A stretch of 64,000 nucleotides of DNA from Pseudomonadota bacterium (lineage in GTDB: Bacteria > Pseudomonadota > Alphaproteobacteria > Sphingomonadales > SMXR01), in contig JADFIA010000008.1 in the NCBI GenBank assembly GCA_022566895.1, positions 1-64,000 on the forward strand. Direction: 5' to 3'. Under the pieces are notes generated by a model. That model saw nothing but the letters and a program-made list of their open reading frames with translations, was not told where the DNA came from and searched no databases. Shown piece after piece: positions 1-64,000 of this stretch. The position numbers and the translations under genes were made by a program. Position 1 is the stretch's first letter. Each line of letters begins with the position of its first letter.

Positions 1-297
<297 letters not shown>

Positions 298-330
298 CTA
301 TGGAAGATTACGACCAAATTAAGTTCAATA

Positions 331-350
331 AAAACGATTTATTTCGTTTT
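331..350. promoter_or_regulatory. Inverted repeat AAAACGA-N6-TCGTTTT between folA and katG
   Basis: Positions 331-337 (AAAACGA) are the exact reverse complement of 344-350 (TCGTTTT), in an AT-rich 133-base gap. It could be an operator controlling katG (peroxide or iron sensors are the usual regulators of that gene) or a weak folA terminator. Neither role is shown by the sequence. Confidence 0.4.
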
Positions 351-382
351 ACCTGATCGGTTTTATCGATTCCAAGATGATT

Positions 383-865
383 TCAGATGCGATCCAGGCG
401 CAGGAAGGAAAAGGCTGGCACCTCTCCACTCGCGGCGTGCTCTTCCAACACCGTGGTCCGCCAATCTGCGTCCTCGATTGCGGGAAAGAAGACATCGCCC
501 TCCGGCTCCAATTCGATTCGCGTCATGTAGATGCGGTCAGCGATCGGCAATGATGCCTGGTAGATTTCACCGCCGCCGATTATCATGATTTCATCTCCAA
601 GAGCACCTGCCTGCTCAAGCGCTGCGACAAGCGAGTTGGCAATCTGGATACCGTCGGCCGCAAACTCCGGATTCCGCGTGATAACGATGTTGGTTCGCCC
701 GGGAAGTGGCTTTCCTATTGATTGATAGGTCTTGCGACCCATGATGATGGGCTTGCCCATGGTCAGTGATTTAAATTGCTTGAGGTCGGCCGGGACATAC
801 CAAGGTATTCCGCCGCCACTGCCGATCACGTTGTTTCGCCCGCAGGCAACCACGAGGCTGATCAC
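383..865 (-). CDS. folA: Dihydrofolate reductase
   Basis: Reduces dihydrofolate to tetrahydrofolate with NADPH, in the cytoplasm. The 160-residue length is normal for the family. Visible marks are the N-terminal ISLVVACGRNNVIG strand and loop, the GIPW Met20-type loop, the NADPH-binding stretch IIMGRKTYQSIG near residues 40-52, and the IIGGGEIY motif around residue 96. The acidic substrate-binding residue of the bacterial family is expected in the PADLKQF helix. It lies one gene away from thyA, whose reaction produces the dihydrofolate that FolA recycles. The two are separated by an unrelated hydrolase on the opposite strand. Confidence 0.95.
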   Translation of the reverse strand: MISLVVACGRNNVIGSGGGIPWYVPADLKQFKSLTMGKPIIMGRKTYQSIGKPLPGRTNIVITRNPEFAADGIQIANSLVAALEQAGALGDEIMIIGGGEIYQASLPIADRIYMTRIELEPEGDVFFPAIEDADWRTTVLEEHAASGEVPAFSFLRLDRI

Positions 866-1054
866 GCCCGATCTCCGGTTGGTCTTGGTGGGTTCGGGAA
901 TAGCATAGCGGCCCGCCGGCGTCTCGCCTTTAATCCGAGGTCGGATTGACAGGTCGGACCGCCGCTACAATGGGCGGCATAAGACAACTATCGGCACGGC
1001 CTCGGAGGCCCTATAATTACCGCCGGCCGGTCATTAGAGGATGGCGCAAACGTT

Positions 1055-1876
1055 ATGCTGCGACTTGTTATCATTGCGCTCGGGACTTATGCCGCCTTGG
1101 TGCTGATCATGTATCTGGGGCAGCGTCATTTTACCTATTTTCCCGACCGCACCCGCTATGATCCGGCCACGGCGGGCCTGCCGGACTTCGAGGAAGTGCA
1201 GATTGAAACCGCAGATGGGCTTTCCTTGATCGCCTGGTACAAGCCGGCTGCGGACAACCGAGTGACGATCCTGCTATTCCAGGGAAACGCTGGCAGTATC
1301 GCCAACCGCGCTTTCAAGGCCCGCGCCTTCGCCGACCGTGGCTACGGCATGCTGATGCCCAATTATCGCGGCTACGGCGGAAATAAAGGAAAGCCCGATG
1401 AGGCCGGCTTGCAGGAGGACGGAAGGGCAGCCCTCGGTTATCTTTTGAATGCCGGCGTGCCGCTTCAAAAGATCGTGCTTTATGGGGAATCTCTGGGCAG
1501 TGGCGTTGCGGTGGCACTGGCCGAAACGAATAACGTGGCGGCACTGGTGCTCGAAGCCCCTTACACGTCCCTGCCCGATGTTGCTGCCAAGGCCTATCCT
1601 TGGCTGCCGGTCAGGTTCCTGATGAAGGATCGATTCGCCTCGATCGAACGGATCGGAGAGGTTAACTCGCCGCTTCTCGTGGTGCACGGCAGCGACGACG
1701 AGGTCATCCCGGTGGTGCTGGGCCAGGAACTGTTTGCCGCCGCCAACGAGCCGAAACGACTGGTCATAATTTCGGGCGCCCACCACAACGACATCTTTGA
1801 TTTGGGGAGCGGCGCGGCGATCTTTGATTATTTGGATGAGCTTTTTCCGGAAGATCGAAGCCCGGGGACCCCGTAA
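1055..1876 (+). CDS. Membrane-anchored alpha/beta hydrolase (Bem46/ABHD13-like)
   Basis: A 273-residue serine hydrolase. Residues 3-21 form one hydrophobic segment, so the enzyme is probably tethered to the inner membrane with its catalytic domain outside or at the surface. The fold is marked by FQGNAGS (oxyanion region, about 75-81), the nucleophile elbow GESLGSG (Ser146), HGSDDEVIP (acid near Asp214-215) and GAHHND (His243-244). This pattern fits the Bem46/YfhR-like group; the natural substrate is unknown. A TATAAT at 1012-1017 suits a -10 box about 35 bases before the ATG, though no good -35 is visible. It converges on thyA with a 40-base gap that has no obvious terminator. Confidence 0.85.
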   Translation: MLRLVIIALGTYAALVLIMYLGQRHFTYFPDRTRYDPATAGLPDFEEVQIETADGLSLIAWYKPAADNRVTILLFQGNAGSIANRAFKARAFADRGYGMLMPNYRGYGGNKGKPDEAGLQEDGRAALGYLLNAGVPLQKIVLYGESLGSGVAVALAETNNVAALVLEAPYTSLPDVAAKAYPWLPVRFLMKDRFASIERIGEVNSPLLVVHGSDDEVIPVVLGQELFAAANEPKRLVIISGAHHNDIFDLGSGAAIFDYLDELFPEDRSPGTP

Positions 1877-1916
1877 AATTTCCAACGGAACAAAACTAAG
1901 AATCAACAACCAACCG

Positions 1917-2711
1917 TCAGACCGCCACTTTGGCCTTGATGTGGGGGTGGGGGTCGTAACCGCTGAGCTCGAAGTCGTCATATTTGAATGCGAACAGATC
2001 GCTGACCTCGGGATTGAGGTGCATTTTGGGCAGCGCGTGCGGCGTTCGAGCCAGTTGTTCATCGGCCTGTTGCAGATGGTTCGAATATAAGTGCGCATCC
2101 CCAAGCGTATGCACAAAATCGCCGGGCTCAAGCCCGGTCGCCTGGGCAATCATCAGGGTCAAAAGCGCGTAGGAGGCGATATTAAACGGCACGCCCAAAA
2201 ACACATCGGCCGAGCGCTGGTAGAGCTGGCACGAGAGCTTTCCATCCAGCACATAGAACTGAAACAGGCAGTGACAGGGCGGCAGCGCCATTTCGCCCAC
2301 CTCGGCCACATTCCAAGCCGAGACCACAAGGCGGCGCGAGTCGGGGTTGATTTTGATCTCGTCAAGGAGGTCGGATATCTGGTCGATCGAGCGGCCGCCG
2401 GGGGCCGACCAGGAGCGCCACTGGTGGCCGTAGACCGGGCCCAGCTCGCCGTTTTCGTCGGCCCAGTCATCCCAGATTCGCACACCGTTTTCGTTAAGGT
2501 AGCGGATGTTCGTATCGCCGGCCAGAAACCACAAGAGCTCGTGGACGATCGACTTGAAATGCAGCTTCTTGGTGGTCAACAGGGGAAAGCCCGCAGCGAG
2601 ATCAAAACGCATCTGATAGCCGAAGACCGAATAGGCTCCGGTGCCGGTGCGGTCGCCTTTAAGGACGCCGTCCCGGCGAATGTGGCCAAGAAGATCGAGA
2701 TACTGCTTCAT
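1917..2711 (-). CDS. thyA: Thymidylate synthase
   Basis: Methylates dUMP to dTMP with methylene-tetrahydrofolate, yielding dihydrofolate. The 264-residue protein is full length and very close to the E. coli pattern: DRTGTG near residue 20, the WFL..DTN loop, and the catalytic cysteine in LPPCHCLFQ (Cys146). It ends in a typical [12 protein letters not shown] tail. I chose the ATG at 2711, giving [10 protein letters not shown], rather than the in-frame TTG at 2753. The ATG matches the family start, while the longer version adds 14 unmatched residues. Together with folA 1 kb away it covers the dTMP-dihydrofolate-tetrahydrofolate cycle. Confidence 0.96.
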
Positions 2712-2905
2712 GAACAAGAAGGCCTTTGCGAATCGTTGGCCCGAGCCTAACAAATCTATGCCGCCAGTCGAGGGCCAAGCCGGTCTTTCTTCTCCCTTTG
2801 TCGAACCGTTTCGAAACGCTGCCTTTTCGTGGCCCCGATATCGTGTAATCTACGCCGCCAACCAAGCTTGGCAAATTTTAAATTGCGATTCCAGTTGGAG
2901 CGTTC

Positions 2906-3631
2906 ATGAGCATGAACTCCGATATTTCAGCGTTCAGCGCCATGAGCTTCGACTGTTACGGCACGTTGATCGACTGGGAAACCGGGATTTTGGCGGCTCT
3001 TCATCCCTGGCTCGAGGCAACCGGGTTGGCAATCAGCGACGAGGCGATTCTGGCCGTCTTTTCCGAGGCGGAACCGCAAGCGGAAAGGGCCTGCCCGGAG
3101 GCGCTTTATCCGGAGATTTTAAGGGCGGTGGTCAACCGGATGGCCCGAACGCTCGGCATCGAGGCCAATGTCGTGGTGCGCGAAGGGCTCGCCAACTCGG
3201 TCGGAAACTGGCCAGCCTTTGCCGATAGCGCCGAAGCCCTGGGGCGCCTGAAGCGCCGTTACAAGCTGATCATTCTGTCAAATGTTGACCGGGCTTCCAT
3301 GGCCCGCACCAGGCAGCTTTTGGGCGTCGAGTTTGATGCCGTTTATACGGCCCAGGACATCGGCAGCTACAAACCTGATCCGCGAAACTTCGATTATCTC
3401 CTATCACACGCCAAATCCGATCTCGGCCTTGAGCCCCACCAGATTTTGCATGTCGCTCAGTCGCTCTATCACGACCATGTGCCGGCCCGGGCGAAGGGCT
3501 TGGCTACCTGCTGGATCGACCGCCGAGCGGCCAAGGAAGGGGGCGGCGCCACCAAGCCACCGGGCCTGGCCGTCGAGCCCGAGTTCACTTTTGCATCCCT
3601 GGCCGAACTTGCCGAGGCGGCCAGGCTGTAG
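2906..3631 (+). CDS. HAD-superfamily hydrolase, haloacid dehalogenase type II-like
   Basis: A 241-residue HAD-fold enzyme. The nucleophile motif is FDCYGTLIDWE (Asp16), motif II is ILSNVD, the motif III lysine lies in SYKPDP, and motif IV is represented by HVAQSLYHDHVPA. This arrangement and length match the type II haloacid dehalogenase branch, where many members are really phosphatases or have unknown substrates, so the 2-haloacid activity is not assured. The ATG at 2906 has a GGAG a few bases upstream. It stands alone, divergent from thyA and upstream of the tmRNA gene. Confidence 0.8.
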   Translation: MSMNSDISAFSAMSFDCYGTLIDWETGILAALHPWLEATGLAISDEAILAVFSEAEPQAERACPEALYPEILRAVVNRMARTLGIEANVVVREGLANSVGNWPAFADSAEALGRLKRRYKLIILSNVDRASMARTRQLLGVEFDAVYTAQDIGSYKPDPRNFDYLLSHAKSDLGLEPHQILHVAQSLYHDHVPARAKGLATCWIDRRAAKEGGGATKPPGLAVEPEFTFASLAELAEAARL

Positions 3632-4037
3632 CGGCGCGGTTTGGGGGCTTGAGAGGCAAAAGATATTGCCCTTGGAATCCTAAAAAAGCGCCTAGATGCC
3701 GCTTCAAGGAGGTCAGGGCATGCGTTAGCAGGGCGCCCTTTACGGCCAAATTCTTGAAGCTATTCTAGGTCATGACTGCGAAAACAATTGCAAGTCCCTT
3801 TAAATCATCGCTTTTTTTCTCTATATAAAGCCTGCCGGTTCGCCGGCTATGGCAATAAACGGTGCGCGAAATAGGCACTTCGGACCCGGGGGCAGTACCC
3901 GGCGCCTCCACCACAAGCCGCGATGACAAAAGATCGAGTGACGCGGTTTTTGCTGGGGGCGAAACAGGATCGACGGGTGTTGAAAGGCGTTATTTTTTGC
4001 CCGGTATGATTCCGCCGTAACGGGTCATTTCACAAAT

Positions 4038-4073
4038 GCCAACGAAAATGAGGCATTCGCAGTTGCTGCTTAA
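4038..4073 (+). other. tmRNA tag reading frame (ANENEAFAVAA)
   Basis: Inside the coding piece, GCC at 4038 is the likely resume codon. It opens an 11-codon frame reading A-N-E-N-E-A-F-A-V-A-A and ending at TAA 4071-4073. With the alanine carried by tmRNA the added tag would be AANENEAFAVAA. The small hydrophobic VAA end is the usual ClpX recognition element, and the AN.E/N start is the usual SspB-binding part. SspB is encoded 230 bases downstream. Confidence 0.88.
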
Positions 4074-4154
4074 TCGAGTCCCTAGGATTTGATAAGGCAA
4101 ATACGTGCGCGGCCCTGGGGTGAGCCGGGCAACAGAATCAACTCCCGCGGTTTG

Positions 4155-4190
4155 GAGGGCACCGGGCAACAGAAGCCCTCTTTATTTTTC
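4155..4190 (+). terminator. Probable ssrA terminator
   Basis: GAGGGC (4155-4160) pairs with GCCCTC (4175-4180) around a 14-base loop and is followed by TTTATTTTT. It could alternatively be the last helix of the tmRNA coding piece; the T-rich run directly after the stem favours termination. Confidence 0.55.
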
Positions 4191-4301
4191 CGAGCGAGCC
4201 GCCGATTGACACTGAACCTAACCTGCTCCATCTTTAATCCTGAGAGTTTGGCGCCCAGCAAGCAGTTCAGAATCTCTATTTAAGGCGGCGAGAAGACCTC
4301 A

Positions 4302-4814
4302 ATGACGGACACATATTTCGCATATGACAAGCTTGTCCAGAATGCTCTGAAGGGCGTCGTCAAAGAAGTTTTGCAGCAGGTCGAAAAGAGCGGCCTGCAA
4401 AATGAACACCACTTTTATATTGCCTTTCGCACCCAGGCAGATGGCGTAGAGATTCCGAAACACCTCATTGAGCGCTATCCGGATGAAATCACAATTGTTT
4501 TGCAGCATCGTTTTTGGGGTTTGAAGGTTTATGACGATCGATTTGAAGTCGGCCTATCCTTCAACAGAAAGCCCGAGCATCTGAAGATTCCTTTCGACGC
4601 CATCATCGCCTTTGCCGACCCAAGTGCGCAATTTGCGTTACAGTTTGACGGCGAAACGGGCCTCGAAGCGACGCCGGAAAATGATTCGTTAGGCCGTGGT
4701 GCCGAAGTAAATCCCGAACAAGACGCTGTGGCGCCGGATACCGAAGAGGAGCAATCTGATCGCGACGGGGGGGATGCCAAAGTGGTGACCCTTGATGCAT
4801 TTCGGCAAAAGTAG
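4302..4814 (+). CDS. sspB: ClpXP adaptor SspB, alphaproteobacterial type
   Basis: A 170-residue adaptor that binds the ssrA tag and hands tagged proteins to ClpXP. The N-terminal 115 residues are the compact substrate-binding domain (HHFYIAFRT, LIERYPDEITIVLQHRFWGL, then FEVGLSFN and IPFDAIIAFADPS). An acidic, low-complexity linker of about 40 residues follows, ending in the short VVTLDAFRQK tail that serves as the ClpX-docking motif in this family. The gene sits 112 bases past the tmRNA terminator and upstream of fumC on the same strand. Adjacency to ssrA makes functional sense, since one gene encodes the tag and the other reads it. Confidence 0.93.
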   Translation: MTDTYFAYDKLVQNALKGVVKEVLQQVEKSGLQNEHHFYIAFRTQADGVEIPKHLIERYPDEITIVLQHRFWGLKVYDDRFEVGLSFNRKPEHLKIPFDAIIAFADPSAQFALQFDGETGLEATPENDSLGRGAEVNPEQDAVAPDTEEEQSDRDGGDAKVVTLDAFRQK

Positions 4815-4898
4815 CGTGCTGGCCGGACCGGCGGCGGGGAGGATTTCGAGTCACGTGGCCAGGACCCGCGGACGGAAAATGGATCAGGAGTAATAGCG

Positions 4899-6299
4899 AT
4901 GGCGAAAGCCAAGACGAGAACCGAAAGCGATAGCTTTGGTTCGCTTGAGGTTCCGGCAGATAAATACTGGGGAGCCCAGACCCAAAGATCCCTGATCAAT
5001 TTCCCGATCGGGGGGGAAACGCTGCCGGTGCCGGTTATCCGTGCGCTTGGCGCGGTCAAAAGCGCCGCCGCCAAAGCCAACCTCGCCCTCGAAAACATTG
5101 AACAGGAAATTGCCGACGCGATCATCGAGGCGGCCGGAGAGGTTGTAGCCGGCGAGCTTGACGATCATTTTCCGCTGGTGGTCTGGCAGACCGGCTCGGG
5201 AACCCAATCCAACATGAATGCCAATGAAGTGATCGCCAATCGGGCGATCGAGATATTAGGCGGCGAACTGGGGGCGAAGTCGCCAGTACATCCAAATGAC
5301 CACGTCAATCGTAGCCAATCGTCAAACGACACTTTCCCAACCGCCATGCATATCGCCGCCGCAAAGGAGATTAATGATCGCCTGCTGCCGGCGCTCGACG
5401 TTTTGGGCAAGGCGCTGGCCGATAAATCCGAGGCCTTCAAGGACATCATCAAGATCGGACGTACGCACCTGCAGGACGCCACACCAATGACCTTGGGGCA
5501 GGAATTTTCAGGTTACGCTGCCCAGATCAAAAATGGCATTCGCCGTGTCGAAACGACGTTGCCGGGGCTCTATGAACTGGCCCAAGGGGGCACGGCGGTC
5601 GGTACCGGCCTCAATACGAAGACGGGATTTGCCGAGCTTTTCGCAAAGGAAGTAGCGCTCACAACGGGATTGCCGTTCGTCAGCGCCAGCAATAAGTTTG
5701 AGGCATTGGCCACGCACGACGCTCTGGTCGAGACTTCTGGGGCCCTGAACGTGGTCGCCGTATCGTTGATGAAAATCGCCAACGATATTCGCCTTTTGGG
5801 TTCCGGACCCCGCTGTGGGCTTGGCGAATTGAAATTACCTGAGAACGAACCCGGTTCGTCGATCATGCCCGGCAAGGTCAATCCGACACAGGCCGAAGCG
5901 TTGAGCATGGTTGCGGCCCAGGTCATGGGCAATCACACGACGATAACGGTGGCCGGAAGCCAGGGGCAGCTGGAGCTTAATGTTTACAAGCCGGTCATCA
6001 TTTTTAATGTGCTGCAGTCGATTCGGCTGCTGGCCGACGGTGCCAACAGCTTTGCCGAGCGCTGCATTCAGGGAATTGAACCGGATCGCGTGCAAATTGA
6101 AAAGCTGATGAACCAGAGCCTGATGCTGGTCACGGCTCTGGCTCCCGAGATTGGATATGACCAGGCGGCCGCGGTAGCCAAAAACGCCTATGAAAAAGGC
6201 TTGACCTTGTTGGAATCGGCGCTTGAACTGGGCGCCGTCAGCGAAGCGCGATTTCTGGAGATCGTGCGTCCCGAGAACATGCTTGGTCCAGAAGACTAA
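4899..6299 (+). CDS. fumC: Class II fumarate hydratase
   Basis: Iron-free, tetrameric fumarase of the citric acid cycle, interconverting fumarate and malate. The 466-residue protein carries the whole family pattern: the WGAQTQRS start, [23 protein letters not shown] near residues 131-144, the acid/base-carrying region, and the signature loop [11 protein letters not shown] at about 318-328. Class I iron-sulfur fumarases look quite different, so the class is certain. It lies 84 bases behind sspB and may share a transcript. Its stop overlaps the stop of the convergent SRPBCC gene by four bases (CTAA). Confidence 0.97.
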
Positions 6300-6829
6300 C
6301 CAGCGGCTTCCGCTCTGTATTTTTCATGTTCCCCCATTTGCCAATCCACCGCGACCGAGCGCGCGGTTGCCGGGTCGTTATCGCGAATATCAACACCGTG
6401 GATCAGATAGGCGCGAAGCACGGTCAAATGATAGATCCAGCCGCCGCGGCAATTCATATGCAGGAGAACTCGATCCTCTTCGCTGTCCGGCATGTCGAAT
6501 TGAGTCAACTTGAGTAGTGTGCCGTTGTTATATGATTCGAGATCGATACGGACCTTTGCCTCACCAAAGGCAATAGTAAGGCTACGCGGTGCGTCGACCT
6601 CAATGATTTCGCCTCGAAGTTCCTTTCCCACCAGCCAGCGCCAACGGTAGCGGTCTCCGGTTTCGAAGTACGATTGGGGCTTCCTTGGCCCGTCGGGGCC
6701 AAATACCGACATTTCCGATATGAAGAAGGCCTCCATGCCGGCACTAGTCGCGAATGCTTGAAAGACCTGCTCCGGCAGCACGGGATAAAACATCGTTACG
6801 ACCAGTTTCTTCCAATCAAACTCGAACAT
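6296..6829 (-). CDS. SRPBCC (START/AHSA1-like) domain protein
   Basis: A 177-residue cytosolic protein with the ligand-cavity fold of the SRPBCC superfamily: an N-terminal strand with [23 protein letters not shown], then strands with a [11 protein letters not shown] turn and a [17 protein letters not shown] strand pair, and a long C-terminal helix. The ligand is not predictable. It is the last gene of a three-gene operon behind an ArsR regulator and a shorter SRPBCC gene, only three bases after the latter. ArsR-SRPBCC pairs are common, and the regulator often controls this partner. Confidence 0.8.
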
Positions 6830-6832
6830 CGG

Positions 6833-7258
6833 TCAGTCCTCCTGTCGCCGCAAAATTTGTTGCAGGATTTTCAAATGGTCGCTCCAACCACCCGAATGGT
6901 CGGCGATATGCTTCCTGACGTCTCCCGAGACCTCATCCCAGCCCTCATGCACCAGCCGAAGCCTGGTGCCGCCATTTTCGGACTTTAGGGTGATCGTGAC
7001 CAAGGTATCGTGTGCGAGAAGATTATGATTCCAGGTAAAGGCAATCTTGTGCGGCGCCTCCATTTCGAGGACGCGGCATTTGATTGTGCCGTCCCAGCCC
7101 CCCTTGGGCGGGGCGGTCAGTTTGAATTCCTCTCCCAAATTCGGCGACGTGCTTATCGCGAGTAGCCATTTCGAAATCTTCTCTCGTTCCGTGAGGTACT
7201 GCCATACCGCCTCCACAGGGGCCTTGAGGCTCACTTCCTTTGTGACCCGGGTCATCAT
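6833..7258 (-). CDS. SRPBCC domain protein (AHSA1 family)
   Basis: A 141-residue member of the AHSA1/CalC-like group: KAPVEAVWQYLTEREKISKW at the N-terminus, the GGWDGTIKCRVLEMEAPHKIAFTW strand pair, and a C-terminal helix beginning at GGWSDHLKILQ. Its ATG overlaps the ArsR stop by four bases (ATGA), so the two are probably translationally coupled. Function unknown; members bind lipids or small hydrophobic molecules. I see no cofactor motif. Confidence 0.82.
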   Translation of the reverse strand: MMTRVTKEVSLKAPVEAVWQYLTEREKISKWLLAISTSPNLGEEFKLTAPPKGGWDGTIKCRVLEMEAPHKIAFTWNHNLLAHDTLVTITLKSENGGTRLRLVHEGWDEVSGDVRKHIADHSGGWSDHLKILQQILRRQED

Positions 7259-7572
7259 TTGTTTTCCTCAACTTCGCGCTTTAGTACTGCCAAGCGCTGA
7301 TTCCAAAATTGCTCGTAATGGCCTACCCAGTCCGCCAGCGCTCTGAGACCCTCTGCTCGCAGCCGATGAATGCGTTCGCGCCCGCGCCGGCGCACGCCGA
7401 CAAAGCCACCGTCCCGTAAGATTCTCAAATGTTTCGCCACGGCGGGTCGCGATATCGTGAAGTGGTCCGCAACCGCACCGGCATTCATTTCATGTCTTGC
7501 CAATAGGTCAATGATGGCCCTGCGGGTAGGATCTGCTACGGCTCGAAATGATTTCTGCTGCTCCACTCCCAT
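7255..7572 (-). CDS. ArsR-family winged-helix repressor
   Basis: A 105-residue repressor. The DNA-binding core reads ADPTRRAIIDLLARHEMNAGAVADHFTISRPAVAKHLRILRDGGFV, followed by a basic wing (RRRGRERIHRL). It has no CxC metal-binding pair, so it belongs to the non-metal branch that is often paired with SRPBCC genes. It heads the operon, and a palindrome with GTAAC/GTTAC arms lies 15-35 bases upstream of its start, which fits autoregulation. It diverges from the small ribbon-helix-helix gene. Confidence 0.9.
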   Translation of the reverse strand: MGVEQQKSFRAVADPTRRAIIDLLARHEMNAGAVADHFTISRPAVAKHLRILRDGGFVGVRRRGRERIHRLRAEGLRALADWVGHYEQFWNQRLAVLKREVEENK

Positions 7573-7587
7573 CCCAACGGTCCCAAT

Positions 7588-7607
7588 ATGTAACTATATG
7601 GTTACGC
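7588..7607. promoter_or_regulatory. Probable ArsR operator palindrome
   Basis: GTAAC (7590-7594) and GTTAC (7601-7605) flank TATATG. Flanking bases partly continue the dyad (ATG on the left, CGCAT on the right). It sits just upstream of the arsR-type gene and next to an AT-rich TATATATAAA run that could hold the minus-strand -10 box, so bound repressor would block transcription. Confidence 0.6.
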
Positions 7608-7716
7608 ATCTATATATAAATTCGAGCGATTACCTGTCAAGTAGGTTCTTTCGTTACGCTTGGGTTTTGTGGTCGGGGCTTGCGCAGCTCCAATTTTGGG
7701 GTCACAGATAGGCGTG

Positions 7717-7938
7717 ATGCACAAGCGATCGGTACGCATAGCGGGCCATGCCACCAGCGTCTCGCTGGAAGAGGAGTTTTGGTCGGCCCTGAAGGAAATT
7801 GCCAAATCGAAAGGCCAATCGCTGAACGCATTAATAACTGAGCTCGATGATAGCCGCAGCGGCAACCTCTCGAGCAGCTTGCGGGTCTACGTTCTTGCCT
7901 GCTTGGAACGCCACTCCGTCAATGAGAAAGACAACTAG
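7717..7938 (+). CDS. Ribbon-helix-helix domain protein
   Basis: A 73-residue protein of the short ribbon-helix-helix family widespread in alphaproteobacteria. RSVRIAGHATSVSLEEEFW forms the beta-strand part, and LKEIAKSKGQSLNALITELD plus LSSSLRVYVLACLERH form the two helices. I chose the ATG at 7717 because the protein then starts MHKRSV..GH.TSVSLE, the family start; the frame is open further upstream but that extension has no family match. Probably a DNA-binding regulator; the target is unknown. Its TAG stop shares the tetranucleotide CTAG (7935-7938) with the stop of the convergent AsmA-type gene. Confidence 0.8.
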   Translation: MHKRSVRIAGHATSVSLEEEFWSALKEIAKSKGQSLNALITELDDSRSGNLSSSLRVYVLACLERHSVNEKDN

Positions 7939-10900
7939 CTGCCGTCCTTTTTCTTCTTTTTCTTGGTCACCCCCTCAAGAAGTTTAAATAGTCCTTTTGC
8001 GATTTCCTCCTGCGGCGTGGTCGGTTTCGGAGCCGATTGGGTTTGGGTGCCGCCTTGTTCGGGATCCAGTGGCTGCGCGCCCGGGGCCGGCTGTGGATTG
8101 AGGCCGAAGACGGTCGCTGCCAGGCGAAGGCCCATGTAGTTCCTGATCCGTTTGGTTCGATACTCGACGTTGGGCTGGCTAACCGGGCCGGTAATGTCCA
8201 CCCCGATCGGCGGCACATCTTGAGGCTCCAACAGTTTCATCGTGGCCGTCGCCCCCATATTCCAGTTGGGAAGGTCAACACGCGCCTGTCCGTCGAGGGT
8301 CGCGCCGGTGATTTGCCCGACCAGATGATCCATCTTTAATATCCCGTTCTCGGCGACAACTTCCGTCGTGATCGAGGAATATGGCGTCGCGCCGCCATTC
8401 AGTGCTGTCGCCAACAAGGACAGAAAATCCGGTAGGGTCTGTAACGTTCCGAGTCGTTCAGATAGGCGGTCGATGTCAATACCCTTGATGACCCCATCTG
8501 TTGCCGCCACATCCGCTCTGCCGTTAAGATTAGAGATCATTTCTGCCTGCGTAGTCCCGCGGGCTGTGAATATCCCGTTCAAGGTCAATCGTCCGGTTGC
8601 CGGTCGCATCGCTGCGACGGCTGCAAAGACCGCATCTAAATTCATCCGGCGAAGCGAGAAAGAAGTCTCAAATGCGGGCAATGCATTCACGTCCAGCGAC
8701 GCAGAGATTTCCACATCTCCGCCGAAAAGTCGTCCCTTCAAATCCGGGACGCGCAGAATGCCGTTTTGGAGCGTTACTGAAAGTGTCGCGTTGGTGAAAT
8801 TATATGCCTCGTATTGCAGTTCCCCAAGCGTCAGCGTGAGGTCGGCCTCTGTTTGCCTCAGCAAACCCAACTCCATGGGATTGCGCGACCAGCGTCGGCC
8901 TCCGGCTAAGGTAGCTTCCTCCGCCCCCGCGGTTGTTTTCGGCATGAAGTGGTGAAGCGGCAGCCGGTCTGCCGTCAGCCGTCCCGAGAGGCGCGGCCGC
9001 GTCCGGGTTCCTTCATACCTCAGATCGCCGCTCACACGGGTGGGCCCGATGATCGCCTCGATCTCCGTGAAATCCAGTTGGGCCTTGGTTCCTGTCACGG
9101 CCACGGCCAGCGAAATCTCGCCGAGCGTGCCTGCCGAGGGGTTGAATTTCAAGCCGAGGCCCCTAATGAGGTCTGACAGCTCGGGATGCGCCGCTGTAAG
9201 ATAGACATCGAATTTGGGTGTTCCAAACGGGTCAGCAACGTTGCCACTCAACCCTCCCCTTCCACCAATCAAATCAAACTGGCCTGAAAGCCTCAGATTT
9301 TTGCCATTCCCCTGGGCCGAAAAATCCAGCATGAGGGGCATTGAATCACCGTTCGGTTGCGAGATCAGGCCGAACCGGCGCAGAAGATCGAGATGCGCCG
9401 GATGCTCCAGGTGCAAAGAGAGGTCAACCGATTCGGGTGATGGGCCTATTTTTGCTATCGTACCTTTGATACTGGCCACCGCCCGCGCCACTTTGGCCGT
9501 TAGATCCAAGCGCACATCATCCAGGTTCCCGGCAAGGGTGCCCGCTATTCTAACGCCACCGATCAGATCCGCATCGAGTTCATCTCCGGCTTCAATGAAC
9601 TGAATAAATTCCCGCAGATTTTGGGACCTAATGTCGATGGTCAGATCGTAGATCGGCCGCTGGTCCAGTTGCTCGATTACACCTCTGACATCAATGTCGA
9701 GTCCCATGAATCCACTGGCTGAAAACCGTCGCAGGGTCAAGGTTCCGCTTCTGAGCTGCCCATCGAGGTTAAGATTTTGCATCCGGTTGCCGTCGACAGC
9801 GACCTGCCCCGCTTTCAGCTTTATGTCAGCCCCGAAATCAGCAAGAGGCTTGAGCGTTGCCTCGATATTGGCGCGAAGCGCCGGCCATCCCGGCTCGATT
9901 GCGGGCGATTCGTCGGGCCGAGCCGGGACAATATAGGAGGACAGGTTTATGCGGTCGATTGACCCGTTCACCGCGTAATAGGGTCGCGCACCAAGACCCA
10001 GCGCAGCACTCAGCTCGAAATTTGTGATATCGAGGCGACCTTTGGCGGAGATCAAATCCACCGCCTCAGAGGAAATCCGCAACCGACTTTTGAGTGTTAG
10101 GCTGCCCAATTGGCCGGCCGGGACCGATGCCAGATCAACGCCGACCCAGTCGAGCGTCGCTCTCAGGTTTCCGGCCGTGAATTCAAGCGAGCCGTCGAGC
10201 AGTTCCTTCTGGCCGTTGCCAAATATGGTGCCCACAAAATTTAGATTAGCGCCGCCGGGCAGCAAGACGCCAAATTTTTCAACTTCGAAGTGAGACTGGT
10301 CAAACCGCCCGTTAAGTACCAATTGGCGGGCCAAGCCGTCGCCGTACTGTATCGCTCCGACCGAGACTTCCAATACTGCGGCCAAAGAGCCCGGAATGAC
10401 AAGACTGGCGCCGGAGCCTCCCTGCCCTGACGCGTCGATCAACCAGTCTTCGATCACGATCGTGTTGATGTTAAATCTGACCGTTCCCTCGATTTTTTCC
10501 TGCATATCAATCAGCAACTTGCCGCTACCTACCGTCTTGCCAATGCGCAGGTCAAACCGCTCGGCAAGTAGCCGCCGGCCCCCAAACGCAATGTCTGATT
10601 CAAGCTCGAAAGCCTGATCAAATCTGAGCCCACCTACCGACGCCCCACCGGCCAAATGCGAGATAGCATTGAGCAGCCGGCCCAAGTCTGCTCCGGAAGC
10701 TTCCATTCGGCCCGAGAGAATGGGTGCGCCGTCCTCGAAAAGCACCGAACCGGTGACCTTTACGCCCGGCTCTTGACCGCCCAAAACCAGCGCTATATCA
10801 AACGGCGAACGGCGGTCCTCAAAAAGCTCGCCCAAGGCCAGCCGAAAACCGATCTGCTCGCCGCGATAACTTAAGCGCCCCTCGCCCTGAAATGGTCCGC

Positions 10901-11441
10901 GCGTGGAGTTGGCGCTCAAAGTCGCGTTGATGTCGCTTATGGTTTCATTGAAGCCGGTTGAGGCATCGGAATAATTGATCACAGCATTCTCGACGTGAAA
11001 ATAATCGAACCGCAGATCACTCCCACCACCAGCTTTTTTGCCGGTAAGGATTTCCCAGTTTCCAACTCCTTCTGCGTTGCGTTCCAGATTTATCTGCGCC
11101 CCCTGCAACGTTATGCTGTTCACCTGAAGATCAAGCGAAAGCAAAGGCAGGAACGCCGCTTCGAGATCAAGCGATTCGAGCTCTAGAAAATACTCTGAAT
11201 TCCAACCCTCTGGATTGGCCAGGCGCACATCCGCTGCTGAAAGTTGCGGTGAAGGAATAATCCGGAAAGATAGATTGCCGCCAATTTGTATGTCACGGCC
11301 AGTGAGCGAGTAAACCGTGGAGCGAACCTGGTCCTTGTATTGATTCCAATCGATGATACTGGGGATAACAAGCGCCGCGCCAATCACCAATAAGAAGAGT
11401 CCACCAATTATCAAAAGTGCTTTTTTCACCAACTTAGGCAT
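7935..11441 (-). CDS. AsmA-family inner-membrane/periplasmic protein, very large
   Basis: A 1168-residue protein with one N-terminal membrane segment (about residues 8-28, KALLIIGGLFLLVIGAALVIP) followed by IDWNQYKDQV, the typical AsmA opening, and a long periplasmic part rich in beta-strand repeats. The C-terminal 300 residues contain the AsmA C-terminal domain (LNGRADVAATDGVIKGIDI... and GATATMKLLEP). The end is strongly basic (six lysines). Large AsmA-like proteins such as TamB and YhdP are thought to form hydrophobic grooves carrying phospholipid to the outer membrane, so a similar role is likely. I start at the ATG giving MPKLVKKAL (11441); the frame stays open 36 bases further. Confidence 0.88.
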   Translation of the reverse strand: MPKLVKKALLIIGGLFLLVIGAALVIPSIIDWNQYKDQVRSTVYSLTGRDIQIGGNLSFRIIPSPQLSAADVRLANPEGWNSEYFLELESLDLEAAFLPLLSLDLQVNSITLQGAQINLERNAEGVGNWEILTGKKAGGGSDLRFDYFHVENAVINYSDASTGFNETISDINATLSANSTRGPFQGEGRLSYRGEQIGFRLALGELFEDRRSPFDIALVLGGQEPGVKVTGSVLFEDGAPILSGRMEASGADLGRLLNAISHLAGGASVGGLRFDQAFELESDIAFGGRRLLAERFDLRIGKTVGSGKLLIDMQEKIEGTVRFNINTIVIEDWLIDASGQGGSGASLVIPGSLAAVLEVSVGAIQYGDGLARQLVLNGRFDQSHFEVEKFGVLLPGGANLNFVGTIFGNGQKELLDGSLEFTAGNLRATLDWVGVDLASVPAGQLGSLTLKSRLRISSEAVDLISAKGRLDITNFELSAALGLGARPYYAVNGSIDRINLSSYIVPARPDESPAIEPGWPALRANIEATLKPLADFGADIKLKAGQVAVDGNRMQNLNLDGQLRSGTLTLRRFSASGFMGLDIDVRGVIEQLDQRPIYDLTIDIRSQNLREFIQFIEAGDELDADLIGGVRIAGTLAGNLDDVRLDLTAKVARAVASIKGTIAKIGPSPESVDLSLHLEHPAHLDLLRRFGLISQPNGDSMPLMLDFSAQGNGKNLRLSGQFDLIGGRGGLSGNVADPFGTPKFDVYLTAAHPELSDLIRGLGLKFNPSAGTLGEISLAVAVTGTKAQLDFTEIEAIIGPTRVSGDLRYEGTRTRPRLSGRLTADRLPLHHFMPKTTAGAEEATLAGGRRWSRNPMELGLLRQTEADLTLTLGELQYEAYNFTNATLSVTLQNGILRVPDLKGRLFGGDVEISASLDVNALPAFETSFSLRRMNLDAVFAAVAAMRPATGRLTLNGIFTARGTTQAEMISNLNGRADVAATDGVIKGIDIDRLSERLGTLQTLPDFLSLLATALNGGATPYSSITTEVVAENGILKMDHLVGQITGATLDGQARVDLPNWNMGATATMKLLEPQDVPPIGVDITGPVSQPNVEYRTKRIRNYMGLRLAATVFGLNPQPAPGAQPLDPEQGGTQTQSAPKPTTPQEEIAKGLFKLLEGVTKKKKKKDGS

Positions 11442-11640
11442 CCCTTTTGCGGGCCGGCCAGGAAGCGGACAGCCCACTGATCTAATAACCGAGACGATCG
11501 GATTTGGCCAGATGGGGCCCAGAATGAGCGTTAATTATGGCGCATTTTTGCCTTTTACCGTGACCTTTTGGTGCCGACTGTCTAAGAAGTTTGAAAATCC
11601 GTACAGGCACAACTGCCAAACGCGCTGAGGGTCTCGGCTT

Positions 11641-12120
11641 ATGATCGCACCTGTGGATCTATTGCAGACTGATGTGAGGCCCGATTGGATCGATTACAAC
11701 GATCATATGAATGTCGCCTATTACGTGATGGTTTTCGACCAGGCGATGGACGAGTTTCTTAATCTATACGGACTTGGCAAAGACTATACGCTCGGTGGCC
11801 ATGGCTCGGTCTTCGCCCTTCAAAATCATGTTCATTACCTGCGGGAGGTCTCGACAGCTACGCGCCTTGGTGTCAACCTGCAGCTTCTGGATCTGGATGC
11901 GAAGCGGATTCATGTCTTTTTTCGCATGCGAGATATGTCGAACGATCAGGTCGTGGCAACAAGCGAGTTCTTGTGCATCCACGTCAATGTTAAGACGAGG
12001 CGATCAGCAGTTTTCCCGGCATCGCAACGCCAACAACTTGATGTGCTATTTAAAGATCACTCGAAACTCGCCAAACCAAGGTTAGCTGGCCATAGAATTG
12101 GCGCCGCCGCCACGCTATAG
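11641..12120 (+). CDS. Hotdog-fold acyl-CoA thioesterase
   Basis: A 159-residue single hotdog domain. The opening VRPDWIDYNDHMNVAYYVMVFDQAMDEF is the signature of the 4-hydroxybenzoyl-CoA thioesterase-like group, with the D-x-N-x-HMN catalytic segment. The closest type I recognise is the betainyl-CoA/carnitine-pathway thioesterase, but no carnitine genes lie nearby, so the substrate stays open. It stands between the divergent AsmA-type gene and the pentapeptide gene, 33 bases before the latter. Confidence 0.78.
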   Translation: MIAPVDLLQTDVRPDWIDYNDHMNVAYYVMVFDQAMDEFLNLYGLGKDYTLGGHGSVFALQNHVHYLREVSTATRLGVNLQLLDLDAKRIHVFFRMRDMSNDQVVATSEFLCIHVNVKTRRSAVFPASQRQQLDVLFKDHSKLAKPRLAGHRIGAAATL

Positions 12121-12153
12121 TCGATCAAAGCGCGATTCTTCATTGAGGTTGTC

Positions 12154-12657
12154 ATGAGACGAGCCCTGGTTATTGTTCTGGTCCTGGTGTTGGCGGTCAT
12201 CCCGTTCCCTGACGGTGCCCAGGCAGACTGTACCGACCCGGCCGAGCCAGGTGTTCACTGGGTGCACTGCTTAAAAAACGGCTTGCAGCTCAGCACCGCC
12301 AATCTCGAGGATGCAAGGCTCTCGAATTCATCTTTCTCACGTGCTGACCTCTCGGGCGCCAATATGAGAAATATAGACGGCAGAAGAGCCAAGTTTGTTT
12401 CGGCAAACTTGGCCGGCGTGAATCTCGCGGGAGCCATACTCCGGGAGGCCGATTTTACCAGTTCTAACCTTTCAAAGGCCGATTTGACCGGCGCTGACCT
12501 GAGAGACGCCGCAATGTTTGGGGCCGATTTGAGGGAGGCTAACCTGACTGGCGCCCGACTCGACGGCGCCGATTTCTTAAACGCCAATCTATCCGGCGCC
12601 ATCTGGACCAACGGCACTACCGTCTGCGCGGCAGGATCGCTGGGCCAATGCAAATAA
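12154..12657 (+). CDS. Secreted pentapeptide-repeat protein
   Basis: A 167-residue protein with a clean signal peptide (residues 1-24, ending DGAQA before DC) and about 18 consecutive A(D/N)LxX pentapeptides from LSTANLEDARL through NLSGAIW, which would form a right-handed quadrilateral beta helix. Two cysteines near each end (DC.DP and HC; VCAA and QCK) could form disulfides capping the helix in the periplasm. Molecular role unknown; gyrase-mimicking members of this fold are cytosolic, so that role is unlikely here. Confidence 0.85.
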   Translation: MRRALVIVLVLVLAVIPFPDGAQADCTDPAEPGVHWVHCLKNGLQLSTANLEDARLSNSSFSRADLSGANMRNIDGRRAKFVSANLAGVNLAGAILREADFTSSNLSKADLTGADLRDAAMFGADLREANLTGARLDGADFLNANLSGAIWTNGTTVCAAGSLGQCK

Positions 12658-12739
12658 ATACCCGTGCAAAAGAATAATCTTGCCGGCTGCCGTCATTCGG
12701 GGATTGGTTTACCGGCCCGGCGACTGATATAAACTTTTT

Positions 12740-15070
12740 ATGAACTCAGATCCCTTTGACCTCAGCAATCTGGATCAAATCGAGACCCTCGAGGGTCTCG
12801 AAGGCGGTGCTGCGCTAGACCATATCGCTGCCCTTCTGGCGCGCCTGAACGACGCCCAGAGGGAGGCTGTTGAGACGATAGAAGGCCCTATATTGGTACT
12901 CGCCGGCGCGGGCACCGGAAAAACCCGGGTTCTTACCACCCGCATCGCCTATCTGCTGGCTAAAGGTGAAGTCGGGCCCGGACAAATCCTGGCGGTTACC
13001 TTCACCAACAAGGCAGCCAACGAAATGCGACAGAGGGTGGCCAACCATCTAGGGCGCCCGGTTGAAGGCATGGCTATCGGCACTTTCCATTCGATGTCGG
13101 CGAGAATTCTGCGATCACACGCCGAGCTCGTAGGATTGAAGTCGAATTTCACCATTCTCGATGCCGATGACCAAGTCAGACTGCTCAAACAGCTGATCGG
13201 CGCTGAAAATATAGATGAAAAGCGTTGGCCGGCCCGCATGATGGCAGCACTCGTGGACCGCTGGAAGAACAAGGCAATGGCTCACGACCAAATCCCCGAA
13301 GCGGAATCGTATGCCTTCGCCGACGGCAAGGGCGCCAAACTGTACAAACTTTACCAGCATCGCCTCAAGGTTTTGAACGCGGTGGATTTTGGCGACCTTC
13401 TCTTGCATACGCTGACGATTTTCCGCAGCAACAGGGACGTGCTGGAGCGTTACCAAAACCGTTTTCGGTTTATTCTTGTCGATGAATATCAGGATTCAAA
13501 TGCCGCCCAATATCTTTGGTTACGCCTGCTGGCCCAAGCCCATCACAACATTTGCTGCGTCGGCGACGATGATCAGTCGATCTACGGATGGCGCGGTGCG
13601 GAGATTGGCAATATTCTGAAGTTCGAGAAGGATTTCCCAGGTGCCCGCGTAATCCGGCTGGAGCAGAATTACCGCTCGACCGGAAACATCCTCGGTGCTG
13701 CCGCTGGGCTGATCTCGGCCAACCAAGGTCGGCTCGGCAAGACCCTGTGGACCAGCGAGGGCCTGGGTGAGAAGATTTCGATCATGTCGGTGTGGGACGG
13801 TCGCGAGGAGGCGCGAACCATTAGCGACGAAATCGAGCGAATCCAACTGGCTGGCGGCTCGATCGCCGACACCGCCGTGCTCGTAAGGGCAGGATACCAG
13901 ACCCGGGCTTTCGAAGAGCGATTTATCCAGATTGGTCTTCCTTACCGCGTCGTCGGTGGCCCTCGATTTTACGAGCGGCGCGAAATTCGCGATGCCATGG
14001 CCTATTTGCGGGTTATTGCCCAACCTAATGACGATCTCGCTTTTGAGCGAATCATTAACACTCCGAAGCGAGGCCTTGGCGCCGTCACCCTGCAGAAGAT
14101 TCACAAGCACGCACGTGCGCGCGGCATTCCCTTGACCGCGTCGGCGGCTGAATTGTGTGGCATCGACGAGCTCACGTCTCGGGCGCGCAACAGCATTCGA
14201 GCCCTTCTTGATAATTTTGATCGCTGGAGGCAACAAGCTCAGGAAATCAACCACACAGATTTAGTCCAAATGGTGCTTGAGGAATCGGGATATGTGGACA
14301 TGTGGCAGCGGGACAAGGCTCCAGACGCCCCAGGGCGCCTCGAAAATCTGCAGGAGCTCGTGCAGGCAATGGCTGAATTTGAGAATCTGTCGGGCTTTCT
14401 TGAGCACATCGCTCTGGTCATGGAGAATGAGCAGGACAGCGATCAAGACAAGACCTCAATCATGACCCTACATGGCGCCAAGGGCCTCGAATTTGAAACC
14501 GTTTTCCTGCCCGGATGGGAAGAGGGAATCTTTCCTAATCAAATGGCCATGGACGATCATGGTCTGGCCGGCCTCGAAGAGGAGCGCCGGCTGGCCTACG
14601 TCGGCCTGACGCGGGCCAAGAGGAAGGTCTTCATTTTCCACGCCGCAAGCCGTCAGGTCTTTGGGCAGTGGCAAAATCCCCTACCCTCACGATTCCTTGA
14701 CGAGTTGCCGGAGGCGCACATTGAACGTCAGTCCAGTTTCACTCACCGCGCCGGCAGCATCTCGAATTTGCGCCACGAGCCGGTTGATTGGGGCCCCCGC
14801 CCAGTAGGTTATGGAGCCGGTTGGCGCCGCGCACACCAGAAAGGCGAAAGCCTGGCCGAGCGACGGGCCCGATCGAAAACCATCGATGGTAGGGCACGGC
14901 GCATCAAGACCTCTCGGGAGATCGCAAATGAATTTGCGATCGGCGAGCGGGTCTTCCACCAGAAGTTTGGCTATGGCGTGATCGAGGACGTGGACGGTGA
15001 CAAGCTGGACGTAATGTTTGAAACCTCCGGCCTAAAGCGGATCGTCGGAAGTTTTGTTGAACCGGCCTGA
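12740..15070 (+). CDS. pcrA: UvrD/PcrA-type 3'-5' DNA helicase
   Basis: A 776-residue superfamily 1A helicase acting in nucleotide excision repair, mismatch repair or removal of RecA and blocked replication forks. Motifs in order: LNDAQREAV (Q motif, about 36-44), Walker A AGAGTGKT (55-62), TFTNKAANEM (Ia), VDEYQDSN (Walker B, about 247-254), GDDDQSIYGWRGA (III), LEQNYRST (IV), SIMTLHGAKGLEFETVFLPG (V) and EERRLAYVGLTRAK (VI). The C-terminal 60 residues form the Tudor-like module seen in PcrA (VFHQKFGYGVIEDVDGDKLDVMFE). Full length with an unusually long acidic N-terminus of about 35 residues. UvrD and PcrA cannot be separated firmly by sequence. Confidence 0.95.
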   Translation: MNSDPFDLSNLDQIETLEGLEGGAALDHIAALLARLNDAQREAVETIEGPILVLAGAGTGKTRVLTTRIAYLLAKGEVGPGQILAVTFTNKAANEMRQRVANHLGRPVEGMAIGTFHSMSARILRSHAELVGLKSNFTILDADDQVRLLKQLIGAENIDEKRWPARMMAALVDRWKNKAMAHDQIPEAESYAFADGKGAKLYKLYQHRLKVLNAVDFGDLLLHTLTIFRSNRDVLERYQNRFRFILVDEYQDSNAAQYLWLRLLAQAHHNICCVGDDDQSIYGWRGAEIGNILKFEKDFPGARVIRLEQNYRSTGNILGAAAGLISANQGRLGKTLWTSEGLGEKISIMSVWDGREEARTISDEIERIQLAGGSIADTAVLVRAGYQTRAFEERFIQIGLPYRVVGGPRFYERREIRDAMAYLRVIAQPNDDLAFERIINTPKRGLGAVTLQKIHKHARARGIPLTASAAELCGIDELTSRARNSIRALLDNFDRWRQQAQEINHTDLVQMVLEESGYVDMWQRDKAPDAPGRLENLQELVQAMAEFENLSGFLEHIALVMENEQDSDQDKTSIMTLHGAKGLEFETVFLPGWEEGIFPNQMAMDDHGLAGLEEERRLAYVGLTRAKRKVFIFHAASRQVFGQWQNPLPSRFLDELPEAHIERQSSFTHRAGSISNLRHEPVDWGPRPVGYGAGWRRAHQKGESLAERRARSKTIDGRARRIKTSREIANEFAIGERVFHQKFGYGVIEDVDGDKLDVMFETSGLKRIVGSFVEPA

Positions 15071-15093
15071 TTTGCCTTTAGCGTAAACGCCAT

Positions 15094-15450
15094 TCAGGCG
15101 GCTTTTTCTGTCGAGCCCAATGACGCAGTACGGCTGTTATCGTTTGCCCCGTCATAGGAGCGGTCGCGGCCATTGTTCATCCTAGCAACCAAGGCGTTCC
15201 AGCGCGCCGGAGCGAACGTTGCTTCGGTGCTGTTGCTGGCCAAGAACTCAAGAAATCCAAAACGCGGACTTGACAAATCTCGCGCGCCTGATGCGATCCA
15301 ACCGACCATCCGACGCAAGTATCCTTGCGCAGTTTCCGGTGAATCGCTCGCGCTTTCCATCATGCCATTAGCGATCAGGAGGGCAAAGAAGTTCAGGTTT
15401 TGATAGGGCTCCCTCAAGAGCCAAAAGCGGATATTTTCGATCATATTCAT
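15094..15450 (-). CDS. Uncharacterised 118-residue protein
   Basis: I do not recognise this protein. It has a good AGGAG seven bases before its ATG, which supports it being real. The N-terminal half is mildly hydrophobic with many aromatics (NIRFWLLREPYQNLNFFALLIANGMM). The middle is helix-like (YLRRMVGWIASGARDL) and the last 25 residues are polar and probably disordered. There is no signal peptide, metal site or catalytic motif. It is convergent with pcrA (23-base gap) and lies downstream of ligA on the same strand. Confidence 0.6.
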   Translation of the reverse strand: MNMIENIRFWLLREPYQNLNFFALLIANGMMESASDSPETAQGYLRRMVGWIASGARDLSSPRFGFLEFLASNSTEATFAPARWNALVARMNNGRDRSYDGANDNSRTASLGSTEKAA

Positions 15451-15648
15451 ATGAGGTCTCCTGTGCGTCTTTTTGCTTCTTTTCCGCCGCTTTCCGCGTC
15501 GTTCTGTTACTTTTCATATAGACCAATCAGTGCAATTTTGAAGACGTAATTTCCACATATAAGCTATGCCAAATAAGCATAGGTTTGAGGCATTACTATC
15601 TCAATACGGCATTCCTAAAATTCGGTTATGGAAGCTTTGGAAGTCCGA

Positions 15649-19451
<3,803 letters not shown>

Positions 19452-19471
19452 CTGGCTCGCCGGCCGCGTTG

Positions 19472-20275
19472 TCAAAAGATTCCGAATATCTTCTCAAGCC
19501 AAGAATCTCCCTTTGTCTTGGCCTCTGGCGCCAATTCCTGTCCCGACAATAGCGCGTAACTAAATCGATACCACTTGCTTTCCGGAAAGTTGTGACCGAG
19601 AACTGCAGCAACGGTTTGTGCCTCGGAGACAATGCCTATAGCAAGGTAGCATTCGACCAATCGGTGCAATGCCTCAGGTGTGTGGCTGGTAGTCTGAAAG
19701 TTCTCTATTACCGAGCGGAAGCGGCCAATCGCAGCAAGATATTGCCTCTGGCGTTGGTAAAACCGTCCAACCTCCATTTCCTTGCCGGCCAAATGGTCCT
19801 TGGTTAGATCAAGTTTTAATTTTGCGTCGCGCGCATATTCGGTGTTGGGATAGCGGCGTATGATCTGATCCAGAGCCTGTAAGGCATCTTCGGTCTTGCG
19901 TTGATCCCTGCCAATATCCGTGATTTGTTCATAATGGCTCATGGCGATCAAATAATAGGCGTAGCTGGCTGAAGCATTGCCGGGATGCAGGGCTAAAAAC
20001 CGCTCGGCTGAAAGAACGGAGTCCTCGTATTGGTTGGCCTCGTAATGTGCAAACGCTGCCATCAGTTGTGACCTGCGAGCCCATATTGAATACGGATGTT
20101 GCCGCTCGACCTCGTCGAACAGAACTGCCGCGGCGGCGAATCTCCTTCGCTCAAGCTGATCGGCAGCAAGATTGTAGAGCACCTCCACGTCCTGGGCGAA
20201 ATAGGTGTCCTCGTCATTGCTCGAGCAGGCCGAAATTGTGATCGCAAAAATTAGCAGCAGCGCCAGTTTTTTCAC
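19472..20275 (-). CDS. bamD: Outer-membrane assembly lipoprotein BamD
   Basis: Essential partner of BamA in inserting beta-barrel proteins into the outer membrane. The 267-residue precursor has a lipoprotein signal ending in ISAC (lipidated Cys17), followed by tetratricopeptide repeats (LYNLAADQLERRRFAAAAVLFDEVERQHPYS, and the HPGNASASYAYYLIAMSHY repeat) typical of BamD/ComL. In many alphaproteobacteria this gene follows ftsZ-lpxC. Here lpxC is absent and a plus-strand XRE gene lies between. First gene of the unit with recN and ligA; its promoter should be in 20276-20563. Confidence 0.95.
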   Translation of the reverse strand: MKKLALLLIFAITISACSSNDEDTYFAQDVEVLYNLAADQLERRRFAAAAVLFDEVERQHPYSIWARRSQLMAAFAHYEANQYEDSVLSAERFLALHPGNASASYAYYLIAMSHYEQITDIGRDQRKTEDALQALDQIIRRYPNTEYARDAKLKLDLTKDHLAGKEMEVGRFYQRQRQYLAAIGRFRSVIENFQTTSHTPEALHRLVECYLAIGIVSEAQTVAAVLGHNFPESKWYRFSYALLSGQELAPEAKTKGDSWLEKIFGIF

Positions 20276-20563
20276 TTTCTATCCTTTTGAGACTCTCCCT
20301 TGGACGCCTTGTGCACCACCGCCCAGACCCCATTCGTACCATTTGTGGTCAATTTCCCCAACCAACTAGTTCAATTTTTTTCTTTTTAACTGCACGCATT
20401 TATAGTACGACACGCTATACAAACATTTTAACTATGGTTCCACTATCAAGAGTTGTGCCTTGGCAAAGAAACGTTGAGTAATCTCATTGGTTTACACCGG
20501 CGCTTCTTGAATCATGAATAGCCAGAGCCAGCTTCAAAAAACGGTTGCAAGGAAATAACAAGA

Positions 20564-20956
20564 GTGACGCGGCAAACCATTAGATCGAAAGCCCCTTCAA
20601 AAGCAGAGATTCGTGCCGCCGACATGGAAATAGGGGCAAGAATTCGGCGTAGGCGGCGCAGCTTGGGACTGACTCAACAGGATCTCGCGCTCGCCACAGG
20701 TGTTTCCTATCAGCAGATACAAAAATACGAGCGCGGCACAAATCGGGTCAGCGCAAGCCGTCTATTTTTAATTTCCAAGGCGCTAGAGACCAGCCCCCAC
20801 TCCTTCTTTGAGAACCTAGGAAACAAAATGCGGCAGTTCGGTGAAAGCCGGACCGGGCAACAGATCGACCGCAGTGTTATCGATGACCAAGTAAATGAGG
20901 CCCTCGTCAACCTTGTAAATGCCTTGAAGGAAAGCGCCGCCCGAAGCCACGAGTGA
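20564..20956 (+). CDS. XRE-family helix-turn-helix regulator
   Basis: A 130-residue DNA-binding protein. The Cro/CI-type helix-turn-helix spans about residues 24-78 (IGARIRRRRRSLGLTQQDLALATGVSYQQIQKYERGTNRVS). It is preceded by a basic tail, and the C-terminal 50 residues are helical and unlike known sensor domains. I use the GTG at 20564, which has AAGGAA eight bases upstream; an internal ATG at 20624 would still keep the DNA-binding domain. It is the only plus-strand gene within an 18-kb minus-strand block, standing where lpxC is often found. Confidence 0.85.
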   Translation: MTRQTIRSKAPSKAEIRAADMEIGARIRRRRRSLGLTQQDLALATGVSYQQIQKYERGTNRVSASRLFLISKALETSPHSFFENLGNKMRQFGESRTGQQIDRSVIDDQVNEALVNLVNALKESAARSHE

Positions 20957-20991
20957 TTTCGAACAGGTGGCCGCCAATGGCCCGTTTCCCT

Positions 20992-21021
20992 AAAAAAAGG
21001 GGCCGGGCGATTGCCCGACCC
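20992..21021 (-). terminator. Intrinsic terminator after ftsZ
   Basis: Read on the minus strand, GGGTCGGGC pairs with GCCCGGCCC over nine base pairs (one T-G) around an AATC loop. It is followed by seven T residues (20998-20992). It lies 40 bases past the ftsZ stop and probably ends the dcw transcript; it also lies just past the convergent XRE gene. Confidence 0.85.
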
Positions 21022-21061
21022 ATAAGGTATATTAGGAAGCGAGAAATTTAGAGGTTGGCGC

Positions 21062-22654
21062 TCAGTGCGTTGTCCTTTTCAAGAAGGCCGGAATTTCAAG
21101 CTGATCTTCTATCACCGGCGGCACCGAACGATCCTCCGCGGTCAGTGGACCAATATCTGAAGGGGTTTCAAAAAGCGGTGCTTCCTCCGAGAACTCCTGA
21201 TCATCCAGACTTTGCTCTTGAGTCTCCTTGGCGATCTTCGGCTCTTTGAAGCTGAGGACTTTCTCAAACAGTGTGAGACGGGGCGCTTGCGGCTCCGGCT
21301 CACCCTCCGTCGGAGACATCTCATCGATGACGGCCGCCTCCTCCGCTCCATTTTCGATCGCCGCTTCAGCAAAAGGATCGGCGGCGCCCAAAGCCTGGCC
21401 AGCCTCCTCAATTTCAGCCGGCTCTTTAGGAAGAAACGCATCGGCAACATGGGGTTCCTCACCATCGAGATCCACCTCGCACTCATTTGGGGCAGGATCT
21501 GTAGCCGCGACAAAAGGCATATCCGCCTCCGGCTCATCAACAACGTCTTCGATATCAAGTTGTTCGCGCTCGCTGTCGGCGGACCCGCCATTGGTGACAG
21601 CGGGCGGCCCGCTTGATACATCCACACCTGACATCGCAGGCCACAAATCAACAACCCGCGAACCCTTGGCTCGTGCCGCTCCGGTCGCACGTTCGCCAAT
21701 TCCTGTGGCCACCACAGCAACCCTGATCCGACCTTCAAGATCTTCACTAAAAGCGGAACCGATGATGATTTCCGCCTCCGGATCGACCTGATTGCGGATA
21801 TGGTTGGCCGCCTCGTCGACCTCGTAAAGGGTGAGGTCCGTTCCACCGGTAATGTTGATGATAACGCCTTCAGCGCCTTTCATTGAGGCTTCATCCAGAA
21901 GGGGATTGGAAATCGCCGCTTCGGCCGCGCTGATGGCTCGGTTCTCCCCTTCGGCCTCTCCGGTTCCCATCATCGCTTTGCCCATCGCCCACATCACTTT
22001 CTTGACATCGGCAAAGTCGAGATTGATAAGGCCAGGCATAACCATCAGATCGGTTATTCCGCGTACGCCCGAATAGAGGACATCATCGGCCATTCTAAAG
22101 GCCTCCTGGAAGGTGGTTTTCTCATTGGCTACCCTGAATAGATTCTGGTTGGGTATGATTATCAGGGTGTCAACATAGGCCTGCAGCTCCTCGATGCCGG
22201 CATCGGCAATCCGCGACCGCTTTGCCCCCTCGAATTGAAACGGCTTGGTCACAACGCCAACCGTCAATATTCCTTTCTCCTTTGCCAAACGGGCCACTAC
22301 CGGTGCCGCGCCGGTTCCGGTTCCGCCCCCCATTCCGGCGGTAATGAAGGCCATGTGGCAGCCAGCCAAGCATTCATCGATTGCATCGATTGCCTCTTCT
22401 GCCGCGGCCCGACCGACCTCCGGCTGAGCCCCGGCGCCAAGACCCTGTGTGATACTGATGCCGAGTTGCAGCTTCCGGCTCGCCTTCGAGCGCAAAAGCG
22501 CCTGCGCATCGGTGTTCAGAGCCACAAAATCGACGCCTTGCAGCTCTGCTCTGATCATATTGTTGACGGCGTTGCCACCGGCCCCGCCGATCCCTAGGAT
22601 GCTGATCTTTGGCCTGAGTTCCGTGAGCTCAGGCATTTCAAGATTGATTGACAT
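21062..22654 (-). CDS. ftsZ: Cell-division GTPase FtsZ
   Basis: Tubulin homologue that builds the division ring. The 530-residue protein has the nucleotide-binding [13 protein letters not shown], the tubulin signature [10 protein letters not shown] (about 109-118), the T7 loop with NLDFADV, and a globular domain to roughly residue 317. A very long acidic linker of about 190 residues follows, typical for alphaproteobacteria, then the conserved tail LEIPAFLKR, which binds FtsA and other partners. AGGAG precedes the ATG. Last gene of the dcw cluster, 77 bases after ftsA. Confidence 0.98.
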
Positions 22655-22731
22655 TTCTCGCTCCTATAGTTGTTCGCCTCTCTAGTTTCGTTTCTTTACG
22701 CTTTACTGGGGTCGGCCCTTTTGGCCACACC

Positions 22732-24027
22732 CTAAAAATTGCTCTTTAACCAACCGCCAATCCGTGCCAGTCCGCCCTGCGCGACCACTGGCGCCAGCAC
22801 CGGCAAACCGGCCTCCGCACCCATTTCTCTTGGCGCGTAAACTGCGTAATGCAGGAGTCCGCCGCAAACCGAAAATGCGGGCGTGCGAGCCGACTCCGCC
22901 AAGCCCGCCAGACCCAGCGGCTGGCCAATTCGTACCTGTTTTTTGAGAATCTCTTGCGCCAACTCGGCCGCACCTGGAATCTGACTGCCACCCCCGGTCA
23001 GCACGACCCGGCGGCCAGAGATGTTGTCAAATCCAGACCTGACCAATCGCTCCCGCACGCTTGAAAAGATCTGCTCAAGTCGTGGACGAATGATTGCAGT
23101 CAACTCGGTGCGGGGCAACCGCACATAGCTGTCCTCGCGGTCGGAACTCTCACCAACCTGTAAGACATCAATGGTCTGTCCTTTGTCCGATGCCACGGTT
23201 GTGGCACTGCCATAAAGAGTTTTAAGGCGCTCGGCTTGGTCGAGCGGTGTCAGTAATTCCCGCGCTATATCTTCCGTAATGTCTTTGCCCCCAATCGGGA
23301 AAACATCAGCGAAGACAAGAGCTTGCCTAGCAAATACGCCAACGGAGGTGGTGCCGCCGCCAAGGTCCACAACAGCAGCCCCCAGTTCTTTTTCGTCCTC
23401 GACGAGAACGCCCAATCCGGCTGCATAGCCCGAGGCTACGGTTTGATCGATCTCGAGATGGGCCCTGTGCACGCAGGTCTCAAGATTCACTATGGGACCC
23501 GGACGTGCCGTAATGACGTGCAAGGCTACGGCTAGGCGCTCACCAAACATCCCGGCTGGCTCACGCACTCCTGTCGAGTTGTCAATCGAGTAGCAGGCCG
23601 GAAAGGCGTGCAGAACCCGACAGTCTGACGACTCCACCCGTTGGGCTGCCTGGAGCAACACTCTTTCAAGATCGCCGGCACAAACTGCTTGGCCACCGAT
23701 TTCAATCTCTTCTTCCACGACTTCCGATTTGGGCTCTCCGGCAGCCAGACTTACATAGACCGATTCAATACGGTCATCTGCTACGCGTTCGGCTTGATCC
23801 ACAGCGGCCCGGATCGCAGATTCGGTCTCCTCCATATCTTTGATGGCTCCACCGGCCACGCCTTTGCTGACCCTGTAACCCATACCGAGGACATGAATGC
23901 CGCCCCCCGGGGTGACCTCCGCAATCATGCAGCAAACCTTGCTGGACCCCACATCGAGTGCCGCAACCAATCGATCGGTCCTCAGGGACCTGCCGTTGGT
24001 GTGGGATATTCTATCCAGTGTTCTCAT
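22732..24027 (-). CDS. ftsA: Cell-division protein FtsA
   Basis: Actin-like ATPase that ties FtsZ filaments to the membrane. The 431-residue protein shows ALDVGSSKVCCMIAE (phosphate 1), the SHS2-type 1C domain, VVDLGGGTTSVGVF (phosphate 2), GGKDITEDIARE, and VVLTGGGSQIPG (adenosine motif). The C-terminal ARIGGWLKSNF is the amphipathic membrane-targeting helix. It lies between ftsQ (22-base gap) and ftsZ. Confidence 0.97.
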   Translation of the reverse strand: MRTLDRISHTNGRSLRTDRLVAALDVGSSKVCCMIAEVTPGGGIHVLGMGYRVSKGVAGGAIKDMEETESAIRAAVDQAERVADDRIESVYVSLAAGEPKSEVVEEEIEIGGQAVCAGDLERVLLQAAQRVESSDCRVLHAFPACYSIDNSTGVREPAGMFGERLAVALHVITARPGPIVNLETCVHRAHLEIDQTVASGYAAGLGVLVEDEKELGAAVVDLGGGTTSVGVFARQALVFADVFPIGGKDITEDIARELLTPLDQAERLKTLYGSATTVASDKGQTIDVLQVGESSDREDSYVRLPRTELTAIIRPRLEQIFSSVRERLVRSGFDNISGRRVVLTGGGSQIPGAAELAQEILKKQVRIGQPLGLAGLAESARTPAFSVCGGLLHYAVYAPREMGAEAGLPVLAPVVAQGGLARIGGWLKSNF

Positions 24028-24049
24028 TTTTCATTCGCCAGTTGCCGAT

Positions 24050-24907
24050 CTAAGTGCCGCGATCACGACGCGACAAAATTTTCAATCCATCCGGGGTCGC
24101 CTGCATGATCAAACGGTCCGGAAAACGCATATCGAAGCTCGCGACTTCCCGCGAAAGAAGCCCGTGGTCACGTTGAATTGTGGCGAACCGGCTCCAGGCG
24201 GTTTTGGGACCATAGTCGGCGCCGACCTCCGGCAGGCGAAGCCGAGCGCCGGTGTCGAATTCAATGTCCCATCTGCGATCACCAACACGAATCAGGGCGT
24301 CGACCCGCTTGGCCATGTCAGGCTCTGCTTGTAGCAAGTCGATGATTTCTGCGGCTGCGCGGGGCGCACCGAGACCGACCAGATACGGCAGGTCACTGAA
24401 CCGTTCCAGGCCATCCGGGGTGATTCGCACACCGGCGCGGTCGATCAGCCAGACCGCGCTCTTGAACTGCCACAGCGCAAACGGCTGGCGTTCCTGGATT
24501 TCAATCAATATGCCGTTGGGAAGTTGCCGTGAAATCGAAGCTCTTTTGACCCAAGCAAGCGATTCGATATTCTTTCTGGCTGCGGCAATGTTCAAATCAA
24601 GCAATAAATCTCCCTTAGCGAAGCCGAGGACGGCCTCTATCTCACCCCTATCAACGCGATGCACGCCCTCGACTCTGATTTCGCGAACCACAAGACCAAT
24701 TTGACGCGACGCCGAATCAAGGACGTTCTTAAGGCTCGGTGCAACGCGATCAACCAGACCAAATAAGTAGCCCACACTCAGAATGCCGAGCAGGACCAGC
24801 AAGGCGATAACTTTATGGCTACGGTGTCTTGGCTCGGCCAATGGCAAGGCAATCGTCTTGCGTCGTTCAGGCTCCGACTGCCAGACCTCGAAGCGGTGCT
24901 GTGTCAT
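24050..24907 (-). CDS. ftsQ: Cell-division protein FtsQ
   Basis: Bitopic divisome scaffold linking FtsL/FtsB with later proteins. After a basic cytoplasmic tail there is one membrane segment (KVIALLVLLGILSVGYLFGLV), then the POTRA domain (VREIRVEGVHRVDRGEIEAVL...LPNGILIEIQERQPFALWQ) and the beta domain (WLIDRAGVRI, LPYLVGLGAP). I start at the ATG at 24907, 13 bases past the murB stop, giving 285 residues; a GTG at 25039 would overlap murB by more than 100 bases. murB-ftsQ are directly joined, with no ddl gene between them. Confidence 0.94.
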   Translation of the reverse strand: MTQHRFEVWQSEPERRKTIALPLAEPRHRSHKVIALLVLLGILSVGYLFGLVDRVAPSLKNVLDSASRQIGLVVREIRVEGVHRVDRGEIEAVLGFAKGDLLLDLNIAAARKNIESLAWVKRASISRQLPNGILIEIQERQPFALWQFKSAVWLIDRAGVRITPDGLERFSDLPYLVGLGAPRAAAEIIDLLQAEPDMAKRVDALIRVGDRRWDIEFDTGARLRLPEVGADYGPKTAWSRFATIQRDHGLLSREVASFDMRFPDRLIMQATPDGLKILSRRDRGT

Positions 24908-24920
24908 CTCTGTTCCCACT

Positions 24921-25853
24921 TCACCTTTTCCTTTCACCGATCCGGCGGATCTCCCATTCGAGATCCACCCCGGTTGCCTGCTTAACTCGCCGGCGCACCT
25001 CTTCGCCCAGGGACTCAAGGTCCTTAGAAGTGGCTGCACCGGTGTTGATAAGAAAATTGCAGTGCTTTTCTGAAACTTGGGCCCCCCCTATAGTCAAGCC
25101 CCTGCAGCCCGCCTCTTCAATCAGCTGCCACGCTTTCCTGCCGGCCGCCTGACCCACGTCAGGATTCTTGAAGGTGCTACCGCCGGTTCGCGTACGGAGC
25201 GGTTGGCTTTCCTCTCGCGCTTCGACGATTTGGCTCATGTTCTCGGCAATGGTTTGCGGCTCTGCTGGAGTTCCCCGGATCACCACGCCGACGATAAGAA
25301 GATCTGGCGAAAGCGATGTACTGCGATAACCAAAATCAATCTCGGTCGCCGGAATCCGAATGTCTCGGCCCGACCGGTCGAGGCAGCGCACTGATATCAG
25401 GACATCCGCGGTTTCCGATCCGTAGGCACCCGCGTTCATGACAACAGCCCCACCCACAGTCCCCGGTATGCCGCGGAAAAACTCCAGGCCAGCCAAGCCG
25501 GCTACCCTGGCGCGATGAGCCAAAGCGACGCAGGATGCTCCGGCGCCCGCTGTTATCTGATCGCCCTTGGTGTCAATGTCACCAAACGGCTTACCCAGCT
25601 TGATCACAACGCCTCTGATACCGCCATCGCGAACCAGGAGATTCGAGCCAAGCCCAATAACGGTAAGGCTAATCGCCTCCGACAATCCCTTAAGAAAACT
25701 CTTTAAGTCCGCTTCGTCCGAGGGCCGGAAGAGCAGGTCAGCGACGCCCCCGGTGCGGAACCAAGTCAGGCCCGATAGGGGCGCATCTTTTGTCAGTCGC
25801 CCGCGGACATTTGGCAACCTGCCTTCCAGCGAGCTGAGAGCAACCGCTGCCAT
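24921..25853 (-). CDS. murB: UDP-N-acetylenolpyruvoylglucosamine reductase MurB
   Basis: FAD enzyme that completes UDP-MurNAc synthesis. The 310-residue protein is the short type common in this class. FAD-binding residues lie in VIGLGSNLLVRDGG and GIPGTVGGAVVMNAGAYG; FGYRSTSL carries the conserved Tyr-Arg-Ser; the catalytic serine is in GGSTFKNP (about residue 229); AGCRGLTIGGAQVSEKHCNFLIN is the C-terminal signature. Its ATG overlaps the murC stop by one base (TAATG). Confidence 0.97.
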   Translation of the reverse strand: MAAVALSSLEGRLPNVRGRLTKDAPLSGLTWFRTGGVADLLFRPSDEADLKSFLKGLSEAISLTVIGLGSNLLVRDGGIRGVVIKLGKPFGDIDTKGDQITAGAGASCVALAHRARVAGLAGLEFFRGIPGTVGGAVVMNAGAYGSETADVLISVRCLDRSGRDIRIPATEIDFGYRSTSLSPDLLIVGVVIRGTPAEPQTIAENMSQIVEAREESQPLRTRTGGSTFKNPDVGQAAGRKAWQLIEEAGCRGLTIGGAQVSEKHCNFLINTGAATSKDLESLGEEVRRRVKQATGVDLEWEIRRIGERKR

Positions 25854-27280
25854 TACGCTTTTGCCCTCCTTTCCGCCTCAATGCGTTGCAACGCATCCGG
25901 AAGAGCGTTCGCCCAGTAGGTGATCGTCCCCGCACCCAAGCACACCACCAGATCACCGGGTTGGGTTAGGTCGGCCACGAGCGGCGCAAGTTCTGTTTCG
26001 TTTTCGATCCGGTGAACGTGGCGGTGTCCATGCCGCTTAAGGCCCTTTACCAACGCCGCATGGTCGATTCCCGGAATGGGCTCCTCGCCAGCAGAATAGA
26101 CCGGGGCGACAATGACTTGATCGGCCTGATTGAAAGCCGTGCAAAATTCGTCGAATAGATTCTGTAGCCGTGAAAAGCGATGTGGCTGGACCACAGCAAT
26201 TATGTTGCCCTGATAGGCTTCACGCGCCGCCGCCAATACCGCAGCGATTTCAACCGGGTGGTGGCCATAATCATCCACGATCGACACGCCGCCGACCTCG
26301 CCAACCAGCGTAAAGCGCCGTTTGACGCCGCTAAACCCAAGGAAGGCCTCGCATATCTTATTGTCGCTCATGCCCATTTCCAGACCGACCGCGACCGCGG
26401 CCGTGGCATTTTGCACATTGTACAGTCCCGGCATATTCAGGCGTAATTTCCTGATCGTCCGCGGTCCCTCATCGACCCGCTCGCTGATCGCCACCTCAAA
26501 ATTGGCCCCACCCTTCGAAAAACGAACCTTCTGAGCTCGAACATCGGCTTGCTGCGACAAGCCGTAAGTGATGATCCGATGATCAGGCAACTGCCCGATC
26601 AAGGCCTGAACCTCGGGATGATCAATGCAAAGAATAGCCGCGCCGTAGAAAGGAACGCCGCTTACAAAGGTATGAAAGGCCTCCTTTTCGGCTTCAAAAT
26701 CTCCGTAAAAATCTAGATGCTCGGGGTCCATGTTGGTGACGATTGCATAAGTCGCCGGCAATCGGACAAAGGTGCCATCGCTCTCGTCGGCCTCGACAAC
26801 CATCCACTCGCCGGCGCCCAATCGGGCATTCGTTCCGTAGGCATTAATGATGCCGCCATTTATCACCGTCGGATCGAACCCACCGGTATCCAGCATGGCA
26901 GCGATCATTGAAGTTGTGGTGGTCTTGCCATGAGTTCCGGCCACCGAGACGCACCATTTAAGACGCATCAGTTCGGCCAGCATGTCGGCTCTCCGAACGA
27001 CCGGGATCATTTGCTCTTTGGCCGCCAGGACTTCCGGGTTGTCCGGCCCGATAGCGCTTGAAATAATGATCGCGCTAACGCCCTCTAGGTTTTGCCGCTT
27101 TTGGCCAATGAAGATCTTGACCCCGGCGGCTCTGAGTCTTTTTACGTTGCCATTTTCGGCGATGTCGCTTCCCTGGACCTGGTAGCCGAGGTTATGCATC
27201 ACCTCGGCGATCCCCGACATGCCAATGCCGCCAATTCCGCAGAAGTGCAGAGTTCCAATATCAAATGGAATTTTTCTCAT
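25853..27280 (-). CDS. murC: UDP-N-acetylmuramate-L-alanine ligase MurC
   Basis: Adds L-alanine to UDP-MurNAc, the first amino acid of the peptidoglycan stem. The 475-residue protein has [16 protein letters not shown] at the start (UDP-binding), the ATP loop [14 protein letters not shown] (about 114-127), [14 protein letters not shown], and [12 protein letters not shown] in the C-terminal domain. Its start overlaps the murG stop by four bases (ATGA). Confidence 0.97.
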
Positions 27281-28458
27281 GCCCGGACCCTCTTTTTCCT
27301 TGCCTGATGCGCCGGAGGATTTTTCGTCTTTGGTTTGAACGCGGGATCGGCGGACTTTTCGAGCTTCGGCAAAAACGCCTCGACGATTTCGGCAAGTCGC
27401 TTGGTCGCGTCGGGCTTTGCCAATTCGAGGGCGGCCTTTGACGCAGTTCTTAGTTCGTGCGGCTTCGCGAAAAGTTTGATCAGCTTCTTGGCAAGATTGG
27501 CCGACGTAAATTCAGTCTCGAGTATGAGCCAGCCTCCACCGCTGGCGATCAGGGCTTCTGCATTTGAACGCTGGTGGTCATCGGTGGCTATCGACAACGG
27601 TACCAGGAGGGCCGGCCGACCGGCGGTTGTGACTTCGGCCAAGGTTGTGGCTCCGGCTCGTGAAATGACCAAATGAGCCCAACGCAGACGGTCGGGAAGA
27701 TCCTTGAAGAATGGGGCGATCTCGGCATGGATGCTAAAGGCGTGATAAATCTTCGCGACCCGTTCAATATCTTCCTGGCGGCACTGCTGGGTTACCTGAA
27801 TTCGCTGGCGCTGCGCGGCCGGCAACAGACTGATCGCCTGCGGAACAATATCCGAGAACACCTTCGCACCTTGGCTGCCACCCACGATCAACAGCCTTAG
27901 CATGCGGCTCTCCGAAATCGCCGGGTAGGGGTCCTTGCCAATCTTGGCGATTTCCTGGCGAACCGGATTTCCTGTAACTGCACATCTGTCTTGAGCCCGG
28001 GGCGGCACTCGCGCAGTTGGCTGAAAGCTCAAGGCAAGTGATTTTGCTGATGCGGCAAATAGGCGATTGACCCGCCCTAATACCGAATTCTGCTCATGCA
28101 AAACGAAGGGGATGCGCAAGAGTCGGGCCGCCGCCAGACCCGGTAAGGCAGGATACCCGCCAAATCCAACAACCATCCCCACCCGTTTGCGGCGCAGGAA
28201 CCGGACAGCTTCGTGAATACTCTTGGCGAGCAGGAGCCATCCCTTGATCCGGTCAATGCCGCCGCTCGATAGTGAAACGGCGCTTATAACTTCATGATCG
28301 ATGTCCCTTAAAAGTCCCGGGTATCGCAGGCCTCTTTGATCGGTCAAAAGGCTGACCGAGCGGCCGCGTCTCTTTAGCTCGCGTGCCAGTGCAGCCGCCG
28401 GGAACATATGTCCACCCGTGCCGCCGGCGGCTAGAAGAATATGTGTTCTTGTCCTCAT
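27277..28458 (-). CDS. murG: Lipid II synthase MurG
   Basis: Glycosyltransferase that adds GlcNAc to lipid I at the inner face of the membrane. 393 residues, GT-B fold: [18 protein letters not shown] near the N-terminus (lipid I loop), [38 protein letters not shown], and the UDP-GlcNAc-binding [22 protein letters not shown]. It has an unusual Lys/Arg-rich tail of about 25 residues ([14 protein letters not shown]) not needed for catalysis. Overlaps the ftsW stop by four bases. Confidence 0.97.
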
Positions 28459-29600
28459 CGACTTGGCCTGTCCTGTGTAGTCGGTAGTCTCTGACTTCGC
28501 GGCTTGCGGCGGGTCAGGGCCAAGACCAGCCCCATGGTTATGGCCAGCGCCAGGAGAGACGAGCCGCCGTAACTGATAAATGGCAGGGTCATCCCCTTTG
28601 AAGGCAAAACTCCCAGATTGACGCCCATATTGATCAGGGCCTGAAGGCCAAACAGGGACAAGAGGCCGCTGACTGCCAGGAGTGTAAAAACGTCTTCTTC
28701 GTCAAGCAGCCGCGCCAGGCCCCTGATAACAATGACCGCGAATAGACCGAGAATGACAAGGCAGGCCAGCGCTCCGAATTCCTCGCCGGCAACCGCAAAT
28801 ATGTAGTCGGTATGCGCATCGGGAAGGACACGTTTGACCAACCCTTCGCCGGGACCGGTGCCGAACAAGCCACCGGTGCGGAAAGCATTGAGTGCAGTGT
28901 CTATCTGGTATGTATCGCCCGAGGCGGGATCGAAAAAGATGTCGATCCGCCGCTGCACATGCGGAATTGCTGTATAGGCAACCGCCAGCCCTGCCACTGA
29001 ACCGAGCCCGAGCAAGGCCAGCCAGCCGATCGGCAGGCCGGCCAAAAGCAGCTGTCCGAGAAACACGCCCGATATCAGTACGCTTTGCCCGACATCGGGC
29101 TGCAGCAACAGGGCCGTTATTACAACGACAAAAAGCGCCACGGCAATCTGGCGACCCGGAAATTTCTGGTCCTCAAACGAGCCGGCAAGCAGCCAAGCTG
29201 AGGCAACGACAAAAGCCGGCTTCAAAAATTCAGAAGGTTGAAGCGTGAAATTACCAATCTGCAACCACCGATTTGCGCCCTTGATCTCAGGGCCGATGGT
29301 CAGAGTAAGTACGAGCAAGACGAATGCAGCCGGCAGCAACAAGAGCGACAAACGCCGTGCGTTCTGCTCGGACATGATCGAAATCGTTATCATGGTGCCA
29401 AATGAAATTACGAGGAAAGCCAGCTGACGCTTTACGAAATGGAAATTATCGAGGCCCAGGCGTTCGGCCACCGGCATACTGGCGGCCAACATCAAGAGAA
29501 ATCCCAACGCAAGCAACAAGAGAATGGCCAGCATCAGCCAACGGTCCACGGTCCACCACCAGTGTGCCAGAAGACTGTCATCTGCTCGGCCGAGAACCAT
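28455..29600 (-). CDS. ftsW: Septal peptidoglycan polymerase FtsW
   Basis: SEDS-family glycosyltransferase that polymerises lipid II at the septum together with FtsI. The 381-residue protein has about ten membrane helices. Family marks are GPEIKGANRWLQIG near residue 107, QPDVGQSVLI (the conserved catalytic Asp lies in this region), GTGPGEGLVKRVLPDAHTDYIFAVAGEEFG, and the C-terminal GMTLPFISYGGSSLL. Its start overlaps the murD stop by one base. Confidence 0.96.
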   Translation of the reverse strand: MVLGRADDSLLAHWWWTVDRWLMLAILLLLALGFLLMLAASMPVAERLGLDNFHFVKRQLAFLVISFGTMITISIMSEQNARRLSLLLLPAAFVLLVLTLTIGPEIKGANRWLQIGNFTLQPSEFLKPAFVVASAWLLAGSFEDQKFPGRQIAVALFVVVITALLLQPDVGQSVLISGVFLGQLLLAGLPIGWLALLGLGSVAGLAVAYTAIPHVQRRIDIFFDPASGDTYQIDTALNAFRTGGLFGTGPGEGLVKRVLPDAHTDYIFAVAGEEFGALACLVILGLFAVIVIRGLARLLDEEDVFTLLAVSGLLSLFGLQALINMGVNLGVLPSKGMTLPFISYGGSSLLALAITMGLVLALTRRKPRSQRLPTTQDRPSR

Positions 29601-30973
29601 CAGAAGCCCTCCTTTGCGCCAAGTGCTTTGGCCGCCGTTCGCGCCGCCTCGACAAAGGCTTCACCACGTCTCTCGAAATTCTCAAACTGGTCAAAAGAGG
29701 CGGCTGCAGGCGCAAGCAGCACCACACCACCGCCTGAAGCCGCCGCGTCCCTGGCCGCGGTTTCTACCGCATTTTCAATGGTTTGACTGTTTTCCCAAGG
29801 AACTTTCCGGGTCAGATATGAACCAAAGATTTCGGCCGACTCGCCTATGAGATACGCTTTTCTGACATGCTCAAGGCCGGGCGCAAGCCCATTAAGCTCA
29901 AGCACACCTTTTAATCGGCCGCCAGCAATCCAGAAGATTTCATCGTAGGCCGCAAGCGCCTTGGAGGCAGCGTCGAGATTGCTAGCCTTCGAGTCATTGA
30001 CGAAAAGAACACCGGCCGCCTCGATAACCGGCTGCAGCCGATGGGGCAAACCTGGAAACGATTCGAAGGCTTTGGTTATGGTGTCAGCCGGCACACCCAG
30101 CAGGCGGGCCGCCGCGAATACTGCCGCTGCGTTCTGCCAGTTGTGACTCCCCCGTAGAGCACGGCATGGCAACAGGTCGGCAACGGCCTTTGGCGTACCC
30201 TCCATACCGTCCCAAAGCTCGCCGTCCAATACCGACACGCCCGATTCTGTGATCTCCCTTACCGAGATCGGAACAACGGTCTGCCGCAGGGCCGCGGCCA
30301 CAGCTCGACACTTGTCATCGTCAACACTGATAACCGCGATCTGATCCTCTCTCTGCATTTCAAAGAGGTGTGCCTTGGCACCCACATAGGCCTGGAGACT
30401 GCCGTGCCGATCCAAATGATCCGCCGTCAGGTTCAACAATATTGCCACGTCCGCGTCCAACGTCGACGTGAGATCGAGCTGGAACGACGACATTTCGAAG
30501 ACGTAGATGCCGCCAGCCGGCAAGGGCTGCAGATTCAAGACCGGAATTCCGATATTGCCGCCCACAGCAACAGGCCGTTGAGCCATCGCCAGCACATGCC
30601 CGAGAAGCGCGGTTGTGGTCGACTTGCCATTGGTACCGGTAACCGCGACAAGCTGATGCGCCGGCAGCTCTTCGCGTGCCAGCTGGAACAGTTCGATATC
30701 GCCGACAACTGCGCATCCCGACCGTTTCGCCCTGGCAGGCAATGGATGATCCAGCGGTACCCCAGGAGCCACAACAAGCGTCGACAGCTTTGATAAATCC
30801 GTACGGTAAAGATCTTGAATGGAGAGACCATCTGAAGCGGTCTTTTCAGGGTTGTCGTCCCACGCCAGGACTTCCGCACCGCCAGCCGCCAAAGCCTCGG
30901 CCGCCGCAATACCAGAGCGACCGAGTCCGAAGACGCCTACGGTCTGATTTTGGTATGCGTTGACGGGAATCAT
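29600..30973 (-). CDS. murD: UDP-MurNAc-L-Ala-D-glutamate ligase MurD
   Basis: Adds D-glutamate to the stem peptide. The 457-residue protein shows VFGLGRSGIAAAEAL at the N-terminus, the ATP loop TGTNGKSTTTALLGH, LLNLTADHLDRHGSL, RALRGSHNWQNAAAVFAA, FVNDSKASNLDAASKAL and a C-terminal VVLLAPAAASFDQFENFE. The order and spacing match MurD rather than the other Mur ligases. It lies 15 bases downstream of mraY. Confidence 0.97.
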   Translation of the reverse strand: MIPVNAYQNQTVGVFGLGRSGIAAAEALAAGGAEVLAWDDNPEKTASDGLSIQDLYRTDLSKLSTLVVAPGVPLDHPLPARAKRSGCAVVGDIELFQLAREELPAHQLVAVTGTNGKSTTTALLGHVLAMAQRPVAVGGNIGIPVLNLQPLPAGGIYVFEMSSFQLDLTSTLDADVAILLNLTADHLDRHGSLQAYVGAKAHLFEMQREDQIAVISVDDDKCRAVAAALRQTVVPISVREITESGVSVLDGELWDGMEGTPKAVADLLPCRALRGSHNWQNAAAVFAAARLLGVPADTITKAFESFPGLPHRLQPVIEAAGVLFVNDSKASNLDAASKALAAYDEIFWIAGGRLKGVLELNGLAPGLEHVRKAYLIGESAEIFGSYLTRKVPWENSQTIENAVETAARDAAASGGGVVLLAPAAASFDQFENFERRGEAFVEAARTAAKALGAKEGF

Positions 30974-30988
30974 GACTTCTATTTGCTC

Positions 30989-32065
30989 CTAGCGCAATTT
31001 CAGGGTTGCCAACCCAATCAGGGCCAACACGAAAGCGATGATCCAAAAGCGGATGACGATTGTCGGTTCCGCCCATCCCTTTTCTTCGAAATGGTGGTGC
31101 AGTGGCGCCATTCGAAAAACGCGGCGCCCGGTCAACTTGTAAGACACGACCTGGACAATAACCGAGACAGTCTCAAGCACGAACAGGCCGCCAATGATAA
31201 CCAGAACCAGTTCGTGCTTGGTGATCACGCTGACAACCCCGAGGGCGCTGCCCAGCGAAAGGGACCCCGTATCTCCCATGAAAACCATTGCCGGCGGCGC
31301 GTTATACCAAAGAAAACCCAGCCCGGCACCGATCAAGGCGCCACAGAAAACCGCCAGTTCGCCCGCACCGCTAACAGGTGTTACCTGCAAGTAGGATGAG
31401 TAGACAGCGTTCCCGACCAGATAGGCGATAAGCGCCAATGCCGAGGCCGCAATGATCACCGGCATGATTGCCAAACCGTCCAAGCCGTCGGTCAAGTTGA
31501 CCGAATTGGAGGCGCCGACGATAACGAGAATTCCAAATGGCACATAAAACCAGCCCAGATCGATCAGCACGTCCTTGAAAAAAGGCAGAGCCAGGGTTGG
31601 GCTCCCCAGGCGAGCGATCCAGTAACAAGCTGCTCCGGCGATCGCCGCCTCGGCGAGCAACTTAAACTTTCCAGGTATGCCGTCCGATGACCCCCGCGTG
31701 ACTTTGAGATAATCATCGACGAAGCCGATCAGGCCGAAACTGGCGGTCACGATCAGTGCCGCCCAAACATATTCGCTATTCATATCAGCCCAAAGAATCG
31801 TTGAGCCAACCAGAGCCAGCAGGATCAGAACCCCGCCCATTGTCGGCGTGCCCTGTTTTTTAATCAGGTGATTGCCCGGACCGTCATCTCGGATCGGTTG
31901 TCCGTTCGGCTGCCTGCCCTTTAGCCAGGCAATCAGGCGCGGGCCGCAAATGAGCGCAATGAACAAGCCCGTGAACAAAGCCCCGCCTGAGCGGAAAGTC
32001 AGATACCGGAATAGATTGAAGATCGTATAGTCTTCGGCCAGCGGTGCGAGGAGATTGTAAAGCAT
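30989..32065 (-). CDS. mraY: Phospho-MurNAc-pentapeptide transferase MraY
   Basis: Integral membrane enzyme making lipid I from undecaprenyl phosphate and UDP-MurNAc-pentapeptide. 358 residues with about ten helices. [10 protein letters not shown] (about residue 69), FVDDYLKV with the Asp-Asp pair, [14 protein letters not shown], and [11 protein letters not shown] are the catalytic signatures; [12 protein letters not shown] is the conserved His-rich loop. It follows murF after 11 bases. Confidence 0.98.
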
Positions 32066-32076
32066 GCCCTACTCTC

Positions 32077-33528
32077 CTACTCAGCCGCTAGCGGCTGATG
32101 GTTGAGCCCGCCTCGACTGCGTTCGCCCCAGCGCAGCAGCTCTTCGACACATTCGAACATTCGCTGCGAATTGGATCCTTTGACCAGCAACACATCCCCG
32201 GACCGCAAATAACTCTTTAAAAGCTCGAGCAAGCGTTGCCTGTCCTCGACGATCGGTGCATGGATGTTTGCCCCGATTACCTTCGCCAGTTGCTGCATCT
32301 CAGGACCAGCTGCGAAGAAGGCGTTCAATCCCGCTTCATTCATCGGCGATTGGAGCCCGAGATGCTTCCTGGTGGAGGCCGGTCCCAATTCATCCAGATC
32401 CCCAAAGAGCGCAATGCGGCGACCGGATTGCTGTGGCTGCTCACTCCCCAGAACTTCCAGGCAGGCCGCTACCGATTGCGGATTGGCGTTGTAACTCTCG
32501 TCGATCATCAGGAACGATCCGCGATCAAGTGCGATATGGTGTCGCACGCCCCGTCCGGGCATTGCTTTTAGATTGGCCAGCGCTAATCCGGCTAGGCCCA
32601 AATCACCGTCGGCCGCCTGAACCGCGGCCAAGACCAAAAGGCTGTTCATCGCCCAATGTCGCCCTGGCAGCCCGACCTTATAGGTCATCCGGTGTCGACC
32701 CACCTTCGCGGTCAGGCAGCTGCAGTCTCCGTGAACGGCGAGTCTCTCGGCGTGCACGACGGATTTAGTGTCTTCGAGTGATGCAACTACGACCTTACTC
32801 ACACCAGCCGCTTCAGCCGCCTTAAATAGGAACGGCGCGAAATCGCTGTCGCCGTTAATTACGGCAATACTTTCACCGGCCATGTGATCAAAGATCTCTG
32901 CCTTGGCTCTGGCGATTTGTTTGGCGCTTTTGAAACCACCGAGGTGTGCCTCTCCGATCGACGTAATGACGGCGATATGCGGCTCGATAAGCCCTACCAG
33001 ATCCCGAATCTCGCCCGGCGCCGACATCCCCACTTCAAAGACTCCAAATTCAGCCTCACGCGGCATCCGGGCCAACGAGACGGGAACCCCCACATGGTTA
33101 TTAAAGCTGCGTATTGAGCTATGCGTACGCCCAAAACCTTGAAGCGCCCGGTAAATGGCGTCGCGAGTGCCCGTCTTGCCAGCGCTGCCGGTGACCGCGA
33201 TCACCTTGCCGGCCATCCGCCGCCTCGCTTCAATGGCCAGCAATCTGAGAGCCCCCAAAGTGTCCGGAACCCGAATAAGAGGTTGGTTCGGCCTCTCGGT
33301 GACCTTGGCATCCTGCCGCACAAGAGCGGCAACAGCACCACCGTCAAAAGCCGCCGCCACATACTGGTGACCATCAGTGTACCTGCCCGGTAAAGCTACA
33401 AACAGGTCTCCAGGGCTGGTTTCGCGGCTGTCGATTGCAATTCCCTGGATCGGCAGGTCGGGCGGTGCCTCGGCAGCGGTAACTGCGGCGATCTCCAAAG
33501 AGGTCCAAAGAGGCTGAATCTCGCTCAC
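32077..33528 (-). CDS. murF: UDP-MurNAc-tripeptide-D-Ala-D-Ala ligase MurF
   Basis: Adds the D-Ala-D-Ala dipeptide, finishing the cytoplasmic precursor. 483 residues: an N-terminal uridine-binding domain (IAIDSRETSPGDLFVALPG), the ATP loop VTGSAGKTGTRDAI, SFNNHVGVPVSLARMP, HLGGFKS, and DESYNANPQSVAACLEVL. The dipeptide needs a D-Ala-D-Ala ligase, which is often encoded between murB and ftsQ in relatives but is not in this window. Start overlaps the murE stop by four bases. Confidence 0.97.
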   Translation of the reverse strand: MSEIQPLWTSLEIAAVTAAEAPPDLPIQGIAIDSRETSPGDLFVALPGRYTDGHQYVAAAFDGGAVAALVRQDAKVTERPNQPLIRVPDTLGALRLLAIEARRRMAGKVIAVTGSAGKTGTRDAIYRALQGFGRTHSSIRSFNNHVGVPVSLARMPREAEFGVFEVGMSAPGEIRDLVGLIEPHIAVITSIGEAHLGGFKSAKQIARAKAEIFDHMAGESIAVINGDSDFAPFLFKAAEAAGVSKVVVASLEDTKSVVHAERLAVHGDCSCLTAKVGRHRMTYKVGLPGRHWAMNSLLVLAAVQAADGDLGLAGLALANLKAMPGRGVRHHIALDRGSFLMIDESYNANPQSVAACLEVLGSEQPQQSGRRIALFGDLDELGPASTRKHLGLQSPMNEAGLNAFFAAGPEMQQLAKVIGANIHAPIVEDRQRLLELLKSYLRSGDVLLVKGSNSQRMFECVEELLRWGERSRGGLNHQPLAAE

Positions 33529-34979
33529 TGCCCGACCTCCGCATCACACAACTCCAGAGCCTTGCGAACGATCTCGAAGTCGTCAAAGGGCAGGACCCGA
33601 TCGCCCACAATCTGACCTGTCTCATGCCCTTTTCCGGTCACCAACAGCGTGTCATCCGCTCCAAGCGCATTGATCGCTGCTGCGACGGCTTCTGCCCGGT
33701 CATCAAACTCTGAGGCATTCTGTGCCGCGGCGAGGATCTCGCGGCGGATCGCGGCAGCGTCCTCGCTGCGCGGATTGTCGTCGGTGATGTAGACGCGGTC
33801 TGCCAGCCGCTGTGCCAGATCACCCATTTCGGCGCGTTTGCCTCGGTCCCGATCGCCGCCACATCCGAAGACGATTGCCAGCGAACCCGATGTGAAGCTT
33901 CGGGCTGCGGTCAGAATGTTTTCAAGACCATCAGGGGTGTGTGCATAGTCAACAAAAATACGCCCTCCGCTGGCTTTCACACCCGCCAGCTCCAATCGGC
34001 CAGGCACGCCCTTCAGCTGCTCAAGCGCATCAAAAACGGCAGCCGCCTCTTCTCCAGAAGCAATCGCGATCCCGGCTGCGAGTATGGCATTCAAGGCCTG
34101 AAATTCGCCGATCAAGGGAAATTCAATTTTGTGGGACTCACCGAGATAGTTGATGAAGATCATGCTGCCGTCGTCACACGCCTCAAGACGGCAAATGCGA
34201 ATGTCATTTGCCTCACCACCGACACCAAAAACTGTCTGATTGCGGGCCCGAACAATCCGCGCCACTTCAAGGCCGTTTGCCCCATCCAGATTGATGACCG
34301 CAGTACCTGTCGGCGGCAACAATTTCTCAAATAGCCGCGCCTTCGATGCGAAATATTGTTCGATCGTATCGTGGTAATCCAAATGCTCTCGGCTCAAGTT
34401 GGTAAAAGCGGCAATGGTGATGGCAACTCCGTCAAGGCGGCATTGGGTAATGCCGTGACTGGAAGCCTCGAGGACGACATGGGTTGTGCCGGAGGCGGCG
34501 AGCGCGGACAGGGTACGCTGGAGCGTTATGCTGTCCGGTGTGGTCAGCCCGTGACCAATATTCAAGTTCGGGCTTTCGACGCCCAGCGTCCCGATGCAGG
34601 CAGCCGAGCGGCCCAACCTGGTCCATATCTGATAGACAAAATTGGCCACCGATGTCTTGCCGTTTGTACCGGTGATCGCAGCGATACATGCCGGCTGGGC
34701 GCCAAAGTATTTTGCGGCGACACAAGCCAGCCGACGGCGGGGCTCGGGGTCGGTGATCTGAACAACGCCAGGCACATCGGCAAATCCTTCGGGCCCGGTC
34801 AGAACCGCTACGGCACCGCGCTCGATCGCTTCTGGGATGTAATCACGACCGTCCCGCTTGGCGCCCGGCAAGGCGGCAAACAAGAATCCGGGCTCGATCT
34901 CGCGGCTGTCCAAGGCCAAGCCGCGAATATCGATCACAGGCTGATCGCTTGCGCCCTCAAAAAGTTCAGAGAGTTGCAT
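33525..34979 (-). CDS. murE: UDP-MurNAc-L-Ala-D-Glu:meso-diaminopimelate ligase MurE
   Basis: Adds the third residue of the stem peptide. 484 residues: GLALDSREIEPGFLFAALPG, the ATP loop TGTNGKTSVANFVYQIW, the carbamylated-lysine region FASKARLFEKLL, and VDYAHTPDGLENIL. The motif DDNPRSED near residue 405 contains DNPR, which selects meso-diaminopimelate over lysine, so the cell wall is the usual Gram-negative type. Eight bases separate it from ftsI. Confidence 0.97.
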   Translation of the reverse strand: MQLSELFEGASDQPVIDIRGLALDSREIEPGFLFAALPGAKRDGRDYIPEAIERGAVAVLTGPEGFADVPGVVQITDPEPRRRLACVAAKYFGAQPACIAAITGTNGKTSVANFVYQIWTRLGRSAACIGTLGVESPNLNIGHGLTTPDSITLQRTLSALAASGTTHVVLEASSHGITQCRLDGVAITIAAFTNLSREHLDYHDTIEQYFASKARLFEKLLPPTGTAVINLDGANGLEVARIVRARNQTVFGVGGEANDIRICRLEACDDGSMIFINYLGESHKIEFPLIGEFQALNAILAAGIAIASGEEAAAVFDALEQLKGVPGRLELAGVKASGGRIFVDYAHTPDGLENILTAARSFTSGSLAIVFGCGGDRDRGKRAEMGDLAQRLADRVYITDDNPRSEDAAAIRREILAAAQNASEFDDRAEAVAAAINALGADDTLLVTGKGHETGQIVGDRVLPFDDFEIVRKALELCDAEVGQ

Positions 34980-34987
34980 TGTCGCTG

Positions 34988-36670
34988 CTATTCCCTTCTG
35001 ACCAGCAGTGCAGTTCGCCGAAATCTGTTTTCGTCACTTTGGCTCTCCGGGGCGATCCCCAGGAGAGGCGCAATCCGCGCTATTACGCGTCCAACCGCTG
35101 GTGCCACTACCCAACCGCCACCGGCAAAGTTGTGGGTTTCCGCCGTGCCTTTGGGTTCATCCAAGACCGCAAAAACCAGATATTTGGGTGCTTCAATAGG
35201 AAACACGCCGACGAACGACGAGATCAGTTTGTCCCGCCTGTATCCGCCGATTCCGGATTTCTCCGCCGTGCCGGTCTTGCCACCGATGCGATAGCCGGGA
35301 ACATCGGCAAAGCTCCCTGTCCCCTTGGTCACCGCGACCCTCATCAGTGCCCGCATCTGGTCGCTCGTAGTTCGCGAAATGACTCGTCGGCCTAAAGGTT
35401 GAAGGTTGTCACTTTGCAGAATCAATGTGGCTGGATTAAGAACCCCGCCGTTGATGATTGCCGCAATCGCGACCGCCTGCTGGAGTGGCGTAACCGCAAT
35501 ACCATGCCCATAGCCTATGGTCATTGTATTGATTTCACGCCACCGGTCGGGGAACAACGGCAAGCCGACCTCAGGCAGTTCTACGGAAGCGGGCCGTAGT
35601 AAGCCAAGCGAGCCCAGAAACTCGCGTTGGCGGTCAGCGCCAATATCGCGAGCCAGTTTTGCGGCGCCTATATTGGACGAATAGACGAATATCTCAGGAA
35701 CCGTCAAAACCCGCCGTTTCGGATGGTCGTCCCTGATTTGAAATCTTGAGATTCGAATGGGATGGATGGCCTCGTAGCTGTCCTCGAGATCCACGATTCC
35801 GAATTCAAGACCGGCTGCAATCGTGAAAATCTTGAAAGTCGATCCGAGTTCAAAGACCCCGTTTGTCAGCTTATTGAATCTGGCCATCGGAAGGGCCCGG
35901 GCCGCATGATTGGGATCGAAATCCGGTAACGATACGCCGGCCAACATTTCACCGGTATTCACATCAAGTACAACGCCTGCGGCACCGATCGCTCGATGCA
36001 TGACCATTGCTTTTTCAAGTTCGTCGTGAAGCGCATGCTGAACCCGAAGATCAAGCGATAGGCGCAGTGGCTTGCCGACCCTGCCCGGATCCAGCAAGCG
36101 GTCGTCGAAAAAGTGCTCGATGCCGGCAATACCGTTCCCGTCCACATCGACAAAGCCAAGGATATGAGCGGCCAAACTACCGTGTGGATAAATGCGCCGC
36201 TCTTCCTGCTGGAATTTCAGTCCGGGCAGTCCCAACGCGTTCACCTTCCACACCTGCGCCGGCGTCAATTGGCGCTTGATCCAGACGAAACCTTTCCTTG
36301 ACTGCAGGCGGGCCAAGACATCTGCAAGCGACAAGTCTGGCAGCACGGAGACCAGCCGGGCCGCCGCTTGTTCGGGATCCCGGACCTCAGCCGGCACGGC
36401 AAAAAGGGATGGCGTATCCAGGTTCGTAGCCAGAACAACGCCGTTCCGGTCAACAATATCCGCGCGTCGCGGCAAGACGGGTGCGGTCGACCAGTCGGTA
36501 CGCTCGCGCTCCGCAACCCTTTGTATCAGTCCCAAATCGACCGTCCTCAGACCCAAAAGGGCAAAACCGCCGATAAATAAAAATAAAACGACCATCAGGC
36601 GATTGCGCGCCTGCTCCATGGCTTCTGCCTTGGAACCAAGAAGGCGGCCGGATTCTTTTGATCTGCTCAT
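34988..36670 (-). CDS. ftsI: Septal transpeptidase FtsI (PBP3)
   Basis: Class B penicillin-binding protein crosslinking septal peptidoglycan with FtsW. 560 residues: a short cytoplasmic tail, one membrane segment (about 25-41), the pedestal domain starting RRADIVDRNGVVLA, and the transpeptidase with STFK (Ser277-Lys280), SSN (331-333) and KTG (465-467). All three active-site motifs are intact. The C-terminus lacks the extra PASTA domains of Gram-positive relatives. Start overlaps the ftsL stop by four bases. Confidence 0.97.
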   Translation of the reverse strand: MSRSKESGRLLGSKAEAMEQARNRLMVVLFLFIGGFALLGLRTVDLGLIQRVAERERTDWSTAPVLPRRADIVDRNGVVLATNLDTPSLFAVPAEVRDPEQAAARLVSVLPDLSLADVLARLQSRKGFVWIKRQLTPAQVWKVNALGLPGLKFQQEERRIYPHGSLAAHILGFVDVDGNGIAGIEHFFDDRLLDPGRVGKPLRLSLDLRVQHALHDELEKAMVMHRAIGAAGVVLDVNTGEMLAGVSLPDFDPNHAARALPMARFNKLTNGVFELGSTFKIFTIAAGLEFGIVDLEDSYEAIHPIRISRFQIRDDHPKRRVLTVPEIFVYSSNIGAAKLARDIGADRQREFLGSLGLLRPASVELPEVGLPLFPDRWREINTMTIGYGHGIAVTPLQQAVAIAAIINGGVLNPATLILQSDNLQPLGRRVISRTTSDQMRALMRVAVTKGTGSFADVPGYRIGGKTGTAEKSGIGGYRRDKLISSFVGVFPIEAPKYLVFAVLDEPKGTAETHNFAGGGWVVAPAVGRVIARIAPLLGIAPESQSDENRFRRTALLVRRE

Positions 36671-37095
36671 CCGCCGTCACCCATTCTGAGCCGCTCGTTT
36701 TCCCTAACCAGCGGCGCCAGATCTCTTGTCGGGATCGTTTCACCCGTATTGGTGGCCGGATCAGGCGGCGGGCCCTTTACCTTGTCCGGGCGTGGCGAGA
36801 GGCGGCCGGCATCCGGTTGTCTCCAAGGCAGAAGTGATGGCGACGCCAAAATGCGATCAGGCGGAACCGGACCCAATTCGAGGTATTTGCCGGTTAATTC
36901 CTGCAAGGATTCAGGGCTGTTGAGAAAAGCCCACTCAGCCTCCAGTACGCGCAAGGACTTCTGATCGCTCAGATATTGCTGCTGGAGCTGCCGCAACAGC
37001 CGCTCTTTGGTCTCGATCTGATATTTCATCTGGAAAACACCGGCCACCCCGAGGACAACCAGGCCATATCCGATGAGCAGGGAACGCCTTTTCAT
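36667..37095 (-). CDS. ftsL: Cell-division protein FtsL
   Basis: Small bitopic protein that pairs with FtsB through a coiled coil and activates FtsWI. With the ATG at 37095 the protein has 142 residues: MKRRSLLIGYGLVVLGVAGVFQMKY is the membrane segment, then a coiled coil (ETKERLLRQLQQQYLSDQKSLRVLEAEWAFL) and the NSPESLQELTGKYLELGP patch typical of alphaproteobacterial FtsL. The last 55 residues are proline-rich and probably flexible. This start overlaps the rsmH stop by four bases (ATGA), the pattern used through the cluster; an earlier in-frame start at 37137 would only add residues from inside rsmH. Confidence 0.9.
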   Translation of the reverse strand: MKRRSLLIGYGLVVLGVAGVFQMKYQIETKERLLRQLQQQYLSDQKSLRVLEAEWAFLNSPESLQELTGKYLELGPVPPDRILASPSLLPWRQPDAGRLSPRPDKVKGPPPDPATNTGETIPTRDLAPLVRENERLRMGDGG

Positions 37096-38102
37096 GATGC
37101 GCCTCCTGCGTAGGAAGAAGCGCCACCGACCGTCCACGGCGGCGCTGCAGTGCGAAGGCCAAATCGAAGCCGAGCCGAGCGGGATCTGGGATTCTTTTCG
37201 ATTTCCTCTGGGCTCGGTCGGATTGCCCCTTTGCTTTCCAGGCTAAACGTGCTCTGTCGCGAGGCACCGAGTGCCTGCTCTTCGGGAGCATGGCGCGACC
37301 CGCGAGCCGCTCCGCCGCTCCGCTCGAGAAGAAATCTCTTCACGATCCGGTCTTCGAGCGAGTGGAACGTCACGACGCACAAGCGTCCACCCTCAACTAG
37401 GAGGCGTTCGGCGGCTCCGAGTCCCAGTTGGAGTTCATTGAGTTCATCGTTGATGAATATCCGCAAGGCCTGAAATACGCGCGTCGCCGGATGCCGCTTG
37501 CCCGATCTGCCTTTTGCGCCAACCGCCCTTGCCACAATCTTGGCCAATTGAGTTGTCCTTTGAAGCGGCTGCAGCTCCCGCTCTCTGACCACCGCGCGGG
37601 CTATACGGCGGGAGGCCGGTTCCTCTCCATAGCGCCAGATTACGTCCGCCAGATCGGCCTGGCTTGCGGTGTTGACAAAGTTGGCCGCCGTCTGGCCCTC
37701 GCCGCTCATCCTCATATCGAGCGGCCCATCGATGGTGAATGAAAACCCGCGATCCGCCTGATCCAGCTGCATCGAGGAAACGCCAACGTCGAGCGCCACG
37801 CCGTCAACCGCGGACAGCCCAACTTCGGAAAACGCTGTTTCCATCTCAGAAAACCGGCGCTGTTGGATGGTTAGCCGACCTTGAAACTCATCCTCAAGAG
37901 AGCGGCCCAAAGCCACCGCATCGGGGTCCCGGTCGAGAGCAAAAACTTTGCAGTCGGCCGCCTCAAGCAATGCGCGTGTGTAGCCTCCGGCGCCAAAGGT
38001 TCCGTCGATAAACGTCTCTCCATCTTGTGGGTTGAGTGCGGCGAGAACTTGGTTCCTCAATACAGGCAAATGCAAGGGCGCGGATGTCGCACCGCTGCTC
38101 AT
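37092..38102 (-). CDS. rsmH: 16S rRNA (cytosine1402-N4)-methyltransferase RsmH (MraW)
   Basis: Methylates C1402 of 16S rRNA using S-adenosylmethionine. 336 residues: HLPVLRNQVLAAL, the SAM loop FIDGTFGAGGYTRALLEA, ALDRDPDAV, DGVALDVGVSSMQLD, GFSFTIDGPLDMRM, KRHPATRVFQALRIFINDEL and CVVTFHSLEDRIVKRF, all standard. Start overlaps the mraZ stop by four bases. Confidence 0.97.
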   Translation of the reverse strand: MSSGATSAPLHLPVLRNQVLAALNPQDGETFIDGTFGAGGYTRALLEAADCKVFALDRDPDAVALGRSLEDEFQGRLTIQQRRFSEMETAFSEVGLSAVDGVALDVGVSSMQLDQADRGFSFTIDGPLDMRMSGEGQTAANFVNTASQADLADVIWRYGEEPASRRIARAVVRERELQPLQRTTQLAKIVARAVGAKGRSGKRHPATRVFQALRIFINDELNELQLGLGAAERLLVEGGRLCVVTFHSLEDRIVKRFLLERSGGAARGSRHAPEEQALGASRQSTFSLESKGAIRPSPEEIEKNPRSRSARLRFGLRTAAPPWTVGGASSYAGGAS

Positions 38103-38575
38103 TGCCCGCTCCCGTCCGAACGCCTTATGACCGGCTTCAGATTTGCCGCCTCTTGCTCGGCCAGTTGGCGCTGCTTAAGTCGGTGGGCCTGATAGGCTTC
38201 CGGGTTCCAGATCTGGAAGGTTCGGCCTAACCCGACAAAACTTGCCTGGTCGGTGATGCCCGCGTGGTTCAATAATTCTCTCGGCAGCGTGACCCGCCCT
38301 TCCGGGTCGAAGCTTAGCTGAAAGGATTCAGCAAGTGTTGCGTTGGCCAACGCTTCGTGGGCGTCCGAGAACAGACCAAAGTCGCCGTGAATACTGTCGC
38401 TAAGTTGCTCAAAGAATCCCATATCGGCGCCGTGGATGCAGGGGCGCTTAAACGACGGATAGAGAACCACACCCTGATACCCTTGCGCCGGCAGACTAGC
38501 GCGGAAATTGGCCGGAATTGATATCCGCCCTTTCCGGTCAACCCGGTTTGTTGTTGTCGACAAGAACAGTGACAT
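38099..38575 (-). CDS. mraZ: Transcriptional regulator MraZ
   Basis: First gene of the dcw cluster; in E. coli MraZ binds upstream repeats and represses the operon. 158 residues containing two SpoVT/AbrB-like half domains: NRVDRKGRISIPANFRASL near the start and SFDPEGRVTLPRELLNHAGI in the middle. I use the ATG at 38575 giving MSLFLSTTTNRVDRKGR, the family start; an upstream in-frame codon at 38644 adds 23 unmatched residues. A striking array of TGGG repeats lies 75-140 bases upstream. Confidence 0.95.
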   Translation of the reverse strand: MSLFLSTTTNRVDRKGRISIPANFRASLPAQGYQGVVLYPSFKRPCIHGADMGFFEQLSDSIHGDFGLFSDAHEALANATLAESFQLSFDPEGRVTLPRELLNHAGITDQASFVGLGRTFQIWNPEAYQAHRLKQRQLAEQEAANLKPVIRRSDGSGQ

Positions 38576-38649
38576 TGCTGCCCCCAACAGTTCTTCGAGC
38601 CAGGTTCTTTTGCTGTCCCCAAAGCCAGTGGAGTTCCGCGGCAATATGC

Positions 38650-38716
38650 AGGGACGTTATGGGATACCATGGGATACTATGGGCGTCAATGGGATGAAAT
38701 CACAGAAAAATGGGAT
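38650..38716. promoter_or_regulatory. MraZ operator: array of 10-bp-spaced TGGG boxes
   Basis: On the plus strand TGGG begins at 38660, 38670, 38680 and 38690, exactly one helical turn apart, and again at 38711, two turns on. An imperfect AGGG at 38650 is in the same phase. Four of the five exact boxes read TGGGAT. E. coli MraZ recognises TGGGN repeats separated by five bases, the same geometry, so this is very likely the autoregulatory site of the dcw cluster. The array ends about 75 bases upstream of the mraZ ATG, so the promoter probably overlaps or lies just beyond it. Confidence 0.85.
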
Positions 38717-38997
38717 GAACCGCCGGTTTCAGGGCATTCCCAGCGGTCCAAAGGCTGAAATAGCATGTTAAAGATTGTATAAGGTGAAAGTTTTCCGAAG
38801 ATTATTTACCTTTTACTTATTTATATAAATAATAACCCGCAAAGGATAAGCACAAGCAGAACAAATCACGCACAAAATGATATTTTTTCATGAATCTCAA
38901 TTGAACTTCTTCTTTGGAGCTGGAATTTCGCCGACCGGCGGCCTCTGTAGCGGTAGACCCTAGGGCGGGAAACCAATGGGATTCGCGAATCGCAATT
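38717..38997. other. Non-coding stretch between dcw operator and metalloprotease gene
   Basis: About 280 bases, much of it AT-rich (38765-38905), with no convincing gene on either strand. On the minus strand TATACA near 38775-38782 could be a -10 box for the dcw transcript, but I find no matching -35. The metalloprotease transcript also ends here; I see no clean terminator hairpin. Confidence 0.4.
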
Positions 38998-41514
38998 CTA
39001 ACGCTGTGACCCCTGCTCGAGGCATAACCAACATTCTCCGGTCGCCTCGCCAATGGGGCTCCCTGGCGGGGTCGGCCGCCGCGGCGCCGAGACTTCAGCC
39101 GCCGGTGCCGGCCTTTCAAGAAGTGCGTCGATCCGCGCCGCAAGGTCTGAGTAATGTGCTGCAACAGGCGCATCGGCCCGCCGCGATTTCCTTGAGAGTC
39201 GCCGTGAGAGATCGCTCAGATAGTGGCGAATTCGGCTCCGGCCGGTGGTAACGAGCAGAGGGTCGTCCAACAAACCGGCGAGAAAGGAGATCAACCGGTT
39301 CTGGACCACGAAGCGTAGCTCGCGGTGCCGCCCGACCTCATCCCTTGATCCTTCAAATAGCGACTGATAGATCGTCGCAAGCACTTCTTCAAGGCTCGGA
39401 TTTCGCGGGTCTCGGCGATGAAACTCGACAACCCGGCTCAATCGCGCCGGATGCAGAAGATGCCGCAGCGTTATATCGGCCGCAACGTCAGCGGCGCCCA
39501 TCAAATCAAAGGCCGGATAGGTGCGACTGCGAAACATCTCACGGCTATAACGGCCCTGTCCGAAATTCACATGACGCGGCAATAACAGATCGAGGGTCCG
39601 GTCCGGTAAATCCAGGACCGCTGGATCGAGGGTCTTCAATACCGCGGCCAGCGCCCGACGTTGGTAATCAGGTGCCGCCATGCGCGGCCCGGATAAGCTG
39701 TCACCGTTGCGCGGATAGCCGAAATAAAGGCCGGCCAAGGGTTTTGTGGCCGCTTCAACCTGGTAGCGATGAAACAGATAGATCGGCACAATCACCTCTT
39801 GCAGCCGCGCAATCGGCTGTCCTTTTCGGATATTGCCCAAGCCAAAATTCTCGAGCGCTATGCGGCGTACCTCCATCACATTTTCAAGCGAAGCCACCGG
39901 CTCCTCGCCCGTATCCCAAAGATTGCCCAACGGATGACCGCTGCCGGCCGGCCGGGCGTCCGCATCCCCAACGTAGGTCAGATTGTTGGCAATCGCGCCC
40001 TCTACAATGACCTCGAGGATCTCGGCCTCATCAGCCCCGAGGGGTATTTCCCCATAGAGATACTGGACCGCAAATTTGTCCCAAACCCCTATACCGACGG
40101 CGTAAGCTTGGCTCAAATCCAGGGTACCGTCCGCCCGGATCACAATCCGGGGGGCCGGATAATCCATCACCGAAGCCCGGTTGGCGTAGGTGCTGGCTGC
40201 CATATTGTGAAGGAAGCCAAGGGTATGACCGACCTCGTGGGCGGCCAATTGGCGTATGCGCGCCAGGGCCACCTCAAGCGGATCATTGGGACCGCCCTTG
40301 CCACTATTGCGGACCCCTACGAGCCCTTCAAAAATCATCCGGTCCTGCCGCACCCTCAGCGAACCTAAAATCACGTTGCCCTTGATAATTTCGCCGGTTC
40401 TGGGGTCCAAAACACTGGAGCCGTAGGACCAACCCCGGGTCTGCCGGTGTACCCAATTAATGATATTGTATCGGGCATCCAGCGGATGCACGCCGGCGGG
40501 CAGAACTTCCACCCTGAAGGCATCGATAAAACCCGCTGCTTCGAACGCTTCCGCCCACCAACTTGCACCCTGGATCAGAACTGATCGCACCGGCTCCGGG
40601 GCGCCGGGATCGACGTAATAGACGATTGGCTCCTTGACCTTTGAGGGTGCCGGACCCGGGTTGATCTTCTCAAGCCGGTGCCGGACAGCCAGTCGCCGGA
40701 TCAGCGGTTGATCGAGCGGCGTACTATAATCTGCGATGGCGATCGAGATGACGCCAGCGCGCTGGTCATCGGCCCGGATCCTGTATCCGGGCGGTGGCAG
40801 TTTGATGAACGAATGGTGCATCCGCAAGGTGACGTTTTCGGGTGCCGGGGTTGTTGCCCGCACTTCCGGCCCGGGCTCGCCCGAAGTAAAGGTAAGCACC
40901 GATTCCAACTCAAGATTTTCGGGGAACACGAGGCTGGCTCCGGCATCGACGGCGCTTAATTCGGGCGCCAGCTCGAAGTTCCCTTCCTTTGCCGCCTTTA
41001 GCTGCGCGGCTACTCCGTGGGCATCGCGCAATAAAAAATCCGACATGTCCACAAGTAGCGAGCCATCCTCGGCGACCGCTTCAATCTTTCCGGCCCACAG
41101 GATTGAACTGGCGAACGACTGCTTGACCGCCTGGCGCTCCAACGGATTTTCGGCGCTGGCGATAAAGCGGGTGTTTTCGGCTTCGATGAATATTTTCTCA
41201 CCAAGCCTGCGGAAATGGACCAGCTGCTCGGTCCCGTGCTGCGCCCGATCGAGCCCCACCGGGTTGGAGCCGAGGCCGCCCCGCAGATATTCGACGTAGA
41301 TCATCGAGGCGGAAATACCGCTCTTTTCATCCGCCGGCGGCAATCTAAAGAGTACCCGTCCCTTGGCCTGATCCAAATAGACCGTCAAAAGGCCGTCCTT
41401 GACCTCAAGCCCCTCGACCGCTTCGTCAAAGGTCTTTGCCTCTTCGGCCGCCACCTGAGACGAGGCGACGAAAAAGGATAGGGCCGTAAAGATGGCCAAG
41501 CGAAAGAAATGCAT
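38998..41514 (-). CDS. Secreted zinc-dependent metalloprotease (DUF4953/DUF5117 type)
   Basis: An 838-residue exported protease. With the ATG at 41514 the first 23 residues are a signal peptide (HFFRLAIFTALSFFVASSQVAA before EEA). The N-terminal 300 residues form the beta-rich domain found in this family. The zincin site HEVGHTLGFLH (about residues 426-436) gives three zinc-binding histidines and the catalytic glutamate, and the preceding RGWSYGSSVLDPRTGEIIKG strand matches metzincin-like members. No adhesion or secretion domains follow. Substrates unknown; such proteins are common in marine and soil bacteria. The frame is open 60 bases upstream, but that extension is not signal-like. Confidence 0.87.
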   Translation of the reverse strand: MHFFRLAIFTALSFFVASSQVAAEEAKTFDEAVEGLEVKDGLLTVYLDQAKGRVLFRLPPADEKSGISASMIYVEYLRGGLGSNPVGLDRAQHGTEQLVHFRRLGEKIFIEAENTRFIASAENPLERQAVKQSFASSILWAGKIEAVAEDGSLLVDMSDFLLRDAHGVAAQLKAAKEGNFELAPELSAVDAGASLVFPENLELESVLTFTSGEPGPEVRATTPAPENVTLRMHHSFIKLPPPGYRIRADDQRAGVISIAIADYSTPLDQPLIRRLAVRHRLEKINPGPAPSKVKEPIVYYVDPGAPEPVRSVLIQGASWWAEAFEAAGFIDAFRVEVLPAGVHPLDARYNIINWVHRQTRGWSYGSSVLDPRTGEIIKGNVILGSLRVRQDRMIFEGLVGVRNSGKGGPNDPLEVALARIRQLAAHEVGHTLGFLHNMAASTYANRASVMDYPAPRIVIRADGTLDLSQAYAVGIGVWDKFAVQYLYGEIPLGADEAEILEVIVEGAIANNLTYVGDADARPAGSGHPLGNLWDTGEEPVASLENVMEVRRIALENFGLGNIRKGQPIARLQEVIVPIYLFHRYQVEAATKPLAGLYFGYPRNGDSLSGPRMAAPDYQRRALAAVLKTLDPAVLDLPDRTLDLLLPRHVNFGQGRYSREMFRSRTYPAFDLMGAADVAADITLRHLLHPARLSRVVEFHRRDPRNPSLEEVLATIYQSLFEGSRDEVGRHRELRFVVQNRLISFLAGLLDDPLLVTTGRSRIRHYLSDLSRRLSRKSRRADAPVAAHYSDLAARIDALLERPAPAAEVSAPRRPTPPGSPIGEATGECWLCLEQGSQR

Positions 41515-41636
41515 TAAAGCCCCCGCCATAATCCGCAAACAAGAGGCCACAAAGCTAAACATCGCGGCCGGCAAAGCAAGTGCGAATATGGGGTCAGCGA
41601 TGTCGGGAGTCTCTGATCGGCCATCGAGAATTCAAA

Positions 41637-42266
41637 TTAGGCGGCTTCCGAGGCTTTCCTGGCCTGATAGAAGCGGCGGGCCTTGGCCCGGTTGCCGCAG
41701 GTTTTCATTTCGCACCAGCGGCGGCGTTTGTTCTTTGACTGGTCCAGGAACAGCCAGCCGCAACCCTCGCATTCCTTGATGTTGGCTTTGTCCTCGCCCA
41801 AAAGAAGCCGGGCCGCCGAAGCTGCGATCGGATAGAGCACGCCCTCGGGCTGGTCGATCAGCACCTCAAAAAGATAGTTGCAGGTGCAGGGATCGATATC
41901 CCCGGTCTTTACGTGCAGGACGGCCCGGGCCAGACTTTCATAAATTGCCGAGACGCATCTCGGGTCCGGCTCGCGTCGATAAGCGAAATCCTGAAACACC
42001 GTATGGATATGATCCTGCAGCGCGTGGGCGGCGATGACCAGACCGCGATCCCCGTGACCGCGAACCTGATCCACCTCGAAGCACCATTTGGCCTCATCCC
42101 GATCGAGCGTTCCCGCATAGACCAGCCAGTCGTAAAGCTGATCCGGCGTCTCGACCAAGCGCCGGTGCTTGGCCGGATCGAGCCAATTGTCCATGGTGTT
42201 GGCAAAATCCAGCGCCACGCGACCGGCGATAAAATCGTCAGGTTTCCATTGGCTTAGATCGCTCAA
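41637..42266 (-). CDS. CGNR zinc-finger regulator (ABATE domain)
   Basis: A 209-residue protein with an N-terminal ABATE-type ligand-binding domain (VALDFANTMDNW near the start is its hallmark) and a C-terminal CGNR zinc finger: CEGCGWLFLDQSKNKRRRWC followed by KTCGNRAKARRF, giving four zinc cysteines. These are thought to be stress-linked transcription regulators; the ligand and targets are unknown. It stands alone, divergent from the frameshifted pentapeptide gene, and shares with it a 220-base intergenic region holding a perfect palindrome. Confidence 0.85.
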   Translation of the reverse strand: MSDLSQWKPDDFIAGRVALDFANTMDNWLDPAKHRRLVETPDQLYDWLVYAGTLDRDEAKWCFEVDQVRGHGDRGLVIAAHALQDHIHTVFQDFAYRREPDPRCVSAIYESLARAVLHVKTGDIDPCTCNYLFEVLIDQPEGVLYPIAASAARLLLGEDKANIKECEGCGWLFLDQSKNKRRRWCEMKTCGNRAKARRFYQARKASEAA

Positions 42267-42393
42267 AGCTCAATCCTCAAATTCTAACCACCGTAGGGAA
42301 TTTAAGGAGACAGACTCGGTTTGTCAATTCCGAACCGGCCGGGCCGCCATTCTTTGGTCTTTCAAAGCCAATGAAATCAACACTTTCCAGTGG

Positions 42394-42408
42394 ATTGAGA
42401 ATCTCAAT
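42394..42408. promoter_or_regulatory. Perfect 7-1-7 palindrome upstream of the CGNR and pentapeptide genes
   Basis: ATTGAGA (42394-42400), one A, TCTCAAT (42402-42408). It lies in the divergent region, 86 bases before the pentapeptide ATG and 128 bases from the CGNR start. A dyad of this size suits a dimeric regulator; the CGNR protein itself is a possible binder, but that is inference. Confidence 0.45.
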
Positions 42409-42487
42409 ATTCACGGAAAGAGCCACATCTCAAATTGGAGTTGCGTGGTCAGCACTCCCATCCTACCTTCGATTGCCGGAGGAATAA

Positions 42488-43790
42488 ATGAGCAAGAAGA
42501 AGACGAGCAAGCAGAAAAAGGAGCCCGATCCAAAGGACCAGTTCAAAGACTGGCTCAAGGAAACTTGGGAAAGAGCCATTGAACCAGCCACCGATTCAGA
42601 AGTCTTCGACCCCCGATGGGTTATCGCCGAGCGAAATGTAAAACTGCTTATCAACCAGAAGAAATGGAAAAAGCATGTGGCTGCATTTGAAGAGCTAGTG
42701 CCCGTAGATGAGCACAAGAATTTTTTTATTCATTTCGATAATTCTGAAATAGATCATGGCAATTTTATCAGCTACCGTTTTCCGTGCGGTGTTTCCTTTT
42801 TCAGGGCCAAGTTCAAGAGCAAAATAGTGTCGTTTCGAGAGGCCGTATTTGCGGCTGGTGGAGTGGATTTTAGTGAGGCAGACTTTGACGCTGAAGATGT
42901 AAACTTCCGTGAGGCCAAGTTTTTGGGCTCGACGACAAAGTTTTACTCGACGAAATTTGGCTCTAGTTCGGTGAGTTTTTCTAAGGCAACCTTTGGCCGT
43001 GGATCCGTGTCATTTCTTAATTCTGATTTCGGCAGAGGAGACGTTTTCTTCGCTATGGCGGCCATCGAGTGTGAAGTTTTTGACATAAGTTTTTGTAAGT
43101 TTGGCGGCCGATTATTATTTCAAGGTGACTCTGAATCGCCAAGCTCAAGAATCTCTGGGGAGCTTCTAGCTCGCGGTATTCAGTTCCCAGCACTAACAAG
43201 TTTTTCTAATCGCGCTTTTGAAAAGGTTCCTAATTTTGTCGGCTCAACCTTTCTGGTGCCACCAGACCTCACGGAAGTTAAAGTCGCCCCCCCCCGAGAT
43301 GGAAGGGGCGTTGTGGCTCGCCGCGTTCAAACAATCGAAGAAAAAACGAGATGTCGCTTGTTACCGTAAGCTGAAATCAATGGCGATTGCTACTAACGAT
43401 CACGAAAAGGAACTTGAATTCTTTGCCCACGAGCTCAGATGCAAGCGCGGCCATGAGACCACGGGGTGGGCCAGTTTTCTCAACAGCCTTTTTGAACTGA
43501 CCTCCGATTATGGGCAGAGCATTTGGCGTCCGGTTCAGGGTTTGGCTTTTACATTCCTCGCCTTCTTTGGCTTCTATATTTGGGACGGTACGGAAGTTGA
43601 CGACGCATTTCTTGTATCCTTCTACGCCAGCTTGCCTTTCTTGAGGGTCCTAAACGACAGTGGCGTAGATTCCTGCGCTGACTGCGCATTTGACCCTGGG
43701 ATCCTCTTGGTTCCCCTACAAATGCTGTTCAGCCTTGCTTTTCTTTTTCTTTTGTTTCTGGGGCTCAGGAACCGCTTCAAGCTGAAGTAA
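42488..43790 (+). pseudogene. Pentapeptide-repeat protein with C-terminal membrane pair, interrupted by a frameshift at a nine-C run
   Basis: The N-terminal frame (42488-43369) starts after GGAGGA and encodes a lysine-rich head, then pentapeptide-like repeats (VDFSEADFD, VNFREAKFL, VSFSKATFG, VSFLNSDFG) forming a beta helix. At the C run 43287-43295 the protein leaves its natural continuation. Read with eight Cs instead of nine, the frame joins smoothly to a second part that stays open to 43790, giving AACYRRLK-like CYRKLKS, then NDHEKELEFFAHELR and two membrane helices (GLAFTFLAFFGFYIW and a Leu/Phe-rich one). That junction matches known pentapeptide/two-helix proteins, about 433 residues in all. 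It may be a pseudogene, a contingency locus or a sequencing error. The stop is two bases from the 3' end of rnpB. Confidence 0.75.
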
Positions 43791-43792
43791 AT

Positions 43793-44174
43793 GGGACCAG
43801 ATGGCCTCTAAGCCGGGTTCTGTGCGCTGACCAAAGTCAGGCGATGGCCATTCATCTAGGCGGACCGTTGCCGGCCCGCTCTGGCAACCTACCCGGAAGG
43901 CGACCCGGAAACCGGCCGTATGCCTTCCCTATTTGGTTTTGCTCCAGGTGGGGTTTACCCTGCCACCCCTGTTACCAGGGGCGCGGTGCGCTCTTGCCGC
44001 ACCCTTTCACCCTTGCCTGTGGCCGAAGCCCATCGGCGGTTTGCTTTCTGTGGCACTTTCCCTGGGATCGCTCCCGGCGGGCGTTACCCGCCACCCTGTT
44101 TCCGTGGAGCCCGGACTTTCCTCTCCCGCGGCCTTTCGGCCCTAGCGGCAGCGGCCATCCGGCCATCTGGTCCC
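43793..44174 (-). ncRNA. rnpB: RNase P RNA, type A
   Basis: Catalytic RNA that trims the 5' leader of tRNA precursors. The 382-base molecule starts GGGACCAGATGGCC, contains GAGGAAAGTCCGGGCTCC (the P4/J3-4 core), and ends with ACAGAACCCGGCTTA followed by GGCCATCTGGTCCC, which pairs with the 5' end to make P1. The internal hairpins have plain complementary arms. On the minus strand it is driven by its own promoter and converges on the frameshifted pentapeptide gene. Its 3' end is two bases from that gene's stop, so any terminator must lie inside that gene. Confidence 0.97.
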
Positions 44175-44180
44175 GCGGCA

Positions 44181-44209
44181 TATGTAAGACCGGGGGCCCT
44201 GGCGGTCAA
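44181..44209 (-). promoter_or_regulatory. rnpB promoter (TTGACC-N17-TACATA)
   Basis: Read on the minus strand, TTGACC (44209-44204) and TACATA (44186-44181) are separated by exactly 17 bases, and the RNA 5' end predicted at 44174 is seven bases past the -10 box. This is a near-consensus housekeeping promoter and independently supports the RNA boundary. Confidence 0.8.
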
Positions 44210-44303
44210 GCCATCCCGGCTCCGGACACCGGCCGGCCAGTGACGGCGGCGCTTGCCGAGCCGCCGCGACCTGCCCTAACATCCTGGCCAGGAGTGCAGA
44301 CCC

Positions 44304-44351
44304 ATGGACCCACCCAGAGCCGTTCCTGTAAACCAAGCCATCAGGCGATGA
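44304..44351 (+). CDS. Possible 15-codon upstream frame coupled to the hydrolase gene
   Basis: ATG at 44304 is preceded by AGGAG with nine-base spacing and opens a frame reading MDPPRAVPVNQAIRR. Its TGA overlaps the ATG of the hydrolase gene as ATGA (44348-44351). The hydrolase has no good ribosome-binding site of its own, so translation of the short frame may deliver ribosomes to it. No known peptide family. Confidence 0.35.
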   Translation: MDPPRAVPVNQAIRR

Positions 44352-45397
44352 CCAGATTGCCGGCATCGGGCCCCCTGAGCCATAAACTGGCGCGGATAGG
44401 GAGCCGCGCCTTGTTCTGGATTCTGGGATTGTTTGTCTGGCGGCGGGCCGGCGAGCCAAATCAGCTACCCTGGCAGGCCCGCCTGATCGTCGGTAGCGCC
44501 AATCTGGTTGTGCCTAAAATCAAACTGACCGCCAAAAGGATGAGAAGGCTCTACCGCATTCAGGCGATACCCTGGAATCTGGACAGTGTGACGATGGCGG
44601 AAATATGGCAGGAGGACCTTGGCGAGGATTTGGCGGTGCGGATTTACCGACCGACCGGGCATTGCGACGGCGGCCCGTCGCTGCTCTATTTTCACGGCGG
44701 CGGATTTGCGATCGGGGATCTCGATACCCACGATGTCATTTGCCGCTATATTGCCGATCGAAATCGGCTGGTCGTCGTGGCGGTCGATTATCGATTGGCG
44801 CCGGAACACAAATTTCCGGCCCAGATTAACGATGCGGATCGCGCTTATCTTTGGCTGACGGCGAATGTGGATCGCTTGGGGATCGCCTCCGACCGCGTGG
44901 CGGTGGGCGGGGACAGCGCTGGTGGAACCTTGGCGCTGAGCGTCGCTCTGTCCAGTATCCGGCGCGGTGACCTTAAGATTCCCGCCTTCTTGTGGATGAT
45001 TTATCCATGGTTGGAGTTGTATGGCGACTACGCCTCTTATGAGGAGTGCGCTGCCGATCTTTTGTTGGCCAAGCCGCTCACGGATTTTTTTCGCGATCAG
45101 TATCTGTCGGCCGACGAGGATACAAAGGATCCGGCCCTTTCTCCAGGACTTGCGGTGGATCTATCGGAACTTCCACCAACATTTATTGCGACGGCCGGGC
45201 ATGATCCCTTAAGGGACGAAGGATTTGCATTCGCGGCGCGGCTAAAAGAATTGGGGGTCCCAATGGCGCACGATCACCGTGCCGACCTGGTTCACGATTT
45301 CCTGATGATAGGTGGTGTCGTACCCGAGGCGCGCGAGGCCATAAATACAGCGGTTGACGCGCTGGGCCAAGGGGTTGGGTTGTCCATCGTCGAATGA
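44348..45397 (+). CDS. HSL-family alpha/beta hydrolase (esterase/lipase)
   Basis: A 349-residue carboxylesterase of the hormone-sensitive lipase family. HGGGF (residues 116-120) is the family oxyanion motif; the nucleophile is in GDSAGG (Ser190); AGHDPLRDEG carries the acid and DLVHDFLM the histidine. VDYRLAPEHKFPA is the conserved strand after HGGG. A single hydrophobic stretch at about 20-31 may touch the membrane. The frame stays open far upstream through the RNase P RNA gene, so the start must be chosen by content: residues from the ATG at 44348 onward look like the family. Confidence 0.86.
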   Translation: MTRLPASGPLSHKLARIGSRALFWILGLFVWRRAGEPNQLPWQARLIVGSANLVVPKIKLTAKRMRRLYRIQAIPWNLDSVTMAEIWQEDLGEDLAVRIYRPTGHCDGGPSLLYFHGGGFAIGDLDTHDVICRYIADRNRLVVVAVDYRLAPEHKFPAQINDADRAYLWLTANVDRLGIASDRVAVGGDSAGGTLALSVALSSIRRGDLKIPAFLWMIYPWLELYGDYASYEECAADLLLAKPLTDFFRDQYLSADEDTKDPALSPGLAVDLSELPPTFIATAGHDPLRDEGFAFAARLKELGVPMAHDHRADLVHDFLMIGGVVPEAREAINTAVDALGQGVGLSIVE

Positions 45398-45413
45398 GGT
45401 TTTTGGGCTTTTC

Positions 45414-46028
45414 ATGTACAAGCTTTATGAATATCCGCCGTCGGGCAACAGCTACAAGGTCAAGCTTCTCTTGACCCAGCTTGGTAGGCCTTTTGAGGCC
45501 ATTCCGGTGGATATTTTAAAAGGCGAAAGCCGCACACCTGAATTTTACGCGAAAAATCCGAACGGGCGGATCCCGATCCTTGAACTGGACGACGGTCGAA
45601 CGCTCAGTGAAAGCACCGCGATTCTGTGGTTTCTGGCCGACGGATCGCAGTTCTTGCCCGACGATGCGTGGTTGCGGGCCAAAGTTTTGCAGTGGCTCGC
45701 TTTCGAGCAATATAGCCTCGAGCCCAATGTCGCGACCGCCCGGTTCTGGCTCAAATATGCCGGTAAGTCCCAGGAGGAATTGGGAGAACGGCTCAAGATC
45801 TGGAGAGAGGCGGGAGCGGCAGCGTTGGCGCTGCTGGATGAAGCGCTAGGGACAACCAGGTTCCTGGTCAATGACCAATATTCGATTGCCGATATTTGCC
45901 TGTTTGCCTACACCCATGTGGCCGAAGATGGCGGCTTTTCGCTTCTGCATCACGCGAACATATTATCATGGATCGAGCGGGTGCGGTCCCAGTCTGACTT
46001 TGTGCCAATGGTCACACGTTGGCCCTAG
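45414..46028 (+). CDS. Glutathione S-transferase
   Basis: A 204-residue two-domain GST. The thioredoxin-like N-terminal domain reads MYKLYEYPPSGNSYKVKLLLTQLG, with NPNGRIPILELDDG (glutathione cis-proline) and LSESTAILWFLA (the Glu-Ser glutathione contacts). The helical C-terminal domain includes NDQYSIADICLFAYTHVAEDGGF, the usual N-capping box. I start at the ATG at 45414, 16 bases past the hydrolase stop, because an earlier in-frame start overlaps that gene. Probably cotranscribed with the hydrolase. Confidence 0.9.
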   Translation: MYKLYEYPPSGNSYKVKLLLTQLGRPFEAIPVDILKGESRTPEFYAKNPNGRIPILELDDGRTLSESTAILWFLADGSQFLPDDAWLRAKVLQWLAFEQYSLEPNVATARFWLKYAGKSQEELGERLKIWREAGAAALALLDEALGTTRFLVNDQYSIADICLFAYTHVAEDGGFSLLHHANILSWIERVRSQSDFVPMVTRWP

Positions 46029-46145
46029 CCACCAGCTGGTCGTTCGGTCTAAAAACCCAATAAAAATTGATGTACGGAGATCGATTCGCCGGTCCATAGT
46101 GCGAACGCATGTGGGCGTAGTGAGTTCATCACGGGTGGCCGATCG

Positions 46146-47552
46146 ATGAGTGAAGCAAAATTTGTCTCCGGGAGCATCCTGCGGCACATACTGATCATGA
46201 CTTCGACCGCCGGCCTTGGCGTCATGTCCCTGTTTTTGGTCGACCTCGCAGACCTTTTCTATCTGAGCCTTTTGGGCGAGGTGGAAATGCCCGCCGCAAT
46301 TGGCTTCGCGGGATCTGTGCTTTTCTTTACGACCTCAGTCAGCATTGGTCTGATGATTGCGATGGCCGGCTTGGTTTCGCGGGCCATCGGTGCCCGCAAG
46401 CAGGCACGTGCCAGGCGGATGGCTACGAACGTGCTGGTTTACGGCTTTGTTTTGACCAGCCTGCTCGCCCTTGTGGTCTACCTTTCAATCCCCTGGTTGC
46501 TTACGCTCTTGGGGGCCGAAGGACGGGCCCACGACTTGGCCGAGATTTACCTGTCAATTATCGTCCCGACCCTTCCAATAATGGCTCTAAGCATGGGCCT
46601 CAGCGGTTTCCTTCGGGCAGTGGGCGATGCTCGCAGGGCCATGCTTTTGACCGTCTTTGGCGCTCTTGTGAACGCGATTCTCGATCCGATTCTGATCTTT
46701 GGCCTGGATTGGGGAATCGCTGGCGCAGCGGTCGCCACCGTAGCAGCGCGGACAACCGGACTTATGGTCGGGGTCTTTTGGGTGCGGCGGGTTCATCATG
46801 GATTTGTACGATTCGACTTGCGGCGCTTTTGGTCGCATATGCCGCGCATTAGTGCCATTGCCCTGCCAGCGATTCTCACCAATATCGCGACGCCGTTTGG
46901 CACGGCTTACGTGACCGCCAGCATTGCCGCCTACGGTGTCAGCGCGGTTGCCGGTCTGGCAATCGTCACCAAGCTAACCCCGGTCGCATTCGGCGTCATA
47001 TTTGCACTTTCAGGCGCTGTCGGGCCCATTCATGGCCAGAACCTTGGTGCCGGTCGGCTGGACCGCGTGCGCGAAACCTTGATGAAGTCTTTCATTTTCA
47101 TGGCGATTTTCGTTTTCGGCATGTCCGGCCTCCTGTTCCTTGCCCAGGACCAGATCATTTCAGCATTCAACGCGAGTGGTGAAGCCGCCGAGCTGGTCTC
47201 GCTCTTTTGTACCTGGCTGGCCATAGCTTTTATTTTTCCGGGCGCCCTTTTCGTTGCCAACGCCAGTTTCAATAATCTGGGTCGGCCAACTTATTCGACT
47301 TTTTTCAATTGGGGCCGTAATACGCTGGGGACGGTGCCCTTCGTTTTTCTCGGCGCGCAGCTACTCGGCGCCTCCGGCATCCTCATTGGCCAAGCCGTCG
47401 GCAGTATGGTTTTTGGCGTCTTGGCATTCATGGTCGCGATACGGCATGTGCACGGTCTGGAGATGGGCACCGTGCACGCCGACAAGCCGGCCAGCTGGCG
47501 CCAAACTCTACGTTTGATACCGCGTTGGCCGCAGATTACGCCGCGGGACTAA
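46146..47552 (+). CDS. MATE-family multidrug/metabolite exporter
   Basis: A 468-residue inner-membrane exporter with twelve predicted helices in two similar halves, as expected for the family. Typical points are VDLADLFYLSLLGEVEMPAAIGFAG in helix 1-2, GLVSRAIGARKQARARRMA after helix 3, and SGFLRAVGDARRAMLLTVFGALVNAILDPILIFG in helices 5-6. The second half repeats this with VANASFNNLGRPTYSTFFNWGRNTLG. The transported compound and coupling ion cannot be read from sequence. Same strand as the GST, 117 bases downstream. Confidence 0.92.
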   Translation: MSEAKFVSGSILRHILIMTSTAGLGVMSLFLVDLADLFYLSLLGEVEMPAAIGFAGSVLFFTTSVSIGLMIAMAGLVSRAIGARKQARARRMATNVLVYGFVLTSLLALVVYLSIPWLLTLLGAEGRAHDLAEIYLSIIVPTLPIMALSMGLSGFLRAVGDARRAMLLTVFGALVNAILDPILIFGLDWGIAGAAVATVAARTTGLMVGVFWVRRVHHGFVRFDLRRFWSHMPRISAIALPAILTNIATPFGTAYVTASIAAYGVSAVAGLAIVTKLTPVAFGVIFALSGAVGPIHGQNLGAGRLDRVRETLMKSFIFMAIFVFGMSGLLFLAQDQIISAFNASGEAAELVSLFCTWLAIAFIFPGALFVANASFNNLGRPTYSTFFNWGRNTLGTVPFVFLGAQLLGASGILIGQAVGSMVFGVLAFMVAIRHVHGLEMGTVHADKPASWRQTLRLIPRWPQITPRD

Positions 47553-47734
47553 GGTACACATCAATTTGCCAGCTATTCGTTCTTTTCCATTTCGGCCATC
47601 AGCACACCATTCCTTCATTTCGCTCTGTTTGTTCTTTTTAAAGATTTATTGTCAGCCCAGGTCGTTTCCCTTGAAAAGCCGGGGTCCGATGGTGCAAGGT
47701 GCGCTACCTTGATGAACCCGCTAGGGATAGCGCT

Positions 47735-47962
47735 ATGTATTTGAGACTGCTCGCAACTGTTTTCCTTGCCGCTACGCTAGCCGGATGCGGCATTTTTGGT
47801 GGCGGCAACAGCAAGCAAGAGGCGACCGCGAAACCGCCGGTCGACATCAACCGGCCGGCCACAAAAGAAATCATTAAGTCGCTTCCGAAGGGGCTCATCG
47901 GCGACACTCAAAACGCTCGGCACACCGATGAGGAATTAAAGGGTGATGGCGGCAGGCCTTAG
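47735..47962 (+). CDS. Small lipoprotein
   Basis: A 75-residue precursor: the signal YLRLLATVFLAATLA is followed by GC in an LAGC lipobox, so the mature protein would be a lipid-anchored peptide of about 58 residues (GIFGGGNSKQEAT..., ending KGDGGRP). It is polar and probably unstructured. No family recognised. The ATG at 47735 is chosen because an upstream in-frame start would put charged residues before the signal. Its stop shares TTAG with the stop of the convergent MarR gene. Confidence 0.7.
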   Translation: MYLRLLATVFLAATLAGCGIFGGGNSKQEATAKPPVDINRPATKEIIKSLPKGLIGDTQNARHTDEELKGDGGRP

Positions 47963-48402
47963 GAATCTATGCGGGCAATGGTCTCCATAAGCCCCGCCGC
48001 CTGACCTAGGATTTTTCGGTCCTCTTTGGACATCCTCTTAAGCGCAGTTGCGAGCGCGCGAACCCGCCGCTCCCGACCTCGCCACATCAGCCGCTCGCCT
48101 TTCTTGGTAGCCTTTATCCAAACCTTTCTTTCGTCCTTCCTATCTTGCCGCCGCGAAATCAGACCGGCATATTCCATATCTTTCAAAAGCCGTGACATGG
48201 TTGGCGCCTGAACTTGTTCGATCTGTGCCAGACCGCTAATCGTCTGTGGCCCTGCAAAAACCAGAACCGAAAGGGCGCTTAACCTTGGCGGCGACAGACC
48301 GCTGGCCCGATCCACCGTGCGGACCCGCCGTAAAATGTGGATGGCCGCGGAATGGATCTTGTCCGCCAGCTCGTAATTTCGCTTCGGTGATTCTCTTGGC
48401 AT
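47959..48402 (-). CDS. MarR-family regulator
   Basis: A 147-residue winged-helix regulator: LSALSVLVFAGPQTISGLAQIEQVQAPTMSRLLKDMEYAGLISRRQDRKDERKVWIKAT covers the recognition helix and the conserved DxRxxxV-type wing. Many members sense phenolics or oxidants; the sensor residues are not obvious here and there is no conserved cysteine in the core. It is divergent from the VOC enzyme gene, and a TGACA-GAG-TGTCA dyad lies in the shared 136-base region. Confidence 0.88.
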   Translation of the reverse strand: MPRESPKRNYELADKIHSAAIHILRRVRTVDRASGLSPPRLSALSVLVFAGPQTISGLAQIEQVQAPTMSRLLKDMEYAGLISRRQDRKDERKVWIKATKKGERLMWRGRERRVRALATALKRMSKEDRKILGQAAGLMETIARIDS

Positions 48403-48441
48403 ATCTTTTCACACATGACTCGGTGACGAGTTGATCCAACT

Positions 48442-48454
48442 TGACAGAGTGTCA
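48442..48454. promoter_or_regulatory. TGACA-GAG-TGTCA dyad in the MarR/VOC divergent region
   Basis: TGACA (48442-48446) and TGTCA (48450-48454) are exact inverted repeats around GAG. TTGACA beginning at 48441 also looks like a -35 box for the VOC gene, so a protein bound here would block it. The adjacent MarR protein is the natural candidate. Confidence 0.5.
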
Positions 48455-48538
48455 GAAAGATATTATTTCATTAGCTACACTAAGTAAATAGGCGATTCGC
48501 TGAAGCAGCGCCGATAGGAAAATTAAAGGGCCAGACCA

Positions 48539-48925
48539 ATGACCGAGGATACGCTGGAGATCAAGTCGATTGGACAGATCGCGATTACGGTTCAGGACCT
48601 TGAAGCGGCGACCGCCTTTTATCGCGATGTCCTCGGGATCAAGCTTTTGTTTGAAGTTCCCGGCATGTCCTTTTTCGATCTTGGCGGCGTGCGTCTGATG
48701 ATGGCGCCTCCGGAGCGGGAAGAATTCGACCACCCAGCCTCAATCCTCTATTATCGGGTCGATGATATCGAGGCGGCGCACCGCGTTCTTTTGTCAAGAG
48801 GCGTTACCTTCGAGCGCGGCCCCGAACTTATTCATAAAGCTGAAGATCACGATCTTTGGTTGGCATTTTTTCGCGATATGGATGGAAATTTTATGTCGCT
48901 GATGGAAGAAAAGAGGCCCTCTTAA
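48539..48925 (+). CDS. VOC-fold (glyoxalase/bleomycin-resistance) enzyme
   Basis: A 128-residue two-module VOC protein. IGQIAITVQDLEAATAFYRDVLGIKLLFE and the second SILYYRVDDIEAAHRVLLSRGVTFE module, ending FRDMDGNFMSLMEE, give the paired beta-alpha-beta-beta-beta units; a C-terminal glutamate (LMEE) suits the metal. Substrate unknown. Preceded by AAAGGG. Divergent from the MarR gene, which may control it; its stop shares TTAA with the convergent amidase gene. Confidence 0.82.
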   Translation: MTEDTLEIKSIGQIAITVQDLEAATAFYRDVLGIKLLFEVPGMSFFDLGGVRLMMAPPEREEFDHPASILYYRVDDIEAAHRVLLSRGVTFERGPELIHKAEDHDLWLAFFRDMDGNFMSLMEEKRPS

Positions 48926-49650
48926 ATGATCGCTTCCAGGAGCGCCCCTAAAACCTCAAGACAATGCGAATCTGCTTTTCCGGTAACCTGTTGTGGCCGC
49001 CAGTGGCGTTGAAAAGCGCTCAAGGCGTCACGCGTCTCCCGATCGGCCTGCCCTGAAATAGAAAGGCCATACCCCAACGCCCTCATCTGACTCTGGAGCG
49101 CCGCCCAGTCGGTCTTTGCGCTTTCAGTTTCCACACCTTGTCCAGGAAGATCGTGCAGTGCCCCCAACCACAGACCAACTCCGCTTTGGGCCAGCCTTTG
49201 CCAATCAAACAATTCACCCGGATCTTGCTTTCGCCCGGGTGCGACATCGGAATGGCCGACCACGTTGATTGGCTCGATAGCGTGGCGCCGAACGATATCC
49301 ATGCACAACTCTTCAAGTGCGGCCATCTGAGGTTTGGAAAAACTGGTATATCCGAATTCGTGACCCGGATTGGCAAGCTCGATGCCGATTGAAATATCGT
49401 TGATGCTGTGTTCGCCGCGCCAGTGAGAAACGCCCGCATGCCAGGCGCGCATTGCCTCGTCGACGAGTTGAAAGACCTCGCCCTCCTCCTGAACGAAGTA
49501 ATGGGCACTGACAAGTGAGGCCGGGTCGCGAAGGCGCTGAAGCGCTTCTTGGGTCGATTCCATACCGGTATAGTGAAGCACCAGAACGCTCGGTCCAACC
49601 CCGGCCGGGCGTTCGTCAAAGTTTGGCGATGGCCTTTTGGCAATGTTCAT
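48922..49650 (-). CDS. AmpD/AmiD-like N-acetylmuramoyl-L-alanine amidase with C-terminal peptidoglycan-binding domain
   Basis: A 242-residue zinc amidase that cuts the MurNAc-L-Ala bond. Zinc ligands are His26 (VLHYTGM), His133 (VVGHSDVAPGR) and Asp143, with Glu91 in GIELANPG as catalytic base candidate. The last 65 residues (LQSQMRALGYGLSISGQADRETRDALSAFQRHW) form a peptidoglycan-binding module. There is no signal peptide, so it may act on recycled muropeptides in the cytoplasm like AmpD, although a binding module is more common in the periplasmic AmiD type. It lies just downstream of the EamA exporter (nine-base gap). Confidence 0.88.
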   Translation of the reverse strand: MNIAKRPSPNFDERPAGVGPSVLVLHYTGMESTQEALQRLRDPASLVSAHYFVQEEGEVFQLVDEAMRAWHAGVSHWRGEHSINDISIGIELANPGHEFGYTSFSKPQMAALEELCMDIVRRHAIEPINVVGHSDVAPGRKQDPGELFDWQRLAQSGVGLWLGALHDLPGQGVETESAKTDWAALQSQMRALGYGLSISGQADRETRDALSAFQRHWRPQQVTGKADSHCLEVLGALLEAII

Positions 49651-49659
49651 GACCTGTCC

Positions 49660-50541
49660 TCAGCCAGCAGTGATTTCCGTGTCCAAAGATCGCTTCCGGT
49701 TTCGATAACTGACGACCGCGACGCCGGCAAAAATGAAAATCCCGCCGACAATCATACCGGGCTTCAGCACATCGTCAAAAACCACAAGGCCACCGACGAT
49801 GGCAATCAATTGGGACAACAGGGTCAGCGGCGCCACAGTCGTCACCGGATAGCGCTGCAGGAGGTAAAAATTGAGGCCATGCCCGATCACCGACGCCCCC
49901 AAGGCACTGAAGACGATACCGCCATAGGCCCAAGCGCTTGCTGTTTCCAGGGCCATCAGTTGGCCACTTTCGACCATCAGGGAAATGCCCAATAGAATTG
50001 GAAAACAAAGAAGAGCCATCCACGCCTGAAGGCTTAAAGGATGAACGCCGGGCAGTCGGCGCATCATAATGATGCCAACGGCGTAGCCAAAGACCGCCAC
50101 CAAAACAATGAGCAGGCCATCAATATAGTCAAGAACGCGCGGATTGAAGCTCAGGATGACAACGCCGGCGACAGCGATCACAATGCCTGCGGTTCTTTGG
50201 GCTCCGATTCGTTCGCCCAAAACAGCAACAGCCAGCAAAGTCGCAAACGGCACGTTCATGAGCGTACCTACAGCCACCACGGAAAGATCCTTCGTCCAGG
50301 CGATCCCGACATAGAGAAGTCCGAAATGAAACACGCCGATGACAAGAGCGGTCTGTAGGAGGGCCCGCATGTGGCCCTTTTCGGGTTTTAGGAACGGCAG
50401 GAGAACCAGCAGCACAATCAGGAATCGCAGCGAAGCTGCCAGTACTGGCGGCATTTCATCAACCGCAAAGCGGGCTGCCAGGAAGTTCAAACCCCAAAAC
50501 AGGTTGACCAGCATGGCAAGGATTAAATGACGGCCGCTCAC
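49660..50541 (-). CDS. EamA/DMT-family exporter
   Basis: A 293-residue inner-membrane protein with ten predicted helices in two EamA repeats (LFWGLNFLAARFAVDEMPPVLAASLRF opens the first; the second contains LTLLSQLIAIVGGLVVFDDVLKPGMIVGGIFIFAGV). Family members export amino acids, nucleosides or drugs; no specific call is possible. Its GTG start overlaps the stop of the 57-residue membrane protein by four bases (GTGA), implying translational coupling. Confidence 0.87.
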   Translation of the reverse strand: MSGRHLILAMLVNLFWGLNFLAARFAVDEMPPVLAASLRFLIVLLVLLPFLKPEKGHMRALLQTALVIGVFHFGLLYVGIAWTKDLSVVAVGTLMNVPFATLLAVAVLGERIGAQRTAGIVIAVAGVVILSFNPRVLDYIDGLLIVLVAVFGYAVGIIMMRRLPGVHPLSLQAWMALLCFPILLGISLMVESGQLMALETASAWAYGGIVFSALGASVIGHGLNFYLLQRYPVTTVAPLTLLSQLIAIVGGLVVFDDVLKPGMIVGGIFIFAGVAVVSYRNRKRSLDTEITAG

Positions 50542-50711
50542 AGGCTTTTTTCAAGCAGATCGAGGGCCTGCTCATGAGTGCGCAGCGTGATCAGCCAAAC
50601 GCCGACCAGAGCCAAGATACCACCGATCACCCCCTGCCCGGTCATGGCGATGAGATTGCCGCCGACCAGGGCCATGACCATGACCAAAAATGCGATATGA
50701 GGTAGGTTCAT
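50538..50711 (-). CDS. 57-residue two-helix membrane protein coupled to the EamA exporter
   Basis: The frame from the ATG at 50711 reads MNLPHIAFLVMVMALVGGNL, then a second hydrophobic stretch (VIGGILALVGVWLITL) and a polar HEQALDLLEKSL tail. AGAGG precedes the ATG by about eight bases, and the TGA stop overlaps the exporter's GTG start. With two membrane segments, a ribosome-binding site and this coupling, I think it is a real gene even though it is short. Function unknown; it may be a partner or a remnant of a transporter. Confidence 0.7.
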   Translation of the reverse strand: MNLPHIAFLVMVMALVGGNLIAMTGQGVIGGILALVGVWLITLRTHEQALDLLEKSL

Positions 50712-50743
50712 TGGGAGACCTCTCGGAACCGGCCAGGGATCCC

Positions 50744-51478
50744 CTACTTTAGACCTCTGATCTTTTCAATCTTGTCATAAGCGGTGTTGATCGCCGCCAG
50801 CCGTTCGTTGGCAACTTCGATAAACTCCTTCGGTAGTCCCTTGGCGATCAGCCGGTCGGGGTGATGCTCTTTGACCAGCCGGCGATAGGCTGACTTGAGT
50901 TCGTTATCCGGGATATCGGGATCGACGCCCAAGATCGTATAGGGACTACTCTCCGTAGCGCCCAAAAAACTAGCCTTGATAGACTCATAGGCTTGGTCGG
51001 AAAAGCCGAAGATACGGGCTACATTTTCCAGATATTCGAGTTCTCCAGGATGAATAATGCCGTCCGCCTTGGCGATATGGCAAAGCGCCCCAAGCAGGTC
51101 TTCAAGAACCTGTGGGTCGTTCTTAAACATATTGGCCACTTGTTTGGCGTAAGCTTCGTAGCCGGCGGTGTCCTCTTTGGCCATGTCGAAGACCCGGCCG
51201 ACATTTCGCAATTCATGCGGTGGAACTCGGAAGACTTCCTTAAACGCCTCGACTTCGTCGCGTGTGACCTGGCCGTCGGCCTTGGCCATTTTGGCTGACA
51301 AGGCGATGACGGCGATAGTAAAAGTAATCTGTGCGGTCGCCTCGCGGCCGGCCCGGCCGATCTTGCCGGTCATACCGCCGCCCAACGCATGACCGACACT
51401 GGCGCCCAACAGCGCGCCAAGGGGTCCGCCGAGCGCGAAGCCCGCCGCACCCCCCAATATGGTTCCCCAGATCGACAC
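50744..51478 (-). CDS. djlA: TerB/J-domain co-chaperone (DjlA-like)
   Basis: A 244-residue protein with three parts. A glycine-rich hydrophobic head (about residues 3-38, GGAAGFALGGPLGALLGASVG) may insert in the membrane. A TerB-like all-helical domain follows (KMAKADGQVTRDEV, then CHIAKADGIIHPGELEYL with its acidic metal-like repeats). Last is a C-terminal J-domain with HPD at 206-208 (SAYRRLVKEHHPDRL), which stimulates DnaK ATPase. DjlA of E. coli has the same layout. The partner substrate is unknown. Confidence 0.88.
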   Translation of the reverse strand: MSIWGTILGGAAGFALGGPLGALLGASVGHALGGGMTGKIGRAGREATAQITFTIAVIALSAKMAKADGQVTRDEVEAFKEVFRVPPHELRNVGRVFDMAKEDTAGYEAYAKQVANMFKNDPQVLEDLLGALCHIAKADGIIHPGELEYLENVARIFGFSDQAYESIKASFLGATESSPYTILGVDPDIPDNELKSAYRRLVKEHHPDRLIAKGLPKEFIEVANERLAAINTAYDKIEKIRGLK

Positions 51479-51660
51479 GGCTCACTCTCTAGCACAGCTT
51501 GATGGCCGGGCAAACGACTAGGAAGTTATCGATCAGCGCCAATCGCCAGAATTTCTATTCCTCGCGCCAAAGGGCAATACTTCAGCCCACAATTTCGTCA
51601 CAGGCAACCTCCGGACCCGTCGACAGATATCAGTCCTTTCGATCCACAGGAGGTTCGACG

Positions 51661-52125
51661 ATGATTATTGTCCTTTGCAACGACGACCCGGCGCTGTCAG
51701 CCGCCGCAGCGGATCAGGCGGGCGGTGTCTACGGCAACTTTTATCAATTCATTCAGCAAGGCACCCCACAGTTGGGTGCGGTCGAGCCCTTGTTCATATC
51801 GGCGCACGGAATTCAAGGTGAGATTGGTAACGAGGATGGTGCGCTCGGATACAGTGCCGTGGAACTTTGGAATTATTTGACCAATCAGACACCGAATGAC
51901 CGCGGCGGAAGCTTGTTTCCGGCCGGATATTGGGGTGACTTCTATTTTTCCTGCTGCTATGCGGCGAACGTGACGCGGCGAGATCGGCTAAGTTTCGTCG
52001 AAAACTTTCATGCCTTGTCGAGGGTCACGCTAGACCATTCGAATGTCTACGGTCAGTACGGCGCTGTCGGCTACCCGATCCCGGCTCCTGGCGCCGCCAG
52101 CTGGCAGCAAGTGGCGAACGTATAA
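51661..52125 (+). CDS. Small protein with caspase-like His-Gly / Cys-Cys arrangement
   Basis: A 154-residue protein with a perfect AGGAGG before its ATG at 51661; an upstream in-frame start would add 54 residues of unmatched sequence. The core reads VEPLFISAHGIQGEIG with His49-Gly50 after a hydrophobic strand, and about 48 residues later YWGDFYFSCCYAAN with Cys98-Cys99 after another strand. A strand-HG ... strand-C order is how the catalytic pair sits in clan CD peptidases and caspase-like domains. I do not recognise a named family, so the enzyme activity is an inference. No signal peptide; no partner genes nearby. Confidence 0.6.
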   Translation: MIIVLCNDDPALSAAAADQAGGVYGNFYQFIQQGTPQLGAVEPLFISAHGIQGEIGNEDGALGYSAVELWNYLTNQTPNDRGGSLFPAGYWGDFYFSCCYAANVTRRDRLSFVENFHALSRVTLDHSNVYGQYGAVGYPIPAPGAASWQQVANV

Positions 52126-52475
52126 TCCTCTGAATAAGTCGCGAATGTTGCCCTTCGGGAAAGACCCGATCCAGCCAATGTGATGATTGCCGCATTTCGC
52201 TGCCGGGCGCCCGGTTCTTCAGCCCCTTCAACGGGCTCCGCGGCTGTTTTGTCGCCGCCGGCGAGCTTCAGGATGCCATAGCCGACGGCCACCGCGGTTT
52301 TGCCTGAGAATCTCCAAATGGCCTCGGGCAACTCCATCCCCAGCCAATCCATCCAGACATTAACGCCCGCATAACTCAAGCCAAAGTCAAGAACGCCCCA
52401 TTCGATCAGGGCATAGCCGAGATATTTAATTTCGACCGCCCAAGCCTGCGGCTGTTTGAATCTTGACGGTAGCAT
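52071..52475 (-). CDS. Possible small membrane-associated protein, antisense to the end of the caspase-like gene
   Basis: A frame of about 134 codons whose first 75 residues look protein-like: FKQPQAWAVEIKYLGYALIEW, two hydrophobic segments around GLSYAGVNVWMDWLG and AVAVGYGILKLAG. The C-terminal 55 residues are lower quality and the frame crosses the end of the caspase-like gene on the other strand, so the true stop may lie earlier in an ancestral version. The ATG at 52475 is inside a perfect inverted repeat. No family recognised and no clear ribosome-binding site. Confidence 0.4.
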   Translation of the reverse strand: MLPSRFKQPQAWAVEIKYLGYALIEWGVLDFGLSYAGVNVWMDWLGMELPEAIWRFSGKTAVAVGYGILKLAGGDKTAAEPVEGAEEPGARQRNAAIITLAGSGLSRRATFATYSEDYTFATCCQLAAPGAGIG

Positions 52476-52498
52476 AATTGACTGTTCAACAATTATGC
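52472..52498. repeat. Perfect 9-9-9 inverted repeat GCATAATTG / CAATTATGC
   Basis: Arms at 52472-52480 and 52490-52498, spacer ACTGTTCAA. The left arm overlaps the candidate start codon of the small minus-strand gene, so a hairpin in that RNA would hide the start. It may alternatively be an operator or a degenerate insertion scar. Confidence 0.6.
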
Positions 52499-52590
52499 AG
52501 ACCATCACCCCTATCCACCCCTCCACATTCGGTTCAATACCCAATTCTAAATCTGTTTCACAGGTGCTAGCCTGAGCTTCAAATTCGTTG

Positions 52591-52675
52591 CTCGTGTAAA
52601 CACTATGTAAATCGGGGTTGTATAAGTCGCTGAAGATCCTGACTCAAATATCTCGTGTAAACAGATGTAAACAAT
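52591..52675. promoter_or_regulatory. Paired CTCGTGTAAACA repeats upstream of the oxoprolinase gene
   Basis: CTCGTGTAAACA occurs at 52591-52602 and again at 52652-52663, 61 bases apart. Each copy is followed by a second TGTAAA unit 10-11 bases after the first (52606 and 52666), so there are four similar half-sites in two pairs on one face of the helix. The last pair ends 20 bases before the gene start. This suits a tandem-binding activator or repressor; its identity is unknown. Confidence 0.55.
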
Positions 52676-52694
52676 CATATTAATAGATAAATCA

Positions 52695-55600
52695 ATGACT
52701 TATGAGAATAAATGGCAGTTCTGGATCGATCGTGGGGGAACTTTTACCGATATTGTCGCCCAAGCCCCGGACGGCGCCCTTTCGGCCTTGAAGCTGTTGT
52801 CCGAAAGCCCGAAATCATACAAAACCGCTTCTATCGAAGGCATGCGCCGCTTTCTGGAGGTCCCGGCCGGAGCGCCCTTCCCGGCTGAGAAAGTTGGCGC
52901 CATCCGCATGGGCACAACGGTGGCCACCAACGCTCTGTTGGAACGCCGCGGCGAACCGACTGTTTTTGTGGTCACCAAAGGATTTCGCGATCTTATCGAG
53001 ATCGGAGATCAGCGCCGACCCGAGTTGTTCGCTCTTGAAATCCTCAAACCGCAGCCCTTATACGCCAAGGTAATTGAAGCCTGCGAGCGGATTGGCGCTC
53101 GTGGCGAAGTCATTCGGCGTTTCGAGCGCGATAAATTCAGGGCTGAACTTGCCGCATCGTTTGACCAGGGATACCGCGCCGCAGCCATCGCTTTCATGCA
53201 TGGATACCGGTTTCCCAAGCACGAGATTGAGGCCGCCAAGATGGCGCGCGACATTGGATTTGAATCGGTTACCACCAGCCATCAAACGATTCCCCTGATG
53301 AAAATCGTACCGCGGGCGGAAACCGCGGTCGCCGACGCCTATCTTTCGCCGGCTCTTGATCATTATGTCCGGCGGATGAAGGCGGAAGTGGGCAGGGTAC
53401 CGCTTTATTTTATGCGCTCGAGCGGCGGCTTGGCCTCAACCGACGAATTTGCGGGAAAGGATGCGGTCCTTTCGGGCCCGGCCGGCGGCGTTGTCGGCGC
53501 CGCCGCGGTCGGCGCCGCAGCCGGCTACAAGAAAATCATTTGCTTCGATATGGGCGGCACATCGACCGATGTGGCGCATTTTGCGGGCAGCTTCGAGCGC
53601 CTTCATGAGAACCAGGTGGCTGGTGTACGGCTTAAAGTACCGATGCTCGATATCAACACGGTCGCCGCCGGCGGTGGCTCGATTTGCTGGTTCGACAAGG
53701 GCCGCTATCGGGTCGGGCCCTCATCGGCCGGGGCCAACCCCGGCCCGGCCTCCTACGGCCGCGGTGGTCCGCTTACGATTACCGACTGCAATCTTATCCT
53801 CGGCCGCCTCGACCAGAAAAACTTTCCCAAGGTCTTCGGTACGACCGGTGCTGAATCCATCAATCCTGCGGCAGCTAGCGAACAGGCAGACAAGATCGCG
53901 CATCAAATCGAAGCCGAAACCGGAAAGCGGCCAAGCATCGAGGCTTTGGCGGAAGGATTTCTTGAGGTTGCGATTGCGCTTATGTGCCGAGCCATCCGCC
54001 GGATTTCGATCGAGCGCGGTCACGATGTGTCCCGTCACGCCCTAGTGGCTTTTGGCGGGGCCGGCGGTCAGCATGCCTGCCGGATTGCCGAACGGCTGGG
54101 CATTGAGATTGTCATTGCTCATCCCTTGGCCGGCGTGCTGTCGGCGCTCGGAATAGGCCTTGCCGCTCTCAGCGCAATTGAAAATCAGGCGCTCGAAGTG
54201 CCCCTTGACGAAAGACACAAAAAGGAAATTTTGAAAGCCGCTTCCGAGGTCAAGAAGCGCGCCGGCGCAACACTTGAGGCGCAAGGCCTGTCCAAAAAAG
54301 ACATTGGGCTGCGCTGTCAGTTGGAGATCAAGTATAGAGGAAGCGATACAACACTTTCAGTAATCGAGGACACGCTTAATGAGGTCCGGGCCGCGTTCGA
54401 ACGGGTTCATAAAACCAGGTTTGGATTCATCAGCCCGGGGCGCGAATTGATCGTCGAAGCGGTTTCTGCCGAAGCTACGGGCGGTGGTCAGTCGTTGGCC
54501 GCGTCAGCTTTTCCGCTCTCCCCGGCCGAGCCAGCCGGCAAGACGCGCGTTTACCTGGCAAAAGGCTGGCAGGAAGCGCCCTTGATCGAACGCCGGCATC
54601 TGGTGGCGGACGCCGAGATCGAGGGCCCGGCTATTATTCTGGATCCCCATGCCACGACGATTGTTGAGCCGGGCTGGTCAGTCAAGGCGCATGCGCATGG
54701 GAGCCTTATACTAAAACGTTCCAAGGCAGCCGAGAAGAAAGGCTATTCCACCGAGTTGGAGCCCGTTCTCCTTGAGGTCTTTAATCATCGCTTCATGGGT
54801 CTGGCGGAAGAGATGGGGGGAGTTCTTGAAATGACGGCCCATTCGGTGAACATCAAAGAGCGGCTCGATTTTTCCTGCGCCATTTTCGATGAAAATGGTG
54901 GGTTGGTTGCCAATGCGCCGCACATGCCGGTTCATTTGGGTTCGATGGGTGAAAGCGTGACGACAATCGCCCGACGCAACGAAGGGAAAATGCGGCCCGG
55001 TGATGCTTATCTATTGAATGATCCCTATAACGGCGGCACCCATCTTCCTGATGTGACCGTGGTCATGCCAATATTTCTGACCGGGTCTTGTCCGTCTTTT
55101 TTTGTTGCCTCCAGGGGTCATCACGCGGACATCGGCGGCATTCGACCGGGATCAATGCCGGCGTCATCCAGGAACATTTCAGAAGAAGGTATCCTGTTCG
55201 ACAATTTCCTTGTGTTGCGGCACGGCGAATTTGCCGAATCGAGGCTTTGCGAAGCCCTGCGGATCGGCCCTTACCCAGCCCGCAATCCCGATCAAAATAT
55301 CGCCGATATCAAGGCTCAGCTGGCAGCCTGCGAGAAGGGAGCTCAGGAGATTCGGGCAATGATCGCCGAGTTCGGCCTTGAGACGGTGCGTGCTTACATG
55401 GGTTACGTACAAGAAAATGCGACTACAGCGGTCCGCGCTGTTCTCTCAAGATTGAATGATGGCAAGTGCGAGTATGTCCTTGATCAGGGTCTGAAGATCA
55501 GAGTAGCCGTCCGACTTAGCAAGGACAGAACCGCTGCGACGATAGATTTTACCGGGACAAGTCCCCAACATTCTGGAAATTTCAATGCCCCATTGGCGGT

Positions 55601-56318
55601 CACCAGAGCCGCCGTCTTGTATGTCCTAAGGGCCCTCGTGGCCGACGACATCCCGCTGAACGACGGCTGCCTGAAACCAATTACCTTGGTCGTTCCCCAA
55701 GGTTGTTTTCTGAACCCCGAGCCGCCGGCTGCCGTGGTGGCCGGAAACGTTGAGACCAGCCAGGCAGTTACCAACGCACTTCTCCTGGCAATGGGGGGAG
55801 CTGCGGCTTCACAGGGGACCATGAATAACTTCACGTTCGGCAATGACGAGTACCAATATTATGAAACCATCGCAGGTGGCGCCGGAGCGGGCCCAGGATT
55901 TGACGGGGCATCGGCGGTGCAAGTCCATATGACCAATTCGAAGCTTACCGACCCCGAGGTTCTCGAATGGCGCTATCCGGTCACAATTGAAAAGTTCGAG
56001 GTGCGCAGAGGATCGGGCGGGCTCGGCATGCACAGTGGTGGCGACGGGGTTAGGCGCGAAATCCGCTTCCTCGAAGATATGGAAATTTCAATCCTCTCCG
56101 GGCACAGACTGCAAGGGCCACCCGGACTTAACGGAGGTCGCGCCGGCAATCCCGGCAGGAATCGCATCAGACGCTTGAACGGTGAGTGGGAGGCGTTGCC
56201 GGGTGCCGCAGAGGCACGCGTTGCAGCTGGAGAATCCATCGTAATTGAAACCCCTGGCGGCGGTGGGTACGGTGATCTCGACAGCAAGGAGAATCCGATT
56301 GAAACCAAAGCTACTTGA
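52695..56318 (+). CDS. 5-Oxoprolinase / hydantoinase, fused A and B subunits
   Basis: ATP-dependent opening of 5-oxoproline to glutamate (or a related N-carbamoyl/hydantoin substrate). The 1207-residue protein joins the HyuA half (residues about 1-680: [71 protein letters not shown]) and the HyuB half (from about 690: [54 protein letters not shown] at the end). Both halves look complete, so it is the single-chain type found in many proteobacteria and eukaryotes. Weak ribosome-binding site; paired TGTAAAC repeats lie upstream. Confidence 0.9.
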
Positions 56319-56409
56319 GACCGGCGTGCTACCTTACTTGGCCGTCATTTTGAGTTTCAGGCTGAGGGTTATGGACCTGAGTGAATAGTACCGAAGGTCG
56401 GGTCTGTTC

Positions 56410-56982
56410 ATGGACAAAACTATGCGCCTTCCCGGTTTTTATGGCGAAGAGGCAATCCGGCTTGAAGACCGGAACGGGCTGACAGTGTCCTATTGGCGCT
56501 GTCTTGGGGACATCAAGGAATGGCGAGACGATACAGAGCACACTACGACGAGGCGGCTTGGGATAGAAAATTGGTACCAACAATTCGATTTGCGGGTTGT
56601 TGAAATAAACCGGTCTTATGGGCATGATCGAGCACATCAGGAAGTGTCAGCTGCATCAACCGGCCATAATGATGGCCCGATCGCCGTTATTTTTTCGTCC
56701 CTGCGGAATGAAGGCGACGACCAATCCTATGGACAGGCGTCAGAGGAGACGGCCGAACTTGCCGGCGTTCAAGAGGGTTTCCTGGACCTGGTGAGCCTGA
56801 GACGCGAAGATCGATATGGGATTTCAGTCTCGGTTTGGCGCGATTTTGCCACCGCCACCACCCGGCGCGCCAATCCTACGCACCTGGCAATCCAGAAGAA
56901 GGGCCGCGATCGTTGGTACGACGACTATTGGGCGCGGGTCGGCCGGGTCATACGTCAAGAGAATTTTTCGCGGCACCATTAA
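56410..56982 (+). CDS. ABM-domain protein with one and a half domains
   Basis: A 190-residue protein. Residues from about 85 on form one complete antibiotic-biosynthesis-monooxygenase (ABM) domain: PIAVIFSSLRNEGDDQSYG, a helix, VQEGFLDLVSLRREDRYGISVSVWRD, and WARVGRVIRQ. Residues 1-80 repeat only the second half of the same domain (RLPGFYGEEAIRLEDRNGLTVSYWRCLGDIKEW). Upstream DNA contains scraps resembling the missing half in other frames (PYLAVI near 56332, then FEFQAEGYG), broken by stops. So the gene seems to descend from a two-domain ancestor whose first domain has lost its start. Role unknown; ABM proteins often oxidise quinols or heme. Confidence 0.6.
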   Translation: MDKTMRLPGFYGEEAIRLEDRNGLTVSYWRCLGDIKEWRDDTEHTTTRRLGIENWYQQFDLRVVEINRSYGHDRAHQEVSAASTGHNDGPIAVIFSSLRNEGDDQSYGQASEETAELAGVQEGFLDLVSLRREDRYGISVSVWRDFATATTRRANPTHLAIQKKGRDRWYDDYWARVGRVIRQENFSRHH

Positions 56983-57078
56983 TAGGGTTTGATGCAAAGA
57001 ATATTATCTGGTAACAGCCGGGCTGCTACGTCTTGGTCTATAGACATCGAATCAATTTCATCAACCGAAGGGTGCCCC

Positions 57079-57897
57079 GTGCAAGCCTCTCCTCGATCTC
57101 TCATCCATCTAATGATTATCGCATTGGTCGGCTTTCTGATCACCGGATGTGCCACCAGGCCACCGGCAAGCGACGTTGAAGCCCGGGCCGAATACAAGCG
57201 TGCCAACGATCCGCTGGAGCCTATGAACAGGGCCGTATTTGCGATCAATACAACCTTCGACAAAGCGCTCTTCAGGCCCGTCGTGAAAACCTACAACAAG
57301 GTGGTTCCCGAGGACGGTCGAAGGGGGTTGTCAAATTTTCTAAAAAATCTGTTGGCGCCTTATGTGATGGGGAACGAGATCCTGCAAGGCAAGCCCAAGC
57401 AGGCCGGAACAATGTTGCTGCGGTTTCTGGTCAACAGCACCATCGGCGTCGCCGGATTTTTTGATCCGGCGACCAAAATGGGTCTTACCCGATACGACGA
57501 GGATCTGGGCCAAACTCTGGCGGTTTGGGGGATAGGATCTGGTCCGTATATCGTCTTGCCCCTTTTTGGTCCTTCCAATTTGCGAGATACCGTCGGCTTG
57601 GTCGGCGAGTTTTACCTGGACCCCGCCGGCATCGCCATCGATGAAGCCGACGTCTGGAAAAATGTTTTTCTGGGCGTTGACGGGCTGAGTTACCTCAGGT
57701 TTGGTCTCGATGCTTTCGACTTCCGGGCCCGAAATGACGAGCTGTTCGATGAAATCTACAAGGCCGCCGATCCGTACGCTCTGGCACGATCCGCTTACCG
57801 CCAGCTTCGTGAGTTTGAAATCTCGGACGGCGAACTCGGAGAAACCAAGGAAGAAGAAGAGCTGTTCGAACAAGACGGGGATCCCAACGACCGGTAG
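57079..57897 (+). CDS. mlaA: Outer-membrane lipid asymmetry lipoprotein MlaA (VacJ)
   Basis: Removes phospholipid from the outer leaflet of the outer membrane. The lipoprotein signal is HLMIIALVGFLITGC with the lipidated Cys near residue 24. DPLEPMNRAVFAIN and GRRGLSNFLKNLLAPYVMGNEILQGK are the family signature near the start; FFDPATKMGL and GIGSGPYIVLPLFGPSNLRDTVG follow. I start at the GTG at 57079, where GAAGGG sits six bases upstream and the signal peptide is then of normal length. An earlier in-frame start would add 30 polar residues before the signal. Converges on the EttA gene. Confidence 0.9.
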   Translation: MQASPRSLIHLMIIALVGFLITGCATRPPASDVEARAEYKRANDPLEPMNRAVFAINTTFDKALFRPVVKTYNKVVPEDGRRGLSNFLKNLLAPYVMGNEILQGKPKQAGTMLLRFLVNSTIGVAGFFDPATKMGLTRYDEDLGQTLAVWGIGSGPYIVLPLFGPSNLRDTVGLVGEFYLDPAGIAIDEADVWKNVFLGVDGLSYLRFGLDAFDFRARNDELFDEIYKAADPYALARSAYRQLREFEISDGELGETKEEEELFEQDGDPNDR

Positions 57898-57939
57898 GTA
57901 GACCTTGGAACCGCGGATTATCCAATCCTGATCAACCCA

Positions 57940-59607
57940 TCAACGCGCGAATTTCTTGTACTTGATGCGATGCGGCGTATCCGCGTCAACCCCCAGCCGG
58001 CGTTTCCGGTCAGCCTCATAATCCGCGTAATTCCCTTCGAACCACTCGACGTGGCTGTCCCCTTCGAAAGCCAGGATATGGGTGGCGATCCGATCCAGGA
58101 AGAAGCGGTCGTGACAGATGATTACCGCGCAGCCAGCAAAGTTTTCAAGCGCTTCTTCGAGCGCTCGCAGCGTATCGACATCAAGATCGTTCGTCGGTTC
58201 ATCGAGAAGCAGCACGTTGCCGCCTTGTTTGAGGACCTTGGCCAGATGGACCCGGTTTCTTTCGCCGCCTGACAGTTGGCCGACCTTCTTCTGCTGCTCG
58301 CTGCCCCGAAAGCCGAATGCGCCGACGTACACGCGGCTATTTATTTCGTTTTTACCGAAGACGAGGACATCATTACCCTCAGAAATTTCCTGCCAAACTG
58401 TGTTGTTGGGAGCAAGACCCTCGCGTGACTGGTCGACGTAGGAAAGTCTGACGGTTTCTCCGATCCTGAGCCAGCCCTTGTCGGGTTTCACCTGATTTGT
58501 AATCATCGCAAAAAGCGTTGATTTTCCGGCCCCGTTCGGCCCGATTACGCCGACGATTCCTCCCGGCGGCAGGCGAAAACTCAGATCATCAATCAGCAGC
58601 TGCTCTCCAAAACCTTTGCTCAACCCTTCGGACTCGATTACCACATTGCCGAGGCGTTCGGCTGGCTGGATCACGATTTCGGCTCTTTTCGAAACTTTCT
58701 CGTGGCTTTGCGAAAGCATGTCTTCATAGGCCCGGATGCGGGCTTTGGATTTGGCCTGCCGGGCCCGGGGTGACGACCGAATCCAGTCCAATTCTTTTGA
58801 CAGAGCTTTGGCCCGCGCCTCTTCTGACTTGCCTTCCCGACTGTACCGAACCTGTCGAGCTTCCAGCCAAGCCGAATAGTTGCCCTGGAACGGAATGCCT
58901 TGGCCGCGATCCAGTTCGAGAATCCATTCCACAACATTGTCGAGAAAATACCGGTCATGTGTAACCAATATGACTGTGCCGGCGTACTCTTGCAGGAACC
59001 GTTCCAGCCAAGCCACCGATTCCGCGTCCAAATGGTTGGTCGGCTCATCGAGGAGCAGCATGTCGGGCCGCTCGAGCAACAGCCGGCAAAGGGCGACGCG
59101 GCGGCGCTCGCCGCCCGAAAGCGTGCCGACATTAGTCTTGCCATCCGGACAGCGAAGAGCCTCCATGGCGATCTCCACACGGTTTTCAATCTCCCAGCCC
59201 TCGGCCGCGTCGATCTTCTCTTGGAGATCGCCCATCTCTTCAAGCAATTCGTCGGTCAATTTCTCGGAATATTCGATGGCCACCTGATTGTAGCGATCAA
59301 GGACAGCCTGGATTTCACCGACGCCGTCCATGACGTTGTCGAGCACATTCTTTGTCGGATCGAGTTCGGGCTCCTGTGGCAGATAGCCGACCTTTACCCC
59401 CTTCTCAGCCCAGGCATCGCCGGTAAACTCAGTATCCAATCCCGCCATCACCCGCATTAACGTTGATTTGCCGGCACCGTTCGTGCCGATAATGCCGATT
59501 TTCGCGCCGGGCAAGAAATCGAGCGTAATGTCCTTAAGGACATGCTTACCGCCTGGGTAAGCTTTGTTCATTTCTTTCAAATGGAAAACAAACTGGTCAG
59601 CTGCCAT
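57940..59607 (-). CDS. ettA: Energy-dependent translational throttle protein EttA (ABC-F)
   Basis: A 555-residue ABC-F protein that binds the ribosomal E site and slows translation when ATP is low. Two ATPase cassettes: GTNGAGKST with LSGGERRRVALCRLL and LLDEPTNHLDAESVAWLE in the first, GPNGAGKST with LSGGERNRVHLAKVL and LLDEPTNDLDVDTLRALEE in the second. The arm and linker between them (about 240-320, RQVRYSREGKSEEARAKALSKELDWIRSSPRARQAKSKAR) match the EttA group. Start at the ATG at 59607 giving MAADQFVFHL. It stands alone between mlaA and gloA. Confidence 0.93.
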   Translation of the reverse strand: MAADQFVFHLKEMNKAYPGGKHVLKDITLDFLPGAKIGIIGTNGAGKSTLMRVMAGLDTEFTGDAWAEKGVKVGYLPQEPELDPTKNVLDNVMDGVGEIQAVLDRYNQVAIEYSEKLTDELLEEMGDLQEKIDAAEGWEIENRVEIAMEALRCPDGKTNVGTLSGGERRRVALCRLLLERPDMLLLDEPTNHLDAESVAWLERFLQEYAGTVILVTHDRYFLDNVVEWILELDRGQGIPFQGNYSAWLEARQVRYSREGKSEEARAKALSKELDWIRSSPRARQAKSKARIRAYEDMLSQSHEKVSKRAEIVIQPAERLGNVVIESEGLSKGFGEQLLIDDLSFRLPPGGIVGVIGPNGAGKSTLFAMITNQVKPDKGWLRIGETVRLSYVDQSREGLAPNNTVWQEISEGNDVLVFGKNEINSRVYVGAFGFRGSEQQKKVGQLSGGERNRVHLAKVLKQGGNVLLLDEPTNDLDVDTLRALEEALENFAGCAVIICHDRFFLDRIATHILAFEGDSHVEWFEGNYADYEADRKRRLGVDADTPHRIKYKKFAR

Positions 59608-59917
59608 TTTCAACTCCGCCAGCCTTCCCGAACGCCGGCTCTATTGACTATCATTCTGCGCGCTGAACCAGTTAGCCGATTCCGGCCGCGGACGCAATCG
59701 GATCATACCTATACTCCGCCGACCTGCCGGCCACAGCTGATCGCGGTCGAATCGGCAAAGGGTTGCCAGCAGATTTGATCGCCGTGCCCGGGCCACCCAC
59801 TATCCGATAGTACGCTGCTCGAAATTGTCGTGTTCGTGATGAAGGGCGGAATAATTTATCAGGGAAATTACGGCCCCGAGACCACCATGGCTCGATTTGC
59901 AAACTATTTGTGGTCTT
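59608..59917. other. Non-coding stretch between ettA and gloA
   Basis: 310 bases without a credible gene. It holds a tight dyad ACTATC-C-GATAGT (59799-59811), close enough to ettA to be an operator for it, and probably the ettA promoter on the minus strand, which I cannot place with certainty. Confidence 0.4.
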
Positions 59918-60337
59918 CTACCACTCGCCACTATTTGGCATTGAGGCCCAGGGTTCCTTTTTTGGTAAAGGTGATCCTGAATGTAGCAGCTCAATTGAGA
60001 TGCCATCGGGCGAGCGCACAAAGGCCATGCGGCCGTCCCGCGGCGGCCGGTTGATGGTCACCCCTTTATCCATAAGTCGTTGGCAAATCTCGTAAATATC
60101 GTCGACCGCGTATGCGATGTGGCCAAAATTACGCCCGCCATTATACGCCTCAGAATCCCAATTGTAGGTCAATTCTATCTGTGCAGCTGATTCGCCAGGA
60201 GCGGCCAGGAAAACCAGCGTGAACCGCCCTTCCGGAACATCGATCCGGCGCAATTCCTCGAGCCCCAATTTGTCACAATAGAAATCAAGAGATTCATCGA
60301 GGTTGCTGACCCGCACCATAGTATGGAGATACTTCAT
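59918..60337 (-). CDS. gloA: Glyoxalase I (lactoylglutathione lyase)
   Basis: Converts the methylglyoxal-glutathione adduct to lactoylglutathione. The 139-residue protein has the four metal ligands in place: His5 (YLHTMVRV), Glu55 (QIELTYNW), His73 (FGHIAYAVDD) and Glu116 (SIELLHS), the nickel-type arrangement of bacterial GlxI. GGAGG lies about six bases before the ATG at 60337, which I prefer over an in-frame GTG two codons earlier. Last gene of the PspB-like/fRMsr/gloA run. Confidence 0.95.
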   Translation of the reverse strand: MKYLHTMVRVSNLDESLDFYCDKLGLEELRRIDVPEGRFTLVFLAAPGESAAQIELTYNWDSEAYNGGRNFGHIAYAVDDIYEICQRLMDKGVTINRPPRDGRMAFVRSPDGISIELLHSGSPLPKKEPWASMPNSGEW

Positions 60338-60361
60338 TGACACCTCCTTCAGAGCGCCAAG

Positions 60362-60862
60362 TTAACCCGAAAATACCGCGTCGACAATGGACTGGAGTCC
60401 ACGCGCGTCAACCTCGTCAAAGTCGCCAAATCGCTCTGAATCAATATCGAGGACCGCAATCAAATCGCCATTTGGATTTCTGACCGGGATCACGATTTCC
60501 GAATTCGACCTCGCATCACAGGCGATGTGACCTGGAAAGGTGTGAATGTCTTTTACGATTTGCACTGTTCCGGATTCAGCCGCTGCTCCGCAAACGCCTT
60601 TACCTATGGGTATCCGCAGACAGCCGAGCGTCCCCTGGTAGGGGCCGATCACCAATTCTTTGGGATTTGTCTGGTCGACCAGATAAAAACCGGTCCACAG
60701 AAATTCATCAAACGAATGATGTAGCAGGCTGGTGACGCTCGCCATTCGAGCAATTAAATCCGGCTCACCGGATACTACGGACATTATCTCTTTCAAGAGG
60801 ATCTTGTATCGGCTTTCCCGTGGTGGGTTCATTTCAGGCGCTTGGCTACCGCTTGTTGTCAT
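60362..60862 (-). CDS. msrC: Free methionine-(R)-sulfoxide reductase (GAF domain)
   Basis: A 166-residue GAF-domain enzyme that reduces free methionine sulfoxide with thioredoxin. The three redox cysteines are visible in the family spacing: Cys81 and Cys91 in LGCLRIPIGKGVCG, and Cys115 in GHIACDARSNSEIV. The core WTGFYLVDQTNPKELVIGPYQG and FDEVDARGLQSIV are also typical. It lies between the PspB-like gene and gloA on the minus strand with 24-32-base gaps, an operon against oxidative and aldehyde damage. Confidence 0.92.
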   Translation of the reverse strand: MTTSGSQAPEMNPPRESRYKILLKEIMSVVSGEPDLIARMASVTSLLHHSFDEFLWTGFYLVDQTNPKELVIGPYQGTLGCLRIPIGKGVCGAAAESGTVQIVKDIHTFPGHIACDARSNSEIVIPVRNPNGDLIAVLDIDSERFGDFDEVDARGLQSIVDAVFSG

Positions 60863-60894
60863 TGTACCTCTTTCGGCCAGCCCTAGATGAGAAC

Positions 60895-61131
60895 CTAGAG
60901 ATTCTCGATCTCTTCCGACAGCGTTCGCTTCTTGTCGGTTGCGATCCGCTCGAGCACTTCGACGCGCCTCTCCAATACCTCAAACTTCTCTTCGCCTATT
61001 TCGAGCCCACTGTCCTCCAACCATTGGTCCCACGCTCTCGCCGACCCATGCCGGCGCCGAACAAACTCCCGAAACAAGCCGAAAAAGAGCACGATCGATA
61101 CGATCGCAATTACAAATTCATATTTATCCAT
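60895..61131 (-). CDS. Small PspB-like membrane protein
   Basis: A 78-residue protein: a single membrane helix (EFVIAIVSIVLFFGLFREFV), a basic loop, and a coiled coil (FEVLERRVEVLERIATDKKRTLSEEIENL) like the C-terminus of phage-shock protein B, where it contacts PspC. No pspA, pspC or pspF is in the window, so it may belong to a different envelope-stress unit. First gene of the operon with fRMsr and gloA. Confidence 0.65.
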   Translation of the reverse strand: MDKYEFVIAIVSIVLFFGLFREFVRRRHGSARAWDQWLEDSGLEIGEEKFEVLERRVEVLERIATDKKRTLSEEIENL

Positions 61132-61383
61132 AAATCTACTTCCCTCCCAATCTGGTTACCAATCGCCAGCTTCAGACGTAGGATCGGCAACCCTGTTTCG
61201 CAAGCCGAAATGTGGCAATTATTTTCACGCCTTGCCAGCCGATGCCCGCCGGGCTTCTGCAAATACGTGCATTATTCGAATGATTTACTTGTTATATCTG
61301 TATTTCAAACCGGTGAGTGAAATTTACTCTCAATACGAATTTGAGTAATAAAGTAATAACACTTCCATGAATTATGAAATAAG
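61132..61383. other. Non-coding stretch upstream of the PspB-like operon
   Basis: About 250 bases, AT-rich toward the right, with no credible gene. It should hold the minus-strand promoter of the PspB-like gene. A GCCCG-C-CGGGC hairpin (61244-61254) and a small CTCAA/TTGAG dyad (61329-61345) are present; neither is clearly a terminator. Confidence 0.4.
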
Positions 61384-61419
61384 TTGACGGGTTTCTTGAT
61401 AATTTGTAGTCTTTATTTC

Positions 61420-61578
61420 AAGGACCGGCTGCGGCGGGTGCCTCATTCTGGGTTCGCCCATCAGGCCTTATTTGGTACAGCGAATTCGAGGCACCAACAG
61501 CCTTTCCGAAATAGCGAACCGGGGCGCGGACATCTTCCCCCTTTTAATGCCCCCTGTCCCGCGCTCCGGTAGCTTTTT
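61420..61578 (+). ncRNA. Candidate structured small RNA with its own promoter and terminator
   Basis: TTGACG at 61384-61389, a 17-base spacer and TAGTCT at 61407-61412 give a plausible promoter with transcription starting near 61419-61421. The transcript would fold strongly. GGTGCCTC-ATTC (61437-61448) pairs with GAAT-(2-base bulge)-GAGGCACC (61482-61495), closed outside by GGCTG/CAGCC (61427-61431 with 61498-61502). Inside sits TGGG-TTCG-CCCA (61449-61460), a UUCG tetraloop hairpin. A second, very stable hairpin follows and ends in five Ts, giving a discrete RNA of about 160 bases. The second hairpin's 22-base loop is C-rich (CTTCCCCC, GCCCCC), as in RNAs that bind ribosome-binding sites. 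A divergent 6S RNA is the main alternative. Confidence 0.5.
61514..61578 (+). terminator. Long-stem intrinsic terminator of the candidate RNA
   Basis: ACCGGGGCGCGGACA (61518-61532) pairs with TGTCCCGCGCTCCGGT (61555-61570) with one G-T pair and one bulged base; an outer GC/GC pair lies next to TTTTT (61574-61578). The stem is longer than a normal terminator and the loop is 22 bases, so it may also be a functional domain. Confidence 0.65.
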
Positions 61579-61683
61579 GCCCTGACTGTATCCAATCAGT
61601 TTCGATGATGGTTTTGACCAATTTTTGTTTTCCTGCTAGGCAATTGGGTTGGGCATTAACATTCGTTGTATGACGAGCCGGAT

Positions 61684-62169
61684 ATGACCGAGCCAATTAG
61701 CATTCGCTATGCGCAAGAAGCGGACGCGGCTCTGGTTCTTGAATTTATTTGTTCTCTGGCTCGGTTTGAAAAACTTGAGAACTTGGTTGAGGTCAATCTC
61801 AAAACTATCAGGGATGAGCTGTTCGACCCGGCAAGTCCTGCCCGATGCTTGTTGGCGTTCTCAGGCGAGGCACCGGTTGGCTTTGCGCTGTTCTTTTTCA
61901 CCTTTTCTACCTTTCTCGGCCGGCCCGGGATCTATCTAGAAGACCTTTTCGTTGTCCCGGAGGCGCGCAGCCGAGGGGTCGGCAAGCGACTTTTGCAGAC
62001 CCTCGCAAAAATAGCGCTGGATAGGAATTGTGGGCGCCTTGAATGGGCGGTCCTAGACTGGAACGACAGGGCCATCCAATTCTATGAGGCGCTGGGGGCC
62101 AGGCCGCAGGACGCGTGGACGGTATATCGGCTTGAAGGTTCGGCCCTGATGGATCTTGCTGGAGACTGA
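61684..62169 (+). CDS. GNAT-family N-acetyltransferase (diamine acetyltransferase-like)
   Basis: A 161-residue acetyl-CoA-dependent transferase. ISIRYAQEADAALVLEFICSLARFEKLEN and IYLEDLFVVPEARSRGVGKRLLQTLAKIAL (the acetyl-CoA pyrophosphate loop R-x-x-G-V-G) then RLEWAVLDWNDRAIQFYEALGA are typical of the SSAT-like branch acting on small amines. The order matches eukaryotic and bacterial spermidine/thialysine acetyltransferases, but the substrate is not certain. I start at the ATG at 61684; a TTG at 61666 would add six residues. Confidence 0.85.
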   Translation: MTEPISIRYAQEADAALVLEFICSLARFEKLENLVEVNLKTIRDELFDPASPARCLLAFSGEAPVGFALFFFTFSTFLGRPGIYLEDLFVVPEARSRGVGKRLLQTLAKIALDRNCGRLEWAVLDWNDRAIQFYEALGARPQDAWTVYRLEGSALMDLAGD

Positions 62170-62201
62170 TTTCAGCAGCTACAGGCGGCATATACCGATA
62201 T

Positions 62202-62217
62202 CAGACAGATTGGTCTA
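62202..62217. promoter_or_regulatory. NemR-like dyad CAGACA-GATT-GGTCTA
   Basis: The right half GGTCTA (62212-62217) and left half CAGACA (62202-62207), four bases apart, resemble the TAGACC-N4-GGTCTA site of the TetR-family aldehyde/quinone sensor NemR. It lies 75-90 bases upstream of the TetR gene here. Confidence 0.5.
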
Positions 62218-62253
62218 TCTCGACGACAACTTGGTCAAAAACAGCTCACGGGG

Positions 62254-62282
62254 TTGACCCGTAGTGGACAGATCTGTATAAA
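62254..62282 (+). promoter_or_regulatory. Promoter of the TetR gene, giving a nearly leaderless mRNA
   Basis: TTGACC (62254-62259) and TATAAA (62277-62282) are 17 bases apart. The predicted start of transcription, six or seven bases past the -10 box, falls within three bases of the ATG at 62292. A perfect ACAGATCTGT palindrome (62268-62277) fills the end of the spacer and could be an operator. There is no ribosome-binding site. Confidence 0.75.
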
Positions 62283-62291
62283 ACGAAAACT

Positions 62292-62849
62292 ATGGTAACC
62301 AGGAGCCCCAGGCGAGACCAACTGGTATCGACCGCTTCGGAACTTTTTTATCGGCATGGTTTTCATGCGACCGGCATCGACACGGTTCTAGCCGAAAGCG
62401 GGGTCGCCAAAATGACCCTTTACAATCACTTCAAATCTAAGGAAGGCCTGATCGTCGCGACAATCCATGACCGCAGTTCACGAGTCATGAAGTGGATTGA
62501 ATTTGGGACTGCCTCGCGCGCCCAGACAGGGTTGGGCAAGCTTCTTGTTCTGTTCGACATACATGAAGACTGGTACAACAGCCCGAACTTCCTTGGCTGT
62601 TATTTCCAGCGGGTCTGTGCTGAGTTTCCTGATAGGAACTCACAACCCCATCGTGCCGCCGCAACTCATTTTTCAAAGCTGTTTGATTGTCTCAAGAACT
62701 GGGCCGAAGAGGCCGATCTCGGCACCCCCGCGGCGCGGGCCGAGGAGGCTCTTTTACTTCTCGAAGGGGCCACGGTGATGGCCCAGGCGACTGGAGCAAC
62801 GATTGCGGCGCGGCGGGCCCGCCGTTCTTTTGAAGCAACCTTGGGATAG
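62292..62849 (+). CDS. TetR-family repressor
   Basis: A 185-residue repressor: the N-terminal helix-turn-helix reads DQLVSTASELFYRHGFHATGIDTVLAESGVAKMTLYNHFKSKEGLIVATI. The effector domain contains GCYFQRVCAEFPDRNSQPHRAA with two cysteines (GC and VC), which could sense electrophiles, consistent with the NemR-like dyad upstream. The start codon lies only about three bases from the predicted transcription start, so it is probably translated as a leaderless message. Convergent with rpoD. Confidence 0.87.
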   Translation: MVTRSPRRDQLVSTASELFYRHGFHATGIDTVLAESGVAKMTLYNHFKSKEGLIVATIHDRSSRVMKWIEFGTASRAQTGLGKLLVLFDIHEDWYNSPNFLGCYFQRVCAEFPDRNSQPHRAAATHFSKLFDCLKNWAEEADLGTPAARAEEALLLLEGATVMAQATGATIAARRARRSFEATLG

Positions 62850-62883
62850 ATTTTGCTTTGTGATTTGTGCTTTAGGCTGAGGC

Positions 62884-64000
62884 CTAGGTATCGAGAAAGC
62901 TGCGAAGCTTGCGGGATCTAGACGGGTGTTTCAGCTTGCGGAGCGCCTTTGCTTCAATCTGGCGAATTCGTTCCCTGGTCACTGAGAACTGCTGCCCGAC
63001 CTCTTCAAGAGTATGGTCCGTGTTCATGCCGATCCCGAAACGCATTCTCAAAACGCGCTCTTCGCGCGGCGTAAGTGACGCCAGCACCTTGGTCGTCGTT
63101 TCCCGCAGATTGGCGTGGATCGCCGCATCGACCGGCAAAATAGCGTTTTTGTCCTCAATGAAATCACCCAAATGGCTGTCTTCCTCATCACCAATCGGGG
63201 TTTCGAGCGAAATCGGCTCCTTGGCAATCTTCATGACCTTGCGCACCTTTTCAAGTGGCATCGAAAGGCGCTCGGCCAGTTCCTCCGGTGTTGGCTCACG
63301 GCCAATTTCGTGCAGCATTTGGCGGGAAGTGCGAACCAGTTTGTTGATGGTTTCAATCATATGCACAGGAATACGGATCGTGCGGGCCTGGTCGGCAATC
63401 GATCGGGTTATCGCTTGGCGAATCCACCAAGTAGCGTAGGTCGAAAATTTGTAGCCGCGTCGGTACTCGAATTTGTCAACCGCTTTCATCAGGCCAATAT
63501 TCCCCTCCTGAATTAGGTCGAGAAACTGCAAGCCCCGATTTGTGTATTTTTTGGCGATCGAGATAACCAGGCGCAGGTTGGCTTCAACCATCTCTTTCTT
63601 GGCGATCCGGGCCTCTTTTTCGCCCTTCTGCACCATTTGCACGATCCGGCGGAACTCGCCGACCTGCAGCCCTGCTTGGTCGCTGATTTCTCTGATCTGC
63701 CCGCGGATATTAGTGATCGTCTCCGCTTCCTTTTTGGCAAAATCCGTCCATCCCTTTTCGGGCAGGGCCAGCACCCGCCGCAGCCAATCGCGCTCCAGCT
63801 CGTTGCCCATGTATTCGTCTAGAAAGCTGCGCCGCGAGACCTTATATCGCCCAGCCAATCGCAGCAGCTGCCCGCCCAAGCTCAAGAGTCGCCGGTTCAT
63901 CCCGTAAAGCTGATCAACCAACTCTTCAATGCGGCCATTATGAAAATGCATAGACGCGACGAGCTCGGTCAACTCTAATCTTAACTTCCTAAATCGATTT
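62884..64000 (-). CDS. rpoD: Primary sigma factor RpoD (sigma-70), C-terminal part (5' end outside window)
   Basis: Housekeeping sigma factor. The frame runs open to the right edge of the window, so the N-terminal part (region 1.1 and some of the non-conserved region) is missing. Visible parts are region 1.2/2 ([63 protein letters not shown]), region 3 ([51 protein letters not shown]) and region 4.2 ([36 protein letters not shown]). The C-terminus ends normally. The promoters in this window that I could read (rnpB, TetR) look like targets of this factor. Confidence 0.96.

Follow-up and report, generated by a model that had tools for sequence, protein, structure and literature searches.

Positions 61420-61578 (+) lie in a gap of about 550 bp (61132-61665) between a divergent 78-aa gene and a GNAT acetyltransferase gene, within a window (the whole stretch of DNA analysed) of 64 kb. 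In agreement with the original prediction, which described a 550-base region free of genes, this gap holds no convincing gene, in a genome where intergenic gaps are mostly short. The locus comprises the following features:

60895-61131 (-): 78-aa gene, divergent and upstream of the candidate RNA; no Pfam family; kept in five of seven family relatives
61374-61403 (+): overlapping alternative promoter-like site, ATGAAA-N18-GATAAT, 9/12 to consensus
61384-61412 (+): weak promoter-like site, TTGACG-N17-TAGTCT (TTGACG at 61384-61389, TAGTCT at 61407-61412), 8/12 to the sigma-70 consensus
61420-61508 (+): 5' domain, a predicted nested hairpin (GGA/UCC, GGCUG/CAGCC, GGUGCCUC/GAGGCACC, GGGUUCGC/GCGAAUUC)
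61513-61578 (+): terminator-like hairpin (AGC/GCT plus 15 pairs, one bulge, a 22-nt C-rich loop and TTTTT)
61533-61554 (+): C-rich loop UCUUCCCCCUUUUAAUGCCCCC, 22 nt, with a high unpaired probability throughout; presumed pairing seed
61666-62169 (+): GNAT acetyltransferase gene (ATG at 61684; Pfam PF00583), downstream of the candidate RNA
62292-62849: TetR regulator gene (Pfam PF00440), after the GNAT gene

In several genomes of the family, the 78-aa gene adjoins a gene for a GAF protein (free methionine sulfoxide reductase-like), and in others a tRNA.

The genes just upstream of 61420-61578 are on the opposite strand, and the nearest upstream gene of the plus strand is several kb away. Since the hairpin and its T tract are on the plus strand, they would terminate no known mRNA, which implies a transcript of their own and makes an orphan transcription unit the simplest reading. 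The promoter originally proposed for it, TTGACG-N17-TAGTCT, has the sequence and spacing that had been described, with a TTGACG element matching the consensus at five of six positions. However, its -10 element matches TATAAT at only three of six, and the site falls below the threshold of a consensus promoter scanner, which lists only the overlapping alternative here. About one promoter-like site of 9/12 quality is expected by chance in the gap.

The predicted RNA folds with an MFE of -67.4 kcal/mol into two hairpin domains, which are independent according to the folding of successive prefixes. The 5' domain (MFE of -38.0 kcal/mol when 61420-61512 is folded alone) is formed in these prefixes by about 90 nt and is closed before the terminator is made, behaving like that of a simple, independently folded sRNA. 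Within this domain, the GGCTG/CAGCC pairing that had been noticed joins 61427-61431 with 61498-61502. A claimed 12-base complement is recovered as GGTGCCTC/GAGGCACC (61437-61444 with 61488-61495), but with just eight contiguous pairs, and the inner TGGG-TTCG-CCCA tetraloop is absent from the MFE structure, where GGGTTCGC pairs with GCGAATTC; the TTCG tetraloop belongs to an alternative fold that is not chosen by the energy model. The second domain (-28.8 kcal/mol for 61513-61578) does contain a GC-rich 15-pair stem next to TTTTT, formed by 61518-61532 with 61555-61570, carrying one bulged C at 61558 and extended by AGC/GCT. The T tract (61574-61578) directly abuts the hairpin, and is found on its plus strand side only. 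At 22 nt, the loop exceeds the usual size in intrinsic terminators.

The same-strand order of a structured domain, a terminator and a gene is also that of terminator-type attenuators and riboswitch leaders. The element could accordingly be a cis-acting leader of the GNAT-TetR genes, with a 5' domain that responds to some signal and thereby controls whether RNA polymerase halts at the terminator, whose T tract ends (at 61578) 105 bases before the GNAT start. Between the terminator and GNAT there is only a poor promoter, TTGACC-17-TAGGCA, and this mechanism stays in play because 61424-61438 can form a duplex of 12 pairs (-20.9 kcal/mol) with the 3' arm of the terminator, which might serve as an antiterminator. 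However, this duplex falls far short of the stability of the terminator (-32.0 kcal/mol), the antiterminator-type fold is not formed by the folded prefixes, and, when forced, this fold reaches -52.0 versus -67.4 kcal/mol for the terminated structure, about 15 kcal/mol worse. Unlike established leaders, moreover, the element matches no riboswitch in Rfam and is not kept with the gene. GNAT orthologues with 51-60% identity were found in three of seven family members, none with such an element upstream of GNAT, and one of them (G003) keeps the GNAT-TetR pair while the RNA is absent; a search of genome contigs for GNAT returned distant generic homologues only. An attenuator is, on this evidence, unlikely. 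The RNA is likewise absent from G005 and G007, which keep the block of glyoxalase, GAF and 78-aa genes.

The structures go beyond chance, as had been claimed, with z-scores, each against 200 shuffles, of -3.8 when 61415-61580 is folded and of -4.1 when only the terminal hairpin (61517-61578) is. In the register of the original prediction, which was chosen and not fixed, z reaches -4.8, beyond all of the 1,596 windows of a tiled scan (160-nt windows in fixed register along the two strands of the 64 kb, with 30 shuffles per window). At the nearest tiled window (61441, +), z is -3.0; among the 138 intergenic windows, only two are more extreme, and both of them overlap the region next to the RNase P RNA gene. 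By energy, the candidate ranks fifth among 428 tracts of four or more T with an adjoining hairpin.

The most extreme intergenic fold of the tiled scan, considering both strands, is found at 43601-43760, immediately 3' of the gene for RNase P RNA (43793-44170, -), of which it is probably the terminator. A tmRNA gene of the permuted, alphaproteobacterial type also lies in the window (3795-4146, +).

The most striking spot of 64 kb had been picked, so that its z-score is a selected one. The hairpins might correspond to no RNA gene at all: they could be remnants or chance structures in a gap that evolves neutrally, or else a terminator that stops stray transcripts. Such an origin would fit with the promoter-like sites expected by chance in a region of this kind, and with the lack of conservation in any of the genomes searched. 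It accounts less readily for two strong tandem helices, the second of them abutting T5, in a 550-bp gap of a genome whose gaps are mostly short, and we consider it possible but rather doubtful.

With regard to conservation, a search of Rfam at the gathering score and at E values up to 10 gave no match save eukaryotic chance matches. The proposed check against 6S and alphaproteobacterial small-RNA models therefore matched no family, and none of the curated Rfam models of known alphaproteobacterial sRNAs matches the candidate. BLAST searches with 421 bp in 60 relatives and with 166 bp in 385 genomes of the class returned the candidate itself, besides chance matches of 20-36 bases. Similarly, a two-copy (single-sequence) covariance model of the candidate, R1, recovered the candidate alone in 40 relatives and in 401 genomes of the order; further R1 matches at 15-20 bits were rejected as chance-level, their alignments skipping or breaking much of the structure. 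A plasmid collection gave no match either. The candidate is consequently a single-copy element by both BLAST and R1, and, as no homologue was found by either method among about 800 relatives, which include no second member of its genus, structure and gene are without evolutionary support.

A divergent 6S RNA had been offered as an alternative identity, and in a genome without a detectable 6S RNA this alternative deserved a real test. RF00013 was found in 55 of 61 genomes of the order, and R2, a covariance model built from 18 6S sequences of the order, finds 6S RNA at 108-147 bits in G004, G003 and G053, the last of which is missed with Rfam. Even R2 detects no canonical 6S RNA here or in any of the three genomes of the sister genus g6; a 20-bit R2 match in G006 was rejected, as it falls inside a long coding frame. 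In G004, the 6S RNA is located between zapA and the 5-formyltetrahydrofolate cyclo-ligase (5-FCL) gene, upstream of the ligase, and these two genes abut in this genome (G000:C10 near 28386-28922) and in G006. It is likely that this sub-lineage has lost or relocated its 6S RNA, a claim limited by completeness (86% here, 66-93% in g6). In G007 (C79, about 300 bases upstream of 5-FCL), an insert of about 290 bases, GC-rich, full of palindromes and resembling a repeat element, lies between zapA and 5-FCL, occupying the site of the 6S RNA in other family members.

If 6S RNA had been relocated, the candidate might be its divergent descendant: the usual zapA-5-FCL site is closed, the length of about 160 nt is that of the 6S RNAs of order relatives, and the predicted ACCGG/CCGGT complement exists and could form, with its neighbours, a closing stem between the 5' and 3' ends. 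However, forcing this stem costs about 15 kcal/mol relative to the two-domain fold, which lacks a central bubble; the near-invariant GGGAGCTGTCCC and CCCACCT motifs of the 6S core have left no trace in the candidate; and the candidate, with no match in Rfam up to E 10, scores 5.7 bits with R2, which is noise compared with the 108-147 bits of true members. In addition, a genuine 6S gene may sit in the unassembled part of the genome. The likeness to 6S RNA (RF00013) is thus one of length and a possible closing stem, and this identity is very improbable. It would be just as surprising if, in a lineage without canonical 6S RNA, the candidate had taken over a global role, either binding RNA polymerase or acting through its C-rich loop as a general repressor of translation.

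On the best available reading, the element is a small RNA gene of about 160 nt that stands alone, ends at an intrinsic terminator and is confined to the genus or species; we assign this reading a probability of roughly 0.5. The general marks of an sRNA gene, namely an orphan terminator and a promoter in a gap together with a structured transcript, are all predicted here, with the promoter the weakest of them. Besides the folding, this reading draws on the composition, the single copy, the lack of an Rfam match and the presence of an Hfq gene in the genome. The original description as a probable small RNA holds as far as these elements go, but is unproven, as no relative carries the candidate. 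From a weak promoter of the sigma-70 type, RNA polymerase would begin near 61410-61420 and pass first through the stable 5' hairpin domain, and transcription would stop at the hairpin and U tract, at 61578.

Such an RNA would probably act in trans, most likely through base pairing. Its C-rich loop, in the terminator hairpin, is the sole long stretch predicted to stay unpaired, so that it would be the natural seed, as for GsrN of Caulobacter, and the part most likely to contact G-rich mRNA leaders. GsrN is a precedent both for the pairing of a C-rich loop with G-rich targets and for a narrow distribution in BLAST searches, where its homologues are limited to one family (PMC5869019). GsrN is a small intergenic RNA of an alphaproteobacterium that exposes a C-rich loop and has a hairpin as intrinsic terminator, features that are predicted for the candidate too, but the C-rich loop of GsrN is found in its 5' half and that of the candidate in the terminator hairpin, and GsrN is about 106 nt long, under the general stress sigma factor, versus about 160 nt for the candidate (PMC5869019). 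No sequence relation was detected between the two. ChvR, also from Caulobacter and regulated by ChvI-ChvG, is another trans-acting alphaproteobacterial sRNA, whose stem-loops pair near a start codon (PMC6237742), a mode of action that the candidate may share.

The loop had also been likened to those of anti-ribosome-binding-site RNAs. Positions 61533-61554 are indeed C-rich and unpaired in the ensemble, but the role suggested by this likeness finds no echo in the pairing energies: against 57 start regions (genes of the window only, with guessed starts), the mean duplex energy is -11.1 kcal/mol versus -12.4 kcal/mol for shuffled loops, and 192 of 200 shuffled loops pair equally well or better. 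C content alone therefore explains the resemblance, and a C-rich-loop RNA of the anti-Shine-Dalgarno type, with specific complementarity to ribosome-binding regions, is not supported for this locus.

A lineage-specific sRNA gene, ordinary in kind, is hence plausible but unproven at 61420-61578. If transcribed, it would be a further orphan small RNA in a little-studied alphaproteobacterial lineage of the uncultured type. The apparent loss of 6S RNA, here and in the sister genus, is a by-product of this analysis that lends itself better to testing.
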